A stretch of DNA of 64,000 nucleotides. Origin: Betaproteobacteria bacterium CG2_30_68_42. GTDB lineage: Bacteria; Pseudomonadota; Gammaproteobacteria; Burkholderiales; Rhodocyclaceae. The notes under the pieces were generated by a model that saw only the letters and a program-made list of their open reading frames with translations, was not told the origin of the DNA and did no database searches. The first letter of the stretch is position 1, and each line of letters begins with the position of its first letter. The stretch lies in the NCBI GenBank assembly GCA_001872285.1, contig MNXU01000002.1, positions 5,479 to 69,478 on the forward strand. Direction: 5' to 3'. The position numbers and the translations under genes were made by a program. This document shows positions 1 through 64,000 of the stretch, piece after piece.

Positions 1-656
1 ACTGCAGCACGCCACTGCAAGGACTCTTCGCCGCCGGCGAGGACACCGGCGGCGTGCATGGCGCAAATCGTCTCGGCGGCAACGGCGTCGCCAACTCCAC
101 CGTCTTCGGCGGCATCGCCGGCGAGAGCATGGCGGCCTGGGTGAACAGCAGTGGGCAGTGGCGTACGGCGGACGAGGCCGTGATCGCGCAGAGCCTGTTG
201 CAGCACACGGCGCCGCTGCGCCAGGCCGCGGGTGACCTGGAGGCCATTCGCGAAGCCCTGTATGAGCTGATGTGGCGCGACGTTGGCATCCTGCGCACGG
301 CTGCGGGCTTGCGGCGGGCACAGCAAGGACTGGTCCGGCTCGACGCCGCGCTGTCCCGCATCGGCGTCGGCCATGACGATCTCGCGTTCAACGTCGCCTG
401 GCATGATTGGCTCAATCTGAAGAACCTGATCGCAGTAAGTCAGGTCATTGCAATGGCTGCGCTGGAGAGGGAGGATTCGCGCGGCGCCCATTTCCGAGAG
501 GACTTCCCTGAGACTAGCGATCTGCACAAGTCCAGTTACACAGTGGTGCGCCAGGTTGGCAACGGACTTCAGATTTCACGCAATCCGGTCGAATTCCTGC
601 GGGTAAGGCCGGGGGAAACTATATTGACGGAAGCAACGAATGCGATTCCTGAATGA
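1..656 (+). CDS. FAD-dependent succinate dehydrogenase/fumarate reductase-type flavoprotein, C-terminal part
   Basis: This gene runs in from the left edge; the reading frame is open from base 3, so the GTG at 54 is internal and not a start. The visible ~218 residues begin with the FAD-binding segment [11 protein letters not shown] followed by [13 protein letters not shown], the signature of the flavoprotein subunit family that includes SdhA, FrdA and L-aspartate oxidase. The rest is the helical C-terminal domain with the typical H(F)REDFPE and SSYTVV elements. The substrate cannot be decided because the active-site half lies outside the window. It is followed by about 600 bp of gene fragments, so its operon context is upstream. 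Confidence 0.75.
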
Positions 657-867
657 ATATTCGTTGTTCAAGGATACTTAAATCCCTTGCGTTGAATCCC
701 CATTCTTTAACGGCTTGGACATTACCCGATCACATCAGCCCCTGCATGCTCAGCATTCGCGGAAGGACAGGAAATTCAACGGCACCTCCGGAGTATCTCC
801 GAGCCTGGCAAGCGTAGTCAATCCGGATTTTGTGCCGGGAAAGTATCCAGAATCGCAGGCCGATCAC

Positions 868-919
868 TGCCTGGGGCCACCAGGCTGGCCGGCGTTGGCG
901 AGCTTGGTGGCCCCAGGCA
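868..919. repeat. Perfect 15-bp inverted repeat (long hairpin)
   Basis: The arms TGCCTGGGGCCACCA (868-882) and TGGTGGCCCCAGGCA (905-919) are exact reverse complements separated by 22 bases. It lies in a gene-poor stretch between the flavoprotein gene and the katG remnant, and no T-run follows, so it is not a standard terminator. It may be an end of a degraded mobile element or a structured RNA; the function is unknown. Confidence 0.6.
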
Positions 920-957
920 CAAGTCGCCCCGTGACGGGCGAAGTCGGACCGTCTTGT

Positions 958-1050
958 CGCGGCGACGCCACGCAAGCCATGACGGACGCTGAGTCCTTCG
1001 ACGTGCTGGAACCGCTCGCCGACGGCTTCCGCAACTGGCTGAAGAAGGAC
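958..1050 (+). pseudogene. Catalase-peroxidase KatG internal fragment
   Basis: The plus-frame translation contains [18 protein letters not shown] followed by [10 protein letters not shown]. This matches the conserved segment of catalase-peroxidases (E. coli KatG has DATQ..TD.E.F.LLEP.ADGFRNY) in the linker between the two peroxidase-like domains. Only about 31 residues are left, with no heme-binding or active-site segment and unrelated sequence on both sides, so it is a non-functional remnant. It shows that this interval has been through deletion or recombination. Confidence 0.6.
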
Positions 1051-1114
1051 CCCCCGCGTCAGAATAGTTGTCGCCTCGATAGAATCTTGAACTTGGGGGC
1101 GACGAGGACGAAAG

Positions 1115-1213
1115 ATGGCACGGTACGGAGAGGCATTCAGGAACAGGGTGGTGGCGCGGTTGCTGCCGCCGGACAGCGCCAAGGTTGGCGCGGTGGCGAA
1201 AGAGATAGGGGTA
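1115..1213 (+). pseudogene. Transposase OrfA N-terminal remnant
   Basis: An ATG at 1115 opens a frame starting [19 protein letters not shown], which resembles the N-terminus of IS3-type OrfA helix-turn-helix proteins (M-A-R-Y-S-E-E-F..R.LLPP). Similarity stops after about 33 residues (..AKEIGV), where the frame runs into the first copy of the 53-bp repeat at 1222. The partner orfB and terminal inverted repeats are not visible, so this is a truncated insertion-sequence fragment. Confidence 0.5.
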
Positions 1214-1221
1214 CCTAACCG

Positions 1222-1274
1222 CAAGCCACGTCTGTCATCGGTAGTGATCGAGCAGATATCGTGTCTGACCCCAT
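1222..1274 (+). repeat. 53-bp direct repeat, copy 1 (contains GTGTCTGACCCCA)
   Basis: This copy matches 1657-1709 along its whole length with scattered mismatches. The 3' half is nearly identical, and both copies end in TATCGTGTCTGACCCCAT. The pair brackets the NTF2-like gene at 1286-1690. Confidence 0.75.
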
Positions 1275-1285
1275 ATCTAGCATAT

Positions 1286-1690
1286 CTACAGCTCGGAGAC
1301 GTCGACATAGATCAGGTAGTCCTTGATCAGGCCCGCGTCCAGCTTGAAGATGTTTGCGAAGGGAACGCAGAGAACGCTCGAGTCATTTCTGGTGTAGGTC
1401 ACGGTGCCGTGGCAGATCACGATACCCGGTTGTTCCCATGTCTCGGTCACTTCGTGACGAAGCGCCCTGATGTTTCCGAACAAGCCACGGACAACGTGGC
1501 TCACTGCCGTTTTCCCTCTCACAGGCTCCGCATTCCCGAATTGAAAACGGACATCGTCCGAGAGGAACGCCAGAAATGCTTCCACACGCTGATCGTCGAT
1601 ACTCCGGAACAGTTGCTTGATCCAGGTATCGGAAATGGGGTCAGACGCGACAACCACAGGCCACGTCCGCGGTTGTTGGTGATCGAGCAA
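1286..1690 (-). CDS. NTF2-like / SnoaL-type fold protein
   Basis: The predicted protein has about 134 residues and a single NTF2/SnoaL-like cone fold: an N-terminal helix (FRSIDDQRVEAFLAFLSDD), then VRFQFGN, then alternating strands ending in a conserved FKLDAGLIKDYLIYVDV. Such proteins are often ketosteroid-isomerase-like enzymes or small-molecule binders; no specific reaction can be assigned. The native start seems lost. Domain homology begins near ISDTWIK, directly preceded by the repeat-derived sequence that encodes VASDP, and only TTG (1690) or an internal GTG is available in frame. The gene lies between two 53-bp repeats, so it may have been moved as a cassette. Confidence 0.6.
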   Translation of the reverse strand: MLDHQQPRTWPVVVASDPISDTWIKQLFRSIDDQRVEAFLAFLSDDVRFQFGNAEPVRGKTAVSHVVRGLFGNIRALRHEVTETWEQPGIVICHGTVTYTRNDSSVLCVPFANIFKLDAGLIKDYLIYVDVSEL

Positions 1691-1709
1691 TTATCGTGTC
1701 TGACCCCAT
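1657..1709 (+). repeat. 53-bp direct repeat, copy 2 (contains GTGTCTGACCCCA)
   Basis: This is the second copy of the repeat at 1222-1274, overlapping the 5' end of the minus-strand NTF2-like gene. A further inverted copy of the core (GGGGTCAGAC) lies at 1637-1646 inside that gene's N-terminal codons. Confidence 0.75.
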
Positions 1710-1723
1710 TGTTTTCATTGTCG

Positions 1724-2356
1724 TCAGTCTCCCACGAACGGATTGCTGCGCCGCTCGCGCCCGAAGGTGGATTCGGGACCGTGGCCGGGGATGAAGATGA
1801 CGTCGTCGCCGAGCGGGAACAGCTTGCCGCGGATCGAGGCGATCAGCGCGGCGTGGTCGCCGCGCGGAAAGTCGGTGCGGCCGATGGAGCCCGCGAAGAG
1901 CACGTCGCCCACGATCGCGATGCGCGAGAGCGGCTCGAAGAACACCACATGGCCGGGCGTGTGTCCGGGGCAATGGAGCACCTGCAGGACGAGCCTGCCC
2001 ACGCATACGGTGTCGCCGTCGGCGAGCCAGCGGTCCGGCGTGAGGGCCTCGCCGCGCCCGGCACCGAACATCGCCGCCTGCTGGGGGAGCGCGTCGAGCC
2101 AGAAGCGCTCCTCGAGCTGCGGGCCTTCTACCGGCACGCCCAGACGGCGGCGCAGTTCGGCCGCGCCTCCGGCGTGATCGACATGCCCGTGGGTGAGCAG
2201 GATCTTCTCCACCGTGACCGCGTTGCGCGCGACGGCTTCCAGGATGAGATCCAGATCGCCGCCTGGATCCACCACCGCCGCGCGCGCGGTCTCCTCGCAC
2301 CAGAGGAGCGAGCAGTTCTGCTGGAACGGGGTGACGGGAATGACGGCGTATTTCAT
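1724..2356 (-). CDS. MBL-fold metallo-hydrolase, glyoxalase II-like (YcbL type)
   Basis: This 210-residue protein has the full zinc-binding pattern of the metallo-beta-lactamase fold: [10 protein letters not shown] near residue 55, a second histidine in CPGHTPGH (~residue 130), the bridging aspartate in [14 protein letters not shown] and the final histidine in PGHGPES. The short length, without the C-terminal helical domain of classical glyoxalase II, fits the YcbL/thiolesterase-like group, probably hydrolysing thioesters in the cytoplasm. The start ATAAATA-free context offers ATG at 2356 ([16 protein letters not shown]), which is the usual N-terminus. It is the last gene of the leftward run. 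Confidence 0.85.
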
Positions 2357-2382
2357 CGCGGGGCCTCGAAGTGCATTCTATG

Positions 2383-2748
2383 TCAGTGCCGTCCCTGGTA
2401 CTTGAGATGGCTGCCGCAGCCTGCGCGGCAGTCGCTCGCGCCGAAACGGGGTACCGGGATGCTGCCCGCGGTGGCCTGATTGAGGCTGCATTCCGGACGC
2501 GGGGACAGCCGGGTCGCCGTCACCCGCACGCCGGGAGCGGCGAGCAGGTGGTCGATGTGCCAGTGTAGCCGCCGGGCGCCGGCGAGGTGGCGTGCCACGC
2601 GCGCCTCGATCGCACGCTTCGCGCTGCCGGTGTAGATGTAGCGGCCGGGGGCGAAGCGCACCTGCCCGAGCGCGCCCACGCGCACGGTCACCGCGCGTGC
2701 GACCCGGATCACGAGCTGGTAGCTGATGGCCTTTCGGGGCGTGGACAT
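2383..2748 (-). CDS. DUF123 (GIY-YIG-like) domain protein
   Basis: This 121-residue protein matches the DUF123 family, related to the Uri/GIY-YIG nuclease superfamily. It shows the paired motifs GRYIYTGSA and HLAGARRLHWHIDHLLA, then ATRL..RPECSLNQ and the C-terminal cysteine-containing FGASDCRAGCGSHL. Family members are small stand-alone proteins of unproven function, with nuclease activity only inferred. It sits between the MBL hydrolase and parC, 120 bp from parC, on the same strand. Confidence 0.75.
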   Translation of the reverse strand: MSTPRKAISYQLVIRVARAVTVRVGALGQVRFAPGRYIYTGSAKRAIEARVARHLAGARRLHWHIDHLLAAPGVRVTATRLSPRPECSLNQATAGSIPVPRFGASDCRAGCGSHLKYQGRH

Positions 2749-2868
2749 GGGCGGGGAACCCCGGGTGGATCGGTCGAAGAGATTCGTCCTCGCCTCGTCG
2801 CCGGAGGAGCCAACGGGCGCAATGCGCTTCGCTTATTGGGCCCTACGAACTCAAAACCGAAACCCAGA

Positions 2869-5214
2869 TCACCCCAGCGCCGTCGGCTTGAATCGCGCAT
2901 GCAGCGCGCTACCCTTGCGGGCGCGGTGCGCGCGATGGCGATCCAGATCCGCGCCGCGCAGCGTGAGCGAGGCCGGCTTGCCCGCACGGCCCGTGCCCTC
3001 GACGCGCAGCTCGCGCCCGTCGAAGGCGGCAACCGCGGCGAGCGCGTCTCCCGGATCGAGATCGATCAGGATCACCCCGCGTCCTCCGGACTGCTCCTTG
3101 AGTTCGGAAGCGGCGAACACCAGCAGCCGCCCATTTCGGCAGAGTGCCGCGAGAGCGCCCTCGGTGGCGAGCGGCAGCGGCCGCAGCGGCGTCTCGTCCG
3201 ATTCCAGTGTCATGAAGCGCTTCCCGCTCCTCTGGCGCGTCACCAGCTCGCCCAGGGGGCAGACGAAGCCGTAGCCGCCGGAGCCTGCGAACAGGGCGCG
3301 CGTATCGGGCGCGCCGGTGAGCGCCCAGGCGAAGCGGGCGCCGTCCTGGAAATCGACCAGGGTGCCGAGCGGCACGCCGTCGCCGCGCCGGCCCGGAAGG
3401 TCGGCGACCCGCAGCGAATAGGCGCGCCCGGCGGTGTCGAGCACGACCAGCGGCCAGGTCGTGCGCGACTCGGCCAAGAGCAGCGGCGCGTCGCCCGCCT
3501 TGTACGCGATGGTCGCGGGATCGATGCCGTGGCCTTGGCGCACCCGCGCCCAGCCGTTGCGCGAGACGATCACCGTCGCCGGTTCGTCGGGCGCCGCGAC
3601 GGCTGCCTGCGCGAGCGGCGCCGCCGGCGCGATCAGGGTGCGGCGATCGTCGCCGAAGCGTTTCGCGTCGGAGGCGATCTCGCGCACGATCTGGCGGGTC
3701 ATCGCCTTGCGGTCCTCGATCAGCGTGCGCAGCCCCGCCCGTTCCTCGCGCAGCGCCTCGAGTTCCTTCCCGATCCGGATGGCCTCGAGCCGCGCGAGCT
3801 GGCGCAGGCGGATTTCGAGGATGTCCTCGGCCTGCGCGTCCGACAGGCCGAAGCGGGCCATCAGCTCGGGCTTGGGTTCGTCGGCGGCGCGGATGACGCG
3901 GATGACCTCCTCGATGTGCAGCAGCGCGGTCATGCGCCCTTCGAGGATGTGGATGCGCCGCTCGACCTCCTCCAGGCGGTGGCGCGTGCGCCGTTCCACC
4001 GTGAGATAGCGGAATTCGACCCATTCGCGCAGGATCGCGGCGAGCCCCTTCTGCTGCGGCCGGCCGTCGCGCCCGATCATGGTGAGGTTGATCGGCACCG
4101 GGACTTCGAGACTGGTGTTCGCGGCGACGAGTGCGATGAACGCCTCCGGGTCCTGGCGCGAGGAGCGCGGCTGCAGGACGATGCGCACCGGGGCCTTGTC
4201 GCTCGATTCGTCGCGCACCGTCTCCAGCGCGCCGAGGATGGCCGTCTTCAGCGTCTTCTGCTCCGCCGTGAGTTCCTTCTTCCCGGTTCTGGGCTGCGGA
4301 TTGGTGAGCGCCTCGATCTCGGAGAGCACCTGCGCGCAGGACACGCCGTGCGGCAGCTCATGGACCACGATGCGCCACTGCCCGCGCGCGAGCGCCTCGC
4401 GCTGCCAGCGCGCGCGCACACGCAGGCTGCCGCGGCCGCTCGTGTAGGCGTCGCGGATCGCCTGCGGGGGCGAGACGATTTGCCCGCCGCCGGGGAAGTC
4501 CGGTGCGGGCAGCACCGCCAGCAGCTCGTCGAGTTCGGCCGCCGGATGCTGGATCAGGATGCGCAGCGCCTCCGCGACCTCGCGCAGGTTGTGCGGCGGG
4601 ATCTCGGTCGCCATCCCGACCGCGATGCCCGAGGCGCCGTTCAGCAGCACGAAGGGCAGGCGCGCGGGAAGCAGCCGCGGCTCCTCGAACGCGCCGTCGT
4701 AGTTGGGCGCGAAATCGACCGTGCCCTGGCCGATCTCGCCGAGCAGCAGCTCGGCGATCGGGGTGAGCCGCGCCTCGGTGTAGCGCATCGCCGCGGCCGA
4801 GTCGCCGTCGCGCGAGCCGAAGTTCCCCTGGCCGTCGATGAGCGGATAGCGCAGCGAGAAGTCCTGCGCCACGCGCACCATGGCGTCATACACGCTCTGG
4901 TCGCCGTGGGGGTGGTACTTGCCGATGACGTCGCCCACCACGCGCGCGCTCTTGACGTGCTTCACGCCGGCGGCGAGCCGCATCTCGTTCATCGCGTGCA
5001 GGATGCGCCGCTGCACCGGCTTGAGCCCGTCCTCGACCTGAGGGAGCGCCCGGGCGCGCACCACGCTCATGGCATAGGCGAGATAGGCGCGCTCGGCGTA
5101 GCCGTCGAGCGGAAAGCTCTCGCCGCCATTGCCCGCGGCGGCCGCGGGCGGCGGCGCGGGCGGCGCCGCCGGCTCGTCGAACAGATCGGGGGTTTCGTTC
5201 GTCATCGTCTTCAT
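2869..5214 (-). CDS. parC: DNA topoisomerase IV subunit A
   Basis: ParC is the DNA-breaking subunit of topoisomerase IV, which decatenates daughter chromosomes with ParE. The 781-residue product has the winged-helix breakage-reunion domain with the active-site tyrosine in [11 protein letters not shown] (~residue 140), the quinolone-resistance region around [13 protein letters not shown], the coiled-coil tower and a C-terminal beta-pinwheel-type region. The start is [10 protein letters not shown] at 5214; a second ATG nine bases downstream is equally possible. It lies 57 bp downstream of parE on the same strand, consistent with one transcript. Confidence 0.95.
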
Positions 5215-5271
5215 CGGGTTTCAGGCTTCAAGGTCCGGGTTCGCGAGGCGTGCCGGCAACCTGGAACGGCC

Positions 5272-7302
<2,031 letters not shown>

Positions 7303-7453
7303 TCAGCCGCTGCGCCCGGTGTATCCGAACGTCATGCGAGGCGGACGCCGCCCGACCAGGCGGTCTCGCGGAAAGCATGCCGGCGGACGGGGTCGCTTCG
7401 TCGCTCCGCGCCGCGCAGGAGCGGCCGCGCCGGCGTGGGCAGTTCGCGCCGGG

Positions 7454-7699
7454 TCAGCCGACCCGGACCCACTCGCTTTCTTCCTGGACGACCTCGTAGC
7501 GGGCCCAGCGCTCGAATTCGGCGCGGGTCATGGTCTCGGTGCGCCGCCGGCCGGGGCCGGCGACGATCTTGCAGGTCACCGTGTCGAGCGCCGGATCGAG
7601 GGCGAGGATGCGGCGTACCGACCAGGCATGGCCGAAGCTGCCGCTGCTGTAGCAGCGGCCGATCGTCGGGGTCAGGAACGATATGGCGTCCGGCCCCAC
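7454..7699 (-). CDS. Small conserved-looking hypothetical protein
   Basis: This reading frame of about 81 residues begins with GTG inside the last codons of pepN (28-base overlap) and runs toward parE. It contains TIGRCYSSGSFGHAWSVRRIL and a C-terminal RAEFERWARYEVVQEESEWVRV. No known domain or signal peptide is recognised. Translational coupling to pepN is suggested by the overlap, but this is inference; the start could be slightly downstream. Confidence 0.45.
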   Translation of the reverse strand: MGPDAISFLTPTIGRCYSSGSFGHAWSVRRILALDPALDTVTCKIVAGPGRRRTETMTRAEFERWARYEVVQEESEWVRVG

Positions 7700-10365
7700 T
7701 TGTCCTTACCCGATTCATCCGGCGCGAGCGAGCGGCTCACGACCTCGGCGACGTCGGCCGACAGCCCCGCGCGCGCGCCGATGCGCTCGAGTGCGGCGCG
7801 GGCGTGCGCCTGGCGTCCGGGATCGAAGCGGCGCCAGCGGTCGAATGCGCGCGTCATGCGCGCGGCCACCTGCGGGTTGAGCGCATCGAGTACGATCACG
7901 CGGTCGGCCATGAACGCATAGCCCGATCCGTCGGCGGCATGGAAGCGGACCTGGTTGGCGCCGAACGTGCGGATGAGCGCATAGACCTTGTTCGGGTTGC
8001 GGATGTCGAAGGCCGGGTGTGCGGTGAGCGCGCGCACGCGATCGAGCGTGTCGGGCAGCCGCGAAGCCGCCTGCACCGCGAGCCACTTGTCGACGACCAG
8101 GGGCTCGCCCTTCCAGCGCTCGTAGAAGGCGGCGAGCGCCTTCTCGCGCTCGGGGCAGTCGCAGTTGGCGAGCGCGGAAAGCGCCGCCATCCGGTTGGTC
8201 ATGTTGTCGGCACGCTCGAACTGCTCCCAGGCGAGCGCGCGGTATTCGGGCGTGTCGAGTTCGATCAGATAGGCGAGACAGAGGTTGCGGGCCGCGCGCA
8301 GCCCCGCGCTCACCGCATCGAAGCGGTAGGGGCCGGGGACGGCGCAGTTGCGACGGGTTTCGGTCAGCCGATCCTCCAGCCGGTGCGCGAGACCGACGCG
8401 GATGCGCTGGCGGGCGGCGTGGATCGCCTCGGGATCGACCACCTCGAGCTGCTCCGCGACATAAGCTTCCGCGGGCAGGTTCAGGGCCTCGGAGCAGAAG
8501 GCGGGGTCGCTGCGCGCATCTTCCAGCACCCGGGCGCACGCGCGCGCCAGCGCCTGCGGCACCTCGACCGCGCGCCCCGCCCGCAACGCCTCGATCCCGC
8601 GCAGGATGGCATCGAGCGCGAGCCGCTGGAGCGCCTCCCAGCGGCTGAACGCATCCGTGTCGTGGGCGCCGAGGTGGGCGAGCTGCTCATCGGTGTAGGG
8701 GTACTTCACGATCACCGGCGCCGAGAAGCCGCGCGCGAGCGAGGGCACCGGCCGGGTCGTGACGCCGGGAAACACGAAGCACTGGCTGCGTTCGGTCACC
8801 GAGAGCACGCGGGTCGTCGCGGCGGCTCCCGCGGGCTCGCCCTCCAGGCGCAGCGGGATCTCCTCGCCCGCGGGGCCGAGCAGCCCGAGCGCGAACGGGA
8901 TGTGGAAGGGCTCCTTCGCCGGCTGGCCGGGGGTGGGCGGGCAGGACTGGCGGACGGTGAGCGCGTAGCGGCCGGCGGCCTCGTCCCAGGCGTCCTCGAC
9001 CTCGAGCACCGGGGTTCCGGCCTGTTCGTACCAGCGCAGGAACTGCGTGAGGTCGATCCCGTTGGCATCGGCCATCGCACGCACGAAGTCCTCGCAGGTC
9101 ACCGCCTGGCCGTCGTGGCGTGCGAAGTACAGATCCATCCCCTTGCGGAAACCCTCGCGCCCGGCCAGGGTGGCGATCATGCGCACCACCTCGGCGCCCT
9201 TCTCGTAGACCGTCGTCGTATAGAAATTGCGGATCTCGACGTAGGCATCGGGGCGCACCGGATGCGCCATCGGCCCGGCGTCCTCGGCGAACTGCGCGGT
9301 GCGCAGGTTCCTCACCTCCTGGATGCGCACCAGCGAGCGCGAGAAGGTGTCGGCGCCGTACTCCTGGTCGCGATAGACCGTGAGCCCTTCCTTGAGCGAG
9401 AGCTGGAACCAGTCGCGGCAGGTGACGCGGTCGCCCGTCCAGTTGTGGAAGTACTCGTGCGCGATCACGCGATCGACGTTGAAGAAGTCGCTGTCGGTGG
9501 CGGTCTCTGGAGCGGCGAGCAGGTACTTGGTGTTGAAGATGTTGAGCCCCTTGTTCTCCATCGCCCCGGAGTTGAAGTCGCCGACCGCGACGACCATGTA
9601 CTGGTCGAGGTCGAGCTCGAGTCCGAAGCGCTCCTCATCCCACTTCATCGCGCGCTTGAGCGCCTGCATGGCGAAGGCGACCGATGCGAGCTTGCCCGGT
9701 TCCACGTACAGCGCGAGCCGCACGCGGCGCCGCGAGCGCGTGACGAATTCGTCTTCGAGCGCGTCGAGCCGTGCGGCCACCAGCGCGAACAGGTAGCAGG
9801 GCTTGGGGAAAGGGTCGCGCCAGCGCACCCAGTGGCGTCCTTCCGGCTCTTCTCCCTCCGCCACCCGGTTGCCGTTCGAGAGCAGCACCGGAAAGCGGCT
9901 GCGCGCGGCGTGGATGGTGGTGGTGTAGCGCGACATCACGTCGGGCCGGTCGAGGAAGCAGGTGATGCGGCGGAAGCCCTGCGCCTCGCACTGGGTGAAA
10001 TAGCCGGTGCTGGACGCATACAGCCCTTCGAGCCGGGTGTTGTGTTCGGGGTCGATGAGGCACTCGGTCTCCAGCGTGAAGGCATCCGGCACCTGCGCGA
10101 CGACCAGCCCGGCGGCCGACATGCTGAAGGCATCGGGCGCGAGCGTCCTGCCGTCCAGACGAACGGAAACGAGCTCGATGTCCTCCGCATCGAGGGCGAG
10201 CGGCGCGTCCGGCGCGGCCGCGGCGGGATTGCGCCGCAGCGCGAGCTTTGCCCGCACCCGGGTGCGCTCGTCGCAAAGGTCGAAGTCCAGATCGACCTCG
10301 TCGATCAGGAAGGCAGGAGGCGTGTAGTCCTTCAGGCGGATGGTGCGGGGTCCGGCTTCGCGCAT
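7672..10365 (-). CDS. pepN: Aminopeptidase N (M1 family)
   Basis: This 897-residue zinc aminopeptidase removes N-terminal residues from peptides in the cytoplasm. It has the substrate-recognition motif GAMENKGLNIF and the zinc site HEYFHNWTGDRVTCRDW (HEXXH plus the glutamate 18 residues later in LKEGLTVYRDQE). The long C-terminal helical superhelix domain is that of the E. coli PepN type. The start MREAGPRTIRLKDY at 10365 is that expected for the family. No signal peptide is seen. Confidence 0.95.
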   Translation of the reverse strand: MREAGPRTIRLKDYTPPAFLIDEVDLDFDLCDERTRVRAKLALRRNPAAAAPDAPLALDAEDIELVSVRLDGRTLAPDAFSMSAAGLVVAQVPDAFTLETECLIDPEHNTRLEGLYASSTGYFTQCEAQGFRRITCFLDRPDVMSRYTTTIHAARSRFPVLLSNGNRVAEGEEPEGRHWVRWRDPFPKPCYLFALVAARLDALEDEFVTRSRRRVRLALYVEPGKLASVAFAMQALKRAMKWDEERFGLELDLDQYMVVAVGDFNSGAMENKGLNIFNTKYLLAAPETATDSDFFNVDRVIAHEYFHNWTGDRVTCRDWFQLSLKEGLTVYRDQEYGADTFSRSLVRIQEVRNLRTAQFAEDAGPMAHPVRPDAYVEIRNFYTTTVYEKGAEVVRMIATLAGREGFRKGMDLYFARHDGQAVTCEDFVRAMADANGIDLTQFLRWYEQAGTPVLEVEDAWDEAAGRYALTVRQSCPPTPGQPAKEPFHIPFALGLLGPAGEEIPLRLEGEPAGAAATTRVLSVTERSQCFVFPGVTTRPVPSLARGFSAPVIVKYPYTDEQLAHLGAHDTDAFSRWEALQRLALDAILRGIEALRAGRAVEVPQALARACARVLEDARSDPAFCSEALNLPAEAYVAEQLEVVDPEAIHAARQRIRVGLAHRLEDRLTETRRNCAVPGPYRFDAVSAGLRAARNLCLAYLIELDTPEYRALAWEQFERADNMTNRMAALSALANCDCPEREKALAAFYERWKGEPLVVDKWLAVQAASRLPDTLDRVRALTAHPAFDIRNPNKVYALIRTFGANQVRFHAADGSGYAFMADRVIVLDALNPQVAARMTRAFDRWRRFDPGRQAHARAALERIGARAGLSADVAEVVSRSLAPDESGKDKWGRTPYRS

Positions 10366-10395
10366 CTTCGGGTTCCGTGCGGCAGGTGGAGGAGT

Positions 10396-11166
10396 TCAGG
10401 CGAAGCGTGAGAAATCCGGCTTGCGCTTTTCCAGGAACGCGCTGAAGGCCTCGCGCGCTTCCGGCGAATCGAGCCGCAGCTTGAAGTTCTCGGCCTCCAG
10501 CGACATGTGGCGCTCGACCTCCTGGGCCTGCGCGGTCTTCATGAGGAACTTGGTGGCGCGCAGCGAACCCGCGGGCAGCGCGGCCAGCTTGCCAGCCACC
10601 TCCATCGCGGTCGCCAGCAGGCGCTCGGCCGGCACGATCGCGTTGATGAGTCCGAGGCTGCGCGCCTTTTCGGCGTCGAAGGCTTCACCCAGCATCAGCG
10701 CCTCGGCCGCGCGCACGTGGCCGGCGAGCCGCGGCAGCAGCAGGCTGCTGGCCGCCTCGGGGCACAGGCCCAGATGCACGAACGGCAGGCGGAAGCGCGC
10801 ATCCGGGGCCGCATAGACGAAGTCGCAATGCAGCAGCATGGTGGTCCCGACGCCCACCGCGACCCCCGAGACGGCGGCGATCAGCGGCTTGTGGACGCCG
10901 GTGAGCGCGTTCAGGAAGCGGAACACCGGCGCGTCCGAGCGCTTGGGCGGATTGTCGAGGAAGTCCGCGAGATCGTTGCCCGCGGTGAATGCGCCGGGAA
11001 TGCCGTGGATCAGCGCGACGCGCACGTCGGGATCGGCATTGACGGCTTCGAGCGCCTGCGCCATCGCCGCGTACATCGGCGGCAGCAGCGCGTTCTTCTT
11101 TTCCGGCCGGTTGATCTGGATGCGCAGGATCGCATCCTGCACTTCGACGATGACCTGTTCGGACAT
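10396..11166 (-). CDS. Enoyl-CoA hydratase/isomerase (crotonase) family protein
   Basis: This 256-residue crotonase-fold protein has the two oxyanion-hole segments GIPGAFTAGNDLADFL and SGVAVGVGTTMLLHCDFVYA, and a glutamate in LGLCPEAASSLLLPRLAG at the position of the catalytic base in isomerase-type members. It therefore acts on enoyl-CoA thioesters, but the exact substrate is not readable. The start at 11166 has a GAGGAG ribosome site. It follows iorB by about 60 bp on the same strand, so a role in aromatic amino acid or fatty acid breakdown is plausible. Confidence 0.85.
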   Translation of the reverse strand: MSEQVIVEVQDAILRIQINRPEKKNALLPPMYAAMAQALEAVNADPDVRVALIHGIPGAFTAGNDLADFLDNPPKRSDAPVFRFLNALTGVHKPLIAAVSGVAVGVGTTMLLHCDFVYAAPDARFRLPFVHLGLCPEAASSLLLPRLAGHVRAAEALMLGEAFDAEKARSLGLINAIVPAERLLATAMEVAGKLAALPAGSLRATKFLMKTAQAQEVERHMSLEAENFKLRLDSPEAREAFSAFLEKRKPDFSRFA

Positions 11167-11223
11167 GGCGGCTCCTCGTGGCGCGATAGCGGGGCACCCG
11201 CCGCCACGGCCGTGGTCCCCGGA

Positions 11224-12828
11224 CTACCCGGAGGCCGCCTTGCCGCCCGCGGCGGGTTTCGGCTTGGGGATAAATACCACGGTCTGGACTTTCGTGCTTG
11301 CCGGCCCCCGGCCGGATGCGCTCGTCCCGCCGCCTCCAGGTTCCCCGTCGGCCTGCGCGAGCCAGGTTTCGCGCAGGGCGCGGACGCGCTCGCCTGCACC
11401 CGCGCCGGGGGAGGGGGCCTCGGCGATCTCCAGCACCTGTGCGAGATGCCCGTGCGCGCGGGTACGCGTGTCCGAATAGCCCTTGACGAGCCGCGCGCAC
11501 CCGGCCAGTTCGAACGCGAGTTCCCGGTCGCTGCCGGCGTGCCTGCGCAGTGCCGCCAGCCAGCGCTCGATCAGCGCATTCTCGGAGGCGAAGCGCGCGC
11601 TCGAACGGCGCCATCGCCCAGCCCAGGCGAGCGCACGCAGCAGGATCTGGCCGCTCGCGCTGCTCGCCTGGATGCACCAGCCGCCGCCCGGCTTGCGCGC
11701 GCCCGCGTACGCCTCGATCCGGGCGAAGAGCCGCGGCGGCAGGACGTCTGCCAGCTCCGCGATGCCCGGCCGGAAGTAGTCGAAGATGCGCACCGGCTCC
11801 CCGGGGCGGGCACCCACCTCGCCTCGCACGCGCTCGATGCGCGAGGCGCGGCTCTTGAGCGCGGCCACGCGCTGGATGTCCTCATAGGCCATCCAAACGG
11901 CGAGCCCCGGCGCGGCCCGAGCAGCGAGCGCGCAGCTGACGCGCTCCGCTTCCAGCAGGCCGCGCAGCCGGTCCAGGTACGAGGCTGCGTAGGCCTCGTC
12001 CAGGTAGTCCACCAACCGCGCGAGCGCAAGCCTCAGCACGGGCTGCATTTCCTCGGGGAACTCCGCCTCGCAGCGCCGGGCGAGCGCGGGCGCAAGCGCA
12101 GGCGCCTCGGGCGGGGCTGCTTTCCCGGGCGCTCCCGGCGCGGCCTCGGGGGCGCTCCCGGTCGCGGCATCACCGGCTGCTGCCGCCGCCCAGCCCGCCG
12201 CGAAGCCGCGCAGGCTGGCCTCGACCGACTTGCCGGCGCGCCGGATCGCGTCTTCGCAGGCTTCGCGCGAGAGCCCGAGCGCGCCGCTCGCGGCCGCGGC
12301 GCCGAACAGCACGGTGTTGATGACCGCGCCGCTGCGCGCCGCGAGCTCCGAGAGATCCAGCAGCAGCGCGCGGCGCGCGAGCTGCCTGGCCGCCTGCCGC
12401 ACCTCCTCGTCCCGGAAGCGGCCGTCGCCGGGGCGGATCTTCTCCTCGATGGCGTAGATCCGGTGGGTCGAGGCGACGAGCGTCGTGCGCTGCGGGCTGA
12501 CGAAGCCCGCGCGCATGGCGCGGCCGGCCTCCACCAGCTCGGAAGCCATCAGGACATCGACATTGCCGGGACCGGGGATGAGCGAGAGCACTGGCTCGCG
12601 CCCGCCGAGTTCGTCGCGGCTGCGCGGGTAGATCTCGACGTAGTAGGTGGTGGCGCCGGTGCGCTGCGAGACTCCGGGGATGGAGGTCGATTGCACCGGA
12701 AACCCCTGCGCGCTGGCGGCATCCACCAGATAGTCGGCGAGCACGCCCCCGCCCTCGCCGCCGAGGGCGGCAATGAGGATGCAGAGCGGCCGAGGCGGGC
12801 GCGATTGCGCCGGGGTTTCCGCGTTCAT
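11224..12828 (-). CDS. iorB: Indolepyruvate ferredoxin oxidoreductase, beta subunit (extended form)
   Basis: IorB partners IorA in oxidative decarboxylation of aryl pyruvates (from Trp, Phe, Tyr) to aryl-acetyl-CoA. The N-terminal ~190 residues are the pyruvate:ferredoxin oxidoreductase gamma-type domain (ALGGEGGGVLADYLVDAA, then SIPGVSQRTGATTYYVEI). The remaining ~340 residues form the extra helical domain found in long proteobacterial IorB proteins. I start at ATG 12828 (MNAETPAQ), which overlaps the iorA stop in an ATGA; a longer upstream frame is open but lies inside iorA. A Pro/Ala-rich linker lies near residue 220. Confidence 0.88.
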   Translation of the reverse strand: MNAETPAQSRPPRPLCILIAALGGEGGGVLADYLVDAASAQGFPVQSTSIPGVSQRTGATTYYVEIYPRSRDELGGREPVLSLIPGPGNVDVLMASELVEAGRAMRAGFVSPQRTTLVASTHRIYAIEEKIRPGDGRFRDEEVRQAARQLARRALLLDLSELAARSGAVINTVLFGAAAASGALGLSREACEDAIRRAGKSVEASLRGFAAGWAAAAAGDAATGSAPEAAPGAPGKAAPPEAPALAPALARRCEAEFPEEMQPVLRLALARLVDYLDEAYAASYLDRLRGLLEAERVSCALAARAAPGLAVWMAYEDIQRVAALKSRASRIERVRGEVGARPGEPVRIFDYFRPGIAELADVLPPRLFARIEAYAGARKPGGGWCIQASSASGQILLRALAWAGRWRRSSARFASENALIERWLAALRRHAGSDRELAFELAGCARLVKGYSDTRTRAHGHLAQVLEIAEAPSPGAGAGERVRALRETWLAQADGEPGGGGTSASGRGPASTKVQTVVFIPKPKPAAGGKAASG

Positions 12829-14945
12829 CCGCCGAGCATCGCGATCAGCGCGCGCCGGCCGCGATCGATCCAGCGATCCCGCAGGCCGGGATTGCGCACG
12901 ATCTCGGCGCGGAAGAAGGACGGGCACAGCGCGGCAGCATGCGCGAGCTCTCCGCATAGTCCGCAGCCCACGCAGCCGTCATCGACCGCCGCGACCGGAT
13001 CCGGCCGCAGCGGGTCGGGATTGCCGCGCAGGGTGAGCGAGGGACAGCCCGAGAGCCGCATGCAGGAATGGTCTCCGGTGCACACGTCCGGGTCGACGCC
13101 GAAACGGGTGCGGACGACCCGTTCGCCCCGCGCGGCCTTCTGCGCCGCGAGCGGTCTTTCGCGCCGGCTGCGCTCGAGCATGCATTCGCCGTCCGCGACG
13201 ATCACCTTGAGGCCGGAGTAGCCGGTGTGCATCGCCTCGCCGAGCGTGCACGCCATCTCGGCGACGCGGTAGCTCCCGACTTTCCGCACCCACGCCACCC
13301 CGAGGCCCTGGAGGGCCTTCGCGATCGTCATGTGCGAGACTACCCCCAGCGCGTTGCGCCCCGAGGACGGGATGTTCTGGGTTCCGGTCGCCGAGGTATA
13401 GCCGTTCTGCACGATGATCAGGATGCCGTCATCATGATTGAAGACGGCGTTGGCGACCCCGGTCGCGAGCCCGTTGTGCCAGAACCCGCCGTCGCCCATG
13501 ATGCTGATCGTGCGCGAGGCGAGGTTCGGGCCCACCGCCGCGGCGCTGGCAAGCCCGAGCCCGTAGCCGAGCACCGAATTGCCGAGGTTGAACGGCGGCA
13601 GGGTCGAGAAGGTGTGGCAGCCGATGTCGGCGGCGATGTGCACCGGCCCGCTCTCGCGGCTGGCCAGCTTGATCGCGGCGAACAGCGGGCGCTCCGGACA
13701 GCCGATGCAGAAACCCGGCGGGCGCGCCGGCAGCGGCTCGCGCAGCAGTTCCGCCGCGCGGCGCCGGGGCGCTCCGATCCGCTCCATCGCCTCGCGCACG
13801 CGGCCGAGATCGATGCCGTCGGCCACCGCGAGGTCGAGGAACTTCGCGAGTCCGCCGAGCATGACCTCGCCGGTGTATTCGCCGCAGGCCGGCAGCACGT
13901 CCTTGCCCACCACGGTCGCCCCGGCATCGGCACGCCGCAGAGCCGAGTTGAGCGCGTCCTCGATGAAGGCGGGCTGGCCTTCCTCGACCACCAGCACCGC
14001 GCGCTTGCCCTTGCAGAAGCGCAGCACCTCGTCGGCGATCAGCGGATAGGTGACGTTGAGCACATAGAGCGGAATGCGCGATCCGCCGAACGCATCGGCC
14101 AGGTCGAGACTCTGCAGCGCCCGGATCACGCCGTTGTAAAGCCCGCCCTGGAGGATGATGCCGATCTCGGCGACCTCGCCGGGGAAGACCTCATTCAGCC
14201 GGCGCTCGCGGATGAAGCGGATCGCGGCCGGCCCTCGCACCTCGACCTTGTGCTTTTCCTGGGCATAGACCGAGGGCGGCAGGCAGATGCGGGAGTAGTC
14301 GAAGGCGGGTTGCTCCAGCACCCGGCGGCGCGAGAACTGCGGCACCCGGTTGTCCTTCGCCGTGAAGCTGCCGTGCACGTGGCAGGCGCGGATGCGCAGC
14401 TCGAGCATCACCGGCGTGTTGCTGGCTTCCGAGAGCTCGAAGCCCGCCTCGACCAGATCGACGATGCGCGACAGGCTGGGGCGCGGATCGAGCAGCCAGA
14501 TCTGCGACTTCATGGCGAAGGCGTGGGTGCGCTCCTGGATGATCGATGCGCCCTCGCCGTAGTCCTCGCCGACGATGACCAGCGCCCCGCCCTTCACCCC
14601 CGCGGAGGCGAGGTTCGAGAGCGCGTCGGCGGCGACGTTGGTGCCGACCACCGACTTCCAGGCCGCCGCCCCGCGCAGCGGATAGTTGATCGAGGCGCCC
14701 AGCATCGCCGCCGCTCCGGCCTCGTTGGCCGCGGTCTCGAAGTGCACGCCCAGCTCGTCGAGGATCTCCCTGGCATCGGCGAACACGTCCAGGAGGTGCG
14801 AGACCGGCGCGCCCTGGTAGCCGGTGACGTAGGACACGCCCGATTGCAGCAACGCCTTGGCGACCGCCAGGATGCCCTCGCCGCGGAAGGTCTCGCCGCG
14901 GCCCAGCCGGAGGCGCTCGACTTCGCTGCGGAAGGACCTTTCCAT
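12825..14945 (-). CDS. iorA: Indolepyruvate ferredoxin oxidoreductase, alpha subunit
   Basis: This 706-residue catalytic subunit has an N-terminal pyrimidine-binding transketolase-type domain (GYQGAPVSHLLDVF). Next come CIGCPERPLF and the thiamine-diphosphate motif starting GDGGFWHNGLA, and a C-terminal ferredoxin-like tail with cysteine groups CTGDHSCMRLSGC and CVGCGLCGEL. It converts indolepyruvate or phenylpyruvate to the acyl-CoA with reduction of ferredoxin. A -10-like TACAAT lies 34 bp upstream of the start. Confidence 0.92.
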   Translation of the reverse strand: MERSFRSEVERLRLGRGETFRGEGILAVAKALLQSGVSYVTGYQGAPVSHLLDVFADAREILDELGVHFETAANEAGAAAMLGASINYPLRGAAAWKSVVGTNVAADALSNLASAGVKGGALVIVGEDYGEGASIIQERTHAFAMKSQIWLLDPRPSLSRIVDLVEAGFELSEASNTPVMLELRIRACHVHGSFTAKDNRVPQFSRRRVLEQPAFDYSRICLPPSVYAQEKHKVEVRGPAAIRFIRERRLNEVFPGEVAEIGIILQGGLYNGVIRALQSLDLADAFGGSRIPLYVLNVTYPLIADEVLRFCKGKRAVLVVEEGQPAFIEDALNSALRRADAGATVVGKDVLPACGEYTGEVMLGGLAKFLDLAVADGIDLGRVREAMERIGAPRRRAAELLREPLPARPPGFCIGCPERPLFAAIKLASRESGPVHIAADIGCHTFSTLPPFNLGNSVLGYGLGLASAAAVGPNLASRTISIMGDGGFWHNGLATGVANAVFNHDDGILIIVQNGYTSATGTQNIPSSGRNALGVVSHMTIAKALQGLGVAWVRKVGSYRVAEMACTLGEAMHTGYSGLKVIVADGECMLERSRRERPLAAQKAARGERVVRTRFGVDPDVCTGDHSCMRLSGCPSLTLRGNPDPLRPDPVAAVDDGCVGCGLCGELAHAAALCPSFFRAEIVRNPGLRDRWIDRGRRALIAMLGG

Positions 14946-14978
14946 CGCCGGGGAGCAGAGACTATTTAACGTTCAATA

Positions 14979-14984
14979 ATTGTA
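14979..14984 (-). promoter_or_regulatory. Possible -10 element for iorAB
   Basis: Minus strand TACAAT lies 34 bp before the iorA ATG in a short AT-rich patch. The adjoining sequence TTGAACGTTAAA is a near-palindrome and could be an operator. No convincing -35 box is visible at 16-18 bp spacing. Confidence 0.3.
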
Positions 14985-15071
14985 TCACCGGCCGGCCGCT
15001 TCGATGTCTTCCGCCATCCGGGCGGCGATGCCTCCGGCCACGTACAGGCCGACGGTCGCGAGCACGCGCAT
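14985..15071 (-). CDS. 28-residue small ORF, glucokinase-C-terminus-like
   Basis: An ATG at 15071 with a strong GGAGG ribosome site six bases upstream opens a 28-codon frame: MRVLATVGLYVAGGI then AARMAEDIEAAGR. The GLYVAGGIAARM segment resembles the conserved C-terminal GVYIAGGI of bacterial glucokinase. It may be a leftover 3' end of a glk gene that has regained a start, or chance. It lies directly upstream of iorA on the same strand. Confidence 0.25.
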   Translation of the reverse strand: MRVLATVGLYVAGGIAARMAEDIEAAGR

Positions 15072-15255
15072 GCGTTCCTCCGCTGGACGGCGCTACAGAT
15101 AGCACGGGACGCGCCCCCGCGGCAAGCGCTGGACGCCGTTTGCCATCCGCCGGGCGGTAACGTGAGGCACTGAAAACTTGCAGGCGGCCGGCATGCCGAC
15201 TTTCAACTGGCCCGCACATATCCTTGCAATCAGCCGGAATACAAGCTTACAGATG

Positions 15256-16190
15256 GCCGGCATGCCCGCTGACCGTCTCCATCCCCGTTTCGCCGCACCC
15301 GGCCTGGTCGAGGCGCTGGCCGACACGCCCGTGGTCCCCATCCACGGCCCGCGCTGGTGCTCGACGAAATCCAGCGCAGCCGCGATCTGCTCACCGCCGT
15401 CAAGCGCGCGGTCGATGCCGGGGCTGCGCGCGAACCGGGCCGTTTCGTGCTCACCGGTTCGGCCAATCTGCTGATGCTCGAGCGGATCTCGGAAACGCTG
15501 GCCGGGCGGGCGGTGTATGTCACGCTCTGGCCGTTTTCGCGGCGCGAGCGCCAGGGCCTCGGCCGCACCGGACCGTGGAGCGAACTGCTGGCGACGCCGT
15601 TTGCCGGCTGGCGCGCGATCCTTGCCGCCGATCCGGGCGGCGAGGAAGACTGGCGCGCGGCGGCGCGGCTGGGCGGCCTGCCGGTTCCCGCGCATACCCT
15701 GGCCGACGACGAGGCGCGCGCGCTGTGGTTTTCCGGCTATGTGCAGACCTATCTCGAGCGCGATCTCCAGGCGCTGCGGGCAGTGGAGAACCTGCCCGAT
15801 TTCCGCCGCCTGATGCGTGCCGCCTGCCTGCGCATCGGCGGCCTGCTCAACCAGACCGAGCTCTCGCGCGATGTCGGCATCGTGCAGCCGCAGGTGCACC
15901 GCTTCCTCAATCTGATGGAGGCCAGCTACCAGGCCATACGGCTGCAAGCCTATGCCGTCAACCGCACGCGCCGCCTCATCAAGGCGCCCAAGCTCTACTG
16001 GAGCGACACGGCGCTCGCGCTGCATCCTGCCGGCGAGCGCGAGCCGCGCGGCCCTCGCCTGGAAAACCTCGTGCTCATCGATCTCATGATCTGGCGCGAC
16101 GTGCAGGCGCGGCGGCCGGAAGTGCTGTATTGGCGCACCGCGAGCGGCCTCGAAGTCGACTTCGTCATCGAAACGCCGCAGCGGCTGCTG
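15256..16190 (+). pseudogene. Decayed AAA_14/DUF4143-type ATPase, Walker A deleted
   Basis: The N-terminus reads MPADRLHPRF and continues to TPVVPIHGPR, the lead-in to the P-loop of DUF4143-associated ATPases. At about 15353 the sequence jumps directly to LVLDEIQRSRDLL (Walker B) in another frame, so the Walker A loop and ~40 codons are missing. Downstream features of the family (GRFVLTGSANLLML, AGRAVYVTLWPFSRRE, the SGYVQTYLERDL region and EVDFVIE) are intact. At about 16190 similarity stops and a short hydrophobic stretch follows to the stop at 16328. It cannot bind ATP and is a pseudogene; an intact relative is at 28505-29665. Confidence 0.75.
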
Positions 16191-16329
16191 ATCAACCTGC
16201 TCACTGCCTCCGTCGTCGGCTTCTTTTCCTTCCTCTGCATCGCGACGCTGTTTTCGTCGCTGCTTTGCGTGGTTGCGGAGATTGTCCGGGGAAGAATCCG
16301 GCAGTTCTCCGGCAACAGGCAACGCTGAA

Positions 16330-17151
16330 CTACTGCACGCTCACGGCTTGCGCGCTCAGCTGGTCTGATAGCTCGGCGAAATCGGCCGCTATGCGGAGGT
16401 GACGGGGCGTGTATCCCGGCAACATGGTGCGCAGGCGTTTGACGAAAGGGTCAACCCGGGTGAACAGCAGCCGGTGCTTGAAGGTGGTGCGGTAACGTGC
16501 GCCACCGCGCTCCCCCTCGGCCGCCGACATGATGCGCAGGCAGTCGGCGAAGAAACGGAACATGTGCTGCTGCGCCATCCAGCACATGCCCGCGCGCACC
16601 AGGTAGCTGCCGTACAAGTGCTGGTAGATGTCGTAGGCCACGTTGCGGTGCTCGATCTCCTCTAGCAGGTGCCACTTGAACAGGCCCGCAAAGCGCGGCT
16701 CGCTGCGCTTGTGCTCGTACAGACCGCTGGCAAGAAGCGTCAGCGCACTTTGGCTGGTGTAGGACTCGAAGCCCTCGACGAAGCCGACACGGAAGCGGTC
16801 CGACCTGTGGCGCAGGTAGCCGTCGAAATCATCGCGCAGCCGCTTGATCCGCGCCTCCAGCCCGGGGTATTTGCGCGCCAGAAACAGCTCGTTGAAATCG
16901 GCGTGCTTCTGGTGATGTTGCGACTCCTGCCGGCAGAAGCGATCCACCTCCTCTCTGAGCGCCTCGTCGCGGATCTGCGGCAGGACCTTGCGCAGGGACT
17001 TCACGATGAAGGGTTCCAGGCGCACGACGTACAAGCCCAGGGCGGTATGCATATAGGACAGGGTTGCGTTGCCCGCGATGTAAAGCGGATTGAAGTCCTC
17101 CGCTACCGGTACCTCGAAGGCCATCTTGCGAATGGGAATGGGATGGGTCAT
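16330..17151 (-). CDS. PF10118-type putative metal-dependent hydrolase
   Basis: This is a mostly helical protein of 273 residues. Conserved metal-ligand candidates are in RQESQHHQKHADFNE (~residue 90) and EEIEHRNVAYDIY (~residue 175), a paired E..H pattern typical of the PF10118 family and reminiscent of di-iron helical bundles. No reaction is established for the family. ATG 17151 (MTHPIPIRKM) is chosen because a GGAGG site lies just upstream; the longer frame to 17196 has no good ribosome site. It is divergent from the regulator gene at 17291. Confidence 0.8.
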   Translation of the reverse strand: MTHPIPIRKMAFEVPVAEDFNPLYIAGNATLSYMHTALGLYVVRLEPFIVKSLRKVLPQIRDEALREEVDRFCRQESQHHQKHADFNELFLARKYPGLEARIKRLRDDFDGYLRHRSDRFRVGFVEGFESYTSQSALTLLASGLYEHKRSEPRFAGLFKWHLLEEIEHRNVAYDIYQHLYGSYLVRAGMCWMAQQHMFRFFADCLRIMSAAEGERGGARYRTTFKHRLLFTRVDPFVKRLRTMLPGYTPRHLRIAADFAELSDQLSAQAVSVQ

Positions 17152-17290
17152 GGCTTGCCTCCAGTTTGATCTCGACACGCAAACGTTGCCGATCAATGGC
17201 TGTAGTATCTTCCCTGCGAAACCGCCCCGTCCTTTGAAATTCCTAAATGCCTGCTAAAAGCCCCTAAAATGCAGTTTTACGGGGAAGCGC

Positions 17291-18358
17291 TTGCAAAACC
17301 GCTATTTCTTCGATCGCTTTGAAGTCCGGCCGGCGGAGCGCCTGTTGCTTGCCGAGGGTGTGCCGGCGGCGATAGGCGCCCGTGCCTTCGATGTGCTGCT
17401 GTGCCTGCTGGCGCACCGGGATCGGGTCGTGACGAAAAGCGAGGTGCTGGAAATCGTCTGGCCTGGCTTGGTGGTCGAGGAAAACAATTTGTCGGTTCAG
17501 GTGTCGGCGCTGCGCAAACTCCTGGGCCGAAAGGCCATCGCCACGATTCCCGGACGCGGCTATCGCTTTTCGTTTGAGGTGCGGCAGGAAGTCGCTTCGT
17601 CTTCGAGCGCGACGCAACAGGCCTCCGCAGCCTTCGCGGACCGGCCCACGATTGCAGTTGTGCCTTTCAACGTGCTGGCGGATGACCCTCATGTGAATCT
17701 TCTGGCCGACGGTTTGGCCGAGGACGTCATTGCGCTATTGGCGCGTGTCCCCGGGTTCTTGCTGATTTCCCACGCATCGTCTTTTGCTTTTCGCGGACAA
17801 CCTGCCAGCCTGCCGGAAGTCGCTCGTCAGCTTGGCGTGCGCTTCGTCGTCGAGGGTAGCGTGCGCCCGGTGGGGGACGTGCTGCGGATCTCGACACAGC
17901 TTACGGATGCGGCATCGGGGCATGTCCTGTGGAGCGGGCGCTTCGACAGCCATCGTGAAGATGCTGTCGACTTTCAAGAAGACATCGTGCGCGGACTCAT
18001 CACGGAGCTCGAACCCGAACTCAGGCGCGCGGAAATTGCGCGTGTGCGACGCCAGCGCCCGGAAAACCAGGATGCCTGGGCGCATTACCATCAGGCGGTC
18101 GGCGCGATCGCCTTGAAGGGTTGGGGCGAGGATGCCCTGGCCGAGGCGCGGACTGCGAGCCGGCATGATTCAACGCTCTATCTCGCGCGCGTTCTGGAGG
18201 CCGCGGCGCTCGACCGCCTGGGGCAGCTTGCCGACGCCCGCGCTGCGCTTGCAATGGCACGCCACATTCGCCAACAGCTCACCTTGGGAGAAGTGGCCCT
18301 GACCCATGGACGCCACGTGGGTGAGCGGATGGCGCCGCTGTGGGATCCGCTTGCCTGA
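17291..18358 (+). CDS. Winged-helix (OmpR/CadC-type) transcriptional regulator with TolB-like domain
   Basis: Residues ~5-100 form a Trans_Reg_C winged helix (ARAFDVLLCLLAHRDRVVTKSEV then NLSVQVSALRKLLG and IATIPGRGYRF). Residues ~115-235 form the TolB/FlgO-like domain (TIAVVPFNVLADDP, LADGLAEDVIALLARVPGFL, VRFVVEGSVR, GHVLWSGRFD). The tail is TPR-like. There is no transmembrane helix. Relatives are usually longer with more TPRs, so the C-terminus may be shortened. The start is TTG at 17291 after GGGGAA. The divergent PF10118 gene is a possible target, by position only. Confidence 0.8.
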   Translation: MQNRYFFDRFEVRPAERLLLAEGVPAAIGARAFDVLLCLLAHRDRVVTKSEVLEIVWPGLVVEENNLSVQVSALRKLLGRKAIATIPGRGYRFSFEVRQEVASSSSATQQASAAFADRPTIAVVPFNVLADDPHVNLLADGLAEDVIALLARVPGFLLISHASSFAFRGQPASLPEVARQLGVRFVVEGSVRPVGDVLRISTQLTDAASGHVLWSGRFDSHREDAVDFQEDIVRGLITELEPELRRAEIARVRRQRPENQDAWAHYHQAVGAIALKGWGEDALAEARTASRHDSTLYLARVLEAAALDRLGQLADARAALAMARHIRQQLTLGEVALTHGRHVGERMAPLWDPLA

Positions 18359-18480
18359 CGTTGCCGAAAAAACCGGGCTGCAGCGATGATTTCCTTGGGG
18401 AGAGCTTTCGGCCAGGAACGGTCATTCTGGGGCCGCGAAGCTGAACCCGGAATTCGGTGTCTTTGTTCAAACGCTGCTGG

Positions 18481-18500
18481 ATTCCCGCGTTCGCGGGAAT
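18481..18500. repeat. dRS3-like palindrome ATTCCC-N8-GGGAAT
   Basis: The 20-bp element ATTCCCGCGTTCGCGGGAAT is a perfect palindrome that fits the dRS3 repeat consensus described in Neisseria and seen in other betaproteobacteria. It sits in the 247-bp gap between the regulator and the threonine aldolase gene, which holds no gene I can recognise. Confidence 0.7.
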
Positions 18501-18605
18501 GACGGAAAGAGGTCGAAAGCCACAGTTCGCGCCTCGTACAACCTGCCACACCAATCCAGCATCAAGTCAGCGTCACACCGCAATAACTGCCGGAGCGCAC
18601 CGGCT

Positions 18606-19631
18606 TCACGACGACAGTTCGCGCAGGTCGGCGAGCAGGGCGTCGACGCTTTCCGGATGCGTGTCCCAGGCGCACATGAGGCGGGCGCCGCCGGCGGCGA
18701 TGAAGGTGTAGAAGCGCCAGCCGCGTGCGCGCAGGCCCTGCTGCACACTGTCCGGCAGGGCGACGAAGACGCCGTTGGCCTCGACCGGGAAGAGCAACCG
18801 GGCGCCGGGGATGCCGGCGAGGCCGGCCGCCAGCCGCTGCGCCATGGCGTTGGCGTGGGCGGCGTGGCGCAGCCAGGCGCCGCCTTCGAGCATGCCCAGC
18901 CACGGTGCGGAGAGGAAGCGCATCTTCGAGGCGAGCTGGCCGGCCTGCTTGCATCGCCAGGCGAAATCCTCGGACAGGCGGCGGTCGAAGAAGACCACCG
19001 CCTCGCCCACGGGCAGGCCCATCTTGGTGCCGCCGAAGCAGAGCACGTCGACGCCGGCGCGCCAGGTGATGTCGGCCGGGGCGACGCCGAGCGCGGCGAC
19101 GGCGTTGCAGAAGCGCGCGCCGTCCATGTGCACGCGCAGCCCGTGCGCATGCGCCAGCTCGGCGACGGCCGCCACTTCGGCGGGGCGATACACGGTGCCG
19201 ACCTCGGTGGCCTGCGTCAGCGTCACCACGCGCGGCCTGGGGAAGTGGATGTCGCTGCGCCGCGAGATCACTTCGCGCACGGCCTCGGGCGTGAGCTTGC
19301 CGCCCTCGCCGCGGGCGGTCAGCAGCTTGGAGCCGTTGGAGAAGAATTCCGGCCCGCCGCATTCGTCGGTCTCGACGTGCGCCAGCTCGTGGCAGATCAC
19401 GCTGTGGTAGCTCTGGCACAGCGCGGCCAGCGCCAGCGAGTTGGCGGCGGTGCCGTTGAAGACGAAGTAGACGTCGCAATCGGTTTCGAACAGTTCGCGC
19501 AGGCGATCGGAGACGCGGCGCGTCCATTCGTCCTCGCCGTAGCCGGGGGCGTCGCCGGCCTCGGCGGCGAGGAGGGCCTGCAGGGCTTCGGGGCAGATGC
19601 CCGCGCAGTTGTCGCTGGCGAATTGCTGCAT
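18606..19631 (-). CDS. ltaE: Low-specificity L-threonine aldolase
   Basis: This 341-residue PLP enzyme of the beta-eliminating lyase family cleaves L-threonine or allo-threonine to glycine and acetaldehyde. Visible features are the N-terminal SDNCAGICPE, GYGEDEWTRR, the NGTAAN cofactor-phosphate loop (~residue 60), HMDGARFCNA (PLP-ring aspartate) and the Schiff-base lysine in CFGGTKMGLPVGEA (~residue 205). ATG 19631 is the family N-terminus with a GGAG site; the frame is open upstream but without similarity. Confidence 0.9.
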   Translation of the reverse strand: MQQFASDNCAGICPEALQALLAAEAGDAPGYGEDEWTRRVSDRLRELFETDCDVYFVFNGTAANSLALAALCQSYHSVICHELAHVETDECGGPEFFSNGSKLLTARGEGGKLTPEAVREVISRRSDIHFPRPRVVTLTQATEVGTVYRPAEVAAVAELAHAHGLRVHMDGARFCNAVAALGVAPADITWRAGVDVLCFGGTKMGLPVGEAVVFFDRRLSEDFAWRCKQAGQLASKMRFLSAPWLGMLEGGAWLRHAAHANAMAQRLAAGLAGIPGARLLFPVEANGVFVALPDSVQQGLRARGWRFYTFIAAGGARLMCAWDTHPESVDALLADLRELSS

Positions 19632-19751
19632 GGGAGCTCCGTTCGGAAAAGGCGATCCATGGAATGCTGCGAACATACCGCAAAGCTCCGGCCGGCGGGT
19701 GGCCAGACTTGGTAAAGTATTGCTATCCGACTGATCTGACCCGACCGCGCC

Positions 19752-20105
19752 ATGACCATCGTGGAAAACCTGCTCGAGCTCGTCGGCACGCCGCGCGACG
19801 GGGCGCTGCTGCGCTTCTCGCTGGGCAACGAGTTCCTCAAGGCGGGGGAGGCGGCGCAGGCGGCGGTGCATTTGCGCGCGGCGGTGGAGAAGGACCCGAA
19901 ATACTCCGCGGCGTGGAAGCTGCTCGGCAGGGCGCTGGCCGAGGCGGGGCGGGCGGCGGAGGCGCTGGCGGCCTACCGCGAGGGCATCGCGGTGGCCGAG
20001 GCCAGGGGCGACCTCCAGGCGGCGAAGGAGATGAAGGTGTTCGTGCGGCGCCTGGAGCGCACCGCTGCCGGCGACAACGTCATATGGGGTCGGCCAGGAT
20101 CGTGA
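19752..20105 (+). CDS. Small TPR-repeat protein
   Basis: This 117-residue protein consists almost entirely of tetratricopeptide-type helices (LLRFSLGNEFLKAGEAAQAA, YSAAWKLLGRALAEAGRAAE, then a partial third repeat). It is a likely protein-interaction module with no catalytic domain. It is divergent from ltaE with about 120 bp between the starts. No partner can be named. Confidence 0.75.
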   Translation: MTIVENLLELVGTPRDGALLRFSLGNEFLKAGEAAQAAVHLRAAVEKDPKYSAAWKLLGRALAEAGRAAEALAAYREGIAVAEARGDLQAAKEMKVFVRRLERTAAGDNVIWGRPGS

Positions 20106-20280
20106 TCCTCACTCGGCGTGCTCATCCCCTTCGATGTTGGCTGGCGTCGAGTAAGGGTTTCGATGCTCTCACAAGAACGACCGATTTCCAGCGCCTCGCC
20201 CTTGGGGCTCGATTCGCGGATGGCGTTCTCATCCAGGTGTGATACTGGCGACCTGGCCAGTTGCCGGTGGGCGCGAAATG

Positions 20281-20293
20281 GTGTCTGACCCCA
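20281..20293 (+). repeat. GTGTCTGACCCCA repeat core
   Basis: This is another copy of the core found at 1262-1273, 1637-1646 (inverted) and 1697-1708. It lies 2 bp upstream of the HPP-family start codon. The preceding 175 bp (20106-20280) contain no recognisable gene. Confidence 0.6.
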
Positions 20294-20295
20294 TT

Positions 20296-20814
20296 ATGTC
20301 GATGAGCCGCATCGCCTTGCTGCGCTTCACGTGGTGCCTGCTCGGGATCGGAGCGGGAATCTCGGCCGCGTTGTGGGTCGTGGACGCATCGGCCTCCCCA
20401 TTCCTCCTCGCATCCCTGGGCGGGTCGGCGGTCTTCCTGTTCGGCCTCACCTACGCTCCGGCGGCCCAGCCGCGCGCGCTCTTCGGCGGGCACCTCGGCG
20501 GGGCGGCGATCGGCATCGCCTGCTATCAGTTGTTCGGCGACGCGCTCTGGGTCTACGCGCTGGCACAGGCGCTTGCGCTCGGCTTCATGCTGCTCACCCG
20601 CACGGTCCATCCTCCGGCCGGGGCCAATCCGGTGATCATGATCCACGGCCACGCCGGCTTGGCGGCACTGTGGCAGCCGGTGTTCCTCGGCATCCTCGCC
20701 CTGGCGCTGGTGGCCGCGCTGTGGAGCCGGATCTTTCCCGCGCTCGGCCGCTATCCGGTGGCGTGGGCCGCGCCCTCGCCCCCCTCGACGCGGCTCGGAG
20801 ACGGGGGCGGGTAG
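20296..20814 (+). CDS. HPP family membrane protein
   Basis: This 172-residue integral membrane protein has at least four hydrophobic segments and the diagnostic HPPAGANPVIMI motif after the third helix, as in the HPP family (implicated in nitrite transport in some organisms and otherwise uncharacterised). The start is ATG 20296 or ATG 20302; a GTGTCTGACCCCA repeat ends just before it, so the original leader seems to have been replaced. Its 3' end overlaps the 3' end of malQ by 64 bp in convergent orientation. Confidence 0.8.
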   Translation: MSMSRIALLRFTWCLLGIGAGISAALWVVDASASPFLLASLGGSAVFLFGLTYAPAAQPRALFGGHLGGAAIGIACYQLFGDALWVYALAQALALGFMLLTRTVHPPAGANPVIMIHGHAGLAALWQPVFLGILALALVAALWSRIFPALGRYPVAWAAPSPPSTRLGDGGG

Positions 20815-23003
20815 CCGCGGCTGCTCCGCATGGCTTCGGCCAGGGCGCGCAGACGCGCATCCCCGTGCCAGTCCTCCAGCGCCACGGGCAGGCGGCGGCG
20901 CCAGTTGGGATGGCCCTCGACGCTCCCGGGCAGGTTAGGCTGCTCGATGACGCCGAAGAGGTCTTCCGGCTGGATCGCCATCATCTGCGCCGGCGTGCGC
21001 GCGAGGAAGGTGTGCACGGCAGCCGCGAGCTCCGGGGTGATGTCGGGCACCGCGGCCGGGTCCGCGCCGGTGCCTTCCGGCAGGAGTCCCTCTCGTTGCA
21101 GGGCGGCGAGCAGGCGGGCGCGGTCCTGCGCCCGGCCGGCCATCAGGGATTCGCGCAAGGGCTCCGAGGGGAACAGGCCGAGCGCGGCGCGGGTGTCGAG
21201 GTCATGCCCCTTCCAGAAGCCGCGCAGCGTCGGCAGGTCGTGGGTGCCGACCGACACCAGCGCCTGGCGCGGGTATTCCGCGGGCGGCCTGAAGCCGCCG
21301 TCCGCGCCGCGTGCGAAGTAGAACGGCTGGCAGGAGAGCAGGCCGAGTTCCGCAAGGCGCGGGCGCAGGCCGTCGGGCACCGTGCCGAGATCCTCGCCGA
21401 TGACCAGGCAGCCGTTTCGCCGGCTCTCCAGTGCCAGGATGCCGAGCAGGTCGTCGAGCGGATAGCGCACATAGGCGCCTTCGGCGGGGGTCGCGCCGGC
21501 AGGCACCCAGAACAGGCGCATCAGTCCCATCACGTGGTCGATGCGCAGCGCGCCGCAGTGGCGCATGTTGGCGCGCAGGGTCTCGATGAAGGGTGCATAG
21601 GCGCTCTCGCGCAGGCGCCACGGCACGAAGGGGGGCAGGCCCCAGTCCTGGCCGCGCAGGTTGAAATCGTCGGGCGGCGCTCCGGCATGGGCTCCGGCCG
21701 CAACCACGTCCTGGTTGGCCCACGCCTCGGCGCCCCCGGGATCGACGCCCAGCGCGAGATCCTGGTACAGGCCCACGGGCAGGCCGAGACTCAACGCATG
21801 CAGGCCGGCTGCGGCGAGCTGGTCTTCGGCCAGCCATTGGAGATAGCGGTAGAAGTCCACGTCCGCCGCATTCTCCGCGGCGAATGCGGCGACCTCGGAG
21901 GAGGCCGGATCGCGGTAGGGCTGCGGCCAGGCAGGCCAGCCCCACACGGCGGGATCCCGTTTGCGGAAGTGCGCCTGCAGGGTCTCGAACAGGGCGTGGG
22001 CGCGCAGGCTCGCGCCCCGCTCTTCGCAGTAGCGCCGGAAATCGCGGGCGCGATCGCCGTCCCCGGACAGGTGGTGGCTGCGGAAGTGATGCCAGGCGAG
22101 CCGCAGCACGTGCAGCTTGGCCTCGCCGGCTTCGGCGTATTCGACCAGATCGGCGCGGCGCAGGCGCCGCAGCCGTGCCTGGAAATCCGGCGCCGCCAGG
22201 GCCTCGCGGGCGTTCTGCGATTCAATGACATCGGCGAGCGCCTCGACGTCGATGTGGAGCACGTTGAGGAACAGCCGGCTCGAAGGACTGTAGGGGCTCG
22301 CGCGGGCGGGATCGTCCGGGTAGAGGGCGTGGAGCGGACTCGATCCGACGAAGCCGGTGCCCACCGATCCCGCAAGCTCGACGAGCGCATGGAGATCGCC
22401 GAAATCGCCGATCCCCCAGTTGCGCCGCGAGCGGATGCCGTAGAGCTGGACCGCGAGGCCCCAGACCCGCCCGCTGCCGCGCAGCGCTTCCGGAACATGA
22501 CAGGCGGATGGGGCGACGATCAGCGTCATTCGCGCCGGCGGTTCGGTCCCCGGGCCGGGATGCTCCAGTTCCAGGCTGTGATAGCCGGTCTCGGCGCTCT
22601 CCGGCAGCGGGAAGCGATAACGAAGGAAGTGCGCCGCACCGATCCACCGTTCCCCCGCCGGCTCGAGCCCGGCGGGGCGCACCTCTCCGGCGCGGCGCTC
22701 GCCGTTTTCCAGGGTCAGCGTCCACGCGAAAGACGCGTCCGCCGTTTCGGCGGGTACCGTGAGCTCGACGTGACGGGTGTGCCCCGGTGCGCCCAGCACG
22801 CACACCGGCGGCAGCAGTCGGCGCCAGTCACGATTCTCGAATTCCTCGGCCAGCCGCGCCGGATCGGTGTCCGGCGAAACGTGCATCGCGGCGAGCAGCG
22901 CGCGGCGCGTGTTCTCGCTGGTGGGATGCCAGGTGCCCCAGATGTCGTGGTAGCCGGGTTCGATTCCGCAGAGCGCGGAGAGCCGATCGAGCGTTGCGGT
23001 CAC
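20751..23003 (-). CDS. malQ: 4-alpha-glucanotransferase (amylomaltase, GH77)
   Basis: This 750-residue protein transfers alpha-1,4-glucan segments in maltodextrin/glycogen metabolism. Family signatures are WGIGDFGDLHALVELAG, the nucleophile region LRIDHVMGLMRLFWVP, the acid/base region VIGEDLGTVPDGLR and VGTHDLPTLRGFWKG near the C-terminus. The N-terminal ~150 residues are the beta-sandwich extension of the longer bacterial enzymes. It follows glgB by 16 bp on the same strand, so the two probably form one glycogen operon. Confidence 0.93.
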   Translation of the reverse strand: MTATLDRLSALCGIEPGYHDIWGTWHPTSENTRRALLAAMHVSPDTDPARLAEEFENRDWRRLLPPVCVLGAPGHTRHVELTVPAETADASFAWTLTLENGERRAGEVRPAGLEPAGERWIGAAHFLRYRFPLPESAETGYHSLELEHPGPGTEPPARMTLIVAPSACHVPEALRGSGRVWGLAVQLYGIRSRRNWGIGDFGDLHALVELAGSVGTGFVGSSPLHALYPDDPARASPYSPSSRLFLNVLHIDVEALADVIESQNAREALAAPDFQARLRRLRRADLVEYAEAGEAKLHVLRLAWHHFRSHHLSGDGDRARDFRRYCEERGASLRAHALFETLQAHFRKRDPAVWGWPAWPQPYRDPASSEVAAFAAENAADVDFYRYLQWLAEDQLAAAGLHALSLGLPVGLYQDLALGVDPGGAEAWANQDVVAAGAHAGAPPDDFNLRGQDWGLPPFVPWRLRESAYAPFIETLRANMRHCGALRIDHVMGLMRLFWVPAGATPAEGAYVRYPLDDLLGILALESRRNGCLVIGEDLGTVPDGLRPRLAELGLLSCQPFYFARGADGGFRPPAEYPRQALVSVGTHDLPTLRGFWKGHDLDTRAALGLFPSEPLRESLMAGRAQDRARLLAALQREGLLPEGTGADPAAVPDITPELAAAVHTFLARTPAQMMAIQPEDLFGVIEQPNLPGSVEGHPNWRRRLPVALEDWHGDARLRALAEAMRSSRGYPPPSPSRVEGGEGAAHATG

Positions 23004-23019
23004 GCGGCCGCCCCCGCCC

Positions 23020-24954
<1,935 letters not shown>

Positions 24955-25007
24955 CGCGTACTCTCCGTTGCGAACCCGGCGCGGCGGCGGCGGGTATCGA
25001 TGTGGTC

Positions 25008-25013
25008 TACAAT
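25008..25013 (+). promoter_or_regulatory. Weak -10-like TACAAT in the glgB/hoxF divergent region
   Basis: The only promoter-like feature in 24955-25082 is TACAAT 70 bp upstream of hoxF, without a recognisable -35 box. GGATAGCAGGCTTGC nearby resembles a sigma-54 site, but the GG-to-GC spacing is off by one, so I do not call it. Confidence 0.2.
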
Positions 25014-25082
25014 GACTTCGATCAAGTTCATCGCCGGGCAGGATAGCAGGCTTGCCCTGGCGAACGCGACGATTATCCGCCC

Positions 25083-26885
25083 ATGCCGCCCGAACCCGCC
25101 GATTCCGCCATGGCTTGCGATCTGCCGGCGATCGCACGGCGTTGGGGGAACGATCCCGCCAATCTGGTGCAGATCCTGCGCAACGTGCAGGAATCCTGCG
25201 GGGTCGTGCCTTCGGAGACACTCGACCAACTCGCCCGCCTGGTCGGCGTAGCGCGCGTTCGGCTCGAGGCGACGGCGAGCTTCTACTCGTTCTTCCACGC
25301 CGACTCGCACGGCGCCTACGAGGTCCTGTTCTCGGACAACATCATCGACCGCCACGCCGGCAAGGCCGAACTGATGCAGTACCTGTGCGAGCGGCTGTGG
25401 GTGGAACCGGGGAAGGTCTCGGAGGACGGCCTGGTGTATGTCGACGAGACTTCCGACATCGGGCTCGCCGACCTGGCACCGGCGATGCTCGTGAACGGGC
25501 TCGCCGTGCCCTCGCTCGACAAGGCGCGCATCGATCTCCTCGCGGAGCTGATCCGCAGCCGCAAGCCGCTCGCGCACTGGCCGGCGATGCTCTTCGAGGT
25601 GCCCGACAACGTGCGCCGCGCCGGGCCGCTGCTCGGCGAGCCGTTCGAGCCCGGAGCAGCGCTCGCCTCGATGCTCTCGATCGGCGCCGAGGAAACGCTC
25701 GCGCGCATCGAGGCCTCCGGGCTGCGCGGTCGCGGCGGCGCCGGATACCCGACCGCCGCCAAATGGGCGAGCTGCCGCAAGGCCGTGGGCGACGCGCACT
25801 GCGTGGTGTGCAATGCCGACGAGGGCGAGCCCGGGACCTTCAAGGACCGGGTGCTGCTCGCGAGCCACGCCGATCTGGTGATCGAGGGCATGACGGTGTG
25901 CGCGCGCGTGATCGGCGCGCGCCGCGGGCTGATCTATCTGCGCGGCGAATACCGCAACCTGCTCCCGGCGCTCGGCCGCACCCTCGAGCGCCGGCGCGCT
26001 GCGGGGTTGCTGGGCACGGACATCCTCGGTGCCCGCGGGTTCGACTTCGACATCGCCATCCATCTGGGCGCGGGCGCCTACATCTGCGGAGAGGAATCCG
26101 CACTCATCGAGTCGCTCGAGGGCAAGCCGGGCAAGCCGCGCAACCGCCCGCCGTTTCCGGACCGCTGCGGTTACCGCGGGCAGCCGACGGTGGTCAACAA
26201 TGTCGAGACCTTCGCTTGCGCGGCGAGGATCGCCGAGCGCGGTGCGGCCCGGTTCGCGGGGATGGGCACGCCGCAATCGACCGGAACCAAGCTGATCTCG
26301 GTGTCCGGCGACTGCGCCCGCCCGGGAGTGTATGAAGTTCCCTTCGGCGTGACGGTGCGCGAGGTGCTCGCCGAGTGCGGCGCGAAGCACGCGCACGCGG
26401 TACAGGTGAGCGGCCCCTCGGGCACCTGCGTCTCGTTCCAGGAGTTCGAGCGCCGCATCGCGTTCGAGGATCTCGCGAGCGCCGGGGCGTTCATGGTGTT
26501 CTCGCGCGAACGCGACATGTTCGAGGTGGCGCGCAACTTCACGCATTTCTTCGCCCACGAGAGCTGCGGCTTCTGCACGCCCTGCCGGGTGGGCACCTCG
26601 CTGCTGCGCAACATCATGGACAAGCTCGCGGCCGGCAAGGGCTCGCCCTATGACATGCAGGAGATGAAGCGAATCATGTGCGTGCTGCGCGACATGGCCC
26701 ACTGCGGGCTGGGCCACACGGCGGCGAATCCGGTGGTGCAGACCATGCAGAAGTTTCCCGAAGCCTACGAGAGGCGGCTGAAGAAGCTGGAGTTCGAGCC
26801 GGCCTTCGATCTCGACGATGCGCTGGAGACCGCGCGGCTCATCACCGGCCGCGACGACGAATGGGCGCATCTGGCGGCCGATTGA
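25083..26885 (+). CDS. hoxF: NAD-reducing hydrogenase, diaphorase subunit HoxF
   Basis: HoxF is the FMN- and NAD-binding diaphorase subunit of the soluble HoxFUYH hydrogenase (group 3d). Residues ~1-150 are a NuoE-like domain whose usual [2Fe-2S] cysteines are not present ([16 protein letters not shown] at that place), as is usual for this HoxF type. The remainder is NuoF-like: [13 protein letters not shown] (NADH/FMN), [17 protein letters not shown] and the [4Fe-4S] site [13 protein letters not shown] with the fourth cysteine in MAHCGLG. The product is 600 residues, normal for the family. It is the first gene of the hox operon. Confidence 0.95.
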
Positions 26886-26900
26886 ACGAAAAATTCATGA

Positions 26901-26978
26901 ACCACCAAGGCACCAAGACACCAAGTGTCACCAAGAAACAGTTCTTGGTGCACCTTGGTGCCTTTGTGTCTTGGCGGC
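26901..26978. repeat. ACCAAGGCACCAAG-type imperfect inverted repeat between hoxF and hoxU
   Basis: Left arm ACCACCAAGGCACCAAGACA (from 26901) and right arm ending GCCTTTGTGTCTTGGCGG fold into a long imperfect hairpin. It fills nearly the whole 106-bp hoxF-hoxU gap. The same style of element, built of 7-8-bp near-tandem units, occurs in other versions elsewhere in the locus. Confidence 0.75.
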
Positions 26979-26991
26979 AAGAGGTCCTGTT

Positions 26992-27717
26992 TTGAGCGCC
27001 GGTACGTTCACCCTGGACGGCAGGGCGATTCCCTTCGAGGAGGGCCAGACCATCCTGGACGCCGCGGCCGCGGCAGGTGTGGATATCCCGCACCTGTGCC
27101 ATCTTCCCGGTCTTGCGCCGCACGGCTCCTGCAAGCTGTGCACGGTGAGCATCGGCGGGCGGCTGGGTGCGGCGTGTACCAACCGCGCGGCCGCGGGCAT
27201 GACGGTGGAAAGCGAGACGGCCGAATTGAATGCGCACCGGCTGACGCTGGTGCAGATGCTCTTCGTCGAGGGCAACCACTTCTGCCCGTCGTGCGAGAAG
27301 AGCGGCGCATGCCGGCTGCAGGAGACCGCCCGCCGGCTGGGCATGACCACGCCGCACTTCACGCACTTCTTCCCGGCGCGCGACCTCGACGCCTCGCATC
27401 CGGACGTGGTTCTGGAACGCAACCGCTGCATCCTGTGCGAGCTGTGCGTGCGGGCGAGTCGCGACGTCGATGGCAAGAACGTCTTCGCGATCGGCGGGCG
27501 CGGCATCCGCGCGCGCCTGATCGTCAATTCGGCGAGCGGGCGGCTGGCCGACACCGCGCTCTCGGCAAACGACCGCGCGGTCGAGGTCTGTCCGACCGGC
27601 GCGATTCTGCGCAAGCGGGTGGGCTTCGCGGTGCCGATCGGCCGTCGCCCCTACGACCGTCACGACATCGCGCTGTCTCTGCCCACCCGGCGGGGAGAGG
27701 GCGCGGGTGGAGGGTGA
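26992..27717 (+). CDS. hoxU: NAD-reducing hydrogenase, diaphorase small subunit HoxU
   Basis: HoxU is a 241-residue NuoG-like electron-relay subunit. The N-terminal [2Fe-2S] ferredoxin domain has CHLPGLAPHGSCKLC plus a later cysteine (AACTN). The His/Cys [4Fe-4S] site is HFCPSCEKSGAC, and a further [4Fe-4S] motif is CILCELC with CPTGAI. The start is TTG 26992 (SAGTFTLDGRAI) with GAGG nine bases upstream; no ATG fits because the repeat element ends immediately before it. The stop overlaps the hoxY ribosome site. Confidence 0.93.
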   Translation: MSAGTFTLDGRAIPFEEGQTILDAAAAAGVDIPHLCHLPGLAPHGSCKLCTVSIGGRLGAACTNRAAAGMTVESETAELNAHRLTLVQMLFVEGNHFCPSCEKSGACRLQETARRLGMTTPHFTHFFPARDLDASHPDVVLERNRCILCELCVRASRDVDGKNVFAIGGRGIRARLIVNSASGRLADTALSANDRAVEVCPTGAILRKRVGFAVPIGRRPYDRHDIALSLPTRRGEGAGGG

Positions 27718-27718
27718 A

Positions 27719-28255
27719 ATGGGCAAGCTGAAAGTCGCCACCTGCTCGCTCGCCGGCTGCTTCGGCTGCCACATGTCGCTGCTCGACATCGACGAGAAGC
27801 TGTTCGATCTGCTCGAGCTGGTGGAGCTCGATCGCTCTCCGCTCACCGACATCAAGCACTGCGGGCCGTGCGAAATCGGGCTGGTCGAGGGCGGCGTGTG
27901 CAACGCCGAGAACGTGCATGTGCTGAAGGAGTTCCGCAGCAATTGCAGGACGCTGGTCGCGGTGGGCGCCTGCGCGATCACCGGCGGCATCCCGGCGATG
28001 CGCAACAACATCGACCTGTGGGACTGCTTCCAGGAGGTCTATCACTACGGCATCGGGCTGGAGGGCGGGCAGATTCCCAACGACCGCGAACTGCCGCTTC
28101 CCTTCGACAAGGTGCGCCCGCTGAACGAAGTGGTGCGCATCGACCATTTCCTGCCCGGCTGCCCGCCCTCCGCGGAAGCGATCTGGAAATTCCTCACCGA
28201 TCTCGCCGCCGGGCGCGAGCCGAGGCTCGACTACGAGATGCTGCACTATGACTGA
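27719..28255 (+). CDS. hoxY: NAD-reducing hydrogenase, small subunit HoxY
   Basis: HoxY (178 residues) carries the proximal [4Fe-4S] cluster between the NiFe site of HoxH and the diaphorase HoxFU. The cluster cysteines appear in SLAGCFGCHMSLLD, VGACAITGG and HFLPGCPPSAE; HCGPCE adds further cysteines. There is no Tat signal, as expected for a cytoplasmic enzyme. ATG 27719 follows GGAGGGTGA, which includes the hoxU stop. It should be directly followed by hoxH, but an ATPase gene on the opposite strand intervenes. Confidence 0.94.
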   Translation: MGKLKVATCSLAGCFGCHMSLLDIDEKLFDLLELVELDRSPLTDIKHCGPCEIGLVEGGVCNAENVHVLKEFRSNCRTLVAVGACAITGGIPAMRNNIDLWDCFQEVYHYGIGLEGGQIPNDRELPLPFDKVRPLNEVVRIDHFLPGCPPSAEAIWKFLTDLAAGREPRLDYEMLHYD

Positions 28256-28391
28256 GCGGCTGCGAAAGGGAGCCTGAACAGTCCGGGTTGAAGTGATGCG
28301 GGTGTCGCACGGGGGGTGAGTGGATTTCGAAACGGCGGCGCGATCGACGGCCTGACGCCCTGCTCGATGGCAATGGCCGTGCAAGCGACCA

Positions 28392-28449
28392 CCGCGCCGG
28401 CCGTCGTCGCGCCCGGCATCCCGAGCTTCCGGCAGGGGCCGCGCCATTT
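28392..28449 (+). repeat. 58-bp direct repeat, left copy
   Basis: This is identical over 58 bp to 29775-29832. Both copies are followed after ~20 bp by GGCCTGAAA, so the related region is a little longer. The pair flanks the ATPase gene inserted between hoxY and hoxH. The rest of the 249-bp gap after hoxY holds no recognisable gene. Confidence 0.9.
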
Positions 28450-28504
28450 ACCCGTCATGTTCCCGCGGATGGCCTGAAAAGTCGGCCCTGGCGGGACGGC
28501 CTCC

Positions 28505-29665
28505 TTACTTGCCGCGCACGAGCTCCGCCAGTCGGGGCAAAGGCAGTGCCTCGATGTCTTCCGCCAGCCGGTAACGCTCGTTTCCTGGATAGACGACGAA
28601 GCGCCGTTCCGGCTTCAGGTCGGCGCAGGCGGAATGAAAACCGCGCTCCGGCTTGGGCGTCAAACTCCGCTTCACCTCGATGGCCCAACAGCGGCCGTCC
28701 GGCCAGGAGAACAGAAGATCGATCTCCGCCCCGCCGCTGCTGCGGTAGAAGTGGGCTTGGGCCAGCGGATCGGCATTGGCCAGCAGATTCTCGATGACGA
28801 AACCTTCCCAACTGGCGCCCACCACCGGGTGGGCGAGCAGCGTGTCCTTGTCCGGAATCTGAAGCAGCGCATGCGTGAGCCCGCTGTCGCGGAGGAACAC
28901 CTTGGGCGACTTCACCAGTCGCTTGCCGAGATTGGCATGCCAGGGCGGCAGACGCCGCACCAACAGCAGATCGACCAAGAGGCCGAGATAGCTGCCGGCG
29001 GTCTTGACATCGACGCCCAGGTTGCGCGCGAACTGTGCCGTGTTGAGCAAGCCGCCCTGATGATGCGCCAGCATGGTCCAGAAACGTCGCAAGGTATCGG
29101 CGGCGATGCGCGGGCCGAACTGGGGGATGTCCCGCTCCAGATAACTGCGGATGAAATCCTGCCGCCAACGCAGGCTGCGTGCATCGTCGGGCGCCAGAAA
29201 GCTTTCAGGAAAGCCGCCGCGCAGCCAGAGCGCATCGAGCGATCGATCGCCGACTTCCAGGACGTGAAAAGGTGTCAGTTCCAGATAGGCGATGCGTCCG
29301 GCCAGGGTCTCGCCGGACTGTTTCAGCAGATCGGGCGAGGCCGAACCCAGCAGCAGGTAGAGGCCGCTCCGGCGTCCAGCGCGCCGGGCGCGGTCGATCA
29401 GTCCGCGCAGCACCGGGAACAGGCCCGGTGTGCGGTGTACCTCGTCGAGGATGACCAGGGTGTCGAGATGGTCGGGCAGATACAGTTCCGGCTGCGCCAG
29501 CTTGGCGCGGTCCTGCTCCGATTCCAGGTCGAGATAGACCGCCGGTCGCTCGCGAGCAATCTCCAGCGCCAGGGTCGTCTTGCCCGATTGGCGTGGCCCG
29601 AGCAGGGCCACGGCCGGCGAGTGATTCAGTGCGTCCAGCAATCGAGTGGCGAGATCGCGTTTCAT
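28505..29665 (-). CDS. AAA_14/DUF4143 family ATPase
   Basis: This 386-residue P-loop protein has Walker A LLGPRQSGKTTLALEIA (~residue 20) and Walker B LVILDEVHR, then LLGSASPDLLKQS, AYLELTPFHVLEVG, a winged-helix region (LLNTAQFARNLGVD), and the C-terminal DUF4143 nuclease-like fold ending AEIDLLF..WAIEVKR. The family is common in mobile and accessory regions; function is unproven. ATG 29665 (MKRDLATRLLD) starts the conserved part. It is the only minus-strand gene in the hydrogenase locus, separates hoxY from hoxH, and is flanked by a 58-bp direct repeat, indicating insertion. Confidence 0.88.
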   Translation of the reverse strand: MKRDLATRLLDALNHSPAVALLGPRQSGKTTLALEIARERPAVYLDLESEQDRAKLAQPELYLPDHLDTLVILDEVHRTPGLFPVLRGLIDRARRAGRRSGLYLLLGSASPDLLKQSGETLAGRIAYLELTPFHVLEVGDRSLDALWLRGGFPESFLAPDDARSLRWRQDFIRSYLERDIPQFGPRIAADTLRRFWTMLAHHQGGLLNTAQFARNLGVDVKTAGSYLGLLVDLLLVRRLPPWHANLGKRLVKSPKVFLRDSGLTHALLQIPDKDTLLAHPVVGASWEGFVIENLLANADPLAQAHFYRSSGGAEIDLLFSWPDGRCWAIEVKRSLTPKPERGFHSACADLKPERRFVVYPGNERYRLAEDIEALPLPRLAELVRGK

Positions 29666-29774
29666 GTGTGCAATTATGGAGTCTTGATACATGTTTTGCA
29701 ATGTTCGATGCCCTCCGCTTCCGTGCTGTTCGGCAAGCCCGGCCCGGCTTCACGCGGCTCGCTGCTCGAGGGCG

Positions 29775-29832
29775 CCGCGCCGGCCGTCGTCGCGCCCGGC
29801 ATCCCGAGCTTCCGGCAGGGGCCGCGCCATTT
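29775..29832 (+). repeat. 58-bp direct repeat, right copy
   Basis: This is the perfect copy of 28392-28449. The 460-bp stretch between the ATPase start and hoxH (29666-30125) contains this repeat and the palindromic element at 30034-30110; I see no gene in it. Confidence 0.9.
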
Positions 29833-30033
29833 CCTCGCGATACTCGGGCTGGTGGCCTGAAAGACCGGAGCTTGCGGGGGGTGGCGCTTTCCCGCCTTAT
29901 GACTCGCTGGACAAACGGTCTCCGACGGCCGATGGAATCGGCCATCTTCATGGGCGTTAAATTCCATGATCTCGATCAACACCTTCGACGGCAAGGCGAC
30001 GAATGCTGCTCTATGATTGAGATGAAACCACGT

Positions 30034-30110
30034 TCGACGCAAAGAGCGCGAAGACGCGAAGGACGCAAAACGGATCGAATGATCTGCGCGCTTTGCGTCC
30101 TCCGCGCTGG
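30034..30110. repeat. CGCAAAGAGCGCGAAG-type inverted repeat upstream of hoxH
   Basis: The left part ACGCAAAGAGCGCGAAGACG and the right part GCGCGCTTTGCGTCCTCCGC form an imperfect long hairpin. It is a different sequence version of the same design as the CCAAG and CACAGAG elements in this locus. It ends just before the hoxH ribosome site (GGAAGAGG). Confidence 0.7.
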
Positions 30111-30125
30111 AAGAGGTTGCCCTTG

Positions 30126-31592
30126 ATGCCTTTCCCTCTCGAAACCGCCGCCCATCCCGAGAACTCCAGACGCGTGGTCATCGAGCCGGTCTCCCGCGTC
30201 GAGGGCCACGGCAAGGTGACGATCCTGCTCGACGAGGGGAATCGCGTGCGCGAGGTGAGGCTGCACATCGTCGAGTTCCGCGGCTTCGAGAAGTTCATCC
30301 AGGGTCGGCCCTACTGGGAGGTGCCGGTGCTGGTGCAGCGGCTGTGCGGAATCTGCCCGGTGTCGCATCACCTCGCGGCCTCCAAGGCGCTCGACATCAT
30401 CGTCGGGGCGCGGCGATTGACGCCGTCGGCGCAGAAGCTTCGCCGGCTGATGCACCTGGGGCAGATCCTGCAATCGCATGCGCTGCATTTCTTCCACCTC
30501 GCCTCGCCCGACCTGCTGTTCGGCTTCGACGCCGATCCGGCAAGGCGCAACATCGCCGGGCTGGCGGCGGCGCACCCCGACATCGCCCGCAAGGGGGTCC
30601 TGCTGCGCAAGTACGGGCAGGAGATCATCCGCATGACCGCCGGCAAGCGCGTGCATGGCACCGGATCGGTGCCCGGCGGGGTGAACCGGAACCTATCGCG
30701 CGAGGAGCGCCGGCAACTGGCGGCGGGAATCGACGAGGTCATCGCCTGGAGCATGGAGGCGGTAGGGATGGTGAAGCGCCTGTTCGCGGAGAACGCCCGC
30801 GCGTGGGAAGGCTTCGGCCACTACCGGTCCGGTTTCCTCAGCCTGGTGCGCGCCGACGGAGCGCTCGACTTCTATGACGGCGGATTGCGCGCGAGCGATG
30901 CGGGGGGCGGCATCGTGTTCGATCACGCCGACTGCCAGGACTACCACGAACGCATCCACGAGGAAGTGAAGCCCTGGTCGTACATGAAGTTCCCATTCCT
31001 CGTCGCGCTGGGCGCGCAGGACGGCTGGTACCGGGTGGGCCCGCTCGCGCGCGTGGGCCGCTGCGACTTCCTCTCCACGCCGCTGGCGGAGGCCGAGCGC
31101 CTCGCGTTCAAGGAATTCGACGGCGGTGCGGCACTGCACGCACCGCTCGCCTATCACTGGTGCCGGATGATCGAGATGCTGCACGCGGCGGAGGGCATCC
31201 GCGAGCTGCTGGGCGACGACGACCTCTCGGGCACCGATCTCCTCGTGCGCGGCACCCGCGCGCTGCGCGGGGTCGGCGTCCTCGAGGCGCCGCGCGGGAC
31301 CCTGATCCACCACTACCGCATCAACGAGGACGAGCAGGTCGTCGGCGCCAACCTGATCGTCTCCACGACGCACAACAACCAGGCGATGAACGAGGCGGTG
31401 CGCCGGGTCGCGATGCGCTACCTCGACGGCCGCAAGCTGACGGAAGGCCTGCTCAATCACATCGAAGTCGCGATCCGCGCCTTCGACCCCTGCCTGTCCT
31501 GCGCCACGCATGCCTTGGGAAAGATGCCGCTCATGGCCGAGCTGGTCGACGCCGATGGCAGCGTGATCGACCGGCTGGCGAAGGACGGGTGA
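30126..31592 (+). CDS. hoxH: NAD-reducing hydrogenase, large subunit HoxH
   Basis: HoxH holds the NiFe active site of the soluble hydrogenase. The 488-residue product has the N-terminal metal motif RLCGICPVSHH (~residue 63) and the C-terminal DPCLSCATHALG. The 25-residue tail after the histidine would be removed by HoxW after nickel insertion. The start is ATG 30126 (MPFPLETAAHPEN) with a GGAAGAGG site; a longer in-frame extension lies in the repeat and is not native. Confidence 0.95.
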   Translation: MPFPLETAAHPENSRRVVIEPVSRVEGHGKVTILLDEGNRVREVRLHIVEFRGFEKFIQGRPYWEVPVLVQRLCGICPVSHHLAASKALDIIVGARRLTPSAQKLRRLMHLGQILQSHALHFFHLASPDLLFGFDADPARRNIAGLAAAHPDIARKGVLLRKYGQEIIRMTAGKRVHGTGSVPGGVNRNLSREERRQLAAGIDEVIAWSMEAVGMVKRLFAENARAWEGFGHYRSGFLSLVRADGALDFYDGGLRASDAGGGIVFDHADCQDYHERIHEEVKPWSYMKFPFLVALGAQDGWYRVGPLARVGRCDFLSTPLAEAERLAFKEFDGGAALHAPLAYHWCRMIEMLHAAEGIRELLGDDDLSGTDLLVRGTRALRGVGVLEAPRGTLIHHYRINEDEQVVGANLIVSTTHNNQAMNEAVRRVAMRYLDGRKLTEGLLNHIEVAIRAFDPCLSCATHALGKMPLMAELVDADGSVIDRLAKDG

Positions 31593-31607
31593 CGGGGGTC
31601 GCGCTGC

Positions 31608-32063
31608 TTGGCGAGCCTGGTCTTCGGCTGGGGCAACCCGGGGCGCGGTGACGATGCGCTCGGGCCGGCGCTGATCGGGCGGCTCGATGCGCTCGCGCCC
31701 GCGCATCCCGAATGGGGCGAGGTCCGGCTGCTCACCGATTTCCAGCTTCAGCCCGAGCATGCGCTCGACCTCGAGGGCTGCGAGCGCGTGCTCTTCGTCG
31801 ATGCCGGTGCATCGTGTCCGGCGCCGTTCGCACTCGAGCGGCTCGCGTCCTCGCGCGAGTTCGGCTACACCACCCACGCCATGAGTCCCGCCGCGCTGCT
31901 CGCGCTCTTCCGGCAGGTGTGCGGCTGCGAGCCGCCGCCGGCCTGGCTGCTCGGCATCCATGCCGCATCCTTCGAACTCGGTGCGCCGCTGAGCGAGACC
32001 GCGAGCCGGAACCTCGAAGCCGCCGTGGCGTTCGCCGGCGAGTGGCTTTCCGCACGCGACTGA
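31608..32063 (+). CDS. hoxW: Hydrogenase maturation endopeptidase HoxW
   Basis: This 151-residue HybD-type protease is specific by position for HoxH. It has the N-terminal GWGNPGRGDDALGPAL (nickel-sensing Glu/Asp replaced by Asp as in HoxW), VLFVDAGASC and the central YTTHAMSPAALLAL with its histidine. TTG 31608 is the only suitable start, 15 bp after the hoxH stop. It cleaves the HoxH C-terminal extension once nickel is in place. Confidence 0.88.
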   Translation: MASLVFGWGNPGRGDDALGPALIGRLDALAPAHPEWGEVRLLTDFQLQPEHALDLEGCERVLFVDAGASCPAPFALERLASSREFGYTTHAMSPAALLALFRQVCGCEPPPAWLLGIHAASFELGAPLSETASRNLEAAVAFAGEWLSARD

Positions 32064-32170
32064 TCCAGATCAACGTTGCGGTTTGCGGTTCAGGTTAGTA
32101 TCCTTCCGGTACGAAGCGGAGACTGGTAACCGCAGCCCGGAATCCGGCGTTTTCATCCTTCGAGGAATCC

Positions 32171-33343
32171 ATGCTCATAGGAGGCGGGCTGAACCTGGAG
32201 GTCGATTGGGATGGCAAGCAGCTTACCGGTGCCGCGCTGCGCTCAGGCCGTCCGCTCCATGCGAGCCGGGTGCTCGAAGGCGGGCCGGCACAGCGGGCGA
32301 TCGGCCTCGTGCCGCGACTGTTCGCCCTGTGCGGGCGATCGCAGACGGTGGCCGCCGCCGCGGCACTGGAGGCTGCCGCCGGGGAGCGCGCGGGCGAGGG
32401 CATCGTGCGTGCGCGCGAGGCGATGCTGTCGGCCGAATGCGCGCACGAGCACCTGTGGCGGTTGCTACTCGACCTGCCGCTGCTGCTCGGATGGCCGGCG
32501 CGTCCGGAGGGCTTCGCAGGGATGAGACAACGCATCGAGAGCGCACAGCGGTCGGCGGGTTCCGAAGCCGCGTGGTGGAAGGCCGCCGGCAGTTTCCCGG
32601 AGCCGCAGGCGTGGCGCCGCCTCGCGGGCGAGCTCGCGGATTTCCTCGGTTCCGAGGTGCTGGGCGTGGATGCGGAGCGCTTCCTGCGCTTCTCGGCGGA
32701 TGGCGAGCTCGGGCGCTGGAGGGAAGCCGGAAACGGCGTTGCCGCGGGTTTGCTCCGGGAGCTGTGGGACCTGCCTGCGGGAGCCTGCGAGGTCGCCCTG
32801 CTGCGCCTGCCCGACGAGGAAGCGCTCGCGGGCGAGTTCGCGAGCGCGATCGCGGCCTCCGAGGGGTTCGCGGCCGCTCCCGTGCGCGAGGGCGCGCCGG
32901 CGCAGACCGGGGCGCTCGCGCGCGAAGCATCGCGACCCCTCGTCGCGGATGCCCTCGGCGCGCGCGGGAGCACAGTCGCCGTGCGCGTGCTCGCACGGCT
33001 CGCCGAGCTCGCGGGACTGCCTGCACGGATGCGCGCCCTGTGCGCGGGCGAGCCGGTGCCGCCCTGGATGCGATGCGTCGCCCCGCACGAGGGCTGCGGC
33101 ATGGCGGCGGTGGAGACGGCGCGCGGCGTGCTGATGCACCGGGTCGATCTGGAAGACGGCCGCGTTTCGCGCTACCGCATCGTCGCGCCCACCGAGTGGA
33201 ACTTCCATCCGCAAGGCGCCTTCGTGCGCGGGCTCGCCGGCACGCCCGCGAGCGACACGGGCGAAGCGCACCGCGCCGCGGCGCTGCTCGCCCATGCGCT
33301 CGACCCCTGTGTGGCCTGCGAGATCCGGGTGCGCCATGCATGA
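32171..33343 (+). CDS. hoxV: Hydrogenase maturation scaffold HoxV/HupK
   Basis: This 390-residue protein is related to the NiFe large subunit but lacks the N-terminal CxxC pair. It keeps YRIVAPTEWNFHPQGAFVRG and the C-terminal DPCVACEIRV without a cleavable tail. In Ralstonia the HoxV/HupK family acts as scaffold for the Fe(CN)2CO unit before transfer to the membrane-bound large subunit. The start ATG 32171 (MLIGGGLNLEVDWDG) is 107 bp after hoxW. It overlaps hypA by 8 bp. Confidence 0.82.
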   Translation: MLIGGGLNLEVDWDGKQLTGAALRSGRPLHASRVLEGGPAQRAIGLVPRLFALCGRSQTVAAAAALEAAAGERAGEGIVRAREAMLSAECAHEHLWRLLLDLPLLLGWPARPEGFAGMRQRIESAQRSAGSEAAWWKAAGSFPEPQAWRRLAGELADFLGSEVLGVDAERFLRFSADGELGRWREAGNGVAAGLLRELWDLPAGACEVALLRLPDEEALAGEFASAIAASEGFAAAPVREGAPAQTGALAREASRPLVADALGARGSTVAVRVLARLAELAGLPARMRALCAGEPVPPWMRCVAPHEGCGMAAVETARGVLMHRVDLEDGRVSRYRIVAPTEWNFHPQGAFVRGLAGTPASDTGEAHRAAALLAHALDPCVACEIRVRHA

Positions 33344-33677
33344 GCTGTCGCTCGCGCAGGGGGTGCTCGACATCATCGAGGAACAGGCGCGCAGGCAACG
33401 CTTCTCGCGCGTCACCGCGGTGCGGCTGGAGATCGGCGCGCTCGCGGGCGTGGAACCGGAGGCGATGCGCTTCTGCTTCGATGCCGTCACCCGCGGCAGC
33501 CTGGCCGAAGGCGCGGCGCTCGAGATCCTCGCCACTCCGGGAGCCGCCTGGTGCATGCGTTGCGGCGAGACCGTGCCGGTCGAGGACCGCACGAGCGCAT
33601 GTCCGCGCTGCGGCGGCTACGAGCTTCAGGTGAATGGGGGCACGCACCTGCGCGTGCATGATCTGGAAGTCGAATAG
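33336..33677 (+). CDS. hypA: Nickel-insertion protein HypA
   Basis: This 113-residue metallochaperone starts with the nickel-binding MHEL (start ATG 33336, overlapping hoxV). It contains the zinc-ribbon cysteines in CMRCGETV and CPRCGGYEL. It works with HypB to insert nickel into hydrogenase large subunits. An upstream in-frame extension is not conserved. Confidence 0.93.
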   Translation: MHELSLAQGVLDIIEEQARRQRFSRVTAVRLEIGALAGVEPEAMRFCFDAVTRGSLAEGAALEILATPGAAWCMRCGETVPVEDRTSACPRCGGYELQVNGGTHLRVHDLEVE

Positions 33678-33686
33678 GGAGGCGCG

Positions 33687-34553
33687 ATGTGTACGACCTG
33701 TGGTTGTGGCAAGGCCGAACCGGTGATCGAGGGGCGGGCGCGCGAGCATGCCCACCGCCACGAGGACGGGACCTGGCACAGTCATTCCCACGAGGGGGCG
33801 CACACGCACTACCGCTATGCGCCAGCTCACACGCACGCGGAGCATCGCCACGATCCGGCGCAGGCGGGCGGGGAGGACGAAGGGCGCCGCAGGCTCCGGG
33901 TCGAGCAGGACCTCCTGGCGAAGAACGACGCCCAGGCGCGGGCCAACCGCGAGCGCTTCGCGCAGCGCGGGATCTTCGCGCTCAACCTGGTGTCCAGCCC
34001 CGGTTCCGGCAAGACCACGCTGCTGGTGAAGACCATCGAGCGGCTCGCGGGCAGGCTGCCGCTCGCGGTGATCGAGGGCGACCAGCAGACCAGCAACGAT
34101 GCCGAGCGCATCCGCGCGGCCGGGGCGCGTGCGATCCAGGTCAATACCGGCAAGGGCTGCCACCTGGACGCCGACATGGTCGCCCGCGCCTTCGAGCGGC
34201 TCGATGCACCGGGAGACTCGCTGCTCCTGATCGAGAACGTCGGCAACCTCGTGTGTCCCGCGGAGTTCGACCTGGGCGAGGCGCACAAGGTCGTCGTCGT
34301 CTCGGTGACCGAGGGCGAGGACAAGCCGCTCAAGTACCCGAACATGTTCGCGGCCTCGGACCTGATGCTGCTCACCAAGACCGACCTGCTGCCGCATCTG
34401 GAGTTCGATTGCGGGCGCTGCATCGAATATGCCAGGCGGATCAACCCGAGGATCGAGGTGATGCGGATCTGCGCGAAGAGCGGCGAGGGCATGGACGGCT
34501 GGATCGACTGGCTCGGGCGCGGGGTCGCCGCGGCCGCGCTGCCGGCGGGCTGA
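33687..34553 (+). CDS. hypB: Nickel-incorporation GTPase HypB
   Basis: This 288-residue protein starts with the high-affinity metal motif MCTTCGCG. A histidine-rich nickel-storage stretch follows (residues ~20-60, with repeated H-x-H pairs such as [16 protein letters not shown]). The GTPase domain has Walker [13 protein letters not shown] (~residue 110), [13 protein letters not shown] and the guanine-specificity segment [10 protein letters not shown]. It lies 9 bp after hypA. Confidence 0.94.
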
Positions 34554-34557
34554 CACG

Positions 34558-36882
34558 ATGGCGCGAGCTGCGGCCGCCGCGAGCATCGTCTGCCGCCGCA
34601 TCCGCGTGCGCGGGCAGGTGCAGGGCGTCGGCTTCCGGCCCTTCGTCCATCGGCTCGCGCGCGACCTCGGGCTCGCCGGGTGGGTGCGCAACGACGCCGA
34701 AGGCGTGGAGATCGAGGTGCAGGGCACGGCCGAGGGTGTGCGCGCGCTCACCGGGCGGCTGCGCGCCGAGGCCCCTCCGCTCGCCCGCATCGCGGCGCTG
34801 GAAGTGCGCCCGGCGGCGCCCACGGCGGCGCGCGCCTTCGTCATCGAGAGCAGCCGCGCCGGTGCGGTCGCCACCTCGGTCGTGCCCGAGGCGGCGGTGT
34901 GCGCGGCCTGCCTCGAAGAGCTGTTCGATCCGCGCGACCGGCGCTGGCGCTACGCGTTCATCAACTGCACCCATTGCGGGCCGCGCTACACGATCACGCG
35001 TGCGTTGCCCTACGACCGCCCCGACACCAGCATGGCGGTCTTCCGCCAGTGTCCCGCCTGCCAGGCCGAATATGACAGCCCGGAAAACCGCCGCTTCCAT
35101 GCCCAGCCCAACGCCTGCCCGGACTGCGGGCCGCGCCTCACGATGCGCGCCGCAGGCGGCGCACCCGTCGAATGCGCCGACGTGATCGCGGAGGCGGCTG
35201 CACGCATCGCGCGCGGCGAGATTCTCGCCCTCAAGGGGCTGGGCGGCTTCCATCTCGCCTGTGATGCGCGCGATGCCGGCGCGGTGGCGCGGCTGCGCGC
35301 GCGCAAGCAGCGCGAGGAAAAACCCTTCGCCGTGATGCTCGCCAACGCGCAATCAGCGCGGCGCTTCGCGCGCATCGGTGCGGCCGAGCACGCGCTGCTC
35401 GCCTCGCGCGAGCGGCCGGTGGTGTTGCTGGAAAAGCGCGAAGGCTGCGACGCGGCGCTTCCCGGAGTCGCCCCCGGCCTGGGTCATGTGGGCGTGCTGC
35501 TGCCCTATACGCCGCTGCACACCCTGCTCTTCCACGAGGCGGCGGGCCGGCCCTCGGGAGGGGTCTGGCTCGACGAGCCGCAGGAGCTGGCCCTGGTCAT
35601 GACCAGCGCCAATCCGTGCGGCGAGCCGATCGTGCGCGACAACGACGAGGCCCTCGCGCGACTCGCGGGCATCGCCGATGCCTTCGTCCTCCATGACCGC
35701 GACATCGTCACCCGCTGCGACGACAGCGTGATGCGCATCGTCGCGGGGGCGCCGCGCTTCCTGCGCCGCGCGCGCGGCTACACGCCGCGGCCGATCCGGC
35801 TCGCGCGGGAAGGCCCGCCGGTGCTCGCGCTCGGCGGTTTCCTGAAGAACACGGTGTGCCTCACCCGCGCAGACGAGGCCTTCGTCTCGCAGCACATCGG
35901 CGATCTCGACAACGGCCCCACCTGCGCGGCGCTGGAGGAGATGGTGACGCGCCTCACGACGCTGCTCGGGATCGAGCCGGAGATCGTCGTGCACGATCTG
36001 CATCCGGACTTCGCGTCCACGCGCGTCGCGGCCGCGTTTGCGAATGCCCGCGGCCTGGAGCTCCTCGGCGTGCAGCACCACCACGCCCACATCGCCGCGA
36101 TCGCCGCCGAGCACCGCGTTGAAGGCCCGCTGCTCGGACTCGCGCTCGACGGCGTCGGGCTGGGCGAGGACGGAGGCCTCTGGGGCGGCGAGCTGCTGCG
36201 GGTGGCGGGCGCGCGCTTCTCGCGCCTGGGCCACCTGCGCGAACTGCCGCTCGCGGGCGGGGATCGCGCCGCGCGCGAGCCCTGGCGCATGGCCGCCGCA
36301 GCCCTGCACCTGCTGGGGCGCGACGGCGAGATTCGCTCCCGTTTCGCGAGCCGGCGCGCGGCGGGCGCGGTGGCGATGATGCTGCGGGCCGGGGTGCACA
36401 CCCCTCCGACCTCGAGCTGTGGGCGCTGGTTCGACGCCGCCGCGGCCTTGCTCGGTGTAAAGAACGAGACCGCGTTCGAGGGACAGGCGGCGATGCTGCT
36501 GGAGGCGGCCGCGGCGCGCCACGGGAGGTTCGAGGCGATCGAGGACGGGTTCGCCATCGACGAGGCGCTGGTGCTGAACCTGCTCCCGCTGCTCGGGCGT
36601 CTCGCAGACGAGAAGGACGCCGAGCGCGGCGCGGCGCGCTTCCATGCGACGCTGGCCGAGGCGCTCGCGCAGTGGGTGCTCGGCGCCGCGCGATCCACCG
36701 GCATTCGTCGCGTCGCGCTGGGAGGCGGCTGCTTCCTCAACCGCATCCTGTCGGAGCGGCTGCGCGCGCGCCTGGAACGCGAGGCGATCGAAGTGCTGGA
36801 GGCGGAACGGGTGCCGCCCAACGACGGCGGGATCAGCCTCGGTCAGGCCTGGGTCGCGATGCAGGGGATGGAGGACTGCTGA
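34558..36882 (+). CDS. hypF: Carbamoyltransferase HypF
   Basis: HypF (774 residues) makes the thiocarbamate on HypE from carbamoyl phosphate, the source of the cyanide ligands. Domains in order: acylphosphatase-like ([18 protein letters not shown], residues ~18-35), two zinc fingers ([19 protein letters not shown], then CPACQ..CPDCGP), a YrdC-like nucleotide domain ([16 protein letters not shown]) and a Kae1-like domain with the metal-binding [14 protein letters not shown] (~residue 510). It starts 4 bp after the hypB stop. Confidence 0.95.
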
Positions 36883-36883
36883 G

Positions 36884-37156
36884 ATGTGTCTGGCGATACC
36901 GGTGAGGGTGGTGGAACTGCTCGAGGGCGATCAGGCGAGGGTGGATGTCGGCGGGGTGAGGAAGGAGATTTCTCTTGCCCTGGTCGATGACGTGCGCCCC
37001 GGCGACTACGTGATCGTGCATGTGGGCTACGCGCTGCACAAGCTCGACTGCGAGGAAGCCGGGAAGACGCTCGCACTGTTCGCGGCACTGTCCGCGGACG
37101 AAAGCGATCCGGCCCAGCTTCCTGTCCCCCGTCCCCTGTTCCCTGTCCCCCGATGA
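36884..37156 (+). CDS. hypC: Hydrogenase assembly chaperone HypC
   Basis: This 90-residue protein has the essential N-terminal MCLAIPVRV, with Cys2 used for Fe(CN)2CO transfer and binding to HypD. The family domain ends near LALFAAL at residue ~70. The remaining ~20 residues (..[16 protein letters not shown]) come from a low-complexity CCTGTCCCC repeat tract at 37120-37152 and are not a family feature. The stop overlaps the hypD start in an ATGA. Confidence 0.92.
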
Positions 37157-38286
37157 AGTATATCGACGAATTCCGTGATGGCGGCCTGGCGCGCGTGCTC
37201 GCCTCGCGGATCGCGCGCGAGGCCGATTCCGCGCGCAGCTATCACCTGATGGAATTCTGCGGCGGCCACACCCACGCCATCTCGCGTTACGGCATCGCCG
37301 ACCTGCTGCCGGACAACATCCGGCTCATCCACGGCCCCGGCTGCCCGGTGTGCGTGCTGCCGATTGGGCGCATCGACAACGCCATCGAGCTCGCGATGGG
37401 GTGCGGCGTCATTCTCGCGGTCTATGGCGATTGCATGCGCGTGCCGGCCTCGGGCGGGCTCTCCCTGATCAAGGCCAAGGCGCGCGGGGCGCAGGTGCGC
37501 ATGGTGGTTTCGAGCGCGGAGGCGCTCACGATCGCGCGCGAGAATCCGCAGTGCGAAGTCGTGTTCTTCGCCATCGGCTTCGAGACCACCACGCCGCCCA
37601 CGGCGGTGGCGATCCTCGCGGCGAAGCGCGAGGGACTCGCGAACTTCAGCGTGTTCTGCAACCACGTGCTCACGCCCTCGGCGATCGCCAACATCCTCGA
37701 GTCGCCGGAGGTGCGCGCCCACGGAACGGTGCCGCTCGACGGCTTCATCGGCCCGGCCCATGTCTCGACGGTGATCGGCAGCCGGCCCTACGAGCATTTC
37801 GCCGAGGAGTACGAGAAGCCGGTGGTGATCGCGGGCTTCGAGCCGCTCGACGTGATGCAGGCCATCCGGATGCTGGTGCGGCAGTTGAACGAGGGCCGCG
37901 CCGAAGTCGAGAACGAGTTCTCGCGCGCTGTCACGCGCGAGGGCAATCGCAAGGCGCAGGTGCTGGTGGCCGAGGTGTTCGAGCTGCGCAAGAGCTTCGA
38001 GTGGCGCGGGCTCGGCGAGGTGCCCTACAGCGCGCTGCGCATCAAGTCGCAATACGCCGGCTTCGACGCCGAACACCGTTTCGGCATCGAGACCCGGCCG
38101 GTGGCCGACAACAAGGCCTGCGAGTGCGGCGCCATCCTGCGCGGCGTCAAGCGGCCGCGGGACTGCAAGGCGTTCGGCACGGTGTGCACGCCCGACACTC
38201 CGATCGGCTCGTGCATGGTGAGCTCGGAAGGCGCCTGCGCCGCGCATTACACCTATGGGCGCTGGCGCGATGCGGTGGCTGGATGA
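37153..38286 (+). CDS. hypD: Hydrogenase formation protein HypD
   Basis: HypD (377 residues) is the iron-sulfur scaffold on which the Fe(CN)2CO group is built with HypC and HypE. Motifs: [29 protein letters not shown], the [10 protein letters not shown] segment, and the C-terminal [4Fe-4S] cysteines in CECGAILRG.., [18 protein letters not shown] and EGACAAHY. The start ATG 37153 overlaps hypC. A CACAGAG-type palindrome begins 7 bp after its stop. Confidence 0.95.
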
Positions 38287-38292
38287 AAACCA

Positions 38293-38360
38293 TTCACCAC
38301 ACAGACACAGAGGCACAGAGAAGAACAATGAAAAGCTTTTCTCTGTGCCTCTGTGGTGAA
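38293..38360. repeat. CACAGAGGCACAGAG inverted repeat, copy 1
   Basis: The arms TTCACCACACAGACACAGAG.. and CTCTGTGCCTCTGTGGTGAA form a near-perfect hairpin. It is the first of three copies in the hypD-hypE-hoxX interval, the others at 38460-38517 (left arm shortened) and 39591-39662. Confidence 0.85.
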
Positions 38361-38369
38361 AAAAGTCCT

Positions 38370-38462
38370 ATGCGAATTCTTTTCCTCACCCACAGCTTCA
38401 ACAGCCTCGCCCAGCGGCTCCATGTCGAGCTGGCGCGCCGCGGCCACGAGGTGTCGATCGAG
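38370..38462 (+). pseudogene. Duplicated 5' end of hoxX
   Basis: The 93 bp from ATG 38370 encode MRILFLTHSFNSLAQRLHVE followed by LARRGHEVSIE, and match the first 93 bp of the intact hoxX (39673) at 89 positions by my count. After codon 31 the sequence runs into a CACAGAG repeat and the frame closes about 15 codons later. The copy cannot encode a functional formyltransferase and reflects a duplication across hypE. Confidence 0.9.
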
Positions 38463-38517
38463 GCACTGAGAACAATGAGAAAAAGATTTCTCCGTGTCTC
38501 TGTGCCCCTGTGGTGAA
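38460..38517. repeat. CACAGAG-type repeat, copy 2 (left arm shortened)
   Basis: A short left arm GAGGCACTGAG, then the right arm CTCCGTGTCTCTGTGCCCCT ending TGTGGTGAA. It joins directly to the truncated hoxX copy and precedes hypE by 18 bp. Confidence 0.8.
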
Positions 38518-38535
38518 AGGTTCTTTGGTTTTGCT

Positions 38536-39582
38536 ATGACTATCAGAAAAGACTACATCCGTCCCGTCGACTTCAGGAACGGCCGCGTGGACATGACCCA
38601 TGGGAGCGGCGGGCGGGCGATGGCGCAACTGATCGAGGAGCTGTTCGTCGCGGCCTTCGACAACGAGTGGCTGGCCGCGCAGAACGACCACGCCCGCTTC
38701 GCGCTGCCGCCGGGGCGCGTGGTGATGGCGACCGACTCGCACGTGGTCTCGCCGCTGTTCTTCCCCGGCGGAGACATCGGCTGCCTGTCCGTGCACGGCA
38801 CGATCAATGACGTCGCCATGGCGGGAGCGAAGCCGCTCTACCTTTCCGCCGGCTTCATTCTCGAAGAGGGGTTTCCGCTCTCCGATCTCAGGCGCATCGT
38901 GGAGTCGATGGCCTGCGCCGCGCGCGAGGCCGGGGTGGCGATCGTCACCGGCGACACCAAGGTCGTCGAGCGCGGCAAAGGCGACGGCGTGTTCATCAAC
39001 ACCACCGGGGTCGGCGTCGTGCCCGAGGGCGTCGACATCTCCGGAGACCGGGCGCAGCCGGGCGACCGCATCCTGGTCTCCGGGATGCTGGGCGATCACG
39101 GCGTCGCGATCATGGCCGGCCGCGAAAAACTCGAGTTCGCCTCCGGCATCGTATCGGACACCGCCGCGCTGCACCGGCTGGTCGCGCGGATGGTCGCGCA
39201 GGTGCCGGACATCCACGTGCTGCGCGACCCGACCCGCGGGGGCCTCGCGACGACGCTCAACGAGATTGCCCGCCAGTCCGGGGTGGGGATGCTGATCGAG
39301 GAGAAGAAGCTGCCGGTGCGCAGCCAGGTCACCGCCGTCTGCGAATTTCTCGGCCTCGATCCGCTCTACGTCGCCAATGAGGGCAAGCTCGTGTGCATCT
39401 GCGCGCAAGAGCATGCGCAGCGCCTCCTGGAGGCGATGCGCGCCGATCCGCTCGGGCGCGATGCCGCGATCATCGGAGCCGTGCACGAGGATGCGCAGCA
39501 CTTCGTGCAGATGCGCACCGGCTTCGGCGGCCGCCGCATCGTCGACTGGCTCACCGGCGAGCAGTTACCCAGAATATGTTGA
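38536..39582 (+). CDS. hypE: Hydrogenase expression/formation protein HypE
   Basis: HypE (348 residues) dehydrates the thiocarboxamide on its C-terminal cysteine to the thiocyanate that donates CN. It has the PurM-like ATP-binding fold (MTHGSGGRAM, ATDSHVVSPLFFPGGDIG, GTINDVAMAGAKPLYLSAGF) and the invariant C-terminus PRIC. ATG 38536 (MTIRKDYIRPVDF) is the family start; the frame is open 14 codons further up only because of the repeat. Confidence 0.95.
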   Translation: MTIRKDYIRPVDFRNGRVDMTHGSGGRAMAQLIEELFVAAFDNEWLAAQNDHARFALPPGRVVMATDSHVVSPLFFPGGDIGCLSVHGTINDVAMAGAKPLYLSAGFILEEGFPLSDLRRIVESMACAAREAGVAIVTGDTKVVERGKGDGVFINTTGVGVVPEGVDISGDRAQPGDRILVSGMLGDHGVAIMAGREKLEFASGIVSDTAALHRLVARMVAQVPDIHVLRDPTRGGLATTLNEIARQSGVGMLIEEKKLPVRSQVTAVCEFLGLDPLYVANEGKLVCICAQEHAQRLLEAMRADPLGRDAAIIGAVHEDAQHFVQMRTGFGGRRIVDWLTGEQLPRIC

Positions 39583-39590
39583 AAACCCTT

Positions 39591-39662
39591 AACCACAGAG
39601 ACACAGAGGCACAGAGAACAACGAGAAAAACATTTCTCCGTGTCTCTGCGCCTCTGTGGTGA
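39591..39662. repeat. CACAGAGGCACAGAG inverted repeat, copy 3
   Basis: The arms AACCACAGAGACACAGAGGC.. and ..CTCTGCGCCTCTGTGGTG form a long hairpin filling the hypE-hoxX gap. The junction GTGGTGAAAAAAGT then ATGCGAATTC is shared with the truncated hoxX copy downstream of hypD. Confidence 0.85.
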
Positions 39663-39672
39663 AAAAAGTTTT

Positions 39673-41426
39673 ATGCGAATTCTTTTCCTCACCCACAGCT
39701 TCAACAGCCTCGCCCAGCGGCTCTATGTCGAGCTGTCGCGCCGCGGCCACGAGGTCTCCATCGAGTTCGACATCAACGACGCAGTCGCCCTGGAGGCCGT
39801 GGCGCTGTTTCGCCCGGATGCGATCGTCGCGCCCTTCCTCAAGCGCGCGATCCCCGAGGCGGTCTGGCGGCATTGCCCCTGCTTCGTCGTCCATCCTGGC
39901 ATTCCGGGCGATCGGGGGCCGTCCTCGCTCGACTGGGCGATCCTCGAGGGAGAGCGCGACTGGGGCGTCACCGTGCTGCAGGCGAATGCGGTACTGGACG
40001 GCGGTGAGGTCTGGGCGAGCCGCGCGTTCGCCATGCGCGAGGCGCGCAAGAGCAGCCTGTACCGCAACGAGGTGACGGAAGCCGCGGCCGCCGCCGTGCC
40101 GGAGGCGCTCGAGCGCTTCGAGCGCGGCGGCTTCGTGCCCGGGCGTTGCGAGCCGGGGATGCCCGGAATCCGCGCTCGCGCGCGGCCGCCCGTGCGCCAG
40201 GAGGACCGGCACATCGACTGGACGCGGGACGACACCCGCACCGTCCTGCGCAAGCTCGACGCCTCGGACGGATTCCCCGGCGTGCTCGACCGGATCGCGG
40301 GCATCGAATGCTTCCTGTTCGACGGCCGCCGCGAGGCGCGCCTGGGCGGCGCCGAACCCGGCGCGCTGCTGGCGCGGCGGCAGGGCGCGCTGTGCCGTGC
40401 GACCGTCGACGGCGCGGTCTGGATCGGGCACGCGAAGCGCCGCAGCCCGCAGCCTTCCTTCAAGCTCCCTGCCGCGCAGGCGTTGCCCGAGGCCGCCGCA
40501 CTCGTGCCCGAATCCGCGCCCGCGACGCTTCCCCGGCGCGACTCCGCCACCTGGCAGGATATCGGCTACGAGGAGGAGGCGGGCGTCGGTTACCTGCACT
40601 TCGACTTCTACAACGGCGCGATGTCGACCGGCGACTGCCTGCGCCTGCGCGATGCGTTTCTCGAAGCCGCGCGGCGCACGACCCGGGTGATCGTGCTGAC
40701 GGGCGGGACGGACTTCTGGTCGAACGGCATCCACCTGAACTGCATCGAGGCGGCCGAGAGCCCCGCCGACGAGTCGTGGGCGAACATCAATGCCATGGAC
40801 GACCTGTGCAAGGCCGTCCTCGAATGCGGCACGCAGCTCACGGTGGCCGCGATGTGCGGCAACGCCGGTGCGGGCGGGGTCTTCCTGGCGCTCGCCGCCG
40901 ACCGGGTGCTGGCGCGCAGCGGCATCGTCCTCAACCCGCATTACCGTGGCATGGGAAACCTGTACGGTTCGGAGTACTGGACCTACCTGCTTCCCGGGCG
41001 CGTGGGCGAGCAGCGCGCGCAGGAGATCACCCGGATGCGCCTGCCCATGGGCGCGCAGGAGGCCCGGCGGCTTGGGCTCGTCGACGATTGTTTCGGCGAG
41101 GGCGTGCCGGAGTTCCTCGCGCGGGTGCGCGCGCAGGCCATGGAACTCGCCGCACGGGAGGATTTCGATCGCCTGCTCGCGCTCAAGCTCGAAGCGCGGG
41201 AACGCGACGAGCGGCGCAAGCCGCTGGAGACGTATCGGGAGGAGGAGCTGGAACGCATGAGACTCGACTTCTACGGATTCGATCCGAGCTATCACGTTGC
41301 GCGCTACCACTTCGTGCATCGCGTACCGCACGCGTGGACGCCGCTGCACCTGGCGCCGCACCGGCGCAACCTGTGGCGCAACCAGGCGAGCCTCGCCGCG
41401 CGCTCGCACGCCGGGGAGAACAGCCG

Positions 41427-41430
<4 letters not shown>
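39673..41430 (+). CDS. hoxX: Hydrogenase maturation factor HoxX/HypX
   Basis: HoxX (585 residues) produces the CO ligand for NiFe hydrogenases from formyl-tetrahydrofolate under aerobic conditions. The N-terminal ~270 residues are a formyltransferase-like domain (VHPGIPGDRGPSSLDWAIL). The C-terminal ~300 are an enoyl-CoA hydratase/isomerase-like domain (GGTDFWSNGIHLNCIEAAE, NAGAGGVFLALAADRVLAR). The start ATG 39673 follows the third CACAGAG repeat. The stop overlaps hoxA (ATGA). Confidence 0.93.
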
Positions 41431-42875
<1,445 letters not shown>

Positions 42876-42896
42876 GCCGCTCCCTGCCTCTTCACG

Positions 42897-42922
42897 ACAG
42901 CGCCCCTCGCGAGGGGCGCTGT
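42897..42922. terminator. 26-bp perfect palindrome after hoxA
   Basis: ACAGCGCCCCTCG/CGAGGGGCGCTGT is a strong GC-rich hairpin 22 bp after the hoxA stop. The T-run of a classical intrinsic terminator is missing, so it may act as a transcript-end stabiliser, a weak terminator or a repeat. Confidence 0.5.
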
Positions 42923-43059
42923 GCGTTCAGGGGTGCAATCGAACTTACCGCATGTCTCAAGAATTCGATATTGAAGTAATCAACGGCCCCTCTTCCCGAA
43001 TGTCCGCGAATCGATCCAAGCGCTTGATGTGCAAGGAACTTTGCGAATGGGTTGAAAAC

Positions 43060-43075
43060 AGGCACGGAACTTGGT
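43060..43075 (+). promoter_or_regulatory. Sigma-54 (-24/-12) promoter for hupSLC
   Basis: AGGCACGGAACTTGGT fits the sigma-54 consensus (T)GGCACG-N4-TTGC(A/T), with GG at -24 and exact spacing; the -12 element is TTGG in place of TTGC. It lies 35 bp upstream of the hupS start and after the hoxA gene, whose product carries GAFTGA. Transcription would start near 43086. HoxA-driven expression is the inference. Confidence 0.6.
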
Positions 43076-43109
43076 TGATGCCTCACCGAAACCTACCGGA
43101 GACAAAGCC

Positions 43110-44201
43110 ATGGTCGAGACCTTCTACGAAACGCTGCGCCGGCAGGGCATCACGCGACGCAGCTTCGTCAAGTTCTGCAGCCTTACCGCGACGTCGCTCG
43201 GGCTCGGCCCGGCTTTCGCGCCGAAGATTGCACATGCGCTGGAGACCAAGCCGCGCACGCCGGTGATCTGGTTGCACGGGCTGGAATGCACCTGCTGCTC
43301 GGAGTCGTTCATCCGCTCCGCGCACCCGCTCGCGAAAGATGTGGTGCTGTCGATGCTTTCCCTCGACTACGATGACACGCTGATGGCCGCTGCCGGCCAT
43401 CAGGCCGAGGCGATCCTCGATGAGATCACGAAGAAGTACAAGGGCAACTACATCCTCGCCGTGGAAGGCAATCCGCCGCTGAACGAGGACGGCATGTACT
43501 GCATCCATGGCGGCCGCCCCTTCGTCGAAGTGCTGAAGGAGACGGCGAAGGACTGCAAGGCCATCATCTCCTGGGGCGCCTGCGCGTCCTGGGGTTGTGT
43601 GCAGGCGGCGAAGCCGAACCCGACCCAGGCCGTGCCGGTTCACAAGGTCATCACTGACAAGCCGATCATCAAGGTACCGGGCTGCCCACCCATCGCCGAG
43701 GTGATGACGGGGGTGGTCACCTACGTCCTGACCTTCGATCGCATTCCCGAGCTGGACCGCCAGGGCCGGCCCAAGATGTTCTACGGGCAGCGCATCCACG
43801 ACAAGTGCTACCGCCGCCCCCACTTCGATGCCGGCCAGTTCGTCGAGCAATGGGACGACGACTCGGCGCGCAAGGGCTACTGCCTCTACAAGATGGGCTG
43901 CAAGGGCCCCACCACTTACAACGCCTGCTCGACCGTGCGCTGGAACGGGGGCGTCTCTTTCCCGATCCAGTCCGGTCACGGCTGCATCGGCTGCTCCGAG
44001 GAAGGCTTCTGGGACAAGGGCGGCTTCTATGAGAGGGTCACCGACATCAAGCAGTTCGGTGTGGAATCGAACGCGGACAAGGTCGGCGGCACGGTGGCGG
44101 CGGTCGCCGGCGTAGCGGTGGCGGCGCATGCGGCGGTATCGGCGCTGAAGCGGGCCCGTTCCGGCAGTGGCGCCGGCAAGACTGAACAGGGAGACAGGTG
44201 A
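43110..44201 (+). CDS. hupS: Membrane-bound uptake [NiFe]-hydrogenase, small subunit
   Basis: This 363-residue preprotein has a Tat signal ([10 protein letters not shown], cleavage after AHA-43) and a C-terminal membrane helix ([19 protein letters not shown]). With mature numbering from Leu44, cysteines fall at 17, 19, 20 ([10 protein letters not shown]), 115 and 120 (WGACASWGC) and 149 (PGCPP). This is the six-cysteine [4Fe-3S] proximal-cluster set of the O2-tolerant Ralstonia HoxK. Start ATG 43110 has a GGAGA site. It passes electrons to the cytochrome b HupC. Confidence 0.96.
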
Positions 44202-44202
44202 C

Positions 44203-45993
44203 ATGGGTATCTACGAGACCCAAGGCTTCAAGCTCGACAACACCGGCAAGCGCGTCGTCGTCGACCCGATCTGCCGCATCGAGGGGCATCTGCGCGTCGA
44301 GGTGAATCTCGACGGGCAGAACGTCATCCGCAACGCGGTGTCCACCGGCACCATGTGGCGCGGGCTCGAGGTCATCCTGAAGGGACGCGACCCGCGCGAC
44401 GCCTGGGCCTTCACCGAGCGCATCTGCGGCGTGTGCACCGGCACCCATGCGCTGGCCTCGGTGCGCGCGGTGGAGGACGCGCTGGCCATCAAGATCCCGG
44501 AGAACGCCAATTCCATACGCAACATCATGCAGCTCAACCTGCAGGTGCATGATCACCTCGTGCACTTCTACCACCTGCACGCGCTGGACTGGGTGGACGT
44601 GGTGTCGGCGCTGAAGGCCGACCCGAAGCAGACCTCCGAGCTGGCGCAGAGCATCTCGATCTGGCCGATGTCCTCGCCCGGCTACTTCCGGGACCTGCAA
44701 AACCGCCTGAAGAAATTCGTCGAGTCGGGACAACTCGGCCCCTTCATGAACGGCTACTGGGGCAACCCGGCCTACAAGCTGCCGCCAGAAGCCAACCTGA
44801 TGGCGGTGGCCCACTACCTGGAGGCGCTCGGCTTCCAGAAGGAGATCGTCAAGATCCACACCATCTTCGGCGGGAAGAACCCGCACCCGAACTGGCTCGT
44901 CGGTGGCGTGCCCTGCGCCATCAACGTGCACGATACGGGTGCCGTGGGCGCCATCAACATGGAGCGCCTGAACCTGGTTTCCAGCATCGTCGACCGCTCG
45001 CTCGAATTCGTCGAGCAGGTCTATATCCCGGATCTGCTCGCCATCGCGTCCTTCTACAAGGGTTGGCTGTACGGCGGCGGTTTGTCGAGCAAGAGTGTGC
45101 TGTCCTATGGAGACATTCCCGAGCGCGCCAACGACTACTCGGCGAAAAACCTGCTGCTACCGCGCGGCGCCATCATCAACGGCGACCTGACCAGGGTGCA
45201 CGAGGTGGACCTCAAGGATCCAGAGCAGATTCAGGAGTTCGTCATCCACTCCTGGTACAAGTACCCGGATGAGGCCAAAGGCCTGCATCCCTTCGACGGC
45301 GTCACCGAGCCCAACTTCGCGCTGGGGAAGAATGTCAAGGGCACGAAGACCAACGTCAAGGAGCTGGACGAGACGGCCAAGTATTCCTGGATCAAGGCGC
45401 CGCGCTGGCGAGGCCACGCCATGGAGGTCGGTCCGCTGGCGCGCTACATCATCGGTTACGTGCAGAACAACCCGGAGTTCAAGGAACCGGTGGACAGGGT
45501 ACTGAAGAAGCTCGACGTACCGCTCACGGCGCTCTTCTCGACGCTCGGACGCACGGCGGCGCGCGGCCTCGAATGCCAGTGGGCCGCGCACAAGCAGAAG
45601 CACTTCTTCGACAAACTGATGGGCAGCCTCAAGGCCGGCGACTCGGCCACCGCCAACGTGGAAAAGTGGGAGCCCGCCAATTGGCCGAAGGAGGCCAAGG
45701 GCGCCGGCTTCGCGGAGGCGCCGCGCGGTGCGCTGGGACACTGGATCCGGATCAAGGACGCCAGGATCGACAACTACCAGTGCGTCGTGCCGACGACATG
45801 GAATGGCAGCCCCCGCGATCCGAAGGGACAGATCGGCGCCTTCGAGGCCTCGCTGATGAACACGCCCGTGGCCAAGGCCGACGAGCCGCTGGAGATTCTG
45901 CGCACCATCCACAGCTTCGACCCGTGTCTGGCCTGCTCGACCCACGTCATGAGCCCGGATGGCCGGAAGCTGGCCGAAGTCGTCGTGCGCTGA
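44203..45993 (+). CDS. hupL: Membrane-bound uptake [NiFe]-hydrogenase, large subunit
   Basis: This 596-residue catalytic subunit has the metal motifs [15 protein letters not shown] (~residue 75) and [15 protein letters not shown] at the C-terminus; the tail after the histidine is removed by HupD. The gas-channel positions have the usual valine (CGVC) and leucine ([10 protein letters not shown]), unlike the sensor HoxC. Start ATG 44203 ([15 protein letters not shown]) lies 1 bp after the hupS stop. The protein is exported with HupS by the Tat system. Confidence 0.96.
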
Positions 45994-46016
45994 GTCGCGC
46001 GGAAAGGAAAACCGTC

Positions 46017-46718
46017 ATGTCCGTCGAACCGCATGCCAACGGGGATGTGGAAAGCGCCGCCGGTCGTTCGGTATTCGTCTATGAGGGGCCGGTGCGCCTG
46101 TGGCACTGGGTCAATGCCCTGTGCATCGTGACGCTCGCCGCTACCGGCTACGTGATCGCCAGCCCGCTGCCGACCGTGGCCGGCGAGGCCTCCGCGAACT
46201 TCCTCATGGGCTACATCCGCTTCGCTCACTTCTCCGCCGCCTACGTGTTCGCCATCGGCTTCCTGGTGCGCATTTACTGGGCCGTCGTGGGCAACCATCA
46301 CGCCCGGCAGCTATTCCTCCTGCCGGTCGCCGACGCCGCTTGGTGGAGCGGGCTGTTCCACGAGCTGCGCTGGTACCTGTTCCTCGAGCCCACGCCGAAA
46401 AAATACGTCGGCCACAATCCGCTGGCGCATTTCTTCATGTTCCTGTTTGTCACCGTGGCCGGCGTCCTCATGATCTTTACCGGCTTTGCCCTCTACGGCG
46501 AGGGCAAGGGGCTGGGCAGCTGGCAGGATGCGCTGTTCGGCTGGGTAATTCCCTTCCTCGGCGGCAGCCAGGCCGTGCACAGTTGGCATCACTTGGGCAT
46601 GTGGGGCATCGTCTGCTTCGCCATCATCCACGTCTACGCGGCCATCCGTGAAGACATCATGTCGCGCCAGACCATGATCAGCACCATGATCAGCGGCGTG
46701 CGCACGTTCAGAGAATAG
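46017..46718 (+). CDS. hupC: Hydrogenase b-type cytochrome subunit
   Basis: This 233-residue protein of the HupC/HyaC/HoxZ family has four membrane helices (WVNALCIVTLAATGYVIA, FSAAYVFAIGFLVRIYWAVV, AHFFMFLFVTVAGVLMIFTG, LGMWGIVCFAIIHVYAAI). Histidines for two b hemes include VRLWHWVN, RFAHFSAA and HSWHHLG. It anchors HupSL and passes electrons to quinone. Start ATG 46017 after GGAAAGGAAA. Confidence 0.95.
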   Translation: MSVEPHANGDVESAAGRSVFVYEGPVRLWHWVNALCIVTLAATGYVIASPLPTVAGEASANFLMGYIRFAHFSAAYVFAIGFLVRIYWAVVGNHHARQLFLLPVADAAWWSGLFHELRWYLFLEPTPKKYVGHNPLAHFFMFLFVTVAGVLMIFTGFALYGEGKGLGSWQDALFGWVIPFLGGSQAVHSWHHLGMWGIVCFAIIHVYAAIREDIMSRQTMISTMISGVRTFRE

Positions 46719-46743
46719 GGTTTCATCCGCAGCGGAGGTTGGC

Positions 46744-47391
46744 GTGGGCCTGGAGTTCACGTTTGCAAGAACGACTGCAGGAATGGAAGATTCTTCGTTC
46801 GACATCCTGGTGCTCGGCATCGGCAACCTGCTCTGGGCCGACGAGGGCTTCGGAGTGCGCTGCGCCGAGGCGCTGGCTGCGGAATACGAATTGCCCCAGC
46901 GCGCGCGCGTCCTCGATGGCGGCACCCAGGGGCTCTACCTGCTGCCCTACGTGCAGGCTGCGAAACGCTTGATCGTCTTCGACGCCATCGACTATGGACT
47001 GCCGCCAGGCACGATGCGTCTGGTGGAAAAGGACGAGGTGCCGCGCTTCATGGGCGCGAGGAAGATGAGCCTGCACCAGACCGGCTTCCAGGAAGTGATC
47101 ACTGCCGCCGAACTCAGCGACTGCTGTCCGCGCGAAATGCTGCTGATCGGCGTGCAGCCGGTCGAGCTGGAGGACTACGGCGGCAGCCTGCGCCCGCAGG
47201 TCAGGGCGCGGATCCCGGAGGCGGTGGGCGTTGCCGTCGAGCGCCTGCGTGACTGGGGCTGCGATGTGCGGTCGCGAGGCGCGACGGTCGCCGCCGTCCT
47301 CAACGCTGGCGCGCTTGGCATGGGTGCCTACGAATCCGGACGCCCGCCGGCGGAAACGGCGTGCCGCATCGGCGACGCGAGGTTTCTCTGA
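46744..47391 (+). CDS. hupD: HupL maturation endopeptidase
   Basis: This 215-residue protease of the HyaD/HoxM family has the nickel-sensing N-terminal LGIGNLLWADEGFGV, VFDAIDYGLPPG and MSLHQTGFQEV with its histidine. It cleaves the HupL tail. GTG 46744 has a good GGAGG site; ATG 46783 (MEDSSFDILVLG) matches the family N-terminus better but has a weaker site, so the start is uncertain. Confidence 0.92.
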   Translation: MGLEFTFARTTAGMEDSSFDILVLGIGNLLWADEGFGVRCAEALAAEYELPQRARVLDGGTQGLYLLPYVQAAKRLIVFDAIDYGLPPGTMRLVEKDEVPRFMGARKMSLHQTGFQEVITAAELSDCCPREMLLIGVQPVELEDYGGSLRPQVRARIPEAVGVAVERLRDWGCDVRSRGATVAAVLNAGALGMGAYESGRPPAETACRIGDARFL

Positions 47392-47392
47392 C

Positions 47393-47707
47393 ATGTGCCT
47401 CGCCATACCGATGCAGGTCCTGCGGATGGAAGGCCAGTTCGCACACTGCGCCGGCCGCAATGGCGAGGCGCGCGTCGATACGATGCTCACGGGCCCGCTC
47501 GTCCCCGGCCAGTGGGTGCTGGGTTTCCTCGGCACGGCGCGGGAAGTGGTAAGCGAGATCGAGGCGCGGAAGATCAATGGCGCGCTGGACGCGCTTGAAT
47601 CCGTGATGGCCGGCGACCCCTCCGGCCTGGACAGGCACTTCGCCGATCTCGTCGGGCGCGAACCGCAGCTTCCCGATTTCCTGCGAGGAACAAGCAATCA
47701 TGGATGA
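47393..47707 (+). CDS. hupF: HypC-like chaperone for HupL (HupF/HoxL)
   Basis: This 104-residue second HypC paralogue in the locus has the N-terminal MCLAIPMQV and Cys2. HoxL/HupF proteins are the dedicated chaperones for the membrane-bound large subunit. The stop overlaps hupG by 8 bp. Its position among hupDFGHIJ supports the HupF assignment rather than general HypC. Confidence 0.9.
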   Translation: MCLAIPMQVLRMEGQFAHCAGRNGEARVDTMLTGPLVPGQWVLGFLGTAREVVSEIEARKINGALDALESVMAGDPSGLDRHFADLVGREPQLPDFLRGTSNHG

Positions 47708-48185
47708 AGTTGGTCATTCGCTGTCGCCGACGCTGGAAGCGTTCGCAGTCCTGTTGAACCGTTTCGAGAAGCTGCACGGTTTGGCCCGCCTCGACGAAGC
47801 CGGGTTCGAGCGGTTCGCGGCGACCCTCGGCGACTCCGTCGTCCTCTTCGCCGAAGACCCCGCGCACGTGCCGGAGACCTGGGACGTGGCGGTCGTACTG
47901 GTCGAGTTGCTGACGAGCCTCGACCGGAGACTGCGCGCTGGCGTGCTCGAACCCGCCTCCGCGCGCAGGCTGGCGCCGCGCTACGGCTTCGGCATCTGGC
48001 CGGCCCTGGTCTTCCTGCGCGACGGCGGCTACGTCGGGGTGATCGAGGGCATGCGGAACTGGCAGGAATACCGGCGCGAAGTGGCGGCCATGCTCGACAG
48101 GCCCGTGCGCCGTGCGCCGGTGCCGGGCGCCGCCGTGCGCGCCGAGGGCGTGGCCGGCACCTGCCATCGAGGCATCCCGCCATGA
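47700..48185 (+). CDS. hupG: Hydrogenase accessory protein HupG/HoxO (thioredoxin-like)
   Basis: This 161-residue HyaE/HoxO-family protein has a thioredoxin fold without the CxxC motif (SVVLFAEDPAHVPETWDVAVV, RYGFGIWPALVFLRDGGYVG). Family members bind the Tat signal of the small subunit and help its export and cluster assembly. It overlaps both hupF and hupH. Confidence 0.85.
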   Translation: MDEVGHSLSPTLEAFAVLLNRFEKLHGLARLDEAGFERFAATLGDSVVLFAEDPAHVPETWDVAVVLVELLTSLDRRLRAGVLEPASARRLAPRYGFGIWPALVFLRDGGYVGVIEGMRNWQEYRREVAAMLDRPVRRAPVPGAAVRAEGVAGTCHRGIPP

Positions 48186-49051
48186 AATCGTTCCCCATTC
48201 CGGTAATGGCGGTCGGCCCCGGCTCCGAGCCGGAGGACATGCCCCTGAACTACCTGAGCGTAGCCGAGGACATGGCGGTGTTCCGCATGCCCGCCACGCT
48301 GGAGGCGGCCGAACCGCGCGCGCTCGCTGAGGTGCGCGCGGTCCTGGCCCGTCTGATCGAAGCGATGCAGACCCTGCCGTTCGGCACGCCGCGTCTCGAT
48401 CTGACCGGCCTGAATGCGGCGGCGCTGAACCTGCTCAACCAGACCCTGGGCGAGGGCGAGGTCAGCGTCATCGTACGGGCGCCGCGACGCCTGTGCATCC
48501 AGGAGACGCTATTTGCCGGGGTCTGGCGCGTACGCGAGACGCGGGCGGTCGGCCGCATCGCCGCCGACCGGCTTGAGGCCTGTTCCATCCCCGCGGCCGT
48601 AGCAGATGCCGTTCGGTCTTGTGGTGTAGAAGACCTTGAGTTGCCACCGGAGCCGGCCGGCCCTGACACGGAGCGCAGGACCGGCCTGATGAACGCGCCG
48701 TCGCTGCTGGCGGAGATTGTCGAACGCGCGGGGCGCTGGCATGTCGGCCAGCCGCCCCACGTCATCAACCTGACCCTGCTGCCCGCATCGCCGGAGGATC
48801 TCGACCACATGGCTCAGGCGCTCGGCGCCGGACCGGTGACGATCCTCTCGCGCGGCTATGGCAACTGTCGCATCTCCAGCACGCGGCTCGCCAACGTCTG
48901 GTGGGTGCAGTACTTCAACAGCATGGACAAGCTGATCCTGGATACCATCGAGGTTGTGGACGTGCCCGAGGTGGCGCTCGCCGCCCGCGAGGACTACGAG
49001 GACAGCATCGGGCGCCTGTCCGAGTGGCTGGAAACCCTGGAGGAGGAATAG
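48182..49051 (+). CDS. hupH: Hydrogenase accessory protein HupH/HoxQ
   Basis: This 289-residue HyaF/HoxQ-family protein has ALNLLNQTLGEGEVSVIV in the N-terminal half. The C-terminal half contains the conserved GYGNCRISSTRLANVWWVQYFNSMDKLILDTIEV block (here cited in parts). It acts in small-subunit maturation of O2-tolerant membrane hydrogenases. Start ATG 48182 overlaps hupG. Confidence 0.88.
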   Translation: MKSFPIPVMAVGPGSEPEDMPLNYLSVAEDMAVFRMPATLEAAEPRALAEVRAVLARLIEAMQTLPFGTPRLDLTGLNAAALNLLNQTLGEGEVSVIVRAPRRLCIQETLFAGVWRVRETRAVGRIAADRLEACSIPAAVADAVRSCGVEDLELPPEPAGPDTERRTGLMNAPSLLAEIVERAGRWHVGQPPHVINLTLLPASPEDLDHMAQALGAGPVTILSRGYGNCRISSTRLANVWWVQYFNSMDKLILDTIEVVDVPEVALAAREDYEDSIGRLSEWLETLEEE

Positions 49052-49055
49052 GAGC

Positions 49056-49268
49056 GTGTTCGAAGGTTCGTATCTCGGTGACGGCGAGCGTATCGCGACG
49101 GACGCCCGCCTGGAATGCGGTATCTGCTGGTGGACGTACGACCCGGCCGAGGGCGATCCGGCTTGGCAGATACCGCCCGGCACGCCGTTCGCGCAATTGC
49201 CAGAGCACTGGCGTTGCCCGCACTGTGATGCGCCGAAACAAAAGTTCATGGTGTTGCACGATGAGTGA
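49056..49268 (+). CDS. hupI: Hydrogenase-associated rubredoxin HupI/HoxR
   Basis: This 70-residue rubredoxin has iron ligands CGIC (residues ~21-24) and CPHC (~54-57) and the PPGTPFAQLPEHWRCPHC turn typical of the family. HoxR-type rubredoxins are needed for the special proximal cluster when oxygen is present. GTG 49056 follows GGAGGAATAGGAG. It overlaps hupJ by 8 bp. Confidence 0.93.
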   Translation: MFEGSYLGDGERIATDARLECGICWWTYDPAEGDPAWQIPPGTPFAQLPEHWRCPHCDAPKQKFMVLHDE

Positions 49269-49776
49269 GGGCGAAAGTCCCGCGCCTCTTATCGAACGTG
49301 TCTTCGGGCGCATCGCCGCGACGCGCATGATCGGCCTGCCGGTGAATAATCCAGCGCTGCGCGTCGAGGCCTGCGGCTTTCACCTCTGGCAGGGTCTCTG
49401 GCTGGGCGTGCTGGTCACGCCCTGGGCGATCAACCTGATGCTACTCCCCGGTGGCAATCCTGCGTTCCGCCGCCTTGGCCCGGACGAGCGGCAGCGCTGG
49501 GCTTTTCCGTGCGGCGACTACGAATTCCTCGGCGGCGCGGAGGGCGAACTCGGTGCCTTCCAGATATGCTCGCTGTTTTCGCCAGCATTCGAGTTTTTCA
49601 GTCATGATGCTGCCCGCCATGCGGCGCTCGCGGTGATCGAGGTGCTGCTGACGACATACGGCGGCGCAGCGCGCGACGCTGAACAGGCCGGTCTCGAAGG
49701 GCGGCCGCTGCTGTACCGGCCGCTTTCCCGCCGCGCTTTCCTCGGCGGCGTGCTGCGGAACCCGGCAAGAACTTGA
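49261..49776 (+). CDS. hupJ: Hydrogenase accessory protein HupJ/HoxT
   Basis: This 171-residue protein of the [NiFe]-hydrogenase assembly chaperone HybE/HupJ family has the LPVNNPALRVEACGF and WAINLMLLPG segments and the conserved QICSLFSPAFEFFSH. It interacts with the exported subunits during assembly. Its position at the end of hupDFGHI fits. Confidence 0.87.
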   Translation: MSEGESPAPLIERVFGRIAATRMIGLPVNNPALRVEACGFHLWQGLWLGVLVTPWAINLMLLPGGNPAFRRLGPDERQRWAFPCGDYEFLGGAEGELGAFQICSLFSPAFEFFSHDAARHAALAVIEVLLTTYGGAARDAEQAGLEGRPLLYRPLSRRAFLGGVLRNPART

Positions 49777-49820
49777 CCGCACCGCTTGCCGTGCGGCGCG
49801 GTCCACGGCAAGCTTCGATC

Positions 49821-50822
49821 ATGTCGATGAATCTCCTCTGGCTCCAGTCAGGCGGCTGCGGCGGCTGCACCATGTCGCTGCTGTGCTCGGAGGCGCGCGA
49901 CCCGCTCGGCCAGTTTCGCGATGCCGGCATCGATCTCCTGTGGCATCCGGCGCTCTCCGAGCCGACTGCGGCCGAGGCGCTCGATCTGCTCGAAGGCTGC
50001 GCCGCCGGTCGCACTCCGGTCGACATCCTGTGCATCGAAGGCGCGATGCTGCGCGGCCCTCATGGCAGCGGCCGCTTCCACAGGGTCTCGGGCACCGGAA
50101 GACCGATGACCGAATGGGTGGCCCGGCTGGCCGCGCAGGCGCGCCACACGCTGGCGATCGGCACCTGCGCGGCCTATGGCGGCATCCCGGCGGCGGGGGA
50201 GAATCCGGCCGAGGCGTGCGGCCTGCAGTATGACGGAGCGATCCGCGGCGGCCTGCTCGGCGCGAGCTATCGCTCGCGCTCGGGACTGCCGGTGATCAAC
50301 GTCGCCGGTTGCCCGCCCCACCCGGGCTGGGTGATCGACACTCTGGCTGCGCTCGCCGCGGGCGAGCTGCGCGAGGAAGATCTCGATGCGCTCGGCCGCC
50401 CGCGCCTGTACGCCGATCAGCTCGTGCATCACGGCTGCGCGCGCAACGAGTACTACGAATTCAAGGCGAGTGCCGAGAAACCGTCGGACCTGGGCTGCCT
50501 GATGGAGAACCTGGGCTGCAAGGGCACCCAGGCGCATGCCGACTGCAACCTGCGGCCGTGGAACGGCGAGGGCTCGTGCACCCGCGGCGGCTATGCCTGC
50601 GTGAGCTGCACCGAGCCCGGCTTCGAGGAGCCGGGGCATCCCTTCGCGCGCACGCCCAAGATCGCCGGCATCCCGATCGGGCTGCCCACCGACATGCCGA
50701 AGGCATGGTTCGTCGCGCTCGCGGCGCTGTCCAAGTCGGCCACGCCGCGGCGCGTGCGCGAGAACGCCACCGCCGACCATCTGGTGGTGACCCCGGCGGT
50801 GCGCAGGACCGGGCTCAAGTGA
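49821..50822 (+). CDS. hoxB: Regulatory (H2-sensing) hydrogenase, small subunit HoxB
   Basis: This 333-residue small subunit has no Tat signal or membrane anchor, as expected for the cytoplasmic H2 sensor (group 2b). Cluster cysteines: LQSGGCGGCTMSLLC near the N-terminus, GTCAAYGG and VAGCPPHPG, then HHGCARNEYYEFK, MENLGCKG..ADCNL and CVSCTEPGF. ATG 49821 or 49827 is likely; TTG 49773 would overlap hupJ. It overlaps hoxC by one base. Confidence 0.93.
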   Translation: MSMNLLWLQSGGCGGCTMSLLCSEARDPLGQFRDAGIDLLWHPALSEPTAAEALDLLEGCAAGRTPVDILCIEGAMLRGPHGSGRFHRVSGTGRPMTEWVARLAAQARHTLAIGTCAAYGGIPAAGENPAEACGLQYDGAIRGGLLGASYRSRSGLPVINVAGCPPHPGWVIDTLAALAAGELREEDLDALGRPRLYADQLVHHGCARNEYYEFKASAEKPSDLGCLMENLGCKGTQAHADCNLRPWNGEGSCTRGGYACVSCTEPGFEEPGHPFARTPKIAGIPIGLPTDMPKAWFVALAALSKSATPRRVRENATADHLVVTPAVRRTGLK

Positions 50823-52261
50823 TGCGACTCGTGGTCGGTCCCTTCAACCGCGTCGAGGGCGATCTCGAGGTGACGCTCGAAGTCGAGGCCGGCGTGGTGC
50901 GCACGGCCTGGGTGAATTCGCCGATGTTCCGCGGTTTCGAGCGCATCCTGTCGGGAAAGGATCCGCTCGATGCGCTGGTGTTCGTCCCGCGCATCTGCGG
51001 GATCTGTTCGGTCGCGCAGTCGAGTGCCTGCGCGCAGGCACTCGCCGCAGCCATCGGCGTGGAGGCGCCGGAAAACGGCCGGCTCGCGGCCAACCTCGTC
51101 CTCGCTGCCGAGAATCTGGCCGACCATCTCACCCACTTCTACCTGTTCTTCATGCCGGACTTCGCGCGCGAGGCGTACCGCGCTCGCCCGTGGTTCGACG
51201 GCACCACGGAACGCTTCAGGGCCGTGACCGGCAGCGCCGCCGCCGAGGCACTCCCGGCGCGCATGGAGTTCCTCCGGCTGATGGGCTTTCTCGCCGGCAA
51301 GTGGCCGCACACGCTCTCGATCCAGCCGGGCGGGTCAGGGCGTGCCGTCCAGGCTTCGGAGCGCATCCGCCTGATCGCGCTCCTGCGCCGTTTCCGCGAC
51401 TGGCTCGAATGCGTGCTCTTCGGGGCCACGCTCGAAGAGGTGGCGGCGCTGGAGAAGGCGGCCGCGCTCGATGCCTGGTGCGAGGCGCATCCGGGAAGTG
51501 ATTTCGCGCGCTTCCTCGAGATCGCGCGCGATCTCGATCTGCACCGGCTGGGTCGCGCGACGGATCGCTTCATCAGCTACGGCGCCTACCCGCTTGCGCA
51601 GGGGCACCTGTTCCGCGCCGGGGTGTGGGACGGGGGCCTGCACGGGCTCGATCCGGGCGCGATCAGCGAAGACATCTCGCATGCCTGGCTCGCCGGTGAT
51701 GAGCCGGTGAGCCATCCTTGCTCCGGGGTCACGGCTCCCGATGCCGACAACGCGGGCGGCTACACCTGGTGCAAGGCGCCGCGCTGGAACGGGCGGGTGA
51801 TGGAGACCGGCGCGCTGGCGCGCCAGATGGTGCATGGGCACCCGCTGATCCGCGATCTGGTCGCGCACGACGGCGGCAATGTCGCCGGCCGGGTCGTCGC
51901 GAGGCTGCTCGAACTCGCGCTGGTCGTCCCCGAAATGGAGCGTTGGGCGCGCGCGCTGCGTCCCGGCGAGCCGTTCTGCAGCCACGGCGAGCTGCCGCGC
52001 GAGGCCTCCGCGGCAGGCCTGGTCGAGGCCGCGCGCGGCGCGCTCGGGCACTGGCTGGAGGTGAGCGCGGGGCGCATCCGCAACTACCAGATCATCGCGC
52101 CGACCACCTGGAACTTCTCGCCGCGCGACCGCGACGGCATGCCCGGAGCGCTGGAGCAGGCGCTCGCCGGCACCCCGGTCGCTCCCGGCGAGAGGGTGCC
52201 GGTCGCGGTCCAGCACGTGGTGCGCTCCTTCGACCCATGCATGGTGTGCACGGTGCATTGA
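50822..52261 (+). CDS. hoxC: Regulatory (H2-sensing) hydrogenase, large subunit HoxC
   Basis: This 479-residue large subunit has RICGICSVAQSS (~residue 58) and ends exactly at DPCMVCTVH, so no protease processing is needed, as in HoxC/HupV sensors. The two gas-channel positions carry isoleucine (CGIC, I61) and phenylalanine (HFYLFF, ~110), the bulky pair that restricts O2 access in H2 sensors. ATG 50822 overlaps the hoxB stop. The kinase gene hoxJ that usually follows is absent; tRNA-Phe comes next. Confidence 0.94.
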   Translation: MRLVVGPFNRVEGDLEVTLEVEAGVVRTAWVNSPMFRGFERILSGKDPLDALVFVPRICGICSVAQSSACAQALAAAIGVEAPENGRLAANLVLAAENLADHLTHFYLFFMPDFAREAYRARPWFDGTTERFRAVTGSAAAEALPARMEFLRLMGFLAGKWPHTLSIQPGGSGRAVQASERIRLIALLRRFRDWLECVLFGATLEEVAALEKAAALDAWCEAHPGSDFARFLEIARDLDLHRLGRATDRFISYGAYPLAQGHLFRAGVWDGGLHGLDPGAISEDISHAWLAGDEPVSHPCSGVTAPDADNAGGYTWCKAPRWNGRVMETGALARQMVHGHPLIRDLVAHDGGNVAGRVVARLLELALVVPEMERWARALRPGEPFCSHGELPREASAAGLVEAARGALGHWLEVSAGRIRNYQIIAPTTWNFSPRDRDGMPGALEQALAGTPVAPGERVPVAVQHVVRSFDPCMVCTVH

Positions 52262-52321
52262 CCCCGGATTCGGGGGTGGGCCGACGCATCGCGGGGCCGC
52301 CGGCGCGGGGCGTGCGTGCGA

Positions 52322-52327
52322 TATAAT
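52322..52327 (+). promoter_or_regulatory. -10 box of the tRNA-Phe gene
   Basis: A perfect TATAAT lies 44 bp upstream of the mature tRNA 5' end in a GC-rich context. No good -35 box is visible. Confidence 0.5.
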
Positions 52328-52371
52328 CGCTTCGCGCCCCCGGTCAATCGGCGGGCGCGCGTGTTGCCCGC

Positions 52372-52447
<76 letters not shown>

Positions 52448-52453
52448 CTCCCC

Positions 52454-52483
52454 AAAGCCCGAACCCGTTTCGGGCTTTTTTTA
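52454..52483 (+). terminator. Intrinsic terminator of tRNA-Phe
   Basis: Stem AAGCCCGAA/TTCGGGCTT with a short loop is followed directly by a run of seven T, about 8 bp after the tRNA. Confidence 0.9.
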
Positions 52484-52760
52484 CGCCCGCCCGAAACGCC
52501 AGTGCTGGCGGGGCTTCGCGCCATACCCTCAGGAGCGCCGACATCGTTTTCCCGGCGAGAACCGGCCCGTTTCGCCCCGAGAAACCTCTCCGTTCTCTGT
52601 TTGCCTGAGGAGCGCTCCTGAGGCCACCCCACGCAACCATGCGGGTTTGCGGGCAGGAGGTTGTGGTTGGGAGATGGCGGGCGGCCGGGAATTGCGCCGA
52701 TATGCCAATCTGGAATAATCCCCGTATGAGTCATCTGGTGAGCCACAGCGAAGGAGGGCC

Positions 52761-52789
52761 ATGAACCGCACCGAACGCTTCTACAAAAG
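52761..52789 (+). pseudogene. First codons of a WYL-type regulator, cut by an IS
   Basis: ATG 52761, preceded by AAGGAGG, encodes MNRTERFYK, the conserved N-terminus of HTH/WYL-domain regulators (M-x-R-T-E-R-x-Y-K). The sequence is then interrupted at 52790 by the inverted repeat of the IS element, and the rest of the gene is not found on the other side. The short length limits certainty. Confidence 0.45.
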
Positions 52790-52856
52790 TGCGGCGGTCA
52801 CGTTTTTTTGGACAGTCGGATAAGCCGAAGCTGACCGGTTGAAAGGAACGTGAAAC

Positions 52857-53162
52857 ACGGGAGCGAAGCGCAAGCAACGCAGCGCGGAATTCAAGGCGCA
52901 AGTGGCGATGGCGGCACTGGCTGGTGACAAGACGCTGGCGGAGTTGGCCTCGGAGTATGGGGTGCATCCGACGATGATCGGCGCCTGGAAGCAGGAACTG
53001 GTGAAGAACGCCAAGACACTGTTTGAGCGCGGCGACAAGAAGGCTGCAGACCCGCAGAAAATCATCGACCACCTGCATCGCAAGATCGGGCAATTGCAGG
53101 TCGAACGGGATTTCTTGGCCGGACAGCCCGCCATTGCCCGCCTGCTGAAAGGCGCGCGATGA
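52857..53162 (+). pseudogene. IS3-family transposase OrfA
   Basis: The family-like protein begins in frame around 52863 (AKRKQRSAEFKAQVAMAALAGD), continues TLAELASEYGVHPTMIGAWK (helix-turn-helix), and ends in a leucine-rich coiled coil (HLHRKIGQLQVERDFLA). The expected start position holds ACG (52857), so the native ATG seems mutated; ATG 52902 would give only 86 residues lacking the first helix. It overlaps orfB by 4 bp. Confidence 0.7.
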
Positions 53163-53964
53163 TTGCCCCGGGGAGCGCGCTGTCCGTGTCCCGGCAAGCC
53201 AAGCTGCTTTGCATCTCGCGCAGCAGCCTCTATTACCGGCCCCGTCCGGAATCGCAGGAAGAACTCGACCTGCTCAAACGGCTCGACGAACTCTTCACCG
53301 AGAACCCGATGTACGGCAGCCGGCGCTTGCAGGCCATGCTCAAGCGATTCGTCGTCTGATGAAGAAGCTTGGCCTGTGGGCGGTCGGCCCCAAGCCCGAC
53401 ACCAGCAAGCCGCATCCGGAACACAAGGTGTATCCGTATCTGCTGCGCGGGCTGGAGATCAGCCGGCCGGACCACGTGTGGGCCACTGATATCACCTACA
53501 TCCGCATGCGGCGCGGCTTCCTCTACCTGTGTGCGATCATGGACTGGGCGACGCGCAAAGTACTGAGCTGGCGCCTGTCGAACACGCTGACCAGTGACTT
53601 CTGTACGGCGGCGTTGAAGGAAGCCATTGCCCGTTACGCTACGCCCGACATCTTCAACACCGACCAGGGCAGCCAATTCACCAGCGAGGAATTCACCGCT
53701 GTGCTCAAGGCGCACGGCATCCAGATCAGTATGGACGGCCGGGGACGCTGCCACGACAACATCTTCGTCGAGCGGCTGTGGTGGACGGTGAAGCACGAAT
53801 GGGTCTATCTGCGCCCGTGCGAGGATGGCATCGAGCAGAAGAAGAGCCTGGAAGCGTGTTTCGACTGGTACAACTGCCGCCGGCCGCATCAGTCGCTTGG
53901 CTGGAATACGCCGGACGGGACCTACTTTGGCACCCTAACGGACGCCCAACCCCTGGCGGCGTAA
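53159..53964 (+). pseudogene. IS3-family transposase OrfB, frameshifted
   Basis: The DDE integrase domain is readable: DITYIRMRRGFLYLCAIMDW, NTDQGSQFTSEEF, and the catalytic glutamate in NIFVERLWWTVKHE, ending YNCRRPHQSLGWNTP. A break near 53350 (after MYGSRRLQAMLKR) removes about eight codons and shifts the frame before RRLMKKLGL, so the intact protein cannot be made. Confidence 0.85.
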
Positions 53965-54229
53965 CATGCGAGAAAGACGATGCGCTGTGGATTTGTGGAC
54001 AGCCGGCTGCGCCAGTTCCCGCCTGACCGCGAAGCCGTGGCCCCCCATGGACAAGCCATGGACAACGCTACGCGTTGCCCACCGCTTGCCCACAGGTCGG
54101 CGGCTGCCCACAAGCTCCACAGCGCTCGATCCAATCGTAATAAAATCCGGGAAAGTCAAAACCAACACCCCGGCACCAGCCTTAGCTTATTCCACCCCGG
54201 TGGCTGTCCAAACGACCGGGACCACCGCA

Positions 54230-54844
54230 AGGGTCATCCTCCATGCCCACAGGCCGGACGACAATGTAGGCAGGGTAATCTTCCATGCCGCGGATGATGC
54301 GGCAGGAAGTGGCTCACAGAGTGCGCCTGACGCAAGTCATTTGAGGCGGCACCCGCCAACAGCGATAAAGTGGTCGTGCTCAACAGTTAGAAAAACCGGA
54401 ATCTAACGAATTTATCGGATCGAATTTACAGCAGATTTTGGACTGGACCCAGAAACCGGCTCCCGGCTACGCCCTGCGCCGCTTCCCGCAGCGCACCTGT
54501 TTCCCCTACATTTCGTTTCAACCGGTTGATGACAGCCGGCTACGTGCCCTGGTCATTATTCAACGCGCACGACTGGTCAAGATTCAACGCGCCGCGACAA
54601 CCTGGCAGCTTTCCGGCTTCGACAGGCTGTTTGCAAAGGCCGAGGCAGAACCCGTCTGATGACGCCCAACCGCTACGGTTGCCGCGGCCGTTTAAGATCG
54701 GAGTTGTGTTTTCGGTGGCCGTCCACCGTCACTATCGGGCAGCGCCAGGATGCGTTGACCGCTGCGGTGAATAGACACACCATGCGCCGCACATCTCGCG
54801 GAGAATGGCTTGCTTTTGCGGCGAATTGGGCGTTTAATCTCCGC
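54230..54844. other. Stretch without a recognised gene
   Basis: These 615 bp between the IS end and the Fic gene hold only short open frames with no recognisable domain. Base composition is lower in GC than the neighbours around 54350-54440, consistent with foreign DNA. No terminator or promoter stands out. Confidence 0.5.
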
Positions 54845-55960
54845 ATGAATGGCGGAGAAAAACTCTATATCTGGCAGGCCGACGACTGGCCGGCCTGGCG
54901 CTACGACCTGTCGGCGCTGGCCGCGCCGTTGACCGATGTCAGCCGCGCCCAGGGCCTGCTGCTGGGGCGATTGGCCGACGTGGGCATGGCGCTGCGCGAT
55001 CAGGCCAGCCTTGCCGCGCTGACCGAGGATGTGGTCAAGACCAGCGAAATCGAAGGCGAGATGCTGAACCTCGAATCGGTGCGCTCGTCCATCGCACGGC
55101 GACTGGGCGTGGACATCGGCGCGGTGGCGCCGGTGGATCGGCACGTCGAAGGCATGGTCGAAATGGTGCTCGACGCGACATCCCGCGCTGCCTCCCCCCT
55201 GACTGGCGAGCGGCTGTTCGGCTGGCACGCGGCCTTGTTCCCAACCGGGTATTCGGGCATGAACAAGATCGCGGTGGGCCAATGGCGCGACGATGCGGCG
55301 GGGACGATGCAGGTGATTTCCGGCCCAATGGGGCGGCGCAAAGTGCATTTTCAGGCGCCGCCCGCCGATGTGCTGCCTGCTGAAACGTCGCGTTATCTGG
55401 CGTGGGCCAATGAGGAAACTGGCGAGCCGATGCTCATCAAGGCCGGGCTGGCGCACCTCTGGTTTGTGACCCTGCACCCCTTCGACGATGGCAACGGGCG
55501 CATCGCCCGTGCCGTGGGCGATCTGTTCCTGGCCCGCGCCGATGGCAGTCCGCAGCGTTTCTACAGCCTGTCGGCGCAGATTCAGCGCGAACGCCGCGAC
55601 TACTACGATGTACTGGAGCGCACGCAAAAGGGCACGCTTGACGTCACCGGCTGGCTGGCGTGGTTCCTTGGCACGCTCGGGCGCGCCGTTACCAGCTCGC
55701 AGACCACGCTGGATGCCGTGCTGGTGAAGGCGCGTTTCTGGCAACGCTGGGCGGGCATGCCGCTGAACGAGCGGCAGGTGAAACTGCTGAACCGGCTACT
55801 CGACGGTTTCGAAGGCAAACTCACCAGCAGCAAATGGGCCGCCATCGCCAAGTGCTCGCCAGACACTGCGCTGCGCGATATCACGCAGCTATTGGAACTC
55901 GGTGTGCTGAAGAAATCTCCGGGTGGCGGACGCAGCACGGGCTACGAGCTGGCGGATTGA
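54845..55960 (+). CDS. Fic family protein with DUF4172 N-terminal domain
   Basis: This 371-residue protein has an N-terminal DUF4172 domain (YIWQADDWPAWRYD), the inhibitory-helix motif TSEIEG (T-x3-E-G) at ~residue 65, the Fic active site HPFDDGNGRIARA at ~residue 210 and a C-terminal winged helix. Fic enzymes usually transfer AMP to hydroxyls of target proteins; the N-terminal inhibitory glutamate marks a self-inhibited class. ATG 54845 starts the conserved part. It is a lone gene beside an IS and tRNA-Phe, so probably acquired. Confidence 0.9.
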   Translation: MNGGEKLYIWQADDWPAWRYDLSALAAPLTDVSRAQGLLLGRLADVGMALRDQASLAALTEDVVKTSEIEGEMLNLESVRSSIARRLGVDIGAVAPVDRHVEGMVEMVLDATSRAASPLTGERLFGWHAALFPTGYSGMNKIAVGQWRDDAAGTMQVISGPMGRRKVHFQAPPADVLPAETSRYLAWANEETGEPMLIKAGLAHLWFVTLHPFDDGNGRIARAVGDLFLARADGSPQRFYSLSAQIQRERRDYYDVLERTQKGTLDVTGWLAWFLGTLGRAVTSSQTTLDAVLVKARFWQRWAGMPLNERQVKLLNRLLDGFEGKLTSSKWAAIAKCSPDTALRDITQLLELGVLKKSPGGGRSTGYELAD

Positions 55961-56020
55961 TTCGGCCAAATCATCGAAGCCGCGCTCGCGAGGCCAACGT
56001 GTTACTATTCACTCCTGAAA

Positions 56021-56054
56021 GCGGCCGCGGGTTCGGTTCCGTGTTCCGCCACCA
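56021..56054 (+). other. tRNA-3'-end-like remnant ending in CCA
   Basis: GCGGGTTCGGTTCC followed by GTGTTCCGCCACCA looks like a T-arm plus acceptor 3' strand, and a terminator follows at once. A full cloverleaf is not present: the T-loop would need eight bases and no matching acceptor 5' strand is found within 120 bp. It may be the leftover 3' end of a tRNA gene used as an integration site. Confidence 0.25.
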
Positions 56055-56062
56055 AGTTTCAA

Positions 56063-56095
56063 CGCTCAACCCCTCTCGGTTGGGCGTTTTCGTTT
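56063..56095 (+). terminator. Intrinsic terminator
   Basis: The 9-bp stem CGCTCAACC/GGTTGGGCG with a 6-base loop is followed by TTTTCGTTT, immediately after the tRNA-like remnant and 100 bp after fic. The following 56096-56236 holds no gene. Confidence 0.8.
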
Positions 56096-56236
56096 GCGCG
56101 CGCGGCGAGACGAGGCGGCGTTCTGTCGTTGCGACTTGCACACGATTCGCCGGGATGGGTCGCCGTGAAGCTCGGAATCGGATGGTGCGAAGCGAAGGCC
56201 GGACTGCTGGAATCGCTGCCGCGCGGCCGGATATCG

Positions 56237-57643
56237 CTATCCGCAATCCGGCATGTGGATCTCGAAGCAGGTGCCCTGTGCGCCCGAGCGCACCGTGATC
56301 TCTCCGCCGTGGGCGCGGATGATCGACCGCGTGATCGCCAGCCCGAGCCCTGCGCCGCCGTGGTGCCGTGAAGGCTCGGCGCGGTAGAAGCGGTCGAACA
56401 GCCGCGGCAGGTGCTCGGGGGCGATCGCCTCGCCGCTGTTCTCGACCGCGAGGATCACCTCGCCGGTGCCGCCTGCGTCGATCCGCACCCGGATCTCGCC
56501 GCCCGGGGGTGTGTGACCAATGGCGTTGGCGAGGAGGTTGGACAGCGCCCGCCTGAGCATGAGCCTGTCGCCGGCCACCCGCCCCGCGCCCGAGAGCGCG
56601 AGCCGCACGCCCTTCTCCTCGGCCAGCGCCTCGTAGAAGTCGAACAGCTCGCGCACCTGCGTTTCCAGAGCGACCGGTTCGCGGCTGGGCACCGCCAGCC
56701 CGTGCTCGGCCTGGGCGAGGAAGAGCATGTCCGAGATCATGCGCGCGAGGCGCTCGTACTCCTCGGCGTTGCCGGCGAGCACCTCGCGGTACTGCTCGGC
56801 GCTGCGCGGCTTCGACAGCGCCACCTGGGTCTCGGTCATCAGATTGGTCACCGGGGTGCGCAGCTCGTGGGCGATGTCGCCCGAGAAGTCCGAGAGGCGG
56901 CGGAAGGAGTCCTCCAGGCGGGCGAGCATGTCGTTGAGCGTTTCCGCCAGTTCCGCCAGTTCGGCGGGGACCGACCCGGCCGACAGGCGCTTGTGGAGAC
57001 GGGTGGCGGTCATCGCTTCCGCTTCCCTTCGGATCGCCGCCAGCGGCGCCAGCCCGCGCTGCACGGCGGCCCAGCCGAGCAGCCCCGTGAGCAGCGCGGC
57101 GGCAGCCACGAACAGCCACAGCGTGCGCCGGAACGAGATCATGAACCGATCGTGATGGGTGATGTCGAGCGCCACCGCGACGAGTGCCGGCGGCCAGCCG
57201 GGGATGGCGATCGGAAGCCGGGCAGCGAGCCCGCGCCAGGGCCGATCGCCTTGCCGCCAGGACAGCGGTCCCCTCACGGCGACCGACCGGTCCAGCAGGG
57301 CCGCCGGAAAGTCGACGCCCGGCGTTGCGAACATCTTCCGGCCGCCGTCCTGGCCCGCGAGGACAGTGATGGCCAGCCCGCCGCCGCCGCCGGCCTCGTG
57401 GTGGGCGGTGGGTCCCTCCAGTTCCGGAGCCGATGCTTCGAGCTGCGCCGGCGTGCGCGCCTCAGCCAGGAGATGTGCGATCGTCTCCAGCCTGGCGGAC
57501 ATCGCCTCGGTGTCCTGTTCGACGAAGTGTGCCTCGACCGCGCCGCCGATCACCAGACCGAGCGCGAGCAGCACCGCGGTCGAGGCGGCGGCGAAGAGCA
57601 GCGTCAGGCGGAAGGTGATCGATCGGGGGCCGGGCAGACTCAT
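56237..57643 (-). CDS. cusS: Heavy-metal sensor histidine kinase, CusS type
   Basis: This 468-residue inner-membrane kinase has an N-terminal helix ([20 protein letters not shown]) and a periplasmic sensor region of about 150 residues. A second helix ([18 protein letters not shown]), HAMP and the phospho-acceptor histidine in [15 protein letters not shown] follow. The ATPase boxes are [15 protein letters not shown] and [14 protein letters not shown]. The start ATG 57643 overlaps the cusR stop. It probably senses Cu(I)/Ag(I), judged from the adjoining genes. Confidence 0.88.
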
Positions 57644-58317
57644 CCGGGCTCGGTCTCCAGCACGTAGCCCATCCCTCGCACCGTGCGGATCAGCTTCGGC
57701 TCGAAGCCCTCGTCCACCTTGGCGCGCAGCCGTCGCACGGCCACGTCGATGACGTTCGTGTCGGAGTCGAAGTTCATGTCCCACACCTGGGAGGCGATCA
57801 GCGAGCGCGGCAGCACCTCGCCCCGGCGGCGCAGGAGCAGCTCGAGCAGGGCGAACTCCTTGGCGGTGAGATCGAGACGGCGACCGGCGCGGGTGACGCG
57901 CCGGCGCAGCCGGTCGAGCTCCAGATCGGCGGCGCGCAGCACCTCGGGTTCGGTCGATTTCCCGCGCCGAAGCAGGCTGCGGCAGCGCGCGAGCAGTTCG
58001 GCGAAGGCGAACGGCTTGACGAGATAGTCGTCGGCACCCGCTTCCAGCCCCTTCACCCGGTCCTCGACGCGGTCGCGGGCGGTGAGGAAGAGCACCGGCA
58101 CCGCGATGCCCGCCCTGCGGATGCCTTCGAGCACCTGCCAGCCGGGCAGCCCCGGCAGCATCACGTCGAGAATGATCAGGTCATACTCGCCGGTCTGTCC
58201 GAGATGCATGCCGTCGGGACCGTCGCGCGCAAGATCGACGACGAATCCGGCCTCGGTGAGGCCCTGCCGCAGATACTCGCCGGTCTTCGGCTCGTCTTCG
58301 ACCACGAGGATCTTCAT
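57640..58317 (-). CDS. cusR: Heavy-metal response regulator, CusR/CopR type
   Basis: This 225-residue OmpR-family regulator has receiver acidic residues [10 protein letters not shown] and phospho-acceptor [10 protein letters not shown], a lysine in [14 protein letters not shown], and the winged helix ([32 protein letters not shown]) characteristic of copper/silver regulators. It is transcribed with cusS. A palindromic TTACA-N4-TGTAA site lies in the divergent region 63 bp upstream and is the likely operator. Confidence 0.92.
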
Positions 58318-58376
58318 GGTGCCTGCTCCATTCCCGCGGTTTCCCGATGTTATGCGACTGTGCGCCGCCCCGGCGC

Positions 58377-58425
58377 AGGTTACAGAAATGTAATCGCCGG
58401 GTCAGCATCCGGTTCGGGTCGCGCA
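58377..58425. promoter_or_regulatory. Operator/promoter module A (TTACAGAAATGTAAT box)
   Basis: The palindrome TTACA-GAAA-TGTAA (58380-58393) is followed by a CCGGGTCAGCATCCGG segment. The whole ~50-bp module is strikingly similar to 61629-61681, upstream of the second operon. It resembles CusR/CopR-type boxes and lies between cusR and the CuA gene. Confidence 0.65.
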
Positions 58426-58467
58426 GGGACAATCGCGATTCCCGAACTTTCCCCGGAAGGAGAAACC

Positions 58468-59451
58468 GTGTCGCCCGTCACCGCGTCGACGAAGCACTGG
58501 ACCACGCGCAGGTCTTTCATCGCCACCCTGGGTTTCGGCGGCGTCAGCCTGTACGGCCTGTGGGCCGCGTACGGCGCCGCCCCCGGGCCCCTGGCATTGC
58601 TCGGACTGGGAAGTCGCGAATCGGCGGCCGCGACCGGCGGGGGTCACGGCAAACATGGCGCGGGGGCGGCCGGCCCGACGGCGGAGGAATTCCGGCGCCT
58701 GACCGAGCAGTTCATCGAGCGCTACCGGCTGCCCGACGGAAGCGTGCATCCGCGCGTTCTGACGGCCTCTGCGGGCGCCTCCGGCATGAGCGCGAGCGCG
58801 CCCACCGATGCGCACGCGGGCCACGGCGCGACGGGCCACGATGCCGCCGGTGAAGGCGCGATGGATCATGGGGACATGGACCACGGTGCCACCGGCGGCG
58901 CGGCGAGCGATCACGCGGCGATGGGTGGCGGCGCGATGGACCACGGGACGGCGGGTCACGCGGCCATGGGGCAGAGCGCGAAGTCCGTCTCCGAAGCTGC
59001 GCCCGGGAAGGCGAGTGTTGGCCGGAAGATGGCGGGCCACGACGCTGCGCCCGCCGCTGCGCACGCCGGCCACGACGCAGTGGGGCAGGCGATGAAGATG
59101 GAAGGCGGTGCGCCGGCACCGGGCGCGCAAGAGGCGAGCCACGGCGGGGCGGGACACGTGGACGCCGATCGGCCGCTCGACGTCTATCTGGCGGCAGGCA
59201 TGTGGTACTACATGCCCAGCGCGCTGCGCCTGGATGCCGGGCGTCGCTATCGCTTCCGCATGATGGCGCTCGACCTCTCGCACGGCGCCTCGATCCAGTT
59301 CGGACGCGGCGCACGCATGACGCGGCTGCATCCGGGCCGCGTCACGGAAACCGAGATGACGTTCCCGAAACCCGGCCGCTACCTGGTGAATTGCACCGTC
59401 TATTGCGGCCCGGCCCACGACACCATGCAGGCGACGATCGAGGTGGCATGA
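58468..59451 (+). CDS. Tat-exported CuA-domain (oxidase subunit II-like) protein with His/Met-rich linker
   Basis: This 327-residue protein has an N-terminal Tat signal/anchor (TTRRSFIATLGFGG, Arg14-Arg15). A segment of roughly 110 residues (about 105-215) is rich in Gly, Ala, His and Met with repeated MDHG/GHxAMG units. The C-terminal cupredoxin domain has a CuA ligand set: His272 (DLSHGAS), Cys309, Cys313, His317 and Met320 in CTVYCGPAHDTM. It would accept electrons in the periplasm and pass them to the subunit I-like partner. The start is GTG 58468 after AAGGAG. It overlaps the next gene in ATGA. Confidence 0.8.
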   Translation: MSPVTASTKHWTTRRSFIATLGFGGVSLYGLWAAYGAAPGPLALLGLGSRESAAATGGGHGKHGAGAAGPTAEEFRRLTEQFIERYRLPDGSVHPRVLTASAGASGMSASAPTDAHAGHGATGHDAAGEGAMDHGDMDHGATGGAASDHAAMGGGAMDHGTAGHAAMGQSAKSVSEAAPGKASVGRKMAGHDAAPAAAHAGHDAVGQAMKMEGGAPAPGAQEASHGGAGHVDADRPLDVYLAAGMWYYMPSALRLDAGRRYRFRMMALDLSHGASIQFGRGARMTRLHPGRVTETEMTFPKPGRYLVNCTVYCGPAHDTMQATIEVA

Positions 59452-61112
59452 GCATGGAAACGACCTACAGGGAACGCTTCGCCGCACTGCCGGCGCCGGA
59501 TCGCCGGCTGCTGGTCGCGATGGCATCGGCTGCGCTCGCGGCGCTCGCCCTCGGGATCCTGGGTGGAGTGGTCACCGCGGCTGCGCGCGCCGGATTCCTC
59601 GACATCATCCCGAACACCGGATACCGCTTCCTCACCCTGCACGGGGTGAGCATCTTCTTCTACTGGCTGTTCACCGTGCAGGCCGCACTGCTTCTGGGCT
59701 TCGCCGCGGTCGAGGAAGGCCGCGGGCTCGCCTGGCGGGGCGCGGCCTGGGCCGGATTCGCGCTGATCCTGTCCGGGTTCGGCGTGAGCACGGCGAGCGC
59801 CTTCCTGGGCATGCCCCCGCTGTACAACGGCACGCCGGAGCTTGCGTCGCAGACCCCGCAGGCGATGCTCGCGTTTGATCTCGGCTACCTGCTGCTGGGC
59901 GCGGGCCTGATGGTGCTGCCCGTCTCGGCCATTGCCACCCTGCTGGCCCCGCGCCTGCAGGGCAGGCAGGAGCGGATGAGTTCGGTGGGCTTCGCGCTTT
60001 TCGTGTGGGCCGGCTTCCTGATGGTGAGCGGCTTCGCCGCGCTGCATGCCTTCCTGCCCGGGGCGTTGTGGGTGCTGGGCCTCGCGCCGTTCCCGGCGAG
60101 CCAGGGTACCGACTGGCACATCGTGTTCCACAACATGCACTATCTGCCGCTGATGGCCACCGTGATCCTGTGGTACGTGCTGATGCGTGAGCTGACCGGG
60201 GTCAAATCGGTGTTCGGCGAACGCTTCTCCAAGATCGTGTTCTCGATGTACCTGGTGTTCGTGCCGCCCACCTCGCTCTACCACATGTTCCTCGAGCCGG
60301 ACCTGCCCGGCGCGGTGCGGGTGGCGGGCTCGATGCTGTCGCTGTTCGTGAGCGTGCCGACGCTCACCGCTTTCCTGATCATCGTCGCTTCGCTGGAGGT
60401 GCATGCCCGCAGCCACGGCGGGCGCGGGCTGTTCGGCTGGATCCGCCTGCTTCCCTGGCGCAATCCAGCCATGGCCGCGGTCGGGGTGGCGGCGCTCAGC
60501 ATGGCCCTGGGCATCACCTTCGCGTTCGTGCTGATCCAGGAACGGCTGGCGCCGCTGTTGTCCGACACCTTCTTCGTGCCCGGCTACTTTCATTTCTTCA
60601 CCCTCGGCACGGTGAGCCTGACGCTGCTCGCCGCGCTCGCCGTGGTGCTGCCGGCCATCGGCGGGCGCGCGCTGTGGCGTCCCGGCCTGCTGCGCTGGAT
60701 GCCCTGGCTCGCCTTTGCCGGCCTGCTGGTGTTCGGCGCGGCCGGGGTGACCGCGGGTTACCTGGGCGTGCCGCGGCGGGTCATCGACGTGGCCTACCAG
60801 AACCAGGCACCAGTCCTGTGGCAGGGGCTGATGGCGGCGGTGGGCATCGGCGGCGCCGTGATGGCGCTGGCGCTGGCGATCTTCGCGGCCGGCATCGCCA
60901 TGTCGCTGCTGCCGCAGCGCCGGAGCACCCCGCATGCCGCCCCGGCGACGGTGGCCTGGGGCGCGGTCGCATTGCGGCCCGGCGTCACCGCCTGGGTGGG
61001 ACCGCTCTCGGTGCTGCTCATCGTGGGCGCGATGTATGCCTTCACCGCGCTGGGATTCGAACTGATGCAGACGCTGCCGGTCACCGCGATCGGCGGCGGC
61101 GGCGGACACTGA
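59448..61112 (+). CDS. Divergent heme-copper oxidase subunit I (ba3-like), altered active site
   Basis: This 554-residue membrane protein has about 13 helices. It aligns with Thermus ba3 oxidase subunit I around SLFVSVPTLTAFLIIVASLE, GGRGLFGWIRLLPWRNPA and LGVPRRVIDVA. Low-spin heme ligands are kept: His65 (HGVSIF) and His382 (GYFHFF). His228 and Tyr232 (FHNMHY) match the CuB His/cross-linked Tyr pair. But the CuB His-His pair reads Tyr278-His279 (SLYHMF), and the high-spin heme ligand is Tyr380. Function as an O2 or NO reductase is therefore uncertain. Alignment was by eye. Confidence 0.8.
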   Translation: MSMETTYRERFAALPAPDRRLLVAMASAALAALALGILGGVVTAAARAGFLDIIPNTGYRFLTLHGVSIFFYWLFTVQAALLLGFAAVEEGRGLAWRGAAWAGFALILSGFGVSTASAFLGMPPLYNGTPELASQTPQAMLAFDLGYLLLGAGLMVLPVSAIATLLAPRLQGRQERMSSVGFALFVWAGFLMVSGFAALHAFLPGALWVLGLAPFPASQGTDWHIVFHNMHYLPLMATVILWYVLMRELTGVKSVFGERFSKIVFSMYLVFVPPTSLYHMFLEPDLPGAVRVAGSMLSLFVSVPTLTAFLIIVASLEVHARSHGGRGLFGWIRLLPWRNPAMAAVGVAALSMALGITFAFVLIQERLAPLLSDTFFVPGYFHFFTLGTVSLTLLAALAVVLPAIGGRALWRPGLLRWMPWLAFAGLLVFGAAGVTAGYLGVPRRVIDVAYQNQAPVLWQGLMAAVGIGGAVMALALAIFAAGIAMSLLPQRRSTPHAAPATVAWGAVALRPGVTAWVGPLSVLLIVGAMYAFTALGFELMQTLPVTAIGGGGGH

Positions 61113-61125
61113 CGGGAGACGACGC

Positions 61126-61344
61126 ATGAACGAAGATTTCTGGCTCGTCGCCCCCATCACCGTGGTGTGGGCGATCCTGGCGGTGGCCTATGCGCTGGCG
61201 CCGTGGGGGGACATGATCGGCTACGCCTGGGTATGGGGATTCGGTTCGGTGCTGTTCGCGGGCCTGGCCGGCCTGCTGGCATGGCGGCGCGCAGGGGGTG
61301 GAGGAGGAAAGGAGGTCTGCGATGTGGGGCATGGGCGGAGTTGA
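61126..61344 (+). CDS. Small membrane protein
   Basis: This 72-residue protein has two hydrophobic segments (WLVAPITVVWAILAVAYALA; YAWVWGFGSVLFAGLAGLLA) and a Gly-rich tail. It starts with a GGGAG site 13 bp after the oxidase-like gene and overlaps the SHOCT gene, so it is probably in the same operon. It could be a small extra subunit of the oxidase-like complex; no family is recognised. Confidence 0.65.
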   Translation: MNEDFWLVAPITVVWAILAVAYALAPWGDMIGYAWVWGFGSVLFAGLAGLLAWRRAGGGGGKEVCDVGHGRS

Positions 61345-61567
61345 CGGAGGCTGGGGGCCGATGGGGTTCGGCATGATCGGCATGACCCTGTTCGGGATCC
61401 TCCTCGTCGTCGCCATCGTGGCGCTGGTGAAGGGTCTCTGGGGAGGCGGGGCATCGCCCGGGCAACGCCGGGAGAAGGACGCCCTCGACATCCTCAGCGA
61501 GCGCTATGCGCGCGGCGAGATCGAGAAGCAGGAGTTCGACCGGAAGAAGCACGATCTCGCGGCTTAG
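61322..61567 (+). CDS. SHOCT-domain small membrane protein
   Basis: This 81-residue protein has a Gly/Met-rich N-terminus (MWGMGGVDGGWGPMGFG), one membrane helix (LFGILLVVAIVALVKGLW) and a C-terminal SHOCT motif (ALDILSERYARGEIEKQEFD). Such proteins are common in copper-resistance clusters. ATG 61322 has an AAGGAGG site seven bases upstream, inside the previous gene. Confidence 0.82.
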   Translation: MWGMGGVDGGWGPMGFGMIGMTLFGILLVVAIVALVKGLWGGGASPGQRREKDALDILSERYARGEIEKQEFDRKKHDLAA

Positions 61568-61628
61568 CAGCCCGCAGGGCCGGATCGCCGCCGCAAAGGC
61601 GCACGCGCGGCGGATCCGGGCGGCAGCG

Positions 61629-61681
61629 AGGTAACAGTAACGTAATTCCCCGGTCAGACTCCGGTCAGGGTGCCGCGCGCA
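61629..61681. promoter_or_regulatory. Operator/promoter module B (TAACAGTAACGTAAT box)
   Basis: The sequence AGGTAACAGTAACGTAAT then CCCCGGTCAGACTCCGGTCA matches module A (58377-58425) nearly base for base, with the same order and spacing. It lies 28 bp or more upstream of the DUF2933 gene, suggesting that the downstream operon is under the same regulator. Confidence 0.65.
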
Positions 61682-61708
61682 CACTCCCGATCGATCCAGG
61701 GGCCAACG

Positions 61709-61957
61709 ATGCACACGCACGATCATTCCGGATTGCAGATGCCCGATTCGCCCGCGCCCGACCGTACGAGCCGGCGAAGCTGGTGGGTGTTCGGGGGCTT
61801 TGCCGCCGCAGCGCTGTTCCTGATGGCGGTCGAGCACCGCGCCCACCTTCTGGGCTGGCTGCCGTGGCTGATCCTGGCTGCCTGTCCGCTGATGCACCTG
61901 TTCATGCATGGCGGTCACATTGGTCATGGCGGCGGAGCCGGGAAGGATGAAAAGTGA
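61709..61957 (+). CDS. DUF2933-type small membrane protein
   Basis: This 82-residue protein has a His-rich N-terminus ([10 protein letters not shown]), one or two hydrophobic segments ([39 protein letters not shown]) and a His/Gly-rich tail ([12 protein letters not shown]). The [12 protein letters not shown] block is the DUF2933 signature, common in copper-resistance loci. The stop overlaps the next start (GTGA). Confidence 0.8.
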
Positions 61958-62619
61958 ACGAGACCTCGCCCGCCTACGGCCTCTGGTCGCTGGTGGCGAT
62001 CAACTCCGCCGTGTTCATCCTGTTCGCGGCGAGCTTCTTCAAGCCGCACAGCCCGCGCGACTGGCGCACGCTGGGCATGTTCTCGGCCTTCGTCGTCGCG
62101 CTCTTCACCGAGATGTACGGCTTCCCGCTCACGATCTACCTGCTGTCGGGCTGGCTGGCGCAGAAGTTCCGCGGCGTCGACTTCCTCGCCCACGACTCCG
62201 GCCATCTGCTGGAGGTCATGTTCGGCTGGCGCTCGAATCCGCATTTCGGGCCCTTCCACCTGCTCTCCTTCGTGCTCATCTCGGGCGGCTTCTGGCTGCT
62301 CGGGGGGGGATGGCGGGTGCTCTACGCGGCGCAGGTAAGCGGCCGGCTCGCCATGACCGGGCCCTATGCGCGGCTGCGCCATCCGCAATATGTGGGCTTC
62401 ATCGCCATCATGGCGGGCTTCCTGTTCCAGTGGCCGACGCTGGTCACGCTGGTGATGTTCCCGATCCTCGTCGCGGTCTATGTGCGGCTCGCACGGCAGG
62501 AGGAAGCGGAGGCGGCGGCAAGGTTCGGCGAGGAGTGGACGCGGTACGCGCTGCGCACGCCGGCTTTCCTGCCGCGCTTCCGGGGTGGCGCAGGCCGGGG
62601 CGCGGAATCGGGATCATGA
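61954..62619 (+). CDS. Isoprenylcysteine carboxyl methyltransferase-like membrane protein
   Basis: This 221-residue protein has about five membrane helices and the C-terminal cofactor-binding signature [18 protein letters not shown] with [19 protein letters not shown]. This is typical of the ICMT/PEMT-like methyltransferase superfamily. The substrate is unknown; members often sit in copper/heavy-metal operons. It starts with GTG overlapping the DUF2933 stop. Confidence 0.8.
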
Positions 62620-62782
62620 AGCGGCGAACGCAACGTCAGGCGAGGAGTACGCGATGAACGAGGATGTCGAGAGGGATCGGTTCCGTGAGCTGATCGAAAT
62701 CACGGCGCTTGCGTGGGACTGGGCATCGAGGCGGCGCAGCGGGTCGCCTCCGGCAAGCCCGCGCCGCCGGGCCGGCGCGTCC

Positions 62783-63796
62783 ATGAAGTGCCAGTGCGGG
62801 TACGGGTGCAAGTGCAAGGCGATTGCGGCCGCGGCTGCCGTCGGCCTGTCCGCCGCCGTTCTTCCGGCGTGGGCCGGAACGACCGTCTACGTCCCTCTCG
62901 GTTCGGCGAACAAGGTGATCGCGGTGGACGCGGCATCCGACCGCGTCCTGCGCACCTTCGACGGCATCGAGAATCCGCACGGACTGGTGGCCACGCCGGA
63001 CGGCCATTACCTGGTCGCGGGCAGCATGTCGGAGAGGCCGCTCCCTCGAGGGGCGGCCGAGGACATGCCCAACAGCAGACTGTCGGTGATCCACCCGGCC
63101 CATGGCCATGTCATGTCCACCATCGGCGTGGCGGGCTGGACGCACCACCAGGCGATCACGCCCGACGGGCGCTACGTCCTGTCCACACATCCTGCCCGCG
63201 GCGCAATCAGCGTCGCAGACCTGACGGCCAACAAGCTGGTACGCACCATCGCCACCGGGCCCGCGCCGAACTATGCGGTGGTGACGCCCGACGGCAGTCG
63301 TGTCTATGTGAGCAACAGCGGCAACGGCACGGTGAGCGAGATCGACGCGCGCACATGGAAGGTCCTTCGCACCCTGGAAGCGGGGCCTTCCCCCGAGCAC
63401 ATGGTGCTGGCGCCCGACGGCAAACGCCTGTTCGTCGCGAACGACCGCGGCGGGCAGGTGACCGAGGTGTCGCTCGCCTCCGGCCGCGTGGAGCGCAGGC
63501 ATGCACTGGGAGAACGGCTGCACGGCCTGGACATCAGCGACGACGGCCGCTGGCTCTATGCCAGCCTGGTGACCGAAGACAAGCTGATCGCGCTCGATGC
63601 ACAGACCGGTGCGCGCCGCACATTGCCGCTCTCGCCGGCGCCCTATCATCTGGGTGCGGTACGCGGTACCGGCAAGCTCTATGTCTCGAGCAGCAGGGAA
63701 CCGAAGATCTGGGTGGTCGACCAGGCGTCGCTGAAGCTGGTAGGCGGAATCGAGCTTCCCGGCGGCGAGGGCCACCAGCTCGCGATCTCGCGCTGA
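62783..63796 (+). CDS. Exported YVTN-type beta-propeller protein
   Basis: From ATG 62783 the 337-residue product has a Cys-rich N-terminus (MKCQCGYGCKCK), a signal-like hydrophobic stretch ending LPAWA, and about seven 40-residue blades (VYVPLGSANKVIAVD, RVYVSNSGNGTVSEID, RLFVANDRGGQVTEV and so on). YVTN propellers are periplasmic binding or enzymatic scaffolds. The frame is open up to ATG 62654, which has a better ribosome site (GAGGAG) but adds 43 residues before the signal peptide, so the start is uncertain. Confidence 0.75.
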   Translation: MKCQCGYGCKCKAIAAAAAVGLSAAVLPAWAGTTVYVPLGSANKVIAVDAASDRVLRTFDGIENPHGLVATPDGHYLVAGSMSERPLPRGAAEDMPNSRLSVIHPAHGHVMSTIGVAGWTHHQAITPDGRYVLSTHPARGAISVADLTANKLVRTIATGPAPNYAVVTPDGSRVYVSNSGNGTVSEIDARTWKVLRTLEAGPSPEHMVLAPDGKRLFVANDRGGQVTEVSLASGRVERRHALGERLHGLDISDDGRWLYASLVTEDKLIALDAQTGARRTLPLSPAPYHLGAVRGTGKLYVSSSREPKIWVVDQASLKLVGGIELPGGEGHQLAISR

Positions 63797-63830
63797 CCTC
63801 CGGCGCCCACACGGATAAGAGGTGACCTCC

Positions 63831-64000
63831 ATGGACGCAGCGGCCGATTCGACCCGGAACGATCCGGAACACGCACACCCTCACGCCCACGGGGAGGGTG
63901 GCGCCGGCGCGGAAACGGTGAAGGATCCGGTCTGCGGCATGTCCGTCACGCTCGGCGCGGGCAAGCCGAGCCTGGAGCACGAGGGCCGGGCCTACCACTT
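63831..64000 (+). CDS. Heavy-metal P-type ATPase, N-terminal part
   Basis: The gene is cut by the right edge. The first 56 residues contain a His-rich stretch (EHAHPHAHGEGG) and the start of a YHS domain (VKDPVCGMSV..EGRAYHF), the arrangement seen at the N-terminus of many copper-translocating P1B ATPases. ATG 63831 has a GAGGTGA site. Copper export is the likely role from the context. Confidence 0.7.
   Translation, partial: MDAAADSTRNDPEHAHPHAHGEGGAGAETVKDPVCGMSVTLGAGKPSLEHEGRAYH

Follow-up and report, generated by a model that had tools for sequence, protein, structure and literature searches.

A candidate defence ATPase gene between hoxY and hoxH, bracketed by a direct repeat: a likely case of insertion with long target duplication

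The hoxY–hoxH spacer and its direct repeat

The window, i.e. the whole 64-kb stretch of DNA analysed, carries the hydrogenase genes hoxY and hoxH separated by a spacer of 1870 bp, reckoned from the end of hoxY at 28255 to the start of hoxH at 30126. Within this spacer an ATPase gene lies between the two copies of a direct repeat, on the strand opposite to that of the hox genes. The features of the region are as follows.

27722..28255, plus strand: hoxY, hydrogenase small subunit, intact (Pfam Oxidored_q6; 84-88% identical to the nearest relatives)
28324..28344, plus strand: what may be a remnant of a hoxH 5' end, ATTTCGAAAC..., resembling a relic in the relative G144/L050
28392..28449, plus strand: repeat copy 1, 58 identical bases, the likeness continuing to 28495
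28478..28501, plus strand: copy of a 24-nt motif, AAAAGTCGGCCCTGGCGGGACGGC, in the right part of repeat copy 1, separated from the ATPase stop codon by 3 bp
28505..29665, minus strand: ATPase gene, 386 aa, PADLOC candidate PDC-S01 (ATG at 29665, stop at 28505)
29673..29701, minus strand: sigma-70-type promoter-like site, TTGCAA-N17-CATAAT, upstream of the ATPase gene
29775..29832, plus strand: repeat copy 2, 58 identical bases, the likeness continuing to 29878
29959..30021, plus strand: probable decayed second hoxY 3' end, matching the second tail of L050 in place and order
30055..30106: hairpin with 18-nt arms (89%), immediately upstream of hoxH
30126..31592, plus strand: hoxH, hydrogenase large subunit (Pfam NiFeSe_Hases), 77-85% identical to that of G144, G096 and G010 over the part compared

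The preliminary description of this locus, which reported a perfect 58-bp direct repeat around an ATPase gene between hoxY and hoxH, is confirmed, in that 28392-28449 and 29775-29832 agree at every base and have the same orientation on the plus strand. The 64-kb window has two exact direct repeats of at least 30 bp, of which this pair is the longer, and an exact inverted repeat of at least 30 bp was not found in it. The 58 bp are the core of a 104-bp repeat with 85% identity by ungapped extension; 30 of the 46 bp to the right of the core match between the copies, as do 11 of the 40 bp to its left. The differences are thus spread unevenly along the 104-bp repeat (0/58 versus 16/46; Fisher p = 4e-7).

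The full 104-bp repeat was found at no further place in the 3.1-Mb genome, where a third match consists of 22 bp of the dispersed 24-nt motif only. Neither was a match present in 72,556 plasmid records, and a plasmid was set aside as the source of the repeat. Searches for the 58 bp in 60 relatives gave just short, weak matches, and derivation from a dispersed repeat was rejected, since the six matches inspected fall in or across the open frames of unrelated genes, including those for a symporter and S-adenosylhomocysteinase (named by eye), and were judged coincidental. A second ATPase gene with the same flanks, a search for which had been suggested in the preliminary description, was looked for in the genome and not found.

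Other parts of the spacer resemble pieces of the neighbouring genes. The score of 28324-28344 against the G144 relic was reached by none of 2000 dinucleotide shuffles; comparison with true hoxH starts was not significant (28/500 shuffles for L051, 13/500 for the window's own gene). For 29959-30021, none of 500 simple shuffles reached the observed score; with dinucleotide shuffles the counts were 5/2000 for the window's own hoxY tail, 270/2000 for that of L051, 38/2000 for the G144 relic and 33/2000 for the G144 gene, and it is because these are less clear than the simple shuffle that the hoxY-tail relic is graded as probable. Hairpins occur at the corresponding place before hoxH in G010, G144/L050 and L058 also. 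If the window shares these relic features with G144, as is probable, the spacer was widened in an ancestor common to both, with the ATPase gene and the repeats arriving later.

The ATPase gene is transcribed towards hoxY and away from hoxH. Between hoxY and hoxH no terminator was found (1.3 expected in 28200-30200), nor was a plus-strand sigma-70 promoter, and matches to a sigma-54 promoter for hoxH were at chance level (19 found, 26 expected). Given that there is neither a detected terminator nor a plus-strand sigma-70 site, the earlier suggestion that hoxH may need another promoter is unproven; it is possible that hoxH is transcribed by read-through or, otherwise, from an undetected promoter.

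The ATPase gene, its homologues and a dispersed motif

The encoded protein scores well above the Pfam cut-offs for AAA_14 (82 bits, cut-off 27) and DUF4143 (161 bits, cut-off 28), and seven PDC-S01 models of PADLOC match it (best E 3e-92); there was no match in NCBIfam at 0.001 and nothing better than E 0.056 among solved chains. Other ORFs overlap the gene, six of which were scanned without a Pfam match, and the sole Pfam-matching ORF of those scanned in the unit is the ATPase, which is neither a transposase nor an integrase. In an alignment of ten sequences, i.e. the window ATPase and nine homologues 46-85% identical to it, Walker A residues G28-K29-T30 and Walker B residues D74-E75 are invariant, as are E314, E330 and K332 of a PD-(D/E)XK-like motif identified by eye, in which D316 is nearly so. 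The dN/dS ratio between the window gene and its closest homologue is 0.15; purifying selection acts on the gene, which is intact. The promoter-like site ends 7 bp ahead of the start codon and is the only one of its type in 28200-30200 (0.3 expected). The intact motifs, purifying selection and nearby sigma-70-type site together give the appearance of an intact and self-driven gene. Its GC3 is 0.78, compared with 0.90-0.91 in hoxY and hoxH, which agrees with a foreign origin; among plasmid records 368 encode a protein relative of the ATPase, and 3 phage records encode distant ones (27-29% identity). Separately, a second DUF4143 gene is present at 15357-16328 of the window, with the N-terminal Walker A part apparently missing in that frame.

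Passages of one paper (PMC12988326) describe PDC-S01 as an ATPase fused to a member of the PD-(D/E)XK superfamily and rank it fourth in frequency among the defences of prokaryotes as a whole, with validation still pending for most candidates of the PDC kind. The window protein fits the PDC-S01 models and has both the ATPase and a PD-(D/E)XK-type tail, a likeness from which a role as a candidate anti-phage defence is inferred.

Homologues were found in 36 of 121 genomes of the family (E 1e-40) and, with a stricter threshold of 1e-90, in 32 of 300 genomes of the order, the window's own genome being included in both counts; the distribution is patchy. By blastn, the likeness between the window and the homologue loci has outer limits of 28511 (reached by L137) and 29705 (29703-29705 being reached by L138, L139 and L144), i.e. 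it spans the gene and about 40 bp upstream, and the repeats are absent from this common DNA. Direct repeats of at least 20 bp (E 1e-3) were looked for in 600-bp flanks, after removal of the loci with short flanks (8 of the 70 in the family, 1 of the 28 in the order); they bracket the gene at 9 of 62 family loci, including the window, and at 2 of 27 order loci; the corresponding figure for background genes of similar length is 2/300. With the window excluded, 10 of 88 homologues are bracketed versus 2/300 background genes (p = 1e-5), an excess that may in part reflect accessory surroundings, as the background genes came from four genomes and were unmatched in that respect.

In the window and at five homologue loci (L151, L156, L157, L249 and L344) both repeats are near the gene, one copy lying 3-63 bp past the 3' end of the protein match and the other 86-146 bp before its start; at L143, L144, L248, L262 and L363 repeats are present, but are not close on both sides. 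The excess is smaller for the close geometry, to which both background cases belong (5/88 homologues versus 2/300; p = 0.008). Its recurrence in five other copies suggests a unit of movement that can be tested. What is repeated at L151 is the end of lgt; at L157 it is that of a leuD-like gene, stop codon included, and at L344 the beginning of a DUF4145 gene. Candidate empty sites for the lgt, leuD and permease cases were rejected as not clean; the right flank of L157 was not found in the 1.5 kb after leuD of G010 or G144, and in G010 the lgt piece beside the ATPase gene seems to be an extra, shortened copy, with more lgt-end pieces nearby. In that genome, several lgt 3'-end pieces lie in the region G010:C1:2884071-2889609, which also has two AAA_14-type ATPases among or close to these pieces; another lgt copy lies away from them, at 105 kb. 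These pieces look like the result of repeated events at one kind of target.

The presence of a self-promoted gene between identical repeats, with a dispersed motif at one end, might suggest a transposon, a composite IS or an integron-like cassette with the 58-bp repeats as its ends. Such an element is, however, very unlikely: the repeats are direct and confined to a single locus in the genome, the overlapping ORFs tested have no Pfam match, and homologous genes elsewhere have other repeats or none. A folded recombination site was likewise rejected, the repeat with the motif folding no better than shuffles (z 0.05). A transposon or IS is recognised by terminal inverted repeats together with a transposase, or by several copies in the genome, and the unit has neither.

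With two positions left open and up to 3 mismatches, the pattern of the motif at the ATPase end of repeat copy 1, AAAAGTCGGCCCTGGCGGGACGGC, occurs at 5 places in the window's own 3.1-Mb genome (control 0). A close pattern is present in 39 of 61 family genomes, many of which have one or two copies, as does the reversed control in some. In five genomes copies number in the hundreds (G008, 766; G062, 684; G001, 588; G019, 335; G070, 227; control 0), with the strands represented alike in motif-rich genomes, e.g. 399/367 in G008. In 400-kb samples of G008 and G019 the motif is about 25 nt long and is present in 19 of 20 segments of each; 44 of 69 copies in G008 lie in crude ORFs covering 91% of the DNA (p = 7e-10), as do 41 of 52 copies in G019 in crude ORFs covering 89.5% (p = 0.02), and copies within genes favour certain frames. 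The form AAAAGTCGGYGCTGGCGRGACGGCG, of 24-25 nt, was observed inside and between genes of G008, G001, G062, G019 and G070 with genus dialects; the G010 dialect is AAAAGTCAGTCC.

The motif looks like a DNA uptake sequence. The strong over-representation on both strands that marks such sequences is found in relatives like G008 and not in the window's own genome. Paired inverted copies are common for neisserial DNA uptake sequences; paired inverted copies of the present motif within 100 bp were not seen. No literature linking a DNA uptake sequence with Rhodocyclaceae was found, and none is mentioned in the Sulfuritalea literature among the matches listed. The motif may be a sign that the ATPase end derives from a motif-rich relative. 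An unlikely, though more general, extension is that PDC-S01 genes are mobile units which spread via long target duplications, like restriction-modification genes, and do so within the family partly on uptake-sequence-tagged DNA, with the motif in the window marking the donor. If true, part of the traffic in the family would use a 24-25-nt uptake sequence with genus-level dialects.

Some further observations concern short repeated sequences in the window's genome, G000. The only other copy with the full 22-nt match (L003, G000:C36:49345) lies just upstream of a two-gene module resembling, by eye, a CopG/ParE-type toxin-antitoxin pair. A 16.5-kb contig (L130, G000:C50) has three motif copies within about 5 kb, with very few elsewhere in the genome, and would be either imported DNA or contamination. 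Words of the AATGGGGTCAGACACGATA type, which are perhaps tied to REP-like transposases, are also present: in a 427-kb sample (L296-L315 and the window) their 12-mers recur 11-16 times, with far below one expected.

The junction in relatives and a second bracketed gene

The junction was compared at 80 named hoxY loci, hoxH being placed beside hoxY in 72 of these and the other 8, where hoxH was unplaceable, being left out, and in a family set of 30 loci, 27 of them measurable (3 left out), drawn from the family genomes that have a hoxY match (80 of 121). The median gap between hoxY and hoxH is 15.5 bp in the 72 named loci and 11 bp in the 27 family loci, against the 1870 bp of the window. The preliminary description took hoxFUYH as normally uninterrupted, which has exceptions: 53 of the 72 named gaps are of 100 bp or less and 9 of 101-300 bp, but 10 exceed 300 bp. 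In the family set 1 of 27 gaps exceeds 300 bp, at a locus with the same sequence as L050 throughout 1200 bp.

The junction differs in state among the relatives nearest by HoxY (84-88%), all of which lack the ATPase gene there. In G096 and L051 hoxY abuts hoxH, and in G010 a hairpin spacer of 126 bp lies between the two. The gap is filled in G144 and L050, which do not differ over 1200 bp, and has, in order, a 234-aa gene, a scrap resembling the hoxH start, a second hoxY end (a 77-nt, 92% copy), a hairpin and then hoxH; the 234-aa protein has no Pfam family and is of membrane type by eye. No relative was found with an empty site and one 58-bp copy, as had been proposed for comparison; the empty sites have no part of the 58 bp. 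The relatives matched included no genome of the window's genus. That all relatives might have the same arrangement with diverged repeats, which would have argued against a recent insertion, is excluded for the relatives examined.

The ATPase gene could in principle be ancestral at the site, with the repeats arising in place by tandem duplication and deletion, events which can leave direct repeats. This is extremely improbable: no homologue at 1e-10 was found in the DNA around any of the 80 named hoxY loci, and the spacers of the nearest relatives are empty or otherwise filled.

Five of the 10 named loci with large gaps hold toxin-antitoxin domains (Pfam), as follows.

L068: HigB and an HTH protein
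L088: a MazE-like protein and PIN_3, the latter just above the cut-off
L097 and L128: PIN
L110: YoeB, with a partner gene lacking a match

There was no Pfam match for the L090 gap protein or for the partner gene in L110. The gap of L127, which with L096 and L123 was left out of the Pfam scan of large gaps, resembles that of L088. These inserts are like that in the window in the junction used and in being small, self-contained modules; they differ from it in that no hoxY-tail duplication is conspicuous around them, such duplication being conspicuous, among the large-gap loci, in L050 only. The hoxY–hoxH junction thus appears as a place in a core operon that is repeatedly used for landing by small addiction or candidate defence modules.

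The second exact direct repeat in the window (52 bp, at 38369 and 39672) lies within a longer one, which brackets another gene.

38340-38462 and 39643-39765: pair of hoxX 5'-end copies, 123 bp, 116 identical
38536-39582: hypE (named by eye and by Pfam AIRS domains)

The extra hoxX 5' end is located in the hypD–hypE spacer with hairpins alongside (hoxX was named by eye and by Pfam formyl transferase and enoyl-CoA hydratase domains). hypE is 81-82% identical in G010, G144 and G096, where it directly precedes hoxX as in the window, and in each of which one hoxX start was found in the searches made; by sequence comparison it is native, not foreign. The bracketing of a native gene in this way indicates that gene-end duplications of such size arise here without a foreign gene, so that repeats of the 58-bp type are not proof of mobility, and the step from repeat to mechanism is weakened. 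The insertion of the ATPase gene is itself unaffected, as it rests on the comparison with relatives.

The hypE case also bears on the possibility that the repeats are independent of the ATPase gene. Nearby sequences may be copied into spacers through ectopic recombination or template switching, with hairpins as possible sites; gene conversion would then keep part of a copy identical, and the ATPase gene would have arrived separately, between the copies or before them. The lineage-specific hoxX-start copy at native hypE, with its hairpins, is consistent with this, as are the hoxY-end and perhaps hoxH-start copies in the hoxY–hoxH spacer and the far greater divergence of the right 46 bp of the repeat than of the left 58. 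By contrast, no further copy of the full 104-bp repeat is present in the genome, the 60 relatives gave short matches only, and the copies are 13 bp and 110 bp away from the ATPase gene, much the same spacing as at L151, L156, L157, L249 and L344. Independent origin is possible, though rather unlikely; spacer copying with gene conversion is the main rival to crossover of incoming DNA.

Origin of the insertion and comparison with known systems

The absence of the ATPase gene at this site in relatives, its patchy distribution and the bracketing of its homologues above background argue that its insertion is lineage-specific. The locus had been described as the footprint of a mobilisation or recombination event that carried the ATPase. 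What stands of this is a lineage-specific insertion carrying the gene, for which the relatives without it, its patchiness and the excess of flanking repeats provide evidence; what does not is the use of the repeats as proof of mobility, given the hypE case.

On balance, it is probable that a PDC-S01 candidate gene with its own promoter was inserted into the hoxY–hoxH spacer, leaving a direct duplication of about 100 bp. The lineage would have acquired the gene together with its promoter, and insertion would have been into a spacer probably already widened by earlier duplications, with no recognisable transposase. Of the duplication that the event would have left, 58 bp are still identical. It could have arisen as the incoming DNA recombined with the chromosome, either through a Campbell-like crossover at a short common sequence or through illegitimate repair. 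A crossover between unlike resident and incoming copies sharing their first part would yield 58 identical positions followed by 46 that are not, and the observed 58/46 split seems to fit better with such a crossover of unlike copies than with a fresh 104-bp copy. The hydrogenase genes would then be a bystander site, at which insertion does little harm.

Literature joining any two of DUF4143, AAA_14 and toxin-antitoxin was not found, and the hoxY–ATPase–hoxH arrangement is described in no paper among the matches listed. Insertion with long target duplication was reportedly described for restriction-modification genes by Nobusato et al. in 2000. The arrangement in the window is like it in being a transposase-less unit with direct repeats of about 100 bp, the gene being absent in relatives. 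It differs in that the cargo is an AAA_14/DUF4143 protein, not a restriction-modification system, that the repeat is identical in part only, and that the empty relatives are without any 58-bp copy. Passages of PMC3874152, PMC3031569 and PMC1643837 describe, for insertion with long target duplication, long and variable direct repeats around restriction-modification genes without a transposase. The window most likely belongs to this kind of insertion, already described for restriction-modification genes, by way of recombination of incoming DNA; it is a good small example of the kind and not a new system.
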